From a virus: 32,522 nt of DNA. Below the pieces are notes generated by a model. The model was given only the letters and a program-made list of their open reading frames with translations. It was not told the DNA's origin and ran no database searches. Of this stretch, positions 1-32,522 are shown piece by piece. The stretch spans positions 1 through 32,522 of the IMG/VR virus record IMGVR_UViG_3300045741_000088. The stretch is one strand, 5' to 3'. Position 1 is the first letter of the stretch. Each line of letters begins with the position of its first letter. The translations under genes were made by a program, and so were the position numbers.

Positions 1-1
1 G

Positions 2-373
2 CTGGAGATCATCTTTGATAAGCTCAACCTCTCAACTGAGCAAGTTCACGAGCTCATGCTCATCAAAGAAGACCTTCGTGACGGCGTCTCTAAAGTAGAA
101 GATACCGCGACCAAGGGCGATACTGTTCGCATCGAGATCAGCACTCGCGCCAAGGAGCAAGAAGCTTACCAAGGTTCTACGCGTCTTAAGGTTGCGAACG
201 TAGGCGCAGGAGCGATGCTTGGCGAAGAGCTTGAGGGCTTGATCCTCGGCATGAAGACTGGCGAGACCAAAGAATCAGAGTTCGGCAAAGACAAGCAGAT
301 GATGGTGTCTATCACCCTCAACCGCGTGTCGCGCGGAGCTAAAGAAGAAGTTAAGCAGGAAGAAGCGCAATGA
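2..373 (+). CDS. Trigger-factor-like peptidyl-prolyl isomerase domain protein (5' end outside window)
   Basis: The reading frame is open from the left edge, so the N-terminus is missing; an internal ATG at 56 is probably not the start. The visible part resembles the PPIase (FKBP-fold) domain of bacterial trigger factor: a GDTVRIEI strand, a YQGSTRLKV segment, then GAGAMLGEELEGLILGMKTGE, matching in order the trigger-factor pattern of a basic/glycine turn, 'G(F/E)E..I.GMK.GE' and a closing beta strand (MMVSITLNRV). The tail is Glu/Lys rich. Trigger factor acts on nascent chains at the ribosome; whether this protein has the ribosome-binding and C-terminal chaperone domains cannot be seen. Its stop overlaps the ATG of the GroES-like gene (ATGA), so the two are translationally coupled. 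The assignment rests on pattern recognition only. Confidence 0.6.
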   Translation: MEIIFDKLNLSTEQVHELMLIKEDLRDGVSKVEDTATKGDTVRIEISTRAKEQEAYQGSTRLKVANVGAGAMLGEELEGLILGMKTGETKESEFGKDKQMMVSITLNRVSRGAKEEVKQEEAQ

Positions 374-630
374 ACCTAGTCTTGAGGGGAAACAAGGTAG
401 CAGTCGAGAAGGTTCGGCAAGCCGCTAAGGGCAATGCTACCTTTCTCAAGATGCCAGACTCCGATGAGTACATCGGGGTCGTTCGGTTCGTAGGTAGCGC
501 TGCGGCATCAGACCTTAAGGTTGGTCAGAAGGTATACTTTGGCACGAACCACCAGAACGCTAAGATCGCTGGTATGGATCTCTGTGTCATGGAGGATTCT
601 CAAGTCCTAGCTATCATAGAAGAGAAGTAG
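370..630 (+). CDS. GroES-like co-chaperonin (Cpn10 fold)
   Basis: This 86-residue protein has the Cpn10 layout: an N-terminal strand (LVLRGNKVAVEKV), a loop in the place of the GroES mobile loop (about 18-33), IGVVRFVG in the position of the GroES 'GEVLAVG' strand, a 'LKVGQKVYF' segment equivalent to 'VKVGDIVIF', and a closing 'MEDSQVLAIIEE' equivalent to GroES 'MSESDILAIVEA'. The region forming the roof hairpin in GroES is missing, which explains the short length (86 against about 97). Co-chaperonins cap GroEL-type rings; phage examples such as T4 gp31 adapt the host chaperonin to fold the capsid protein. No GroEL homologue is visible here, so host GroEL would be the partner. The start overlaps the previous stop, and the next gene begins directly after its TAG. 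Confidence 0.8.
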   Translation: MNLVLRGNKVAVEKVRQAAKGNATFLKMPDSDEYIGVVRFVGSAAASDLKVGQKVYFGTNHQNAKIAGMDLCVMEDSQVLAIIEEK

Positions 631-1224
631 ATGGCAAAGCTCAACAGAGATGACGTAGATAAGTTGTATGAGTACGGTATCTACATACCGACCAAGACCA
701 TCATCTCTGTGGGTGAGACGGATGCTGAGATAGCCGCGAACCTGCTTAAGGGCCTTCACATCCTAGACAACGTCAATCAAGATAAGTCGATCACGATTGA
801 GCTCAACAACGTAGGCGGAGACGAGTACCACGGTATGGCGGTGTACGACACCATCAAAGCGTGTGTCTCCCACGTTAAGATCATCGGCAAGGGTCAGATC
901 ATGTCGATGGGCAGCATAATGTTTCAGGCAGCTGACGAGCGGATCATGGCGCCCAACGCGAAGCAGATGATCCACTACGGAACTCCGGTCTTAGCTGACT
1001 CCGATGCGCACGCTAAGGTTCAGTACAAGTGGACTGAGGAGTGCAAGAACTTCTCCAAGTGGATGGAAGACATGTACTTAGAGAAGGTCCGCGAGAAGCA
1101 CCCTGAGTTCTCCCGCAAGCGGTTAATCAAGATGCTTGACTTCGACACCATCCTCACTGCGCGTCAATCCGTAGACTTGGGCCTGGCGGACAAGATCTTA
1201 GGAGAAGAAGATGAAAACGTTTGA
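631..1224 (+). CDS. ClpP-like serine protease (S14 family)
   Basis: This 197-residue protein is about the size of mature ClpP. The catalytic triad can be placed: Ser92 in GQIMSMGS (ClpP 'GQAASMGA'), His115 in MIHYG (ClpP 'MIHQP') and an Asp at 170 or 172 before the 'TARQSVDLGLADKI' helix (ClpP 'SAEEAKEYGLVDKV'). The oxyanion-type strand 'ITIELNNVGGD' (about 54-64) replaces the usual 'LYINSPGG', so the Gly-Gly is kept but the Ser-Pro is not. ClpP forms barrels that degrade proteins delivered by AAA+ unfoldases; in phages the same fold also serves as a head-maturation protease. Here it follows the PPIase and GroES genes without a gap, suggesting a folding/degradation unit. Its 3' end overlaps the next gene by 14 bases. 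No propeptide or signal peptide is seen. Confidence 0.85.
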   Translation: MAKLNRDDVDKLYEYGIYIPTKTIISVGETDAEIAANLLKGLHILDNVNQDKSITIELNNVGGDEYHGMAVYDTIKACVSHVKIIGKGQIMSMGSIMFQAADERIMAPNAKQMIHYGTPVLADSDAHAKVQYKWTEECKNFSKWMEDMYLEKVREKHPEFSRKRLIKMLDFDTILTARQSVDLGLADKILGEEDENV

Positions 1225-1507
1225 CGAGTACAAAGACGGTGACTGGGTGGTATATGTCAACCCCGGCCACCCCTGGCACCATATGCAGTTTCAAGCTTAC
1301 AAATCTCAGTGGACTCACGATGCGTTCCGCCTGAAGTATGGCACTCGAGAGGTGATCGCTGATATAACAGAGGTCAGACCGATGGCGGACATGACCGACT
1401 TACTAAAGGCGTCACATGGCGAATTTGATTCATATCTTCAACGAGACACTGAACCGGGAAGAACCGAAGAAGACGAGTACGACGGCATCTACCGGCTTCA
1501 AGATTAA
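1211..1507 (+). CDS. Hypothetical protein, 98 aa, acidic tail
   Basis: I do not recognise this protein. It starts at an ATG preceded by GGAGAAGAAG inside the end of the ClpP-like gene. The N-terminal part is aromatic-rich (GDWVVYVNPGHPWHHMQF, residues 10-27), suggesting a small beta-barrel, and the C-terminal 25 residues are strongly acidic. Its last 92 bases are also read, in another frame, as the first 30 residues of the nuclease at 1416. Either this overlap is real or one of the two ends is misjudged. The good ribosome site and tight packing support a real gene. Confidence 0.6.
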   Translation: MKTFDEYKDGDWVVYVNPGHPWHHMQFQAYKSQWTHDAFRLKYGTREVIADITEVRPMADMTDLLKASHGEFDSYLQRDTEPGRTEEDEYDGIYRLQD

Positions 1508-2189
1508 GCCCTCAGTTCTAGGCTCACCTTGCCTTCGTAAGATTCTATACTCCTCAACCGGTACGCCAGAAGACTATGCTTTCGACCTAGACGGTAAGAA
1601 GCGCATGGCTCTTGGAGACTCCATCCATGACATGCTGAAGACCGTCTTCAAGAAGTCAGGCACCCTCATCGAGTACTACAACCCTGACGGATCGTTCAAC
1701 AAGGACTGGAAAGACCCAAGCAAGCTAGACACCGAGTTCCCGCTGGTATCGACCGAACTATTCATCAAGAAGGGCAAGGTCGACGCGCTGGTGGTCATCG
1801 ATGGTAAGCTGTGGGTTGGCGAGTTCAAGTCGTGCAACGCCAGGACCTTTAACACCCTAGCTACCGCCAAGGCGGATCACATCATACAAGCTGTGGTCTA
1901 CTGGTACGTCTTCAACCTCATGCTAGCCGAAGGTAAGTTCAGTCACATCAAAGAACTGGCCGGCTTCACGAAGGCCGATGGCGTTCGTTGGTTGTACGTC
2001 AACAAGGACGACACTGCCATGAAAGAGTTCACCATGACTCAAGGCGACCAAGTCTTCGCCCAGATCGTGGACAAGATCATGCAGGTCAAGGGGTATCACG
2101 ACTCGAAGACCTTACCTCCGAAGACCCAAGACTACTGCAAGACGTGCAATTGGCGTGACAAGTGCAAGAAGAACTTCACTCCTGCCTAA
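1416..2189 (+). CDS. Cas4/RecB-type PD-(D/E)XK nuclease with probable 4Fe-4S cluster
   Basis: The protein (257 aa) shows the full Cas4/AddB-type signature. Cys39 in SPCLRKILY is followed by His71 (GDSIHD), Asp123 (KVDALVV), Glu136-x-Lys138 (VGEFKS) and a QxxxY motif at Gln158/Tyr162. A C-terminal Cys241-x2-Cys244-x5-Cys250 would, with Cys39, ligate an Fe-S cluster. Such proteins are DNA exonucleases or end-trimming nucleases; phage members are linked to recombination, replication or genome processing. No cas1/cas2 gene is nearby, so a CRISPR role has no support here. The start at 1416 has an AAAGG sequence eight bases upstream and is needed to include Cys39; it overlaps the preceding gene by 92 bases. 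The gene ends the first transcription unit. Confidence 0.85.
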   Translation: MANLIHIFNETLNREEPKKTSTTASTGFKIKPSVLGSPCLRKILYSSTGTPEDYAFDLDGKKRMALGDSIHDMLKTVFKKSGTLIEYYNPDGSFNKDWKDPSKLDTEFPLVSTELFIKKGKVDALVVIDGKLWVGEFKSCNARTFNTLATAKADHIIQAVVYWYVFNLMLAEGKFSHIKELAGFTKADGVRWLYVNKDDTAMKEFTMTQGDQVFAQIVDKIMQVKGYHDSKTLPPKTQDYCKTCNWRDKCKKNFTPA

Positions 2190-2197
2190 AATTTAAG

Positions 2198-2226
2198 TTA
2201 CCAAGATGAGACATGCTAGTTATGAT
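2198..2226 (+). promoter_or_regulatory. Candidate sigma70-type promoter upstream of the anchored ClpP-like gene
   Basis: TTACCA, 17 bases, then TATGAT lies in the 82-base gap before the gene at 2272. Predicted transcription starts near 2233, giving a leader of about 40 bases that contains the perfect palindrome TAGTCGACTA (2245-2254) and the AAAGGAGA ribosome site. Assigned by eye. Confidence 0.4.
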
Positions 2227-2271
2227 TGGACTTAACTTAAGAGCTAGTCGACTAACCAAATTAAAGGAGAC

Positions 2272-3225
2272 ATGATGAGTAAGCTCGCAGCAATCTTAGC
2301 GGTAGCCGGTCTCGTGCTACTTAGTATCCCAGTGAGCTTGCGTCTCACCGGTGGCGGTAACCGAACTACCGTAGAGCGGACCAACGACGGAGCGAAGGAA
2401 GCTAAAGTTCCAAAGTTCGACGATCTATTAGGTCTTGGCGGCGAGGTCAAGCAAGTCTCCGTAAAGAAGACTCTAGTCCTGGAGGCCAAGAACACTTTAG
2501 TCTTTCGCGGCCCCGTAACTGGTTCATCGGTAGGATCGATGATGAAGAAGCTCTCAGATATGAGTCGAAACCTAGCCAAGAGCGACGTCATCTATTTAGT
2601 CTTGGACACTCCAGGCGGTTCCATCTTCGACGGAGTTGAGCTGATCGATTTCATGGAAGGCATTCCTCAAGAAGTTCGCACAGTTACCTTGTTCGCAGCT
2701 TCTATGGGCTTCCAGATCGCTGAGAACAACCCCGGCAAGCGTATCATCGCTCGAAACGGTACTTTGATGAGCCACCGAGCTACTGGTGGTCTTGACGGCC
2801 AGTTCGATGGAGAGCTCGAGACTCGCTACCGCATGGTGAAGCGAAAGATCGACTACATCGACTCCCGCTCAGCCGCTCGTGTGGGATTGTCTTTCGACGC
2901 CTATAAAGCCAAGGTCATAAAAGAGTGGTGGATCCATGGGTTTGACGCCATCGAGGAGAAGGTTGCCGATGAGGTAGCTCTGATCCAGTGCGGAAGCTCG
3001 ATGAACGGAACTGAGGAGCTTAAGGTCATGACATTCTTCGGACCCATCGAGGTCGTGTTCGACAAGTGCCCGCTGATTCGCGAGCCGGTCGAGATCCGCT
3101 TAGGCGGCATCAAGAACTACGCGCTTCCATTCGTTCAAAAGATGGTCACAGACATGTTCTACGATAAAGCTAAGTTCGTTAAAGACGTCGTAAACACCAA
3201 CAACTTCTACAAGATCTTCCCCTAA
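2272..3225 (+). CDS. Membrane-anchored ClpP/SppA-like serine protease
   Basis: This 317-residue protein begins with a short basic start and a hydrophobic segment (about residues 5-22) that looks like a signal anchor. A linker follows, then a ClpP/crotonase-fold domain: a strand with LDTPGGSIFDGVEL (111-124, the oxyanion Gly-Gly), Ser144 in LFAASMGFQIA and His168 in GTLMSHRATGG. The triad Asp is not certain. After about residue 240 there is an extra domain of unknown type (VMTFFGPIEVVFDKCPLIR...). The fold matches ClpP and the membrane NfeD/SppA-type proteases. The position just before the head genes suggests either head maturation or processing of envelope proteins. AAAGGAGAC stands before two consecutive ATGs (2272, 2275); either may be used. 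It is distinct in sequence from the ClpP-like protein at 631, so the window holds two such enzymes. Confidence 0.75.
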   Translation: MMSKLAAILAVAGLVLLSIPVSLRLTGGGNRTTVERTNDGAKEAKVPKFDDLLGLGGEVKQVSVKKTLVLEAKNTLVFRGPVTGSSVGSMMKKLSDMSRNLAKSDVIYLVLDTPGGSIFDGVELIDFMEGIPQEVRTVTLFAASMGFQIAENNPGKRIIARNGTLMSHRATGGLDGQFDGELETRYRMVKRKIDYIDSRSAARVGLSFDAYKAKVIKEWWIHGFDAIEEKVADEVALIQCGSSMNGTEELKVMTFFGPIEVVFDKCPLIREPVEIRLGGIKNYALPFVQKMVTDMFYDKAKFVKDVVNTNNFYKIFP

Positions 3226-3237
3226 AAGAGAGAGCAG

Positions 3238-3609
3238 ATGACGGATCCTTCGGCACCAAAGTCGAGGGACTGTCTACGGGATAACAAGCCGAATAACAAC
3301 GGAGAAGTGGACTGTCCCTGGCACATAAACTCACCTGAGCACCAGAATTGCTTCTGGTTGTTCGTTATGGAGCGATCTGCTCCTGATGGCTCAATGCCTG
3401 AGTTAGTTCAGTCGGAGATCGCTAAGCTCCTAGGTTGGTCAAACACCAAGACCCACTTCGCCCTCAAACAAGCCATGGCCGAGCTCGTGACGGCGCTTAC
3501 TCTTGATCGTGCTGACCAGCTTATAGCAAACGTAGACGATCCCTCAGTTCAAGTAGACCTAGACATAGACGTAGACCGTACTTACGGAACCGATGACCAA
3601 GAAGACTAG
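3238..3609 (+). CDS. Small Cys/His and helix-turn-helix protein, candidate transcription factor
   Basis: This 123-residue protein has an N-terminal set of possible metal ligands (Cys12, Cys26 in DCPWH, His29, Cys38 in QNCFW). These are followed by a segment, residues 57-83 (VQSEIAKLLGWSNTKTHFAL), that reads like the region-4 helix-turn-helix of sigma factors ('EIA..LG.S.T..H....KA...L'). The C-terminus is an acidic tail with alternating aspartates. I cannot place it in a named family with certainty. Its location between a protease and the prohead protease, immediately before the first GGTAAAATATAG promoter, makes a late-gene regulator plausible. A GAGAG ribosome site precedes the ATG by five bases. 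It could instead be a small terminase-like DNA-binding protein. Confidence 0.6.
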   Translation: MTDPSAPKSRDCLRDNKPNNNGEVDCPWHINSPEHQNCFWLFVMERSAPDGSMPELVQSEIAKLLGWSNTKTHFALKQAMAELVTALTLDRADQLIANVDDPSVQVDLDIDVDRTYGTDDQED

Positions 3610-3621
3610 TCGACCACCCAT

Positions 3622-3633
3622 GGTAAAATATAG
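3622..3633 (+). promoter_or_regulatory. Phage -10-type promoter element GGTAAAATATAG
   Basis: The 12-mer lies 12 bases after the stop of the HTH gene and is repeated exactly at 32482-32493. TAAAAT (3624-3629) would start transcription near 3636, leaving a short leader with AGAGG before the ATG at 3649. No -35 resembling TTGACA is present at the expected distance. Confidence 0.5.
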
Positions 3634-3648
3634 TCGAAGAGGCTTCAA

Positions 3649-4509
3649 ATGTCAGATACGTTTAAGTTCATAATGCCAGCTGAGATCGAGAAGAGCAAGG
3701 ACGGTGACTGGAAGGTTGCTGGATTGGCTTCTACTTCGTCCGTTGACCGCCAGGGTGAGATCATCGTTCCTAGCGGCATCGACGCCACCCCAATCGCTAA
3801 GGGTCACGGTTTCTTTAACTTCGACCACGACAACTCACCAGAGAGCACGATCGGAGCCTTAGATGGCTACACTAAGACACCTACTGGCTTGTACGTTAGT
3901 GGTCGCTTGTTTAAGAATCACGCCCGGGCCAAGGCGGTCTATGAGATCATGTCTTCCCTTAACAAAGGCGATAAGGGAAGAGTGGGAATGTCTGTCGAGG
4001 GTAAGGTTATCGAACGGGACCCTAAGAATCCTACGATCATCAAGCGCTGCCTCATCAAGAACGTGGCATTAACGTTTTCTCCTGTAAATCAAGATACTTA
4101 CGCTGACATCGTTAAGTCGATGACCGGCTCTGAGCTGGAGTTCGACTCGACTGGCAAGTCAGAAGAGACACCAGTGGTTAAGTCGGAAGAACCAACGTTC
4201 ACACCCACCCAAGTTGTGGCGATCGTTGAGAAGGCTCTTGGAGTTGGTGCTGGGTACGCCCAGGCACCTGGTGATCTAAAGGGTGGTGACGCCTTGGCTC
4301 AAGAGAGCATGGATCACAAGGATAAGAAAGTAGAGTCGAAGGACAAGAAGAAGCTCAAGAAGTCGAGCAAGGAACTAGTTAAGTCGCAGATGCTCGAGCT
4401 TCTGGATAAGTTGCAGGCCCTGTACCCGAACAACTCCAGATCAGAGATCTGGAACGCTGTTCAGGACCGCATGGAGACCCACTTCCCTGAGCTTAAAGTG
4501 AAAGAATAG
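3649..4509 (+). CDS. Prohead (head maturation) protease, HK97/XkdF-like, with extended charged tail
   Basis: The first 160 residues match the phage prohead protease fold: 'GLASTSSVDRQGEIIVPSGID' (25-45), His60 in FFNFDHD, Ser115 in RVGMSVEG, and 'IKNVALTFSPVNQDT' (136-150). His60 and Ser115 are the expected catalytic pair. The enzyme cuts scaffold and capsid N-termini during head assembly. Residues 160-255 are low-complexity and rich in Lys, Ser and Glu, with six Lys-Ser dipeptides. A helical end (SQMLELLDKLQALYP) follows. The sequence PVVKSE (175-180) recurs in the next protein and may be a self-cleavage site. The gene is followed by the scaffold and capsid genes in the usual morphogenetic order. 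The tail may act as a scaffold or targeting domain. The start at 3649 follows an AGAGG site. Confidence 0.85.
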   Translation: MSDTFKFIMPAEIEKSKDGDWKVAGLASTSSVDRQGEIIVPSGIDATPIAKGHGFFNFDHDNSPESTIGALDGYTKTPTGLYVSGRLFKNHARAKAVYEIMSSLNKGDKGRVGMSVEGKVIERDPKNPTIIKRCLIKNVALTFSPVNQDTYADIVKSMTGSELEFDSTGKSEETPVVKSEEPTFTPTQVVAIVEKALGVGAGYAQAPGDLKGGDALAQESMDHKDKKVESKDKKKLKKSSKELVKSQMLELLDKLQALYPNNSRSEIWNAVQDRMETHFPELKVKE

Positions 4510-4515
4510 TTTTAA

Positions 4516-4523
4516 GGTATAAT
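4516..4523 (+). promoter_or_regulatory. Phage -10-type promoter element GGTATAAT
   Basis: The element lies seven bases after the protease stop codon, 65 bases before the scaffold ATG. The predicted leader starts near 4530 and carries the direct repeat GTACTACTG at 4537-4545 and 4561-4569. No TTGACA-like -35 is seen at 16-18 bases. Confidence 0.5.
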
Positions 4524-4587
4524 TTACTCAAGTTTCGTACTACTGGCCCCATTTACGCTGGTACTACTGCCGAATTAGGAGACTACG

Positions 4588-5430
4588 ATGGATGAACTTA
4601 ACAAATCGATCGACACGCTAATCAACGAGCTCTTCACAGAGCCCGTAGTTAAGTCAGAAGCCCTCGACATCGCTAAGGATAGCAAGACCACAGCTGATGC
4701 TGCGCTCGCTGCAGCTCCTGCGATGCAAGATGACGCTTCTCGCGGCGCTGGTCGACCGAAAGAGATCTCTGACGTTCCTAAGAACGATCAGGACGGCAAG
4801 CGCGATGGTCAGTACGATTCAACGATCGCCCAGGTGATCGGTGAGATCGAGAACGAAGAAGCTAAGAAGCAAGCTAAGTCGATCGACCAATCTTCGTCTG
4901 CTGGTCGCCTCGCTGAGGCCCCCAAGATGAAGGATCCCCGCGCGGGCGGACAGGTCATGTCTAAATCGATCTCTGAAGAAGAGTATGCTGAGTTTGAGGC
5001 CTTCAAGAAGGCTAAGACTGAGCAAGCTGAGAAAGCTAAGCAAGAAGAGCTGAAGAAAGCCGAAGACCTCAAGAAAGCTGAGTTTGAGAACTTGATCAAG
5101 TCTGCGATCACTAAAGCGATCGAGCCGGTCAAGCAAGAGAACGAGAAGCTGAAGAAGTCGTTGGACGAGTCGCAAGCTTTGATTAAAGCTATGGCCGGCC
5201 AGCCCCAACGCGCTAAGTCTGTGACTGGCATCGATGCTATCGAGAAGTCAAAGCCTGAGAACAGCGGTCCTCAAGAGTTCTCTAAAGCTGAGAAACTTGA
5301 TGCTGCTGAAGCTCTAGTTAAAGCTGGCAAGCTCCCAGTTGACGCCGTTATCGAGCTTGAGAACACGAACACGTTGTTCAACCCGGCTTGGAGAAAAGCT
5401 ATCGAAGCTCAACTTGAAAAACAAAGTTGA
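4588..5430 (+). CDS. Capsid assembly scaffold-like protein
   Basis: This 280-residue protein is highly charged and mostly helical. There is a strongly predicted coiled coil at about 125-205, made of Lys/Ala/Glu repeats (EEYAEFEAFKKAKTEQAEKA...). Its place directly between the prohead protease and the major capsid protein is the classic scaffold position, and scaffolds are typically helical, acidic/basic and poorly conserved. It contains eight Lys-Ser dipeptides, including PVVKSE at 19-24, shared with the protease. The C-terminal part (about 225-280: AEKLDAAEALVKAGKLPVDAVIELENTNTLFN) is more ordered and may contact capsid subunits. The ribosome site is TTAGGAG before the ATG at 4588. It has its own promoter-like element upstream, and another follows for the capsid gene, so expression of scaffold and capsid can differ. 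Confidence 0.7.
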   Translation: MDELNKSIDTLINELFTEPVVKSEALDIAKDSKTTADAALAAAPAMQDDASRGAGRPKEISDVPKNDQDGKRDGQYDSTIAQVIGEIENEEAKKQAKSIDQSSSAGRLAEAPKMKDPRAGGQVMSKSISEEEYAEFEAFKKAKTEQAEKAKQEELKKAEDLKKAEFENLIKSAITKAIEPVKQENEKLKKSLDESQALIKAMAGQPQRAKSVTGIDAIEKSKPENSGPQEFSKAEKLDAAEALVKAGKLPVDAVIELENTNTLFNPAWRKAIEAQLEKQS

Positions 5431-5436
5431 GTTTCT

Positions 5437-5444
5437 GCTATAAT
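5437..5444 (+). promoter_or_regulatory. Promoter with extended -10 (TGCTATAAT) for the capsid gene
   Basis: TG-C-TATAAT lies just after the scaffold stop codon. The predicted transcript begins near 5451 and has a 75-base A/T-rich leader (5451-5525) ending in AAGGAG before the ATG at 5526. This is among the longest leaders in the window and may favour high capsid expression. Confidence 0.55.
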
Positions 5445-5525
5445 TTAGAAGTTAAGTTTTTAACACATTTATTTACAACACGATAACAAATCCACAAACT
5501 GATTTACTTAATAAGGAGTAAAGTC

Positions 5526-6944
5526 ATGCAACAGATTCTCGAACAAGTTGCCAACGACGGATCCGTTACTGGATTTGGATCGATGGACGCTCAGAAGGTC
5601 GACGCTCTTCAAAAAGCATTGTCGATCTCTCAAAACTACGGTTCGACTGCTCCCGGCTCTTTGGCTGGCGCGTCGGCCCTCGCTGTCGAAGACCTCGACC
5701 GCACCCTCAAGCTCGTTACTCATGGTCTTGAGCACTTGAAACTCTGGAAGGACATCCTGAAAGAGAAAGTGGTTCAAACCGTTCATGAGTACAACGTTCA
5801 AAACTCGTACGGTCAAGAAGTTAGCCCGTTCTTCCAAATGGGTGGAACTCCTCAGCAGACCGACGCGAACTACGATCGTGAATTTATCCAAGTGAAGTAC
5901 TTGGGAACTTACGGCGCAGTTCAGCATAACTTGACTTTGATCCAAGCGGCTCACGGTCCGGTTATCGCTCGCGAAGTTAAGAACAAAACTGTTGAGCTCT
6001 TGGCTCGCAACGAGCGCGCTATGTTTGAAGCTGACTCTAACATCAACTCTCTCGAGTATGATGGTATCGAAGCTCAGATCTCAAGCAAGCAAGCTCAGTC
6101 TCAGTACAAGTCGACCGCTTTCGCAGGTTTTGAAGCTGTTGGATCTTCGGATTCAGTCATCCTCGACATCCGCGCTAAGTTGGACGAAGTTGTTGCAGAG
6201 CGCATGGCCCTCACCAACGTGAACAACTTTGGTATGGCTATGGACTGCTACCTTGGAACAGACGTTCACTCTGTTTTCTCACGCGACTTCTACGCTAAGC
6301 AACGTACGCTTCCTGGTGAGACGCTGACTTCTGGAAACCGCGTTAAGGAGCACACTGGCTCGATCGACTTCCGATTCAAGCCAAGCTTGTTCAACCGTCC
6401 TCGCATCAGTCCTTTGTCTGCAACCGTGTCTGCTTCTGCAGCTCCTACAGTTGCTAACATGACTACTCCTGCCGCTGCTGATTCTCAGTTCGGTTCAGGC
6501 GATGCTGGTACGTATGAGTACAAGGTCAGCATGGTTATGGCTGACGGTGAGACTCTTCCTTCGGCCGCTATCTCTGGCGCAGTTGCTGCTGGCGACGAAG
6601 TTAAGATCGAGCCCTCTTACGCAGGTTCTCCGCTGTACATGAACGTGTTCCGCGCTCCCGTAGGCGTAACTGGTTCTGGATGGCAGTTCATCGGTCGCGT
6701 TAAGCCCCTTGGTTCTGGTGTCGCTGTTCGCATCGATATCAACGCCAACGAGCCCGGCGGCGCTAAGGCCTTCTTGCTGATGCACGATGCTGACGCTTTG
6801 TGCTGGAAGCAACTTGGCTCGATGATCAAGTACGACCTTGCAGTTACGGACACTTCGTACAAGTGGTTGCAGTTGATGTACGGAACTCCGCTGATCGCAG
6901 CTGGACGTAAGCATGTCATCGCCAAGAATCTCCGATTAGCTTAA
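5526..6944 (+). CDS. Major capsid protein with Ig-like insertion
   Basis: This 472-residue protein lies immediately downstream of protease and scaffold, which is the capsid position, and its size fits. It has an N-terminal region rich in Gln/Ser/Gly, then a central helical segment (TLKLVTHGLEHLKLWKDIL, 60-78) and beta-rich parts (FIQVKYLGTYGAVQHNLTL, 120-138). Residues about 305-410 look inserted: Ala/Thr-rich linker, then 'AGTYEYKVSMVMADGETLPS' and 'YMNVFRAP', the pattern of fibronectin/Ig-like domains decorating many phage capsid proteins. The chain then returns to the capsid core (GGAKAFLLMHDADALCWKQL...). The HK97 fold is inferred from context and size, not demonstrated. The AAGGAG ribosome site is seven bases from the ATG. 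A strong terminator follows within 35 bases. If the prohead protease cleaves it, the N-terminal about 50 residues are the likely removed part. Confidence 0.85.
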   Translation: MQQILEQVANDGSVTGFGSMDAQKVDALQKALSISQNYGSTAPGSLAGASALAVEDLDRTLKLVTHGLEHLKLWKDILKEKVVQTVHEYNVQNSYGQEVSPFFQMGGTPQQTDANYDREFIQVKYLGTYGAVQHNLTLIQAAHGPVIAREVKNKTVELLARNERAMFEADSNINSLEYDGIEAQISSKQAQSQYKSTAFAGFEAVGSSDSVILDIRAKLDEVVAERMALTNVNNFGMAMDCYLGTDVHSVFSRDFYAKQRTLPGETLTSGNRVKEHTGSIDFRFKPSLFNRPRISPLSATVSASAAPTVANMTTPAAADSQFGSGDAGTYEYKVSMVMADGETLPSAAISGAVAAGDEVKIEPSYAGSPLYMNVFRAPVGVTGSGWQFIGRVKPLGSGVAVRIDINANEPGGAKAFLLMHDADALCWKQLGSMIKYDLAVTDTSYKWLQLMYGTPLIAAGRKHVIAKNLRLA

Positions 6945-6974
6945 TCTGGGATTTGATCTGAATAGATCTAGAAG

Positions 6975-7006
6975 ACGGCTGAGGAAACTCAGCCGTTTTT
7001 ATTTTT
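6975..7006 (+). terminator. Strong rho-independent terminator after the capsid gene
   Basis: A perfect 9-bp stem (ACGGCTGAG / CTCAGCCGT, 6975-6983 and 6988-6996) with a GAAA tetraloop is followed by TTTTTATTTTT. It closes the head operon. The stop codon of the convergent minus-strand gene (6989-6991) lies inside the 3' arm. Confidence 0.93.
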
Positions 7007-7297
7007 AGAGAGCTCAACCTGAGCTTCGGCCGCTGCGGCCAAGTCTCTGAGGTTCAGTTTAGGTCCTCCGATGTGGAGGATCGAGACCAGGTAGTTCCCG
7101 CCCGCGGGAGTAGTGATAGGCACCTTAGTGTACGTCAACTCCTGGATGTCTGGGTCGTGTGACAACAGAGCGATGACGTTCATGAAGTACTCGGAGTGAG
7201 AGATCTGAAGCGCTGCCTCGATCTCTTCCTTAGAGAACTGCTTAGGTGCCTCGATCACCTTCTTCGGCTGACTAGCCTTCTTTGTCTTCTTCGCCAT
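6989..7297 (-). CDS. Hypothetical protein, 102 aa
   Basis: Not recognised. The N-terminus is Lys-rich (MAKKTKKASQPKK), then there is a helical part (FSKEEIEAALQISHSEYFMNVIALL) and a strand-rich middle (YTKVPITTPAGGNYLVSILHIG). The C-terminus (LSKNKNG) is encoded by the poly-A complement of the opposing terminator. AAGGAG precedes the ATG by seven bases, and the start is overlapped by the end of the upstream minus gene. Last gene of a six-gene minus-strand operon. Confidence 0.7.
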   Translation of the reverse strand: MAKKTKKASQPKKVIEAPKQFSKEEIEAALQISHSEYFMNVIALLSHDPDIQELTYTKVPITTPAGGNYLVSILHIGGPKLNLRDLAAAAEAQVELSKNKNG

Positions 7298-7496
7298 CCT
7301 TAAACTCCTTTGAAACCATGTTAAGTTCCTGCATGTCCTTGAAGCACTGACGGTACGCTTCTATGAAGACGGTCTGACTTCGGTGTGGTCTCTGCAAGCC
7401 GGTGACCTTCCTAGCAAATCCGATCGCCTTCTTATGAAGATCCTTAGGCAATACGCCCTCGGTGTCGTTCGTCTCGTACTTAGGACTTCTTCTCAC
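7272..7496 (-). CDS. Hypothetical protein, 74 aa, GTG start
   Basis: Not recognised. It is basic in the middle (FARKVTGLQRPHRSQTVFIEAYRQCF) and acidic at the end (EFKDGEEDKEG). It starts at GTG 7496 with GGGAGAG five bases upstream on the minus strand; no in-frame ATG is available near it. It overlaps both neighbours (16 and 26 bases), indicating translational coupling. Confidence 0.65.
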   Translation of the reverse strand: MRRSPKYETNDTEGVLPKDLHKKAIGFARKVTGLQRPHRSQTVFIEAYRQCFKDMQELNMVSKEFKDGEEDKEG

Positions 7497-7725
7497 GTAA
7501 GCTCTCCCGGACCTGCTCTAACTTCTCAATCAGCACGTCAAGCGCTGCTTCGTACTTGAAGTCGAGCGTTAAGGTGTCTGATCCCTTAGCTGAGCGCTTC
7601 GGAGCTTCATCACCGATCGGAGTCACCTTGCAGCTCGTCAGTACCAAGCTCGTACCATTGTGGGCGATCTTAGTGGTTCCGTAGCCGAAGTTCACCTTCG
7701 CGGACTTACTTCTTGTCGTTACCAT
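7480..7725 (-). CDS. Hypothetical protein, 81 aa
   Basis: Not recognised. The first half is beta-prone (VNFGYGTTKIAHNGTSLVLTSCKV), the second half is an amphipathic helix (AALDVLIEKLEQVRESLREKK). GGAGG precedes the ATG by six bases. No membrane segment or metal motif is seen. The gene overlaps the genes on either side. Confidence 0.7.
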   Translation of the reverse strand: MVTTRSKSAKVNFGYGTTKIAHNGTSLVLTSCKVTPIGDEAPKRSAKGSDTLTLDFKYEAALDVLIEKLEQVRESLREKKS

Positions 7726-7900
7726 CTCGGTCCTCCAGGATCTCGGTTGATAGGCCTCTCGACTTCATCGTCCACTGAAACTGACGCTCAGCGTCCTCGA
7801 TCTTGCGCTGCTGGATCTTCTCCATGATGTAGAAGACGACGCCTGAGGCGAAGAACACGCCGAGCATCGACAACCAGAACTCTACGTCTTGACTACTCAT
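7706..7900 (-). CDS. Small single-span membrane protein, 64 aa
   Basis: Residues about 8-26 (FWLSMLGVFFASGVVFYIM) form one transmembrane helix; a charged cytoplasmic or coiled tail (KIQQRKIEDAERQFQW...) follows. AAGGA stands upstream of the ATG at 7900. The topology resembles small phage inner-membrane proteins, but no function is supported. It lies inside the minus-strand operon, with overlaps on both sides. Confidence 0.7.
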   Translation of the reverse strand: MSSQDVEFWLSMLGVFFASGVVFYIMEKIQQRKIEDAERQFQWTMKSRGLSTEILEDRDGNDKK

Positions 7901-8123
7901 CTTTCAATCCTTCCTTAGGTCCGTAGTACTGGACCGGGGTTCCGCCCTTAACATACTTCTCTTGGGCGCCTGGGCAGTGCACCATGAGATACCCGTGGGT
8001 CAGGGCAAGTATATCACCCCACTGCAACCCGTGGTCAACCATCTTTTGAATGACTACCTCATGCTCCAACAGGATCTCTCCCATGGTCTGAAGCTTAGGC
8101 TTAGACTGTTGCGGTCTTTTCAT
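7893..8123 (-). CDS. Hypothetical protein, about 76 aa
   Basis: Not recognised. A basic N-terminus (MKRPQQSKPK) is followed by a helical segment (TMGEILLEHEVVIQKMVDHGL) and a Gly/Tyr-rich end. I chose the ATG at 8123; a TTG at 8132 would add three residues but has no better ribosome site. The start lies within the end of the 48-residue gene upstream, so it is probably translated by coupling. Confidence 0.6.
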   Translation of the reverse strand: MKRPQQSKPKLQTMGEILLEHEVVIQKMVDHGLQWGDILALTHGYLMVHCPGAQEKYVKGGTPVQYYGPKEGLKDE

Positions 8124-8247
8124 CGGTCTCAAGACCCATCAAGAGATCGTACAATCGGTCGTGTTGATTCGTCATGAAGCAAGACGTGACGAACTTTCTA
8201 AGTAGTGGGTACCTCAATATGAGGTAGTAGTACTGCATCTGACTCAT
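8101..8247 (-). CDS. Very small protein, 48 aa, first gene of the minus-strand operon
   Basis: The ATG at 8247 is preceded by an excellent AGGAGGGAGG ribosome site, and an open frame of 48 codons runs to TAA at 8103-8101. The product begins MSQMQYYYLILRYPLLRKFV, is aromatic and basic, and ends in an acidic segment. It is unrecognised. Position, ribosome site and overlap with the next gene all support it as real. Confidence 0.65.
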   Translation of the reverse strand: MSQMQYYYLILRYPLLRKFVTSCFMTNQHDRLYDLLMGLETDEKTATV

Positions 8248-8268
8248 GGGCCTCCCTCCTAAAGTTAA

Positions 8269-8277
8269 GTTATATCA
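8269..8277 (-). promoter_or_regulatory. Promoter for the minus-strand small-gene operon (TGATATAAC)
   Basis: On the minus strand TG-A-TATAAC forms an extended -10, with a predicted start near 8262, 15 bases before the ATG at 8247. The same TGATATAA core occurs at 21082. The 96-base divergent gap also holds two direct TTGATAC copies (8306-8312, 8333-8339) facing the plus-strand gene. Confidence 0.45.
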
Positions 8278-8343
8278 AGACCGCTGGAGCTGGTGGTGCA
8301 TCGTTTTGATACGTTCACTTAACCGTAAGAGGTTGATACTCTT

Positions 8344-8661
8344 ATGACAACCTACGAAAAGGGGAGACTAGTGGATTTAGAGAAAGAGATCACAAAGCTG
8401 GAGAAGTACCTCAACAAGCAAGGTCGGTCAGAGCTCGTTCAAGAGCTTCGCCGCCTTGGTAACGACGATCGTCGAGGTCGCTTGCTGGCTCAAGCCGTTC
8501 ATGAGCAAGAGATCTTCGATACTAAGGAGAAGGACCAAGATCTCAAGGACGCACGCGAGAAGGCTAGAGAGCTCAACGCTTCGTACTCAGAGCAGCTCCG
8601 GATGCTGAAGAAGATCTCGAGGTTCATCCACCTCTTGATCGAAGAGTCAGGCAAGGCATGA
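8344..8661 (+). CDS. Hypothetical coiled-coil protein, up to 105 aa
   Basis: Almost the whole protein is predicted helical and charged (DLEKEITKLEKYLNKQG, then DTKEKDQDLKDAREKARELN), consistent with a dimeric coiled coil. The ATG at 8344 has only a distant AGAGG; an in-frame GTG at 8371 has AGGGGAG four bases upstream and may be the true start, giving 96 residues. Function unknown. The stop overlaps the next start (ATGA). Confidence 0.65.
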   Translation: MTTYEKGRLVDLEKEITKLEKYLNKQGRSELVQELRRLGNDDRRGRLLAQAVHEQEIFDTKEKDQDLKDAREKARELNASYSEQLRMLKKISRFIHLLIEESGKA

Positions 8662-8891
8662 TCGAAGCTGTAGCAGCGTTCATCTTTAGCATGTGTCCAG
8701 GTTACGACCTGGATCACAAGAACCAACGAATAACTACCTCGTGCCAGGAGTGGATGAACAACTGCACGATCAACAAGGCGGGTGCAGGTGAGCCAACAAA
8801 ACGGGATGCCGAAGAGTGCGCTAGAACCTATCAAGCAAGAATCAGAAGCGGTGCTAAAGTTCACGCCTCAGACCTTGAAGAAGATCGCTGA
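8658..8891 (+). CDS. Small Cys-containing protein with hydrophobic N-terminus, 77 aa
   Basis: Not recognised. The first 12 residues (MIEAVAAFIFSM) are hydrophobic, then four cysteines (13, 29, 36, 54) are spread over a hydrophilic chain. A short signal or lipoprotein-type export is possible but lacks a proper lipobox. The ATG overlaps the preceding stop. Its 3' 110 bases are shared in another frame with the next gene. Confidence 0.5.
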   Translation: MIEAVAAFIFSMCPGYDLDHKNQRITTSCQEWMNNCTINKAGAGEPTKRDAEECARTYQARIRSGAKVHASDLEEDR

Positions 8892-9069
8892 GAAGGGTCC
8901 GATCGACAAGGATGGCGACGGAGATGATCCGTCGAACATCACGATGATCACGATCGAGATCGCCTTGAACGGCTTCGTAGTCACCATCCTCCTAGACGAT
9001 GGATCCGAGGAGAAGTACGTTGAGACCGACTTCGACCAAGTCTTATCATCCCTGAGGAGTCGATTTTGA
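8782..9069 (+). CDS. Hypothetical protein, 95 aa or slightly shorter
   Basis: Not recognised. The C-terminal half is beta-prone (NITMITIEIALNGFVVTILLDDGSEEKYV) after an Asp/Gly-rich loop (DKDGDGDD, calcium-loop-like). The start is uncertain: GTG 8782 with AAGGCGG just upstream, GTG 8788 or ATG 8806. Any of these overlaps the previous gene by 86-110 bases. The stop TGA overlaps the TTG start of the next gene. Confidence 0.6.
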   Translation: MQVSQQNGMPKSALEPIKQESEAVLKFTPQTLKKIAEKGPIDKDGDGDDPSNITMITIEIALNGFVVTILLDDGSEEKYVETDFDQVLSSLRSRF

Positions 9070-9416
9070 GGATCCTGGTGGTCGGTCAGAACCCCTCTCG
9101 TAGAGGCGGAAACGCCAAGTCAATCAAGACTCTCTACAAGTGGTTGGCTCGCCTCGAGCTACCGGTAGTGAGCTTCATCAACATGCATGAAGGATACAAA
9201 GTAGATGCCAGTAACAGTCAAGCCGCGTACATCAAGCAGATCTCTTCACGGTACTCAAAGATCATCGCGCTCGGTCGAGTGGCGTCGGATGGTCTACGAG
9301 GTGTGGCTGTTGATCATTTTATGCTGCCTCACCCTAGTGGCCTTAACCGTCAGCTGAATGATCCTTCATTCGTTGACGAGCGTCTCGCGTCCTGCAAGAA
9401 TTACGTTCAAAGCTAA
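9066..9416 (+). CDS. Uracil-DNA-glycosylase-superfamily-like protein
   Basis: This 116-residue protein carries the landmarks of the UDG fold: VGQNPSRRGG (6-15, motif 1 position), IIALGRVASDGL (66-77) and LPHPSGLNRQLNDP (87-100, the motif-2 'HPSG.NR' loop). It is much shorter than typical UDGs (about 200 aa), so it may be a minimal member or a binder that has lost activity. UDG-fold enzymes remove uracil or other damaged bases. The pairing with a modified-base pathway elsewhere in the window is suggestive only. The start is TTG at 9066, with GAGGAG six bases upstream and overlap with the previous stop. Confidence 0.7.
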   Translation: MRILVVGQNPSRRGGNAKSIKTLYKWLARLELPVVSFINMHEGYKVDASNSQAAYIKQISSRYSKIIALGRVASDGLRGVAVDHFMLPHPSGLNRQLNDPSFVDERLASCKNYVQS

Positions 9417-9433
9417 GCACAAATTGGAGTCGC

Positions 9434-10018
9434 ATGAAGACTTATGTCATCAACCTACTTGGTGGTTCTGGGTTAGGGAAGTCAACGACAGCAGCGAAGG
9501 TATTCGGTGAGCTTAAGACTCGCGGCGAGCACTCGGAGCTAGTCCGGGAGTTCGTCAAGGAGTGGGCTTGGGCTGGAAAGATCGTAGGACCTTTCGGCCA
9601 ATCCATCATCTACGGCCAGCAGCTTGAGCGAGAGTCGACCCTCTACAACAAGGTTGAGTTCATCGTGACCGACTCACCGTTGGTGCTGTGTCCGGTCTAT
9701 CAAAAGCACTACGCCGGTCACGAGTCCATCAAGCACTGTGTCTTCAACGACCTCAAGGTCGCCCAGGACATGGGAGTGACTCACCTCAACTTCTTGCTCA
9801 GGCGCCAGAAGCCGTTCGATCCTCGTGGTCGGTACGAGGATGAGAAGACCGCCAAGCTTATCGACCGAAAAGTTGAGTCGTTCTTGGTCTACCATGGACT
9901 TGACTTTATTCCGGTTGACTGCCCAGAGTCAGACAGGATAGAATTTATAGTTAACAAGGCACTCGAAGCTAGAGGAGTTTCAAATGATCGAAAAGACATG
10001 CCGGTGCGGCAAGACTAA
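9434..10018 (+). CDS. P-loop kinase/ATPase (AAA_28, NadR-kinase-like)
   Basis: The Walker A motif GGSGLGKST is at 10-18. A likely Walker B-type strand is 'VEFIVTDSPLVL' at about 75-86, and 'RRQKPFDPRGRYEDE' (about 121-136) looks like a lid or phosphate-binding segment. The overall plan and length (194 aa) resemble the AAA_28 family that includes the ribosylnicotinamide kinase domain of NadR; phages often carry such proteins beside nucleotide or NAD metabolism genes. The substrate cannot be told from sequence. The last 35 bases overlap the next gene. TTGGAG precedes the ATG. Confidence 0.7.
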   Translation: MKTYVINLLGGSGLGKSTTAAKVFGELKTRGEHSELVREFVKEWAWAGKIVGPFGQSIIYGQQLERESTLYNKVEFIVTDSPLVLCPVYQKHYAGHESIKHCVFNDLKVAQDMGVTHLNFLLRRQKPFDPRGRYEDEKTAKLIDRKVESFLVYHGLDFIPVDCPESDRIEFIVNKALEARGVSNDRKDMPVRQD

Positions 10019-10307
10019 GAAGAACTTCATGATGGACATAGGTCCGTTCTTCATCGATGACTGCTGCTTAGCGGCTGGCTACGACGAGCTTGGTAAGTCT
10101 AAGACAATCCTCGATGATCCTAAGGCACCTTCCATGGCTGAGCTCGAAGCTGAAGCCAAGGCCTTAGACAAAGCTGCCCAGGCTGAGGCCGAAGCCAAGG
10201 AGCAAGCTAAGCGGGAGAAGCGCGAGCGGGAGAACGCCAAGAAGCGCGAGTACAACGCCAACCGAAAAGCAGCCGAGTCCCAGAAGACTGAGGATAAGAA
10301 AGATTAA
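9984..10307 (+). CDS. Small protein with Cys-rich N-terminus and long charged helix
   Basis: The N-terminus has CRCG and DDCCLAAGY (Cys6, 8, 27, 28), a possible small metal site. From residue 50 onward there is an uninterrupted Ala/Glu/Lys helix typical of a coiled coil. AGAGGAG precedes the ATG by six bases. Function unknown; a DNA- or protein-binding adaptor is conceivable. The TAA overlaps the next ATG. Confidence 0.65.
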   Translation: MIEKTCRCGKTKKNFMMDIGPFFIDDCCLAAGYDELGKSKTILDDPKAPSMAELEAEAKALDKAAQAEAEAKEQAKREKRERENAKKREYNANRKAAESQKTEDKKD

Positions 10308-10561
10308 TGGATAGTGTTAAGGAAGCTCATATATTCGAGACGCAGAACGTCGACCTCGCCACGTACTTGATGCTCGAGGGCATCAAGCTGCTGGAGTGTC
10401 GTCGGGCCGCCGCTAACCCTCGAGTAGCCGTCATGCGCTTCCTGGACGAGAAGCGAAATTGCTTAGACCTTGAGAGGACTTACCTTAGTTCTCCATACAA
10501 GAAGTTTCGTGACATCAACAAGTACCTGCTAGCCAAGGTTCACGAGGCTCTCCGAGAATAG
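10307..10561 (+). CDS. DUF5659-like small protein
   Basis: This 84-residue protein follows the pattern of DUF5659: 'FETQNVDLATYLMLEGIKLLEC' (10-31), a central strand 'VAVMRFLDEKRNCLDLERTYLSS', and an ending helix 'YKKFRDINKYLLAKVHEAL'. That family is widespread in phages and bacteria and has no assigned function. It ends the transcription unit, and a promoter-like element follows 15 bases after its stop. Confidence 0.6.
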   Translation: MDSVKEAHIFETQNVDLATYLMLEGIKLLECRRAAANPRVAVMRFLDEKRNCLDLERTYLSSPYKKFRDINKYLLAKVHEALRE

Positions 10562-10576
10562 TCTAGTCCTACAGCC

Positions 10577-10584
10577 GATATAAT
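10577..10584 (+). promoter_or_regulatory. Promoter element GATATAAT for the tail-fibre operon
   Basis: The -10 TATAAT (10579-10584) predicts a start near 10591. This favours the ATG at 10649, with an AAGGGA ribosome site, over the in-frame ATG at 10598, which would leave almost no leader. No convincing -35. Confidence 0.5.
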
Positions 10585-10648
10585 TGCCTAGACTGGCATG
10601 GGTCGGTTGGTCGCTCTACATAGCGGTCGGTATGGAAGGGACATCTCA

Positions 10649-11392
10649 ATGGCTATCGAACGCTGGTGGTTAGCGGTTCCACCGCAATCTATTCTTACGA
10701 ACGGTACCAAGTACGGTGAGATCACCGTAGCCCAACCTACCTTATTCAAAGTCAAGCAAAAAGTTAAGTTGTCGTCAGACGCGTTCCAGCCCAGGTTCTA
10801 CACCATCCAGAGGATAGTCGACTCAACTTTATTCTTGAGCGGAGCCGAGCAGAAAGACCTGAAGGATCGGGCGGACCTTACTGACTTCACCACGGCTGAC
10901 AACGCCAAGGTATCGGCCGACGAGCAGCAGCGCCCGTCCATTCCTCCAGAGATGTACCAGCGAGCGATGTACGAGGAAGAGCCTACCGTGGCGATGAGAA
11001 CCATCGGAGTAGGACCTGACGGTAAACCTTACAGTCAAGACAACCCGATGCCTACGTCAGCTACGGTGAACCTAGGCGATGTCTCTATCGGGACTGACGG
11101 CTACAACACGTCGACTCCAGACTCGATGAACGTGACTGGCTCCTTAGACGGAACCAAGACCGGAGTTAAGCGCTCGGTTCGAGTAGACACTGACGGTAAT
11201 GTCATCACGAAGGTCATAAATCAAGCCGTTCAGCGAAAGTTCGACAACGTCAAGGTAGTCGCTAAGAACGCGAACGGTCCAGTCAGTCTTGAGTACCGCG
11301 ACGGTGGTCCTTCAGGAACTCTGGTCGCTACAGGAACTATCACCTACGACATCGACGGTGATTTTGAACAATTTACAGTGGTGAACCTATAA
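10649..11392 (+). CDS. Tail-associated structural protein, 247 aa (hypothetical)
   Basis: Not recognised as a named family. The N-terminal 85 residues look like a small beta-barrel (WLAVPPQSILTNG, 'FKVKQKVKLSSDAFQPRFYTIQRI'). A Pro-rich linker (RPSIPPEMYQRAMYEEEP) follows, and then a repetitive beta part with Gly/Asp/Thr (VDTDGNVIT, 'GPVSLEYRDGGPSGTLVATGTI'). The composition is that of phage baseplate or fibre-attachment proteins, and it heads the operon that encodes the fibre and spikes. I start it at ATG 10649 because GGAAGGG lies eight bases upstream and the promoter is at 10579; an ATG at 10598 would add 17 residues. Its stop overlaps the next ATG. Confidence 0.6.
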   Translation: MAIERWWLAVPPQSILTNGTKYGEITVAQPTLFKVKQKVKLSSDAFQPRFYTIQRIVDSTLFLSGAEQKDLKDRADLTDFTTADNAKVSADEQQRPSIPPEMYQRAMYEEEPTVAMRTIGVGPDGKPYSQDNPMPTSATVNLGDVSIGTDGYNTSTPDSMNVTGSLDGTKTGVKRSVRVDTDGNVITKVINQAVQRKFDNVKVVAKNANGPVSLEYRDGGPSGTLVATGTITYDIDGDFEQFTVVNL

Positions 11393-11715
11393 TGGCTTTC
11401 AAGATCGTCTTCAACCCGTTTACTGGAAACTTCGACTTCGTCAACGCGGGCGGAGGTGACGTCGTAGGTCCAAGCTCGGCCAACGATAACGCCATCGTTC
11501 GGTACGACGGCACCACTGGCAAGTTGATTAAGAACTCGCCCAATACGACCGTGCAAGACTCTGGTGCTATCACCGCGACTGGCTTCATCCACCGCAACCA
11601 AGTAGACGGAAACGTAGACGTCAAAGACGGCGAAGCGTGGATCACGCCATCGATCAAAGTAGCGCCAAGCGGAGTTGTTAAGCTCGGGCGCGGTTCAAAA
11701 CTTATAGTACTGTGA
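11392..11715 (+). CDS. Short tail-fibre-type protein, 107 aa
   Basis: The segment GPSSANDNAIVRYDGTTGKLIKNS (26-49) followed by 'TTVQDSGAITATGF' is a frequent motif of phage tail fibre proteins. The chain then continues in a short Asp/Gly/Val beta pattern. It may be a fibre tip, a fibre-connecting subunit or an accessory protein to the long fibre encoded eight bases downstream. A Pro-rich or catalytic domain is absent. Confidence 0.65.
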   Translation: MAFKIVFNPFTGNFDFVNAGGGDVVGPSSANDNAIVRYDGTTGKLIKNSPNTTVQDSGAITATGFIHRNQVDGNVDVKDGEAWITPSIKVAPSGVVKLGRGSKLIVL

Positions 11716-11722
11716 GGAACAG

Positions 11723-14488
11723 ATGTTAATAGGATCAGTCTTTCAGGTATTTCCATTCGACTTTAAGCCGTCGCCCCCGGACGTCGGGTCGTTCTTATTC
11801 TACGTTCGTGGTACGACGATCTATCTGCAAGACTCCGCCGGAACTGAGATCGCGTTCGGATCCACGACTGGTATCGATCAGCTGTCTGGTGAAGCAACCG
11901 GCGTAGGTCCTGGAAACGCGGTAGTGACGCTCAGTAACTCGGCCGTCATCGGTAAAGTGCTGACTGGGTTTACGGCAGGTCCTAACTCTCCGATCCTAGC
12001 TACGGACACAATCCTTCAAGCTTTTCAGAAGATCCAAGCTCAGATCACTGCGGTTGCGGGCACGACGCTTGCTGGCGATGTAACCGGTCCTTTCGGAACT
12101 ACGGTAGTCGCACAAGTTGGCGGAAAGACCGCGTCTCAAATATCACAATCAGTTCAAGACACCATCGATGCGACGGCGTTAGCTACTGCTCAAAAGATCG
12201 TTAAGCGAGACGTCAACGGTGACATCGCAATTCGGGACCTTGGCGTTAGGAACGTGTCCGCTAGCGGAACCGTGTCTGGCTCTAACTTGTCTGGCACCAA
12301 TACCGGTGACGCTACGGTAACTGACTCAGACACTGTCGACTTAACTTTATCTGGTCAAGACATTAAAGCAGACGTCAGGATCTCTGACGCGACGCTCACG
12401 TCGGACGCCGGTGGCTTGAAGGTTGGTACTGTGCCTGCAGCGCAAGTCTCAGGTCTTGCCGCAGTTGCCACGAGCGGTAACAAAGCGGATGTCGGTCTCA
12501 GCAACGTGGACAACACCTCGGACGTTAACAAGCCAGTGTCGACAGCGCAAGCTGCGGCGGATACCGCAGTTCAGAACTACGCGATTCAGCGCAGCAACCA
12601 TACTGGTACGCAACTCGCCTCTACGATCTCTGACTTTACTGAGGCTGCTCAAGACGCGGTTGGTGCGACTCTCGCTGATACTGACTCGGTGGACATGACC
12701 TATGACGATGCCGGAAACGCTATAAAGGCAGACGTTAGATTGTCTGACTCAACTCTAGCGATCGACGCTGGTGGTTTGAAGGTTAACTCGGTTCCAGCAG
12801 GTCTCATCACCGGCTTTGATGAAGCCGCTCAAGACGCGATTGGCGCCGCCTTGCTGGATACCGCTACCGTAGACCTAACATATAACGACGCCGCCAATCA
12901 GATCTCTGCTGACGTTAAGGACAACTCGATAGCTGATGTGAAGCTAACTGATTCTGGCGCGACCGCTGGAACTTACGGTTCAGCTTCTAAGACAGTGTCT
13001 GCTGTGGTAAACGCCAAAGGTCGCGTTACGTCTATCGCTGAGCAAGATATCGCTATACTGGCGTCTCAAGTTACAGACTTCGTCGAAGCTTCGCAAGACG
13101 CAGTCGGTGGAGCTCTTGCTGACACAAACTCAATCGATCTCACTTATGACGATGTAGCAAATCAGCTTAAGGCGGATCTAAAGCTATCTACTGATCCAGC
13201 TACGGCTGGGTACGCGAAAGCTAGCGCCACCATACATGCGACTGGTTTACACGTCGAGATTCAGACCGATACTCCGGTTCAGATTGGTACGTCTAACTTC
13301 GTAGGCTCTGGCTCTGGTAAGCTTGCAGAGTTTGACCACATCCACGCTCACGGCAACCAAACTAGCTCTACCCTACACGCTCTTGCGACGACTGGTGCTC
13401 ACGGCTTCATGAGCTCGACTGATAAGACGAAGCTCGACAAGATCTCAGCGGCTCCAGGGACCAACGCTCAGATCTTGATCTCTGATGGAACTAGCTTAAA
13501 TCCTAGGACTATCTCAGGCGATGCTAGCGTCACCAACGCGGGAGCTTTAACTGTAGTCGCAGTCGGCGGAGCCACCGCCGCGGACGTCGCGTCAGCGACG
13601 GCTCTTGCGCTCGCTGCTACCGATTTAGACACTGCGTCGACCATAATGAAGCGCGACGCCTCTAAGAACGTACACATCAACGGCCTCTTAGACGACGTCG
13701 CAAACGTAGTGACTTGGGACATCCAGAACCGTCGCCTCATAGACATCAACGGCAAGTACATGCTTGATGCTTCAGAGAACCTTCAAACTATCTCGCTGAT
13801 CCCGAATTCTGACGCGATAGCTCAGCTTCACAAGACGGTCTCTGGAGGATCTGCTCAGTTCTTGATCCAGAACTTAGCAACTGGTGGAGCTTCGTCAACT
13901 GACTTCGTAGCGAACGCTGATAACGGAGTAGACTCCAACAACTACGCAGATTTTGGTATCAACTCATCTACGTACTCAGATCCTACGTGGACGATCAATG
14001 GAGCTGGTGATGCGTACTTGTATAACAACGACGGCAGCATAGCGGTTGGAACTAGCAAGGTTGGTGCTATCGTCGACATCTTTACTGGTGGAACGCTTGC
14101 TGCCAACTCACGGATGAAGGTCAAAGATAACGCGGTTGAGCTCCAGACTAGACTCACTAAGAAAGAGATCACGTTGACGGATGCTGCGACGATCGCGATC
14201 GACGCCTCTCTGGGTAACGACTTCCTCGTGACGCTCGGTGGTAACCGAACTTTGGGTGCGCCAACTAACCCGCCCCCGGCTGGATACACCCAAGAGATCA
14301 AGATCAGGATCCGACAAGACGGTACTGGCGGTCGTACTCTAGCTTACAACGCGGCGTACAACTTCCCGCCAAGCTTAGCTGGTCTTAGTCTATCGACTTC
14401 ACCGAACACGTTTGACTACCTCGGGATCAAGTATAACGCGGTAACGAGCCGATGGGACGTGCTCGCGCTTACACCAGGATTGTCTTAA
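11723..14488 (+). CDS. Long tail fibre protein, 921 aa, with internal repeats
   Basis: The protein has an N-terminal module (LSGEATGVGPGNAVVTLSNS, 54-73) common in fibre proteins. The middle has four repeats with the pattern 'EAAQDAVG..LADT.SVDLTYDDA.N.IKADV.LS' (about 200-235, 305-355, 365-405, 453-490). Further fibre motifs follow: 'KADVGLSNVDNTSDVNKPVS' (254-273), HDHIHAHG-like 'FDHIHAHGNQ' (537-546) and 'GAHGFMSSTDKTKLDKI' (558-574). The C-terminal 100 residues (LGGNRTLGAPTNPP...) form the domain that often ends phage fibres. Fibres of this kind are trimeric and bind the host surface. GAGGAACAG precedes the ATG at 11723. No catalytic motif is visible. The repeats are a likely site of length change by recombination. 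Confidence 0.88.
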   Translation: MLIGSVFQVFPFDFKPSPPDVGSFLFYVRGTTIYLQDSAGTEIAFGSTTGIDQLSGEATGVGPGNAVVTLSNSAVIGKVLTGFTAGPNSPILATDTILQAFQKIQAQITAVAGTTLAGDVTGPFGTTVVAQVGGKTASQISQSVQDTIDATALATAQKIVKRDVNGDIAIRDLGVRNVSASGTVSGSNLSGTNTGDATVTDSDTVDLTLSGQDIKADVRISDATLTSDAGGLKVGTVPAAQVSGLAAVATSGNKADVGLSNVDNTSDVNKPVSTAQAAADTAVQNYAIQRSNHTGTQLASTISDFTEAAQDAVGATLADTDSVDMTYDDAGNAIKADVRLSDSTLAIDAGGLKVNSVPAGLITGFDEAAQDAIGAALLDTATVDLTYNDAANQISADVKDNSIADVKLTDSGATAGTYGSASKTVSAVVNAKGRVTSIAEQDIAILASQVTDFVEASQDAVGGALADTNSIDLTYDDVANQLKADLKLSTDPATAGYAKASATIHATGLHVEIQTDTPVQIGTSNFVGSGSGKLAEFDHIHAHGNQTSSTLHALATTGAHGFMSSTDKTKLDKISAAPGTNAQILISDGTSLNPRTISGDASVTNAGALTVVAVGGATAADVASATALALAATDLDTASTIMKRDASKNVHINGLLDDVANVVTWDIQNRRLIDINGKYMLDASENLQTISLIPNSDAIAQLHKTVSGGSAQFLIQNLATGGASSTDFVANADNGVDSNNYADFGINSSTYSDPTWTINGAGDAYLYNNDGSIAVGTSKVGAIVDIFTGGTLAANSRMKVKDNAVELQTRLTKKEITLTDAATIAIDASLGNDFLVTLGGNRTLGAPTNPPPAGYTQEIKIRIRQDGTGGRTLAYNAAYNFPPSLAGLSLSTSPNTFDYLGIKYNAVTSRWDVLALTPGLS
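12310..13190 (+). repeat. Degenerate in-frame repeats inside the fibre gene
   Basis: Four divergent copies of a roughly 35-45 codon unit encode 'D(S/T)VDLTY.D..N.IKADV' motifs, three of them preceded by 'EAAQDA(V/I)G'. The copies differ at many silent positions, so they are not recent duplications. Confidence 0.7.
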
Positions 14489-14739
14489 TGAGCTATACTT
14501 ACGGGTTCATCAACAAGCAGGTCTTGAACTCCGGGGTGGCGTACACCCTGATCTTAGAGGACTCAGATGACGACGGTGAAGAGACCGTTCGCATAGAGAA
14601 GGTATTCAAGATCGATCCATCGCTTATAGATGACGAGTTCTTGCGACAAGAAGCTCGCAAGGAGATTAAGAAGCTGGAGGATGCTATGAAGATCGAAGAG
14701 ATCGTCGAAGTTCATCCAGACGATGCCGGGAGTGATTAG
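14488..14739 (+). CDS. Small acidic protein, 83 aa
   Basis: Not recognised. It begins with a strand-rich part (YTYGFINKQVLNSGVAYTLIL), an acidic loop (EDSDDDGEE) and a charged helix (DDEFLRQEARKEIKKLEDAMKIEEI). Located between fibre and spike genes, it could be an adaptor or fibre-assembly chaperone, but this is guesswork. I take the ATG at 14488, which overlaps the fibre stop (TAATG), rather than an upstream in-frame ATG at 14452 inside the fibre gene. Its stop overlaps the GTG of the next gene. Confidence 0.6.
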   Translation: MSYTYGFINKQVLNSGVAYTLILEDSDDDGEETVRIEKVFKIDPSLIDDEFLRQEARKEIKKLEDAMKIEEIVEVHPDDAGSD

Positions 14740-17207
14740 TGGCGACTTTAGTAAGCAAGACCAACGGCAACTTCACGACTGCTGCCACTTGGGCAGTAGC
14801 GGATGCTATCTCGCTGCTCAGCACTGAGGTAAGCAACGCTGCGTCTACGACGTCGTTCATCTCGTCTGCTGCGTTTACTCCAGGTGCTATCACTATCGAT
14901 GCCCTCGGAGTCAAGGTCATATCTAGATCCGCGACACCCAGCGGAACCTTCTCGGTTCGCCTCGCTATCGCAGGTGTCGCTGTGGCAGGCACCACGGTGA
15001 CCGTGAACGTGTCAGACATAACTCAAACTGTCAATGGTTGGCACATATTCAAGTTCGCGGTGCCAGTAACGCTGGCGGCAGCTACCGCGTACACGCTTCA
15101 GATTCAGTCGTCGGTAGCCAACGCAGTGACACTCTATAAGTCAGCCACCGCCGGTGACTGGTCTAGGATACTCAGAACTACTACTACGCAAGCACCGGCA
15201 GCCGCCGATAACATCCTAGTAGCTGGTGAGTTAACTGGAGCCGGAACGTCTAATACTTGGACGGTAACCATGGACAACACCGCCGCCACCTCCTGGACTG
15301 GCGGACTTGAGATCAGTGGCAAAGGTACTCTAGACTATAGTACTGCGATATCTACTACGTTTCAACTTAGGATGGGTTCTACGATGCTGTTGAACGGCGC
15401 TGGAACTTTGCAGATGGGCACTCTCGCTTCGCCGATACCAGCTTCCAGCAAGGCACAGCTCGAGTTCGTCGTAGCGTCTAACGTTCAGTTCGGGTTGAAC
15501 TGCAGAGGAGACTACTTCTTAAACACCTACGGCGCGGTGAAGACTGGTAGAGCATTGCTGGCCGCCGATCTAGCAGTCGCAGGAACCTCGCTCACGACCA
15601 ACGTCTCGACGGGTTGGTTAAGCGGTGACGTGATCGCGGTTGCGTCCACCACACAGACCACGACTCAGTCTGAATCTTTGACGTTGTCTGGTAACGCTTC
15701 AGGAACTACCGTCCCAGTATCAGCGGCGTCGTTCGCGCACTCCGGCACCGCTGGATCTCAAGCCGAGATCGTGAATATCACTAGGAACGTAAACATATTC
15801 GGTCAATCTACTACTCTTCAAACGTTCATCAACTTAGGTGCAACTGGTGTAGTCAACATCAACTACACTGCGTTTAAGTTCATGGGCTCCGCGGTCACTG
15901 GTTCTAGGGGCATCGATATCGCGACGACCACTGGTTCATGCGCTATAACTGGTTGCGCATTGTCGAACTTTGAGGCGACATCGAGCTTCGGGTTCAACTT
16001 GAATGCGGCGGCTAACAACAACATCACGATCAGCGACTGCGTTTCGTATCGCATCCAGTCCGCGTTCATCAACTGCGTTGCACACACAAATACTGGCATC
16101 TTGATTCAAAACTGCTGGGGCATAACTGGGCTTGGCGCCGCAAGTTCTATTCTGCAGTCTACCGCTACCGCTGGAACTTACAACGGGATCGTAGCGGTTA
16201 GCGCTGGAGGCGCTGGTATTCAGATCGGCTCCAGCACGCCTACGTCAAGTTTAGTGATGAGCAACTTTACAGCGCACTCGAACGGTGCGGCCGGGTTAAT
16301 CATCACAGGCGTAACTTGCTTGAGCTCAGATCCGTTGACTATCACTGGAGTAACCGCATGGAGGAACGTCACGCGGGGCATCCACATCGTGGGCAGCTCG
16401 AACATAGTCATAGACACTGCTTCGTTGTTCGGTAACGTGACTGGAAACATAGAGTTCATCACGAACGTATCTTCTAGCATCACGCTGAAGGGTGTCACTG
16501 CGCTGGGTGGGTTGTCTCCTCAAGCGCCGTCTGGCATAAAGTTCTCAGTTGATTGCATGGACATAACCATCGAGAACTCGTTCTTCGGGTTCGTCATCCC
16601 GCACGGTACTGCCGACATAGACTTCGGTACGGTGAAGCAGACACTCAGTCGAGTTTCGTTTAGGAACACACAGTTCAATAGCACCAACACCGTCGCAAAC
16701 GTCTTAAGCTTGATCGGCGACTCCTTCGTAGGTTCGTCTAAGCACCAAGGCGCTGGAACGTCTCACTTCGCGTGGACTAGAGTCGGCACCTTAAGGAATG
16801 ATCTAGTTCTGTTCGATCCAGCTACTCCAGGATCCGAGTCTCTGCGGTATACCTTCTCTAACTTGAACACGTTCGCTAACGCGGTAACTCCGCTCAAGAG
16901 AGTTATAGTTCCTTCTGGCAAGTCTCTTAAGGTGACAGCCTCAGTGCGCACGTCTACGGTCGGAGACGGCACCGCGTACCTTGCGACGACGTACCCACGT
17001 TTAGTAGTTAAGGCTAACCCGGCCGTAGGAGTGAACTCTACTACGGTTCTAGCCACTGCTACAGCAGCGAGCTCTGGCGCTTGGGAAGTTATATCCGGCA
17101 CCACTGGAGTTGCTACTGATAATGGAGTGCTCGAGTTCTACATCGAGGCGGTCGGACCCATCACTGGGTGGATGAACATCGACTCGTGGAAGGTTGAGGT
17201 AGTATAA
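14739..17207 (+). CDS. Tail spike 1: G8-like region plus parallel beta-helix, 822 aa
   Basis: There are three parts. Residues 1-150 form an N-terminal domain (AATWAV, 'FTPGAITIDALG', 'RLAIAGVAVAGTTVTVNV') shared with the next gene. Residues about 155-355 follow the order of the G8 domain of CEMIP/TMEM2-type proteins: DNILVAGELTGAG, then GTLQMGTLASPIP, WLSGDVIAVASTT, and AHSG..QAEIVNITRNVNIFG. From about 360 to 670 the chain is a run of Asn/Ser/Gly/Ile turns (ISDCVSYRIQSAFINCVAHT...) typical of right-handed parallel beta-helix. The last 120 residues are a beta-sandwich-like cap (IVPSGKSLKVTASVRTSTVG). Such proteins bind or depolymerise surface polysaccharide; no catalytic residues can be named. 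The start is GTG at 14739 with GGGAG six bases upstream, overlapping the previous TAG. Confidence 0.8.
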   Translation: MATLVSKTNGNFTTAATWAVADAISLLSTEVSNAASTTSFISSAAFTPGAITIDALGVKVISRSATPSGTFSVRLAIAGVAVAGTTVTVNVSDITQTVNGWHIFKFAVPVTLAAATAYTLQIQSSVANAVTLYKSATAGDWSRILRTTTTQAPAAADNILVAGELTGAGTSNTWTVTMDNTAATSWTGGLEISGKGTLDYSTAISTTFQLRMGSTMLLNGAGTLQMGTLASPIPASSKAQLEFVVASNVQFGLNCRGDYFLNTYGAVKTGRALLAADLAVAGTSLTTNVSTGWLSGDVIAVASTTQTTTQSESLTLSGNASGTTVPVSAASFAHSGTAGSQAEIVNITRNVNIFGQSTTLQTFINLGATGVVNINYTAFKFMGSAVTGSRGIDIATTTGSCAITGCALSNFEATSSFGFNLNAAANNNITISDCVSYRIQSAFINCVAHTNTGILIQNCWGITGLGAASSILQSTATAGTYNGIVAVSAGGAGIQIGSSTPTSSLVMSNFTAHSNGAAGLIITGVTCLSSDPLTITGVTAWRNVTRGIHIVGSSNIVIDTASLFGNVTGNIEFITNVSSSITLKGVTALGGLSPQAPSGIKFSVDCMDITIENSFFGFVIPHGTADIDFGTVKQTLSRVSFRNTQFNSTNTVANVLSLIGDSFVGSSKHQGAGTSHFAWTRVGTLRNDLVLFDPATPGSESLRYTFSNLNTFANAVTPLKRVIVPSGKSLKVTASVRTSTVGDGTAYLATTYPRLVVKANPAVGVNSTTVLATATAASSGAWEVISGTTGVATDNGVLEFYIEAVGPITGWMNIDSWKVEVV

Positions 17208-19798
17208 TGGCAAACCTAGCAAACGTAGGATCTGGCAACTTCACATCGGCAGCTTCTTGGGCTGTTCTCGACACGACGTCATTCCTAGACACTCAAGCCT
17301 CTACGAATACGACTACTACCTCCTTCGTGTCGTCTACAGCATTTACTCCAGGTGCTATCACGATCGACGGTATCGGTATCCAGATCTCTACCAGATCCAC
17401 TACGACTGGTGGAACGTTGTCAGTTCGTCTAGCGATCGCTGGTGTGGCTGTGGCGGGTACTACCGTGACAGTTAACGTTACGGATATAGATCAGCAGCCT
17501 AACGGCTGGGTGTTCTTTAAGTTTGCGGCACCAGTAACTCTACTAGCGGCAACCGCCTACACAGTTCAGATGCAATCCAGTGTGAACGCAGGTGCCTCAG
17601 TATTTCGAGACGCCACGGCAAGCAACTGGTCCAGGTACTTAAGGACGACCACAAACCAAGCCCCGGCGGCAGGAGATCAGCTCTTCGTGGTCGGTGAACA
17701 CTTAAGCGCTGGAGTGACAAACTCGCTTACGGTGACGTGCAACAACACCGCTGCCACGGTCTTCGGACAACTTAGAGTTTGCGAGAAGGGCATCTTTGAG
17801 GCGGCTACTGCTCCTGCCACCGCGTACAAGTTTATCACAAACGCAGATATCATAATGACTTCTGACAGCATAACTAGGCTCGGGACTCTAGCTACTCCGA
17901 TACCTGCGAGTAGCTCTTTCACTCTCCAGATCAACCAAGGCGGCGTCAACGTTGCTCGCGGTATCATCATGACCGTTAGAGCAACGTTCTCTACGTTCGG
18001 TAATGCGATCACGAGCAGAGTCATGCTGAACGCGGACGCGGCAGCGGCAGCTACGACGTTGACTACAAGCGTCGCTACGGGTTGGAAAGCCGGAGATATG
18101 ATCGGCATCGCGTCGACCACCAGGACCGCAACGGAGACTGAGACTAGAAACTTATCTGTTGACGCGTCTGGTACGACGTTAACCGTTCCAGCCATATCGT
18201 TCGCGCACTCTGGTACTGGAGCTACTAAGGCTGAACTTATCAACGTAACTAGAAACATAGTCATCACGTCTGACACGAGCTCGTTTGGTACCTACCTCGT
18301 TACCGCGGGGCTCTGCACAAACGACTTTAACAACACCGAGTTTCGCTTCATGGGCTCTGGAACCGCGAGTAAGCGTGGCATAGATGTCAACCAAACTACT
18401 GGTTTGTTCTCGGCCAAAGGTTGCGCGTTCCACGATTTTCAGGCTAGCTCATTTGGACTATTGTGCAACCAAGCTACTAGCACGAACATCGTCTTAGACG
18501 ACTTGACTATGTATAACATGCCGGGCACTGGCGTACTAATGGCCGCAAGCACCGTAAACACGGTCACGCTCTCGAACTCTTGGTTCTTAAAGGCAGATTG
18601 TCTGTTCACGCTCCAAGGCGGAAGCGTGTCAAACTGTGTGTTTACTGGCGGATCAACTGGGTGCACGATCAACCCAGCAGCTGCTACGACACTTAGCTTC
18701 AGCAACTTGGTAGCGCACTCTAACACGGCGGTAGGTATATCGATCGCGAACTCGTCGGTGAATGGGTTCTCGCTCTCGAACTTGACGGCTTGGAGGAACA
18801 ATACTCGCGGCGTCTTGATGACGTCTACCCACGCCGTTAGCATCTCTGGGTTAACTGCGTTCGGCAACGTGACGTGCGGCTTAGAACTGAACCAAGCTAC
18901 GGACATAACGATTGAGAACGCAGTCATGGATGGCGGGACCACCTTAGTGCAACCATTAGGGATTCGCTTCAGCAACTCGTTCGGGGTTAGGGTTCTCAAC
19001 AGCACGTTCGCCGCTACGACGGCCCATACGACGTCAGACATAACTGCGTTCGCACCAGATGGTGCCAACTCAGAGATCTTGTTCAGGAACTGCTTGTTCG
19101 GATCATCCACGGAGATGTCTGCTCAAAACGTGCTAGGAACTCAGTCGTTTGTAGGCTCTTCGCGGCACGATCAAACCAACGGCGTCCACAAGATGTGGTG
19201 TCGATATGGAACCATAACTTTCGATAACGTGATCAACTTTACGCCGACGTCATCAGTTAGGGCGGCACCGAGCAGCGCCACGTTTAAGCTTCAGCTACCG
19301 GCTAGGCGATTCGCCATCCCGTCCGGTAAGACCGCTAGGGTGTCGGTGGCGGTGCGAAGGTCGGTGGTGGGAGACGGAACCGCCTACAACGGGAACTTCC
19401 CAAGGCTCATTCTCAAGTCGAACAACTCTGCGGGTATCACAACCGATACAGTGCTCGCTACTGCAACCGCAGCGTCTTCAGGATCGTTCGAGACCATCGC
19501 AGGTACTACTCCGGCTGTAACGGCCGACACGATCCTCGAGGTATGTGTCGACTGCGACGGTACTACTGGATGGATCAACGAGGACAACTTCAAGGTGCAG
19601 ATCATCGATGGTGGGGCCCTCGGGACCAACATCAACTCGGAAGACTATTGGCAAGATGGTAGGTCTATGGAAACTATCAACACGCTTCTGACGAACAACT
19701 CGGGGTCTGAGACTTACTGGATGGACGGTAGACCCGCTCCAGAGTTGTTTCCGGTCAGCGCTAGCGAGACTGGTAAGTTTTTCTTATTATTTGATTAA
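17207..19798 (+). CDS. Tail spike 2: paralogue of the preceding spike, 863 aa
   Basis: The N-terminal 160 residues align without gaps to spike 1, with about 100 identical positions by hand count. RLAIAGVAVAGTTVTVN is unchanged, although the codons differ. The G8-like elements (GDQLFVVGEHLSAG, 'LGTLATPIPASS', 'GWKAGDMIGIASTT', 'AHSG...INVTRNIVIT') and the beta-helix and cap follow. The helix portion is much more divergent. Unlike spike 1, it has a C-terminal extension of about 60 residues containing two 'YW.DGR' units (EDYWQDGR, ETYWMDGRPAP). The gene was produced by an old tandem duplication; the variable helix suggests recognition of a different glycan. Its ATG overlaps the stop of spike 1 (TAATG). 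The next gene follows after nine bases. Confidence 0.8.
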   Translation: MANLANVGSGNFTSAASWAVLDTTSFLDTQASTNTTTTSFVSSTAFTPGAITIDGIGIQISTRSTTTGGTLSVRLAIAGVAVAGTTVTVNVTDIDQQPNGWVFFKFAAPVTLLAATAYTVQMQSSVNAGASVFRDATASNWSRYLRTTTNQAPAAGDQLFVVGEHLSAGVTNSLTVTCNNTAATVFGQLRVCEKGIFEAATAPATAYKFITNADIIMTSDSITRLGTLATPIPASSSFTLQINQGGVNVARGIIMTVRATFSTFGNAITSRVMLNADAAAAATTLTTSVATGWKAGDMIGIASTTRTATETETRNLSVDASGTTLTVPAISFAHSGTGATKAELINVTRNIVITSDTSSFGTYLVTAGLCTNDFNNTEFRFMGSGTASKRGIDVNQTTGLFSAKGCAFHDFQASSFGLLCNQATSTNIVLDDLTMYNMPGTGVLMAASTVNTVTLSNSWFLKADCLFTLQGGSVSNCVFTGGSTGCTINPAAATTLSFSNLVAHSNTAVGISIANSSVNGFSLSNLTAWRNNTRGVLMTSTHAVSISGLTAFGNVTCGLELNQATDITIENAVMDGGTTLVQPLGIRFSNSFGVRVLNSTFAATTAHTTSDITAFAPDGANSEILFRNCLFGSSTEMSAQNVLGTQSFVGSSRHDQTNGVHKMWCRYGTITFDNVINFTPTSSVRAAPSSATFKLQLPARRFAIPSGKTARVSVAVRRSVVGDGTAYNGNFPRLILKSNNSAGITTDTVLATATAASSGSFETIAGTTPAVTADTILEVCVDCDGTTGWINEDNFKVQIIDGGALGTNINSEDYWQDGRSMETINTLLTNNSGSETYWMDGRPAPELFPVSASETGKFFLLFD

Positions 19799-19807
19799 GG
19801 AGATTTT

Positions 19808-20119
19808 ATGAATGACATCCCGAAGCCGTACATCGACGCAGGCGCTACCGTAGCTACTAAAGCTAAGGCAGCGTTCGACGCTATGATGCTGGAGTTCTTA
19901 GGCGGCAACATCGCTACTCAGATCACCAGAGCTGGAAAGACGGAGCTTCTTGGTGAAACGTTCAAAGACGTTCAGTACTGGGGATCCATAGCTTCGTTGT
20001 ACGAAGTATACAAGTCCCTAGAGAAGATCAAACCAACTCCAGAGATGGCGCCGTTCTTTACGGAGAAGACCAAGCGAGAGATGAAGAACCGCATCGTAGA
20101 GATACTGAGCACCTTATGA
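19808..20119 (+). CDS. Hypothetical protein, 103 aa
   Basis: Not recognised. It is mostly helical, with short motifs 'YIDAGATVATKAKAAFDAMML' and 'YWGSIASLYEVYKSLEKIKPTPE'. No signal, membrane segment or metal site. AAGGAG precedes the ATG by five bases. Its stop overlaps the start of the papain-like gene (ATGA), so the two are probably coupled. Confidence 0.65.
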   Translation: MNDIPKPYIDAGATVATKAKAAFDAMMLEFLGGNIATQITRAGKTELLGETFKDVQYWGSIASLYEVYKSLEKIKPTPEMAPFFTEKTKREMKNRIVEILSTL

Positions 20120-20625
20120 AGCTCTACGTCGGGTTCTCTCACTCTAGAGAGTTTAAGATCGGCTCCAAGGCTATAGCTTGGTGGATGGGTGAGGAGTACT
20201 CGCATGTCTACTTCCGCTTCGAGTACGCGGACTCCAAGGACGCTATATTTCACGCCGCCCACGGCATGGTCCACTTCATGTCGCTCGCCAACTTCAATCG
20301 TCACAACGTGACCGTCCGAGAGTACGAGATCGAGCTTACCCCAGAGCAGCACTCTCAGATGTTCGATGACTGCATGGAGCTGGCCGGGGTCTACTACTCC
20401 AAGCTCGAGCTGCTTCAGATATTCATATCCGACTTAACTTTTACGCTGCTCCACCGAGAGATCCACTGGAATGACGACCCAGGCTACATCTGCTCGGAGC
20501 TGGTCGGCACCCTTTGTGTGTCTACCCTAGGAGTTAAGTTCAGTAAGCCGCTGAACTTATTGAAGCCTAAGGACATCGACTTAGCTTTAGCCGCCGCGAA
20601 GATCCCGGTTAAGTTAACGGAGTAG
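20116..20625 (+). CDS. Permuted papain-like (NlpC/P60, YiiX-type) hydrolase
   Basis: In permuted NlpC/P60 proteins the catalytic His precedes the Cys. Here His30 lies in EEYSHVYFRF and Cys126 in GYICSELVGTLC, the typical 'YICSEL' nucleophile site. A third residue is probably in the strand 'DAIFHAAHG' (42-50). The length (169 aa) fits. Members cut amide bonds, often in peptidoglycan or acyl-type links, and some act in lysis. No signal peptide is seen, so export would need help from a holin. The next gene encodes a coiled-coil protein with a C-terminal membrane helix. Other roles, such as tail-associated wall penetration, remain possible. Confidence 0.75.
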   Translation: MKLYVGFSHSREFKIGSKAIAWWMGEEYSHVYFRFEYADSKDAIFHAAHGMVHFMSLANFNRHNVTVREYEIELTPEQHSQMFDDCMELAGVYYSKLELLQIFISDLTFTLLHREIHWNDDPGYICSELVGTLCVSTLGVKFSKPLNLLKPKDIDLALAAAKIPVKLTE

Positions 20626-20631
20626 TCGTCA

Positions 20632-20644
20632 GGTATAATTAAGA
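20632..20644 (+). promoter_or_regulatory. Phage -10-type promoter element GGTATAATTAAGA
   Basis: This 13-mer is repeated exactly at 23444-23456. TATAAT is at 20634-20639, with a predicted start near 20646, 30-36 bases before the next ATG. It lies six bases after the stop of the hydrolase gene. Confidence 0.55.
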
Positions 20645-20675
20645 TGTGTAGCATACTCTGCATAACAAAGGGTCC

Positions 20676-21056
20676 ATGACGATGCCAAACCAAGATGATA
20701 AGTTCCTTCTATTGCTGGAGAAGATCTCGGAGATCTCAGAACGCACGGTTCGCATGGAGACCGAGCAGAAGAACATGAAGGAAGATCTTGAGGAAGTTAA
20801 GCGTCAGGACATCAAGCAGAACGAGCTGCTGGCAGAGCACATCGCGGGAGTAGATACCCAGGCCAAGCGACTAGACAACGAGATCGAGATTCGCAAGTCT
20901 ATCCAAGAAGAGACGATGTCAATCAAAAGTAGAGTCGAGAGGCTCGAAGAAGCCCCTAAGTTCCGGGCCACTATGAAGCAGTACATCATCTTCGCGGCAA
21001 CCTTGTTGTCCGCCCTCGTAGCGGTAGCTAAGCTGTTAAAACTCATCAACTTGTAA
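20676..21056 (+). CDS. Coiled-coil protein with C-terminal membrane anchor, XhlA-like, 126 aa
   Basis: Residues 8-95 are a long coiled coil (EKISEISERTVRMETEQKNM...SRVERLEE), and residues 103-122 (YIIFAATLLSALVAVAKLL) form one membrane helix near the end. This tail-anchored arrangement is that of the haemolysin XhlA family and of some holin-associated proteins. With the upstream papain-like hydrolase it may form part of a lysis or membrane-attack module. Two ATGs are possible: 20676 (AAAGGG three bases away) and 20682 (nine bases). The second is better spaced, changing the product by two residues. Confidence 0.6.
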   Translation: MTMPNQDDKFLLLLEKISEISERTVRMETEQKNMKEDLEEVKRQDIKQNELLAEHIAGVDTQAKRLDNEIEIRKSIQEETMSIKSRVERLEEAPKFRATMKQYIIFAATLLSALVAVAKLLKLINL

Positions 21057-21061
21057 GTCGA

Positions 21062-21090
21062 CTGACCTCCCCAGTCAGGTTTGATATAAT
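21062..21090 (+). promoter_or_regulatory. Sigma70-like promoter CTGACC-N17-TATAAT with extended -10
   Basis: TG-A-TATAAT (21082-21090) with CTGACC 17 bases upstream; this is the best -35/-10 pair among the plus-strand elements. A short CTGAC/GTCAG inverted repeat spans the spacer. Predicted start near 21097, with a short leader containing CCTTGGAG before the ATG at 21120. Confidence 0.6.
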
Positions 21091-21119
21091 GAGAGGGTAG
21101 AACCCCTTGGAGACTTACA

Positions 21120-21533
21120 ATGCTTAAAGTTAAGTTAATCGACGAACAAGCCACCTTAAACAACTTCAAGTACGTAGACACCAAGGAGTACATCCCTGGA
21201 CAACGCCTAGTTCTTAATGTTCAGATCCTGGACGCTGAGACCGGTCAGAGACTCATCCCCGACTCAGGCGCCCAGATCAATGCCATCTTTCAGCAATCTG
21301 ACGGCACCGAGCTCACGATTCCAGGCTCTGCTCTATTCGATCCAGATGACCGATCCATGTATCAGTTCGTGCTCACTGGAGCTCAGACTCTTCTAGTCAT
21401 CGGTGGCAACGTCAGGTTCGACCTGGACTTCAACGGATCCGGTACTTTGCCGGCTCTCGCGAATTCATCTGATCTTCGCATGGGGATGGGCTACAGCCTG
21501 ATCGCTAAGATCACGTTTGACGGAGACTGCTAA
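21120..21533 (+). CDS. Hypothetical virion-type protein, 137 aa
   Basis: Not recognised. It is beta-rich throughout ('RLVLNVQILDAETGQRLIPDSGAQINAIF', 'NVRFDLDFNGSGTLPAL'), with no catalytic or membrane features; this composition fits a capsid- or neck-associated protein. TTGGAG precedes the ATG. The stop overlaps the start of the adaptor-like gene (TAATG), which places it in a structural operon. Confidence 0.6.
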   Translation: MLKVKLIDEQATLNNFKYVDTKEYIPGQRLVLNVQILDAETGQRLIPDSGAQINAIFQQSDGTELTIPGSALFDPDDRSMYQFVLTGAQTLLVIGGNVRFDLDFNGSGTLPALANSSDLRMGMGYSLIAKITFDGDC

Positions 21534-22378
21534 TGGGTAAGGTAAAGGCAGTCAACAAGGTACCGCTGCTCAACACGCTCGACGGTAAGAAGACGGAGCC
21601 GCTCGTCAACATCAAGCAGCTTAAAGCTACGTGGTTGTTCGGCGTCAAGATCCGTGACAAAGAGACCGGAGCCGAGTTCTCAGAGGACGCGTACCAGAAC
21701 GCGATCGACACCGCGGTATCGCTACTCGAGCACTACCTGGACATCCAGATCTCCCCGATCAAGGCCTTCAAGGAGTACAAGGACTACCACCGCACCGAGT
21801 ACTACGACTGGGGCTACTTTCAGCTGAACAACTTCCCGATCGAGCGAGTGAACTCCATCCGCTTGGTGTACTTCAGAGACGACAACGGCGAGGTCGACGA
21901 GACTCAGAGCATCACGATCCCAGGCAACTGGATCCGGGCTGACGGTACCGACGGCACCATTCGACTGGTTCCTAACGGTAAGTTTCCCGGTAACCTCCAG
22001 ATCGGAAGCACCGGCTTCTACCCAGAGCTCTTCTCTGTGGCTCAAGTTCCGCACGCGTGGGAGATCAACTACGACTACGGATTCTGCTCAGGTCAAGTTC
22101 CAGTTCTATTGAACCAAGCAATCTCGATGGTGGCAGCGATCATCTGCTTGATCACCGCAGGTCACTTGATCCTAGGAGCTGGTATCGCAGGAACGAGCAT
22201 CAGCTTAGACGGTCTCTCTCAGTCGATCAACACGACTCAGTCTGCCGAGAACTCAGGATTCTCGTCAGTCATCAAGGACATCACGGACAAGCTCTACGGC
22301 ACTACGAAGGATGATCCGTTTGCTATCCTGAAGATACTCAAAAACTACTATAAAGGTCAGACGATAACAATCCTATGA
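21533..22378 (+). CDS. Putative head-tail adaptor or connector-associated protein, 281 aa
   Basis: Residues 25-75 (VNIKQLKATWLFGVKIRD..GAEFSEDAYQNAIDTAVSLLEHYLDI) resemble the helical start of phage head-tail adaptor proteins, where a helix bundle is formed from 'a.q..ie.Av..le..ldi'. A beta insertion follows (90-180, 'FPIERVNSIRLVYF...ITIPGNWIR'), then helices with a hydrophobic stretch (AISMVAAIICLITAGHLILG, about 197-216) that is probably buried and not membrane-spanning. The end is 'FAILKILKNYYKGQTITIL'. The assignment is by resemblance and position beside other structural genes. Stop overlaps the next ATG (ATGA). Confidence 0.5.
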   Translation: MGKVKAVNKVPLLNTLDGKKTEPLVNIKQLKATWLFGVKIRDKETGAEFSEDAYQNAIDTAVSLLEHYLDIQISPIKAFKEYKDYHRTEYYDWGYFQLNNFPIERVNSIRLVYFRDDNGEVDETQSITIPGNWIRADGTDGTIRLVPNGKFPGNLQIGSTGFYPELFSVAQVPHAWEINYDYGFCSGQVPVLLNQAISMVAAIICLITAGHLILGAGIAGTSISLDGLSQSINTTQSAENSGFSSVIKDITDKLYGTTKDDPFAILKILKNYYKGQTITIL

Positions 22379-23436
22379 ATAACGTCATAAGCTTACTCGA
22401 CAAATTAGAGAAGGGTGGAAAGCCGGCGCAGGTCGGAGAGATCCGTACTTACTCCGGAGTTCAGTACCAGAAGATGGGTAACGGCGAGTGGAAGCCGGTT
22501 AAGCACCCAGAGGAGAAGCAGCTCGAGGCCATGGACGCTAAGAAAGAGAAGACTCCTCGTCAAACTCTAGAGGAGAAGCTGACCGATAAGAAGCTGATCA
22601 CTCAGGCTGAGCAGCATCTTCAGGATCTCGAGAACGGAGCCGTTCTAAAGGACACAAAGACCCGCGATGGTCAACCAGTGTTCACAAACCTTGACGCAGC
22701 GCTCGCTCACGGCTACGGACCTGAGCAGTTTCGCGAGGTCGGAAACTTGTTCTACACCAGAGCTCAGCAGCTGTCAGCTGGCATCGAGCGCATGAAGCAA
22801 TCAGGAACCAAGATCGAGCCAACGTTCGAGAAGATCGTCAAGATCAACGAGAGGCTCGGCAAGCAGTTCTTATCTCAGGCTAACCGAATCGATGACCGAA
22901 GAGCTAAGGCTGCGGCGGACGACAAGGCCGCTCAAGCTAAGCGCGCTGCTGGTGTCAAGAAGTCTGTTACCTCGATGGGACACCTAGACTCGGCCGAGAT
23001 AGACACAGCTAAGTTCTCGGTCGAGAACACTGAGTCGACTCTACTTGACCAGCTGAGATCCGTCATGGACGGATACCAGTACGGCGAGGTCCCGAGGATG
23101 GTAGTTCTTCCGAAGGGTGATCTGCACCTGGTGAAGGTCGAGGATGGACTATACTCTGGGGTCTTTAAGAAGCTCGACGCCACTCCAGACGGGGTGCTTG
23201 AGGACAACGCCAAGATCCGCATCGAGCGGATGACCCTCCCCAGCCTAGCCCAACTATGCTTCGCTAAGGAGTGGGCTCAGAAGGTGGTTCCTTTACCACC
23301 CCCGCCTCCGATGGACCCGGTAAAGGTCGAGGCCCTGACCGAGACGCTCGTCAACCCTGTGGTTGCGCAACCTATTGAGTCTGAGATGGATAAGCGGCTC
23401 CGGATGATGGAGCTCCTGGTCAAACTAACGACCTAA
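22375..23436 (+). CDS. Hypothetical structural protein, 353 aa
   Basis: Not recognised. Near the N-terminus is 'GEIRTYSGVQYQKMGNGEWKPVK' (22-44), a short motif seen in many phage head-associated proteins. Helical charged regions follow (EEKQLEAMDAKKEKTPRQTLEEKL, and 'RAKAAADDKAAQAKRAAGVKK' at about 175-196), then a beta part at about 240-300 (RMVVLPKGDLHLVKVEDGLYSGVFKK). There is a Pro-rich hinge 'VPLPPPPPMDP' (about 306-316). It is translationally coupled to the adaptor-like gene. It may be a minor capsid or internal head protein. Confidence 0.55.
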   Translation: MNNVISLLDKLEKGGKPAQVGEIRTYSGVQYQKMGNGEWKPVKHPEEKQLEAMDAKKEKTPRQTLEEKLTDKKLITQAEQHLQDLENGAVLKDTKTRDGQPVFTNLDAALAHGYGPEQFREVGNLFYTRAQQLSAGIERMKQSGTKIEPTFEKIVKINERLGKQFLSQANRIDDRRAKAAADDKAAQAKRAAGVKKSVTSMGHLDSAEIDTAKFSVENTESTLLDQLRSVMDGYQYGEVPRMVVLPKGDLHLVKVEDGLYSGVFKKLDATPDGVLEDNAKIRIERMTLPSLAQLCFAKEWAQKVVPLPPPPPMDPVKVEALTETLVNPVVAQPIESEMDKRLRMMELLVKLTT

Positions 23437-23443
23437 CTTGCAA

Positions 23444-23456
23444 GGTATAATTAAGA
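23444..23456 (+). promoter_or_regulatory. Phage -10-type promoter element GGTATAATTAAGA
   Basis: Exact second copy of the 13-mer at 20632. TATAAT is at 23446-23451; the predicted start is near 23458, 22 bases before the ATG at 23480. No clear -35. Confidence 0.55.
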
Positions 23457-23479
23457 ACATACAAAGTCTGGAGAGAACA

Positions 23480-24535
23480 ATGGACGAGATCACTAAGAAG
23501 ATTGAAGAGATGGCCGAGAAGATGGAGAAGGCGTCAGCTGAGCCCTCTGAGCGGCTGTTCTCAGTTATTAAGTCGCTCGGCGCTGAGGGGCTGAAGAAGA
23601 AGCTCCCTACCCTGACCGATGAAGAGAAGACCGTACTTAAGGCCGCTCTCGAGGAGATGACCATGAAGAAAGCCGTAAGCTTTGACAAAGAAGCTCAGTC
23701 CGCTAAGCACATCCGGGGCAAGATCACCGATACGCTCATCCAGGAAGAGATCGCTTCAGATGACGCTGATGAGAAGCTGATGAAGCCTGAGGCTGCAAAG
23801 CAAGATCATCAAGGCACTCCAACCGATGGTTGGGAAGGTCAGGTCATCAAAGCCATGGAGGACAATCTCGATGCAGTCATCGAGAAGGCCATGGAGAAGT
23901 GCAACGACGACAAGATGGTCATGAAGAAGCTTAAAGAGAAGGGCATGGACGAGTCAAAAGTTCAAGGCGCTCTCGACAAGTACAAGGCTAAGAAAGACGT
24001 TAAGAAGTCTGAGCCCGAAGCTGCGCCTGCTGAAGACCTTGAGAAAGGTAAGATGAAGAATAAGGCCATGGATAAAGAAGAAGCTAAGGACAAGATCATG
24101 GCTATGGAAGAGAAAGAGCACGGAACTAAGGATCCTAAGAAGCTAGTTGAAGCTGAGAAGAAAGAAGACAAGGACGAGAAGAAAGAAGACAAGAAGATGA
24201 AGAAGTCTACCACTTGGGAAGATGACAACCGCTTGTTCAAGTCTAACGTTCTTGGCCGCAACCACAGCTTCAACCTTGAGCAGTTCGTCAACGAGACCGT
24301 CGCGAGCGAGCCCAAGGCTGAGGAGATCAAGAAGTCAGAGACTAAGAAGGAAGACCTGAACGACATCATCGCTAAGTCTCAAGACCGTAACTGGGATGAG
24401 ATCCAAGGCGACGTCCTCAAGGCTGAAGCTAAGAAGAAGCAGAACGGCACCCTCACCAAGTCATTCGAGATCGCGGACCTCGCGGCTTCGATGGGATTGT
24501 CTGAGGAAGAAGCTAAGAAGATTTTAGGCGAGTAA
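23480..24535 (+). CDS. Highly charged Lys/Glu-rich head-assembly-type protein, 351 aa
   Basis: Extremely Lys/Glu/Asp/Met-rich, with a low-complexity block (KKEDKDEKKEDKKMKK) in the second half and a more ordered end (SFEIADLAASMGLSEEEAKKILGE). It has seven Lys-Ser dipeptides, like the protease and scaffold proteins, and the composition is that of an internal or scaffold-like head protein that is proteolysed. A leucine-rich segment at about 30-65 (LGAEGLKKKLPTLTDEEKTVLKAALEEMT) is helical. I start at ATG 23480 (GGAGAG seven bases upstream); the in-frame upstream TTG at 23438 lies on the promoter and is unlikely. The gene is followed by a structured intergenic RNA. Confidence 0.6.
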   Translation: MDEITKKIEEMAEKMEKASAEPSERLFSVIKSLGAEGLKKKLPTLTDEEKTVLKAALEEMTMKKAVSFDKEAQSAKHIRGKITDTLIQEEIASDDADEKLMKPEAAKQDHQGTPTDGWEGQVIKAMEDNLDAVIEKAMEKCNDDKMVMKKLKEKGMDESKVQGALDKYKAKKDVKKSEPEAAPAEDLEKGKMKNKAMDKEEAKDKIMAMEEKEHGTKDPKKLVEAEKKEDKDEKKEDKKMKKSTTWEDDNRLFKSNVLGRNHSFNLEQFVNETVASEPKAEEIKKSETKKEDLNDIIAKSQDRNWDEIQGDVLKAEAKKKQNGTLTKSFEIADLAASMGLSEEEAKKILGE

Positions 24536-24545
24536 CTTATTAAAT

Positions 24546-24612
24546 CGACGTAAGTCGTCCGTGGGAACGCTAAGTCCCTCAGCTTGAGGTAAAACGACCA
24601 CGGTTCCCACGG
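24546..24612 (+). ncRNA. Structured leader-like RNA with attenuator features
   Basis: In the 114-base gap after the stop at 24535 are: a CGAC-GTAA-GTCG hairpin (24546-24557); a perfect 10-bp pairing CCGTGGGAAC/GTTCCCACGG (24559-24568 with 24603-24612) enclosing a second hairpin CCTCA-GCT-TGAGG (24577-24589); and GTCGT (24554-24558) complementary to ACGAC (24594-24598), which would make a pseudoknot with the long stem. The 3' arm of the long stem shares ACGG (24609-24612) with the base of the terminator stem, so the two folds exclude each other. A regulatory RNA is the simplest reading; the ligand or signal is unknown. Confidence 0.55.
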
Positions 24613-24639
24613 GCCAGCATAAACTGGCCCGTTTTATTT
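24609..24639 (+). terminator. Rho-independent terminator, possibly conditional
   Basis: ACGGGCCAG / CTGGCCCGT forms a 9-bp stem (24609-24617 with 24624-24632), loop CATAAA, followed by TTTTATTT. It lies 11 bases before the ATG at 24650. Full pairing is prevented if the upstream long stem forms. Confidence 0.85.
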
Positions 24640-24649
24640 GAGGTGTAGG

Positions 24650-24961
24650 ATGTTCGCGTCAATTATAGAGAAGTGGAAAGAGTTCGTAGATTCAATGAAC
24701 GCCAAGGGCATTCCTATGCCTATGATCCGCGACCCGAAGCAAGGCGCATCGGTATCTCTCACTCTCGTGTTCATCAGCTTCAACATCTGGGTAGTATCTA
24801 TCGTGGGTAAGTGGTCTGGTCAGCTTGGAGGCATTGATCCTAGCCAGACCCTGAACATGTTCATGGTTTGCGCTGGCTTGTACTTCGGCCGCAAGATGCA
24901 GAAGAACAAGGATGGAAGCGTAGTCGTCGAAGAGAAGCAAGAGCCTAAGAAGGAAGAATAA
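24650..24961 (+). CDS. Small two-span membrane protein (holin-like candidate), 103 aa
   Basis: Two hydrophobic segments lie at about 34-53 (SVSLTLVFISFNIWVVSIVG) and 66-82 (QTLNMFMVCAGLYFGRK), with a charged Lys/Glu C-terminal tail. A short amphipathic N-terminal part (KWKEFVDSMNAKG) ends in a Pro/Met stretch. Size and topology would fit a holin, but similar proteins occur among phage structural genes. Its ribosome site (TTGAGG) begins right after the terminator, so its expression may be controlled by the upstream RNA. The start at 24650 is preferred over an in-frame TTG at 24638 within the T tract. The TAA overlaps the next ATG. Confidence 0.6.
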   Translation: MFASIIEKWKEFVDSMNAKGIPMPMIRDPKQGASVSLTLVFISFNIWVVSIVGKWSGQLGGIDPSQTLNMFMVCAGLYFGRKMQKNKDGSVVVEEKQEPKKEE

Positions 24962-25782
24962 TGTACGGGCACAACAAGAAGACCAAGAGAGCTAAGGGCT
25001 GGGACGTAAAGGAAGACAAGGTACTTCCCGATACGGACGCCCGCCAGCGCGTAGACTTGCGCGTAGACGACTTTGATCGAATGATCGAGCAAAAGGGCGT
25101 CAACGTTCGCATCTACCGAAGCATGTACTGCCCGAACGTTAAGTCATCCGACGGTGGAGAGCACGAGATAGACTGTGTTCTGTGCAACGGATCTGGGTAC
25201 ATCGACCGAACACCGATCACCGTAAAAGCCTTCATCCAGAACCAAGAGATGGAGCGAATGATGGATCAGTCAGGTCAGCACGACGGAAACTCAGTGCTCA
25301 TGACGTTCCCTATCGGTGTGGAGCTTCAGTACTTCACGCTCATCGAGCTCTGCGACTTCACGGACATTTACTACCAGCGCGTCATGCGTAAGCCTGGATC
25401 TAATACTGACATCTTAAAGTACAAGGCTTGCCGAGTGAACCTGATCGTTGACAAGAACGGCGTTGAGTACTTTCAAGCTCAAGACTTCAACATCGACCAG
25501 AACGGCAACATCAAGTGGGGCGCTAGAAAGCCCGCTGACGGTGTTGTCTACTCCATCCACTACGAGAAGCACTCTCAGTACCGGGCGACCAAGGCGATGC
25601 ATGTAAATCGCTACACTCAGTACAAAGCACCTGGCGAGCCTAACGTCGAGCACATCAAGATGATGGAGCAGTGGATGTGCACCAAGGAGTTCTTACTCCG
25701 ACGTAAGGACATCAACACTCAAGAGGATCTACACGAGGGTCCGTTCGACGAGCACGACAACAAGACCGGCGATAACGATTAA
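24961..25782 (+). CDS. Phage structural protein with zinc-finger-like CPN...C..C.G.G motif, 273 aa
   Basis: The segment 'YRSMYCPNVKSSDGGEHEID' then 'CVLCNGSGYIDR' has Cys57, Cys72 and Cys75 and the 'C.LC.GSG' knuckle found in a family of phage head/neck proteins that carry a 'CP......DP.C..C.GtG' pattern. The rest alternates beta strands and loops (VDKNGVEYFQAQDFNIDQNGNIKWG). Such proteins are usually annotated as virion structural proteins near the connector; the exact position in the particle is not known. It is the last plus-strand gene before a convergent minus-strand unit; its TAA overlaps the stop of the opposing gene. Confidence 0.65.
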   Translation: MYGHNKKTKRAKGWDVKEDKVLPDTDARQRVDLRVDDFDRMIEQKGVNVRIYRSMYCPNVKSSDGGEHEIDCVLCNGSGYIDRTPITVKAFIQNQEMERMMDQSGQHDGNSVLMTFPIGVELQYFTLIELCDFTDIYYQRVMRKPGSNTDILKYKACRVNLIVDKNGVEYFQAQDFNIDQNGNIKWGARKPADGVVYSIHYEKHSQYRATKAMHVNRYTQYKAPGEPNVEHIKMMEQWMCTKEFLLRRKDINTQEDLHEGPFDEHDNKTGDND

Positions 25783-25794
25783 AACTCTTTAATC
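25777..25794. other. A/T-rich inverted repeat at a convergent gene junction
   Basis: GATTAAA-ACTC-TTTAATC is a perfect 7-bp stem that contains both opposing stop codons. It could act as a weak two-way terminator, but lacks a GC-rich stem and T tract. Confidence 0.4.
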
Positions 25795-26105
25795 AAGATG
25801 AGATTGATGGTGTAGTTTTGGTCTGAGAAGATGTACTCCATCTCAGGTCTCAGGATCCACTTATCTTTAGTCTGATACTTGAAGTTCTTGAACGGCTTGG
25901 TCGATACTCTCCCGGCGAAGAGCGGGTACGCGTAACCAGCGTACGCGAGCTCGTCCTTGGTGATGCCGGTGAAGTCGTATAGCTTACGCTCGGCATCGTC
26001 CTGAAAGACGCGCATCTCCTCCTTCATCATCTGAGTCTCTAGCAAGGCGCGTCTTGACATGTCGCTGGCGTCCCGATACTTAGGATCCAGCGAGGCCAAG
26101 AACAC
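25779..26105 (-). CDS. Hypothetical protein, 108 aa
   Basis: Not recognised. A charged helix (LLETQMMKEEMRVFQDDAERKLYDF) is followed by an aromatic/glycine region (YAGYAYPLFAGRVSTKPFKNFKY) and a strand-rich end. The start is uncertain: GTG at 26105 has no convincing ribosome site, and it stands 16 bases after the upstream gene. Its stop codon overlaps the stop of the opposite gene. It lies in the sigma-factor operon. Confidence 0.55.
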   Translation of the reverse strand: MFLASLDPKYRDASDMSRRALLETQMMKEEMRVFQDDAERKLYDFTGITKDELAYAGYAYPLFAGRVSTKPFKNFKYQTKDKWILRPEMEYIFSDQNYTINLILIKEF

Positions 26106-26121
26106 ACCAAGATAGATCAGC

Positions 26122-26646
26122 TTACCTACGTGACCGATCGTCCAACTCCTCGTTAAGCTGAGCGTACAACGAGTCTACCTCTATGACGCTCTTGCGAAAG
26201 AACTGCTGAAGCTTGTCTATGTTCTGGTGGAGATCACCGTCAAACTGCTGAACGTGCGCCTTGACTAAAGCGTTCATCCTAGAGTCGAGACCTTCTTGAC
26301 GCTTACGTCTAGTCTCCTCGTACGCTAGGTTGCGCTCTTCGCGGATCTTATGGTTGTTCTTTAAGACCTCAAGACCAGGTCCGTTAAGCTTACGGTTCTT
26401 CCCAGATATGATGCCGCACTCGGTGCATACCAGGTAGCTATCAACTGGCAGCGAGCCAAGAACCAGCTTGGCCTTCTCCCAGGTGTGGATCTCGCACCCG
26501 TAGCCCGGAGGAATGGGTTCTACTGACGGATACTTCTGTCGAAGCTTCCGGTGCTCGATGATGCCTAAGATCAGCAAGCTAGTTCGATAAGCTACGATGC
26601 CGACTAACGCGCTAACCAAGACTAAGAGTACAAGTGCCTCACCCAT
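26122..26646 (-). CDS. Membrane protein with zinc ribbon, 174 aa
   Basis: A hydrophobic N-terminus (about 4-30, ALVLLVLVSALVGIVAY...) gives one or two membrane segments. Cys51 and His54 (GCEIHTW) together with Cys74 and Cys77 (YLVCTECG) look like a zinc ribbon, and a long helical tail (about 100-174) follows. I take the ATG at 26646 because AGGAGG lies seven bases upstream, inside the end of the sigma gene; a TTG six bases further upstream is less likely. Role unknown; the coupling to the sigma factor suggests co-regulation. Confidence 0.7.
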   Translation of the reverse strand: MGEALVLLVLVSALVGIVAYRTSLLILGIIEHRKLRQKYPSVEPIPPGYGCEIHTWEKAKLVLGSLPVDSYLVCTECGIISGKNRKLNGPGLEVLKNNHKIREERNLAYEETRRKRQEGLDSRMNALVKAHVQQFDGDLHQNIDKLQQFFRKSVIEVDSLYAQLNEELDDRSRR

Positions 26647-28021
26647 TTGCAAGCCTCCTCGCTCGTTTCTTGAGCGTTCTAAAAGCAGAGCACTGGATCA
26701 CTCGAACGCCCTGCTTGGTTATACCGATCTCGTCTGCGATAGCCTGGAGGGTCATGCCCTCGTCGTCCGGGACCTCACCGATGCCGAAGCGAAGTCTTAT
26801 GATCTTCTCAGTTCTAGGGTCGAGAGTAGACAGTATGTCTCTGATTCGATCCTGGAGAACCTTACGCTCCACCACCGAGGTGGGAGACTCTACGTCAGAA
26901 GGAAGCATCTCAAGAAGAGACATCCCAGACGACAGCTCCTCTTCTAAGCCGATCTCGTACTGAGCCCGCGTCTGAAGATCTTCTAGGACCTTGACCTCGA
27001 TGCCCGACTCCTTAGATACCTCAGCGTTAGTCGGAGCGCGACCCAGTGTCTGGGTCATCTTGGATATGAGCTTTCGTAGGTTAGTCTCCATCCACTCGAT
27101 GTGGGTTGGAACTCGAACGGTCTTGCCTTTATTTGATATAGCACGCTTGATGGACTGGTCGATCCACCACGTGGCGTACGTTGATACCTTTGTCTTCTTT
27201 GATGAGTCGAACTTATCGACCGCTCGCATCAAGCCTAGGTTTCCTTCTTGGATCAGGTCCTCGAAGTCGAGGCCCTTACCGACGTGCTTCTTAGCTCTGG
27301 AGATGACGAGTCTCAGGTTCTTGTTGATGAGCTCGTTGCGGAAAGCTGAAGCCTTGAACTCAAGGTCAGATATCGTCTTAGAGGTCTCCTTCACTTCAGC
27401 GAAAGGAGCTCTCACCTTCTCGCGAGCGGTGCTGTACTCCATTATGACGTGCGACCACTCGACTAGCTTGTTGTTGTACTTGGCGTCGGTCAGCGAGTAC
27501 TCAGACTTGATCCTAGATCGAAGATCAGGAGAGTCGGTAGTGATCTGAGCCATGATGTCGTCGTTAGTCTCGGATTGGTCAAAGTACTTTCTGATGGACT
27601 TGAACTTAGATTCTATGTCTTGGATCAGCGAGTTCTTTCGCTTGATCTCAGTTACCACACCGTACACGACGTTGCCGGTGAGCGCTACGTCAAGCAGCAG
27701 CTGATCTACGTCGATGTCCTTGCCGAGGAGCTTCACGAGCTCGGTGAACTTCTGATGAATCTCCTTCTGAGCATCTTTAGACGACTCCTCATCCAAGCGC
27801 TTAGATATGTCGATGATGGACTCGCCGCCAGAGTCAAGGTTCTCTAGGTACATCTTCAGCTCTCGACGAGAGAACGGAGTTCGCGTCAGGTTGCTGAGGA
27901 TCTGCTTTTGAAACACTTCGATGCTCTTGATGAGCTCTTCTTCTTGAGCTCGCGTCAGGAGCGGACCAGAATCGATTGACTTGAGATACGCGTTTATCGT
28001 TTGATCTAGTTTTTTACTCAT
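26639..28021 (-). CDS. Phage-encoded sigma70-family RNA polymerase sigma factor, 460 aa
   Basis: Region 1.2 is at 5-37 (DQTINAYLKSIDSGPLLTRAQEEEL). A long non-conserved segment of about 190 residues follows. Region 2 is at 230-315: 'NLRLVISRAKKHVGKGLDFEDLIQEGNLGLMRAVDKFD', then STYATWWIDQSIKRAIS. Region 3 is at 315-375 and region 4 at 390-455 (LDPRTEKIIRLRFGI, then 'TLQAIADEIGITKQGVRVIQ'). Region 1.1 is absent. The conserved melting residues YATWW (282-286) are kept. Two contact sites deviate from E. coli RpoD: WWIRQAITRA reads WWIDQSIKRA, and the region 4.2 recognition core R-E-R-I-R-Q-I-E reads K-Q-G-V-R-V-I-Q. It would reprogramme host RNA polymerase to phage promoters. The ATG at 28021 follows a GGGGGTG ribosome site and has its own sigma70-like promoter. 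It is the first gene of a three-gene minus operon. Confidence 0.93.
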   Translation of the reverse strand: MSKKLDQTINAYLKSIDSGPLLTRAQEEELIKSIEVFQKQILSNLTRTPFSRRELKMYLENLDSGGESIIDISKRLDEESSKDAQKEIHQKFTELVKLLGKDIDVDQLLLDVALTGNVVYGVVTEIKRKNSLIQDIESKFKSIRKYFDQSETNDDIMAQITTDSPDLRSRIKSEYSLTDAKYNNKLVEWSHVIMEYSTAREKVRAPFAEVKETSKTISDLEFKASAFRNELINKNLRLVISRAKKHVGKGLDFEDLIQEGNLGLMRAVDKFDSSKKTKVSTYATWWIDQSIKRAISNKGKTVRVPTHIEWMETNLRKLISKMTQTLGRAPTNAEVSKESGIEVKVLEDLQTRAQYEIGLEEELSSGMSLLEMLPSDVESPTSVVERKVLQDRIRDILSTLDPRTEKIIRLRFGIGEVPDDEGMTLQAIADEIGITKQGVRVIQCSAFRTLKKRARRLANG

Positions 28022-28044
28022 CAGTACACCCCCTGATATATTCT

Positions 28045-28073
28045 ATTTTAAGCCCGTTTTACTGCGCTTGCAA
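28045..28073 (-). promoter_or_regulatory. Sigma70-like promoter of the sigma-factor gene (TTGCAA-N17-TAAAAT)
   Basis: On the minus strand TTGCAA (28073-28068), a 17-base spacer and TAAAAT (28050-28045) precede the sigma ATG; the leader is about 18 bases. Unlike most other promoter elements in the window it has a recognisable -35, as would suit transcription by host sigma at an early stage. Confidence 0.55.
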
Positions 28074-28140
28074 AGCAAGAGCCTAGGAGCGTATCATTTT
28101 TATGCACTCTAGTAAACAAGATTGCATCAAATTCATGCAG

Positions 28141-28170
28141 TTTACGGCTACGCCCCACTCCTGCAATAAT
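28141..28170 (+). promoter_or_regulatory. Candidate promoter of the nucleotide-modification operon
   Basis: TTTACG, 18 bases, then TG-C-AATAAT (extended -10, 28162-28170) with a start near 28177, followed by TAGGAGGG and the ATG at 28196. The 174-base divergent gap (28022-28195) holds this and the sigma promoter; I see nothing else in it. Confidence 0.4.
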
Positions 28171-28195
28171 AGATCGCTAATAGGAGGGTCTAGCA

Positions 28196-28645
28196 ATGTC
28201 CCAGATTAACCCTGAGAATCGATGCGCTCAGTTGTTCTCTAAGGCTTTTGAGAAGCCTGAAGATGCCTTAAAGGCGATGTTCGACATGCAGCTCGCTCTT
28301 CAGCGAGACGTAGCGCGCCGCAAACCTGACACAGCCCTCGACTACGACATGGCTGGCTTCAAGCAGCGCGTGGATCAGATCTCTAAGGAGTGGAGAAACA
28401 TGAACCTAGAGATGGCTGAGCTTCTCGAGCGTCTGCCGTTCAAGGAGTGGAAGACCTACTCGCCTGAAGCTCTGGCCGGCTTTACGTCCGATGAGCAGAA
28501 GCTTGAGACGTGGTACGAGTACATCGACGTGTTCCACTTCTTCATGAACGTAGGTCTGTTGTTGGGTATCACGCCTGAGATCTTCGTTCAACTTTACATG
28601 ACGAAGAACGCCGAGAACTTCGACCGCCAGAAGAGAGGATACTGA
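28196..28645 (+). CDS. gp56-like dCTP/dUTP pyrophosphatase (dimeric dUTPase_2/dCTPase family)
   Basis: This 149-residue protein has the helical NTP-pyrophosphatase signature: 'ALKAMFDMQLALQ' (24-36), Glu72/Glu75 in NLEMAELLE, 'PFKEWK' (81-86), Glu108/Asp111 in WYEYIDVFHFFMN, and the ending 'TKNAENFDRQKRGY'. This matches the family of dimeric dUTPases that includes T4 gp56 dCTPase/dUTPase. The reaction is dCTP (or dUTP) to dCMP (or dUMP) and pyrophosphate, with metal ions held by the acidic pairs. It begins an operon in which the next enzyme uses the monophosphate product. Which nucleotide is preferred cannot be read directly; the Asp in the neighbouring TS-fold protein points to dCTP. The ribosome site is TAGGAGGG, eight bases from the ATG. 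Confidence 0.85.
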   Translation: MSQINPENRCAQLFSKAFEKPEDALKAMFDMQLALQRDVARRKPDTALDYDMAGFKQRVDQISKEWRNMNLEMAELLERLPFKEWKTYSPEALAGFTSDEQKLETWYEYIDVFHFFMNVGLLLGITPEIFVQLYMTKNAENFDRQKRGY

Positions 28646-29439
28646 TGAAGGTTTATGAGAACATCCACGAGGCTTACCTTGGTACGTTGTCCGACGTGTA
28701 CGACAACCCAGACTCTACGTCAGCTCCAAGAGGCCAGCGCGTTCGGGAGAAGTTCAACTACCAGTTCACGGTACTCAAGCCGACCACAGAAGCTGTGGTC
28801 ACTGAGGACCTAGAGCGAAACAAGACCATCGTCGAGTACTCTAAGAAGGAGTTCGACCTCTACAGCTCTGGTTCCAACTTGGCTGAGGACTTCGGCAAGG
28901 CTTCTAAGTTCTGGCTCAAGCTTGCCAACCCAGACGGTACCGTCAACTCCGCGTACGGTTACTTGATCAAGCACAACAAGTCTCACGGCTCAGACTTCGA
29001 GACCGCGCCTGAGGTGGTCGTCCCAGCTAGGTTCGAGGGCGATGGTTCAGTAACTCGAATGGTTCCGGTTAGACGCACTCCATGGGAGTGGGCTAAGGCT
29101 TCGCTGCTTGCTGATAAGGACACACGCCAAGCTATCCTTCGCTTCTCACTGCCAGAGCATCAGTGGATGGGTAACAAGGACCAGACGTGTACTCTCCACG
29201 GCTTGTTCATGATCCGAGACAACAAGCTGAACTTGACCATCAACATGCGATCCAACGATCTCACTCTAGGTCTAGTCTACGACCTTCCATGGTTTCAGTC
29301 GCTGATCTTCGACATGCGTGAAGAGCTCAAGGAAGCGTACCCAGATCTAGAGATCGGTACGTATACTCACTACGTCCACAACATCCACGTCTACGACCGA
29401 GACGAGGACAAGATCTTGAAGATGCTAGGGAGGGTTTAA
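28645..29439 (+). CDS. Thymidylate-synthase-fold enzyme, probable dCMP hydroxymethylase
   Basis: The C-terminal 120 residues contain the TS core: Arg161 in DKDTRQAIL, Cys182 in DQTCTLHGLFMI (nucleophile), 'KLNLTINMRSNDLTLGL' with Arg202-Ser203-Asn204-Asp205, and His248-Val-Tyr250 (TS 'THLY'). In TS the Asn177 that selects uracil follows Asp169 by eight residues. Here that position is Asp213 (GLVYDLPW), as in T4 dCMP hydroxymethylase (Asp179), where Asp selects cytosine. The enzyme should therefore use dCMP and methylenetetrahydrofolate to make 5-hydroxymethyl-dCMP; a dCMP methyltransferase is a possible alternative. The N-terminus to about residue 80 is less conserved. Its ATG overlaps the dCTPase stop and its stop overlaps the kinase ATG, as expected for one pathway. 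Confidence 0.75.
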   Translation: MKVYENIHEAYLGTLSDVYDNPDSTSAPRGQRVREKFNYQFTVLKPTTEAVVTEDLERNKTIVEYSKKEFDLYSSGSNLAEDFGKASKFWLKLANPDGTVNSAYGYLIKHNKSHGSDFETAPEVVVPARFEGDGSVTRMVPVRRTPWEWAKASLLADKDTRQAILRFSLPEHQWMGNKDQTCTLHGLFMIRDNKLNLTINMRSNDLTLGLVYDLPWFQSLIFDMREELKEAYPDLEIGTYTHYVHNIHVYDRDEDKILKMLGRV

Positions 29440-30080
29440 TGAAGCCGTATCCGACTAAGTTCCTCATCGACGGTATCGACCGACTCGGTAAGTCTTCTCT
29501 CATCAAGAACATCATCGACGATCTTGGCTATCACCTCGTGGTTCACTACGACAAACCTCAAGTCTTAACAGCGCTCTGCGACAAGGCTGACATGATCCAG
29601 TCGTGTCAGTTCTCAGACACCGACTACGACGAGTCGTTCAAGACCCTATCGCTGGAGAACCTAGCTCGTCGGTTGTACCAAGAAGAGGCAAACCGAGGAA
29701 TGTTTCAGCTCATCAAGTCAAACGTCCCAGTCATCTTCGATAGAACCCACCTCGGCGAGCTCGTCTACGCTCCGATGTACAGAGGTTACCCAGGTGACTA
29801 CGTATTTGACATGGAGCGCGAGATGCTCTCAGAGAAGTTCTACACCGCAGATGACGATATCAGATTGATACTCCTCACCAGTTCAAACCTAGACATGCTG
29901 GAGGATGACGGGCTATCGTTCGACCCAACGAAGAAGGGTGATGAGCAGCGCAAGTTCATCGAGGCCTTCAACCGATCCCAGATCAAGAACAAGGTCATCG
30001 TGGACGTGCACAACGGCCAAGGCGGATACAAGACGTTTGAAGAGGTATACTGCGAGGCAGTCCTCGGCTATAAAAAATAG
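29439..30080 (+). CDS. Deoxynucleoside-monophosphate kinase, thymidylate-kinase-like
   Basis: The P-loop is 'IDGIDRLGKSS' (10-20), the form found in thymidylate-kinase-like enzymes (DG.D..GKS). A strand ending in 'VIFDRTHLGELVYAPMYRGY' (98-117) gives the DR-H-E-Y segment that binds the acceptor nucleotide. The length (213 aa) suits the family. Coupled to the two preceding genes, it would phosphorylate the modified dCMP to the diphosphate, a step done in T4 by gp1. This protein does not resemble gp1 and would be a functional, not homologous, counterpart. A dTMP kinase role is also possible. The stop is followed by a gap with no terminator hairpin that I can find. Confidence 0.75.
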   Translation: MKPYPTKFLIDGIDRLGKSSLIKNIIDDLGYHLVVHYDKPQVLTALCDKADMIQSCQFSDTDYDESFKTLSLENLARRLYQEEANRGMFQLIKSNVPVIFDRTHLGELVYAPMYRGYPGDYVFDMEREMLSEKFYTADDDIRLILLTSSNLDMLEDDGLSFDPTKKGDEQRKFIEAFNRSQIKNKVIVDVHNGQGGYKTFEEVYCEAVLGYKK

Positions 30081-30149
30081 TTCACCGGCTAGATTCGACT
30101 GGGTATCATCATCACGTAAGTTGAACCCACTTTAACGGAGGGAAATAAG

Positions 30150-30431
30150 ATGGAAGTTCTAACTAATACGACGGATCCTACGAAGCTGTCTCAAAAGGAT
30201 GCGATCTTCGCGTTCACGATGGAAGCTCTGGGTCTTACTGAGAAGCCCGCTGATGCTAAGTTGAAGGACTTGGTCACGAAGGAAGTTCGTAAGATCGTCC
30301 GTCAGCGGTTGTTCGCGGCCGTAAAGGCTGGAACGGTTAAGCTCTCGAAGCAGTTCGACGACTCTAAGTTGAAGAAGTACTGCTCAAGCTTGATCAACAA
30401 CTGGGTCAAGAAGGATCCTCGCTTCAACTAA
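30150..30431 (+). CDS. Small basic protein, 93 aa
   Basis: Not recognised. Helical, Lys-rich and Cys-poor (SQKDAIFAFTMEALGLTEKP, 'LKDLVTKEVRKIVRQRLFAAVKAG', 'LKKYCSSLINNWVKKDPRFN'). The net positive charge and compact helical plan suit a DNA- or RNA-associated protein. GGAGGG precedes the ATG by seven bases, and it is the first gene after the modification operon. The 69-base gap before it carries TATCAT (30104-30109) as a possible weak -10. Confidence 0.6.
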   Translation: MEVLTNTTDPTKLSQKDAIFAFTMEALGLTEKPADAKLKDLVTKEVRKIVRQRLFAAVKAGTVKLSKQFDDSKLKKYCSSLINNWVKKDPRFN

Positions 30432-30441
30432 GGAGTAACTG

Positions 30442-30756
30442 ATGCAGTTCTTGATGGACAACTCTGTCTTGATCGTGTTCTTGATCACTGCCGCGGTGCT
30501 CGGAAGATCTGAGTACAAGCGGTACCTCCGTGAGAACGGGCTCTCCTCAGCTGAGGCCATCGCTCGTCTGAGACGTGGTATCAACGAGATTGGGGAGTCG
30601 CTGTTCCCGAAGCTGCTGGCGACGTTGTTGATCTCACTCCTGATCTCTATGGTCTCTTTCCGGGAGATCTTCGTGCCAGACGTGTTCCACATCGTGTTCC
30701 TTACGATGCTCCTCGCTAGGCCCACCAGCAAGCTCATCAAGAAGCTGTTCCAATAA
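30442..30756 (+). CDS. Small multi-span membrane protein, 104 aa
   Basis: Three hydrophobic segments: about 8-21 (VLIVFLITAAVLGR), 56-72 (PKLLATLLISLLISMVS) and 80-92 (DVFHIVFLTMLLA). A charged helix lies between the first two. The protein could be a holin or other inner-membrane protein, but nothing in the sequence confirms this. AAGGAG precedes the ATG by seven bases. It sits before the gp10-like gene. Confidence 0.65.
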   Translation: MQFLMDNSVLIVFLITAAVLGRSEYKRYLRENGLSSAEAIARLRRGINEIGESLFPKLLATLLISLLISMVSFREIFVPDVFHIVFLTMLLARPTSKLIKKLFQ

Positions 30757-30766
30757 GTTAAGTCGA

Positions 30767-30772
30767 TATAAT
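30767..30772 (+). promoter_or_regulatory. -10 element TATAAT placed for a leaderless transcript
   Basis: TATAAT ends six bases before the ATG at 30779. Standard spacing puts the transcription start on the A of that ATG. The only ribosome-site-like sequence (AGGGG) is one base from the start and is unlikely to work. Confidence 0.5.
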
Positions 30773-30778
30773 AGGGGT

Positions 30779-31546
30779 ATGTCTGACATATCCCTTAAGA
30801 TCCGCGCAGAAGCTCTAGGAAAGACCCTAGAGAACCTAGCTCCACTCGTCGAGGAGGAGATAAACGCCGCGGTGCGCAACCTAGCGCACGCTGCTTACTC
30901 CGCCATGGCCAACCGAATCCAGCAGATGCAGATCGGTGATGAGTCTAGGAAGAACTACCTTAAAGCCCTCAAGTTTCAAGACCTGGGCCAAGACTCGTAC
31001 CTGATCTACCTAGACGGCGAGTGGGCCAACAAGCTCGAGAAGGGCTTCGGGTCGTACTCGATCCGAGAGCAGCTCCTGAAGTCTCAGAAGACCGTAGGCG
31101 TCGGTTCCCGGGCTGGAGAACCGTGGGTTCAGAAGTCTAAGGACGGTCACAAGTTTGCGCACGTACCTTTCGAGCACCGAGCGACGCCGGCTCCGACCGG
31201 TGACCTGGCTCAAGACATCAGAAAGATGATGGCCAGGGGCCGTAACGGTACGGTTCAAGAACTAGGCAAGGTCTTCAAGGACGCTAGCGGGAACCCGATG
31301 GAGGGTAAGGTCGCGACCGTTCAGAAGGGCGACGCCGGCGCACCCAACCTCGAGGGCATGACCAAGTACCAGTACGTTCATCCAAAGTCAGGTCGAGTGT
31401 CCTCGGTCTACATGACGTACCGAACGGTGTCGGAGCACGGTAAGGACTGGGTCCACCCCGGTCACAAAGGATACCAGCTGTTCCAAGAGGCTGAGAAGTT
31501 CGTTGAGCAAGAGATGGACAACATCATCAAGACCCTGATAAAGTAG
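30779..31546 (+). CDS. HK97 gp10-like tail-completion/neck protein, 255 aa
   Basis: The first 110 residues show the gp10-like pattern: a long N-terminal helix with 'LENLAPLVEEEINAAVRNLAHAAYSAM' (17-43), then 'MQIGDESRKNYLKALKFQDLGQDSYLIYLDGEWANKLEKGFG' (51-91). The latter is the 'v.n....a..iE.G' section in which the protein forms a ring at the neck. The C-terminal half (after about 115) is unusual, with 'HVPFEHRATPAP' and 'YVHPKSGRVSSVYMTYRTVS', then an ending coiled helix (QLFQEAEKFVEQEMDNIIKTLIK). It should connect head and tail or terminate the tail tube. The gene lies before another tail protein in the operon. The start may be leaderless. Confidence 0.6.
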   Translation: MSDISLKIRAEALGKTLENLAPLVEEEINAAVRNLAHAAYSAMANRIQQMQIGDESRKNYLKALKFQDLGQDSYLIYLDGEWANKLEKGFGSYSIREQLLKSQKTVGVGSRAGEPWVQKSKDGHKFAHVPFEHRATPAPTGDLAQDIRKMMARGRNGTVQELGKVFKDASGNPMEGKVATVQKGDAGAPNLEGMTKYQYVHPKSGRVSSVYMTYRTVSEHGKDWVHPGHKGYQLFQEAEKFVEQEMDNIIKTLIK

Positions 31547-31564
31547 AGTCGATTAGGAGCGCGA

Positions 31565-32461
31565 ATGCAAGGTTTCATCATTCCAGAGCTTATCATTGAG
31601 TCGGTCATTCGCGACGGTCTTCAGAACGTTCGCGCTGACAAGACTATACTTGACTCGATCTTCGCCCAGCTCACCAGAGCTTACAACACCCAGAAGTACG
31701 GTACGGCCGAGATCGCCAAGATCAAGGCCCTAGTCGATCGAGACATCGCGGTCCTCTACTCGTACAACGAGGTAGACGCCAAGGACCTGGCCATCACCAT
31801 CATGGTAGGCTCAGACAACGAGAGCAAGCCCCGAGCCCATCTCGGTGACTTATACGAGGAAGTTCAAGAGCAGATCGCGGACCCAGTTGAGCTTCAGGCC
31901 CTCCACCGAGTAGACAACCTCAACGTGACCGGCTTCGACCCGCTCACCGGCAAGGTGTCGGTCACCGACGCCATGAACTTGGCTAACGTGTACCACGGCA
32001 TGATCTACGTCGACTCGGCTGGGACCGAGCACGACGTCCTCGGAGGTATAGTCAACGTCAACGGGTCCAAGGGGTTCCTGATCGGCAAACAAGACGAGGT
32101 CGATTTCTCGACCGCCACTGGGTACATAAAGTCAAGTCTGAACTTCAAGCAGTACGAGGTGAAGGGCGTCAGCGGAGACGTAAACCTGGTCATCGGGTGC
32201 CACGCTAAGGACGCTCTTACGGCTAAGTACCTGTACGTTCTCGTCAAGTACTTTATATTGTCCCGGAAGCCAGACCTGATTAAACGATGCTTCTACCTGG
32301 CTTCATACTCCGGCTCTGACTTCAACCGCGACTCATCTTACGTGGGTGATCGAGTCTACACGCGGTTCCTCATGGTTACTGGTAAGGTCGACGACACCTG
32401 GCGCTCCGACCAAGTACAGTTGATCGACAACATCGAGGTAACGGTCATCCCGGTTGACTAG
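31565..32461 (+). CDS. Neck/tail-associated structural protein, 298 aa
   Basis: Not recognised as a named family. It begins MQGFIIPELIIESVIRDGLQ, a pattern often seen in proteins just upstream of tail sheath genes in myoviruses. Residues 70-100 are acidic (DAKDLAITIMVGSDNESKPRAHLGDLYEEVQEQ). There follows a beta-rich core (TGFDPLTGKVSVTDAMN, 'GMIYVDSAGTEHDVLGGIVNV') with an 'FLIGKQDEVDFSTATGYIKSSLNFKQYEV' segment, and a helical end. The order gp10-like protein, this protein, then a further gene fits a neck-to-tail operon. TTAGGAG precedes the ATG. Confidence 0.5.
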   Translation: MQGFIIPELIIESVIRDGLQNVRADKTILDSIFAQLTRAYNTQKYGTAEIAKIKALVDRDIAVLYSYNEVDAKDLAITIMVGSDNESKPRAHLGDLYEEVQEQIADPVELQALHRVDNLNVTGFDPLTGKVSVTDAMNLANVYHGMIYVDSAGTEHDVLGGIVNVNGSKGFLIGKQDEVDFSTATGYIKSSLNFKQYEVKGVSGDVNLVIGCHAKDALTAKYLYVLVKYFILSRKPDLIKRCFYLASYSGSDFNRDSSYVGDRVYTRFLMVTGKVDDTWRSDQVQLIDNIEVTVIPVD

Positions 32462-32481
32462 AATACCCACTTGAAAAGTTA

Positions 32482-32493
32482 GGTAAAATATAG
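32482..32493 (+). promoter_or_regulatory. Phage -10-type promoter element GGTAAAATATAG (second copy)
   Basis: Identical to the 12-mer at 3622-3633. TAAAAT (32484-32489) ends five bases before the ATG at 32495, with no ribosome site between, again predicting a leaderless start. Confidence 0.5.
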
Positions 32494-32494
32494 C

Positions 32495-32522
32495 ATGAGT
32501 CGTAAAAGGAAGACCCCTGAGG
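32495..32522 (+). CDS. Start of a further gene (3' end outside window)
   Basis: Only nine codons are visible (MSRKRKTPE...), and the frame stays open to the end of the window. The basic N-terminus gives no family. It may be a tail sheath or other tail protein given the context, but this cannot be tested here. Confidence 0.4.

Follow-up and report, generated by a model that had tools for sequence, protein, structure and literature searches.

The operon and its surroundings

The window, the whole stretch of DNA analysed here, is an entire virus record from IMG/VR, 32,522 bases long, and probably a fragment. It holds three contiguous genes whose predicted products are a gp56-type pyrophosphatase, an enzyme with the thymidylate synthase (TS) fold and a P-loop kinase with the thymidylate kinase (TMK) fold (Table 1). 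An earlier note had described the three genes as fused by stop/start overlaps; the reading frames and the 1-nt overlaps are exact, but the genes are overlapping or coupled rather than fused. A purine-rich ribosome site precedes each start (AGGAGGG, AGAGAGGA and GGGAGG for genes 1, 2 and 3, respectively). The protein families named in that note agree with the profile matches of the three products, that of gene 3 to PF02223 being weak.

The order of the three genes is also found in L001, with small extra genes interposed, and the pair formed by genes 2 and 3 is present in L002 and L025. Given this recurrence, the arrangement is not attributable to chance. L001 and L002 are two close relatives of the window in which most of the surroundings are kept, with 50-73% identity in the longer proteins. 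The gene for an RpoD-like phage sigma factor lies just upstream of the operon, divergent from it, and adjoins it in L001 and L002 too. Directly after the operon, a gene encodes a small protein without a family match, with 61-67% identity in L001/L002. Elsewhere in the window, a Cas4-like exonuclease gene is flanked by two paralogues of a ClpP-like head protease, and a second P-loop kinase is encoded at a distance from the operon.

Table 1. Operon genes, their overlaps and other features of the window
Feature	Position	Strand	Details
Gene 1, gp56-type pyrophosphatase (predicted)	28196-28645	+	149 aa; PF08761, phrog_173
Gene 2, TS-fold dCMP 5-hydroxymethylase (predicted)	28645-29439	+	264 aa; PF00303, phrog_160
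Gene 3, TMK-fold P-loop kinase, predicted hmdCMP kinase	29439-30080	+	213 aa; phrog_761, weak PF02223
TGATG stop/start overlap, genes 1/2	28643-28647	+	sequence; 1 nt shared
TAATG stop/start overlap, genes 2/3	29437-29441	+	sequence; 1 nt shared
RpoD-like phage sigma factor	26639-28021	-	
Small protein	30150-30431		93 aa
Cas4-like exonuclease	1416-2189		PD-(D/E)XK
ClpP-like head-protease paralogue	631-1224		
ClpP-like head-protease paralogue	2272-3225		
Second P-loop kinase	9434-10018		AAA_28, phrog_2107 'thymidylate kinase'

The predicted pyrophosphatase

The product of gene 1 is clearly predicted to belong to the gp56-type all-alpha dCTP/dUTP pyrophosphatases. It matches PF08761 (43.5 bits over cut-off) and phrog_173, and its best phage matches are T4-like gp56 dCTPases, with E-values down to 3e-18. 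The ExxE...ExxD metal site and the C-terminal KNxxNxxRQ motif are intact, and E72, E75, E108, D111, K137, N141 and R144 are invariant in an alignment set that includes T4 gp56. The gp56-like relationship proposed in the earlier note is thus real. The PDB relatives retrieved by profile are all-alpha dUTPases, and the enzyme may prefer dCTP over dUTP.

A profile search found a gp56-type gene in only 4 of 24 relative records, and in two relatives a trimeric dUTPase fills the same slot, directly before the hydroxymethylase gene (L002:1077-1592, and upstream of 880 in L025). Since the content of this slot varies among relatives, dCTP destruction would not be a constant part of the system. These records also fit an alternative in which hydroxymethylated nucleotides are made but gene 1 encodes mainly a dUTPase, with the result that 5-hydroxymethylcytosine (hmC) replaces cytosine only in part. 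We regard such partial replacement as unlikely, although it is the most serious of the alternatives, as gene 1 is closest to T4-like gp56 and the annotation of the T4 member names both dCTP and dUTP as substrates.

The middle gene as a predicted dCMP hydroxymethylase

Pfam and PHROGs name the product of gene 2 a thymidylate synthase (PF00303, phrog_160), and its catalytic Cys182 and general acid Glu69 align with those of the TS fold. Its sequence nevertheless supports the prediction that it is a dCMP hydroxymethylase and not an ordinary thymidylate synthase. In a sequence search of the PDB, the CMP hydroxymethylase MilA (65.6 bits) and T4 gp42 (53.7 bits; ~26% identity) both scored above all synthases, and AfhB reached 19.9 bits. 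The fold ranking obtained with the AF2 model (pLDDT 80.5) is similar: MilA has a Z of 22.0, AfhB (9iqc) 21.4 and T4 dCH 18.6, with synthases below 18. MilA, from mildiomycin biosynthesis, is thus the closest solved relative; it has Lys133 and Ala176 for ribose (PMC5175136), whereas in gene 2 the sites that select for ribose hold Arg and Ser, as in deoxyribose enzymes, so that by this criterion a deoxy substrate fits.

The residue at position 177 of E. coli TS sets the substrate base, with Asn specifying uracil and Asp cytosine (PMC8670742, PMC5175136). The equivalent residue in the window is Asp213 (Asp179 in T4 gp42), the cytosine-specifying state. Among 94 distinct homologues, retrieved with search patterns that left out this column, 91 have Asp, two have Asn (E. 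coli ThyA and SPO1 gp29) and one ends before the column. The hydroxymethylase signature consists of an Asp at -3 of the catalytic Cys plus Ser-x-Tyr; the D145N mutation kills the activity of the T4 enzyme, which is devoid of the C-terminal tail of TS (PMC6400193). Gene 2 carries this signature (Asp179 at -3 of Cys182; Ser102-x-Tyr104) together with Asp205, and its chain stops at residue 264, just beyond the aligned core, without the TS tail. The earlier note had proposed that dCMP is hydroxymethylated, and residues with published mutational evidence argue for both predictions, that the substrate is dCMP and not dUMP and that the product carries a hydroxymethyl and not a methyl group.

The same fold serves enzymes with other products. 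The TS-homologue of Mosigvirus, to which RB69 belongs, has been described as a 5-hydroxy-dCMP synthase (PMC13390438), and Thanatos has been inferred to be RB69-like from a pentose attached directly to the base (PMC12838424). If gene 2 encoded such a flavin-dependent synthase, the phage would make 5-hydroxycytosine for glycosylation, as RB69 does; the fold match to AfhB, tied with that to MilA, is compatible with this, as is the TMK-like kinase near the TS-homologue in RB69 and Thanatos. The diagnostic states of this type, taken from the sequences of RB69_048 and Thanatos TH1_062, are a Glu at -3, a Thr in place of Ser94, an Asn in place of the folate Asp169 and the loss of Gly173. At these four sites gene 2 has Asp, Ser, Asp and Gly, that is, all four hydroxymethylase states, and in sequence AfhB scores far below MilA and the T4 enzyme, which makes a synthase of this type very improbable.

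We give hardly any credence to a plain thymidine pathway composed of a dUTPase, a thymidylate synthase (or a dUMP hydroxymethylase) and a dTMP kinase. It is what the Pfam names suggest (dUTPase_2, Thymidylat_synt and Thymidylate_kin, the last below cut-off), and in both L002 and L025 the slot of gene 1 is occupied by a genuine trimeric dUTPase. Against a thymidylate synthase stand Asp for Asn177, Asp for Leu143, Thr for His147 and the missing tail, which closes over the folate; against a dUMP hydroxymethylase, SPO1 gp29 carries Asn at position 177, where gene 2 has Asp. The NCBIfam equivalog scores of the operon proteins for TS and dTMP kinase are also well under the cut-offs. A dCMP methylase, as expected of a phage with 5-methylcytosine like Xp12, can be dismissed with similar assurance: the enzyme of DLP4, a relative of Xp12 (PMC9206674) that serves as its stand-in and provides an indirect control, the base of DLP4 itself not being proven, shares Asp at position 177 with gene 2 but has Asn at -3, a TS-like tail and DHFR encoded in its cluster, whereas gene 2 has Asp at -3, the position at which Asn is incompatible with hydroxymethylase activity in T4 (D145N), and neither the tail nor a DHFR gene is found in the window operon.

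The kinase, the proposed pathway and related systems

The product of gene 3 falls below the curated dTMP-kinase cut-offs (18.2 versus 83.25 bits for TIGR00041 and 19.8 versus 27 for PF02223), while phrog_761 is matched by all 29 members of the kinase family that were scanned. It has a P-loop (GIDRLGKSS) and a DR motif (FDRTHLGE) of the TMK type, and the fold of its AF2 model (pLDDT 88.8) aligns along its full length with YorR (Z 14.9) and with thymidylate kinases (Z 12-14); phmmer against the PDB gave chance matches only. T4 gp1 scores 7.1 bits against the gene 3 family profile, in the P-loop region only, and it is missing among the 50 fold matches listed for gene 3, which by itself is no proof. 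As the earlier note had anticipated, the kinase differs from gp1 in sequence.

With the kinase as the sole query, a profile search found 37 viral loci, and a close-relative search gave no matches. A hydroxymethylase-like gene lies near the kinase in 35 of the 35 viral loci with enough flank, two having been left out because the contig ends within ~0.3 kb of the kinase. The spacing is mostly <200 bases, with a maximum of 4.2 kb, and both gene orders occur. Clustering of the kinases gives 11 groups at 80% identity but 7 at 60%; with 31 of the 37 loci in one 60% cluster, the independence of these counts is limited. In bacterial genomes, five contigs carried the kinase, all five with a hydroxymethylase-like gene within ~4 kb. 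The linkage control with the second kinase of the window returned one locus only. It is mainly due to this viral and bacterial linkage, and also to its fold, that we consider gene 3 likely to encode a dedicated hmdCMP kinase. More tentatively, and with a confidence somewhat short of even, we propose that these TMK-fold proteins are a family of dedicated (hydroxymethyl)dCMP kinases that stands in for gp1 across many unrelated phages and marks bacterial chromosomal modules, such that the kinase gene alone would predict hydroxymethylated cytosine nucleotides in phages and cells.

Other genes accompany these pairs. A guanylate-kinase-like gene (~159 aa) is located near the kinase-hydroxymethylase pair, upstream of the kinase, in 29 loci (L091-L119). 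Three of the five bacterial contigs, from Sorangium, a Bacteroidia MAG and Jiulongibacter (L129:5561-8561, L130:7866-11405 and L132:3660-8375), combine the hydroxymethylase-like gene and the same kinase family with an IrrE/M78 protein. L129 contains an acyl carrier protein gene as well, and position 126 is occupied by the MilA-type Lys in both L129 and L130.

Taken together, it is probable that the operon makes 5-hydroxymethyl-dCTP in the nucleotide pool through a variant of the T4 hmC pathway. The residues of gene 2, the gp56 motif and the kinase linkage all speak for the idea, advanced in the earlier note, of a three-gene operon for a C5-modified dCTP with T4 logic. Judging from its family, the gp56-type enzyme would hydrolyse dCTP (and dUTP) to dCMP (and dUMP), removing competing dCTP. 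The diagnostic residues suggest that the TS-fold enzyme would then use methylene-tetrahydrofolate as the donor of a one-carbon unit for C5 of dCMP, with a water activated by Asp179 completing the hydroxymethylation. From its linkage and fold, the kinase would convert hmdCMP to hmdCDP, which a host NDP kinase would convert to hmdCTP, and a polymerase would put hmC into phage DNA. We infer these enzyme activities, as well as the replacement of cytosine in the DNA and protection from restriction and Cas nucleases. No DNA polymerase was recognised in the 32.5-kb window.

In relatives, a sugar is probably added by a beta-glucosyltransferase. A homologue of the T4 enzyme is encoded ~1.3-3 kb from the kinase or the hydroxymethylase in L058, L068, L090 and LR756500, while none was found in the window (nor any other glycosyltransferase), L001, L002 or L025, all four of which are fragments.

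The T4 pathway (gp56, gp42 and gp1) comprises the same three steps, and its pyrophosphatase and dCMP hydroxymethylase are homologous to those of the window and share the catalytic signature despite the low identity to gp42. It differs in that its genes are scattered, its kinase is gp1, which the window kinase does not recognisably resemble, and it includes the glucosyltransferase not seen in the window fragment. The 5-hydroxycytosine clusters of RB69 and Thanatos likewise encode a TS-homologue and a TMK-like kinase a few genes apart, but with 5-hydroxy-dCMP synthase residues in the former, and their kinases show only weak profile similarity to that of the window (32.7 and 24.4 bits, respectively). 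In two cultured phages, Lactobacillus phage ATCCB and Enterococcus phage vipetofem, the TS-like enzyme has Asp at both position 177 and -3, as in the window, and a beta-glucosyltransferase gene follows one or two genes downstream. Unlike the window, neither has a gp56-type gene by phrog_173, and the kinase is very distant or not detected, a weakly matching one lying immediately upstream in ATCCB.

What is new here is the compact operon with a kinase other than gp1, although TMK-like kinases near TS-homologues in the RB69 and Thanatos genomes make this less surprising. The residue test distinguishes four kinds of TS-fold base-modifying enzymes. Outside T4, few studies have dealt with the kinase step by which a modified dNMP proceeds towards DNA synthesis, and in public sequence data this kinase family is nearly always found beside a hydroxymethylase-type enzyme; searches that start from this family can lead to phages with modified cytosine as well as to unexplained bacterial modules. 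For the phages themselves, these predictions would mean that T4-style cytosine replacement, or at minimum the pathway to its precursor, also occurs in a lineage of uncultured myoviruses.
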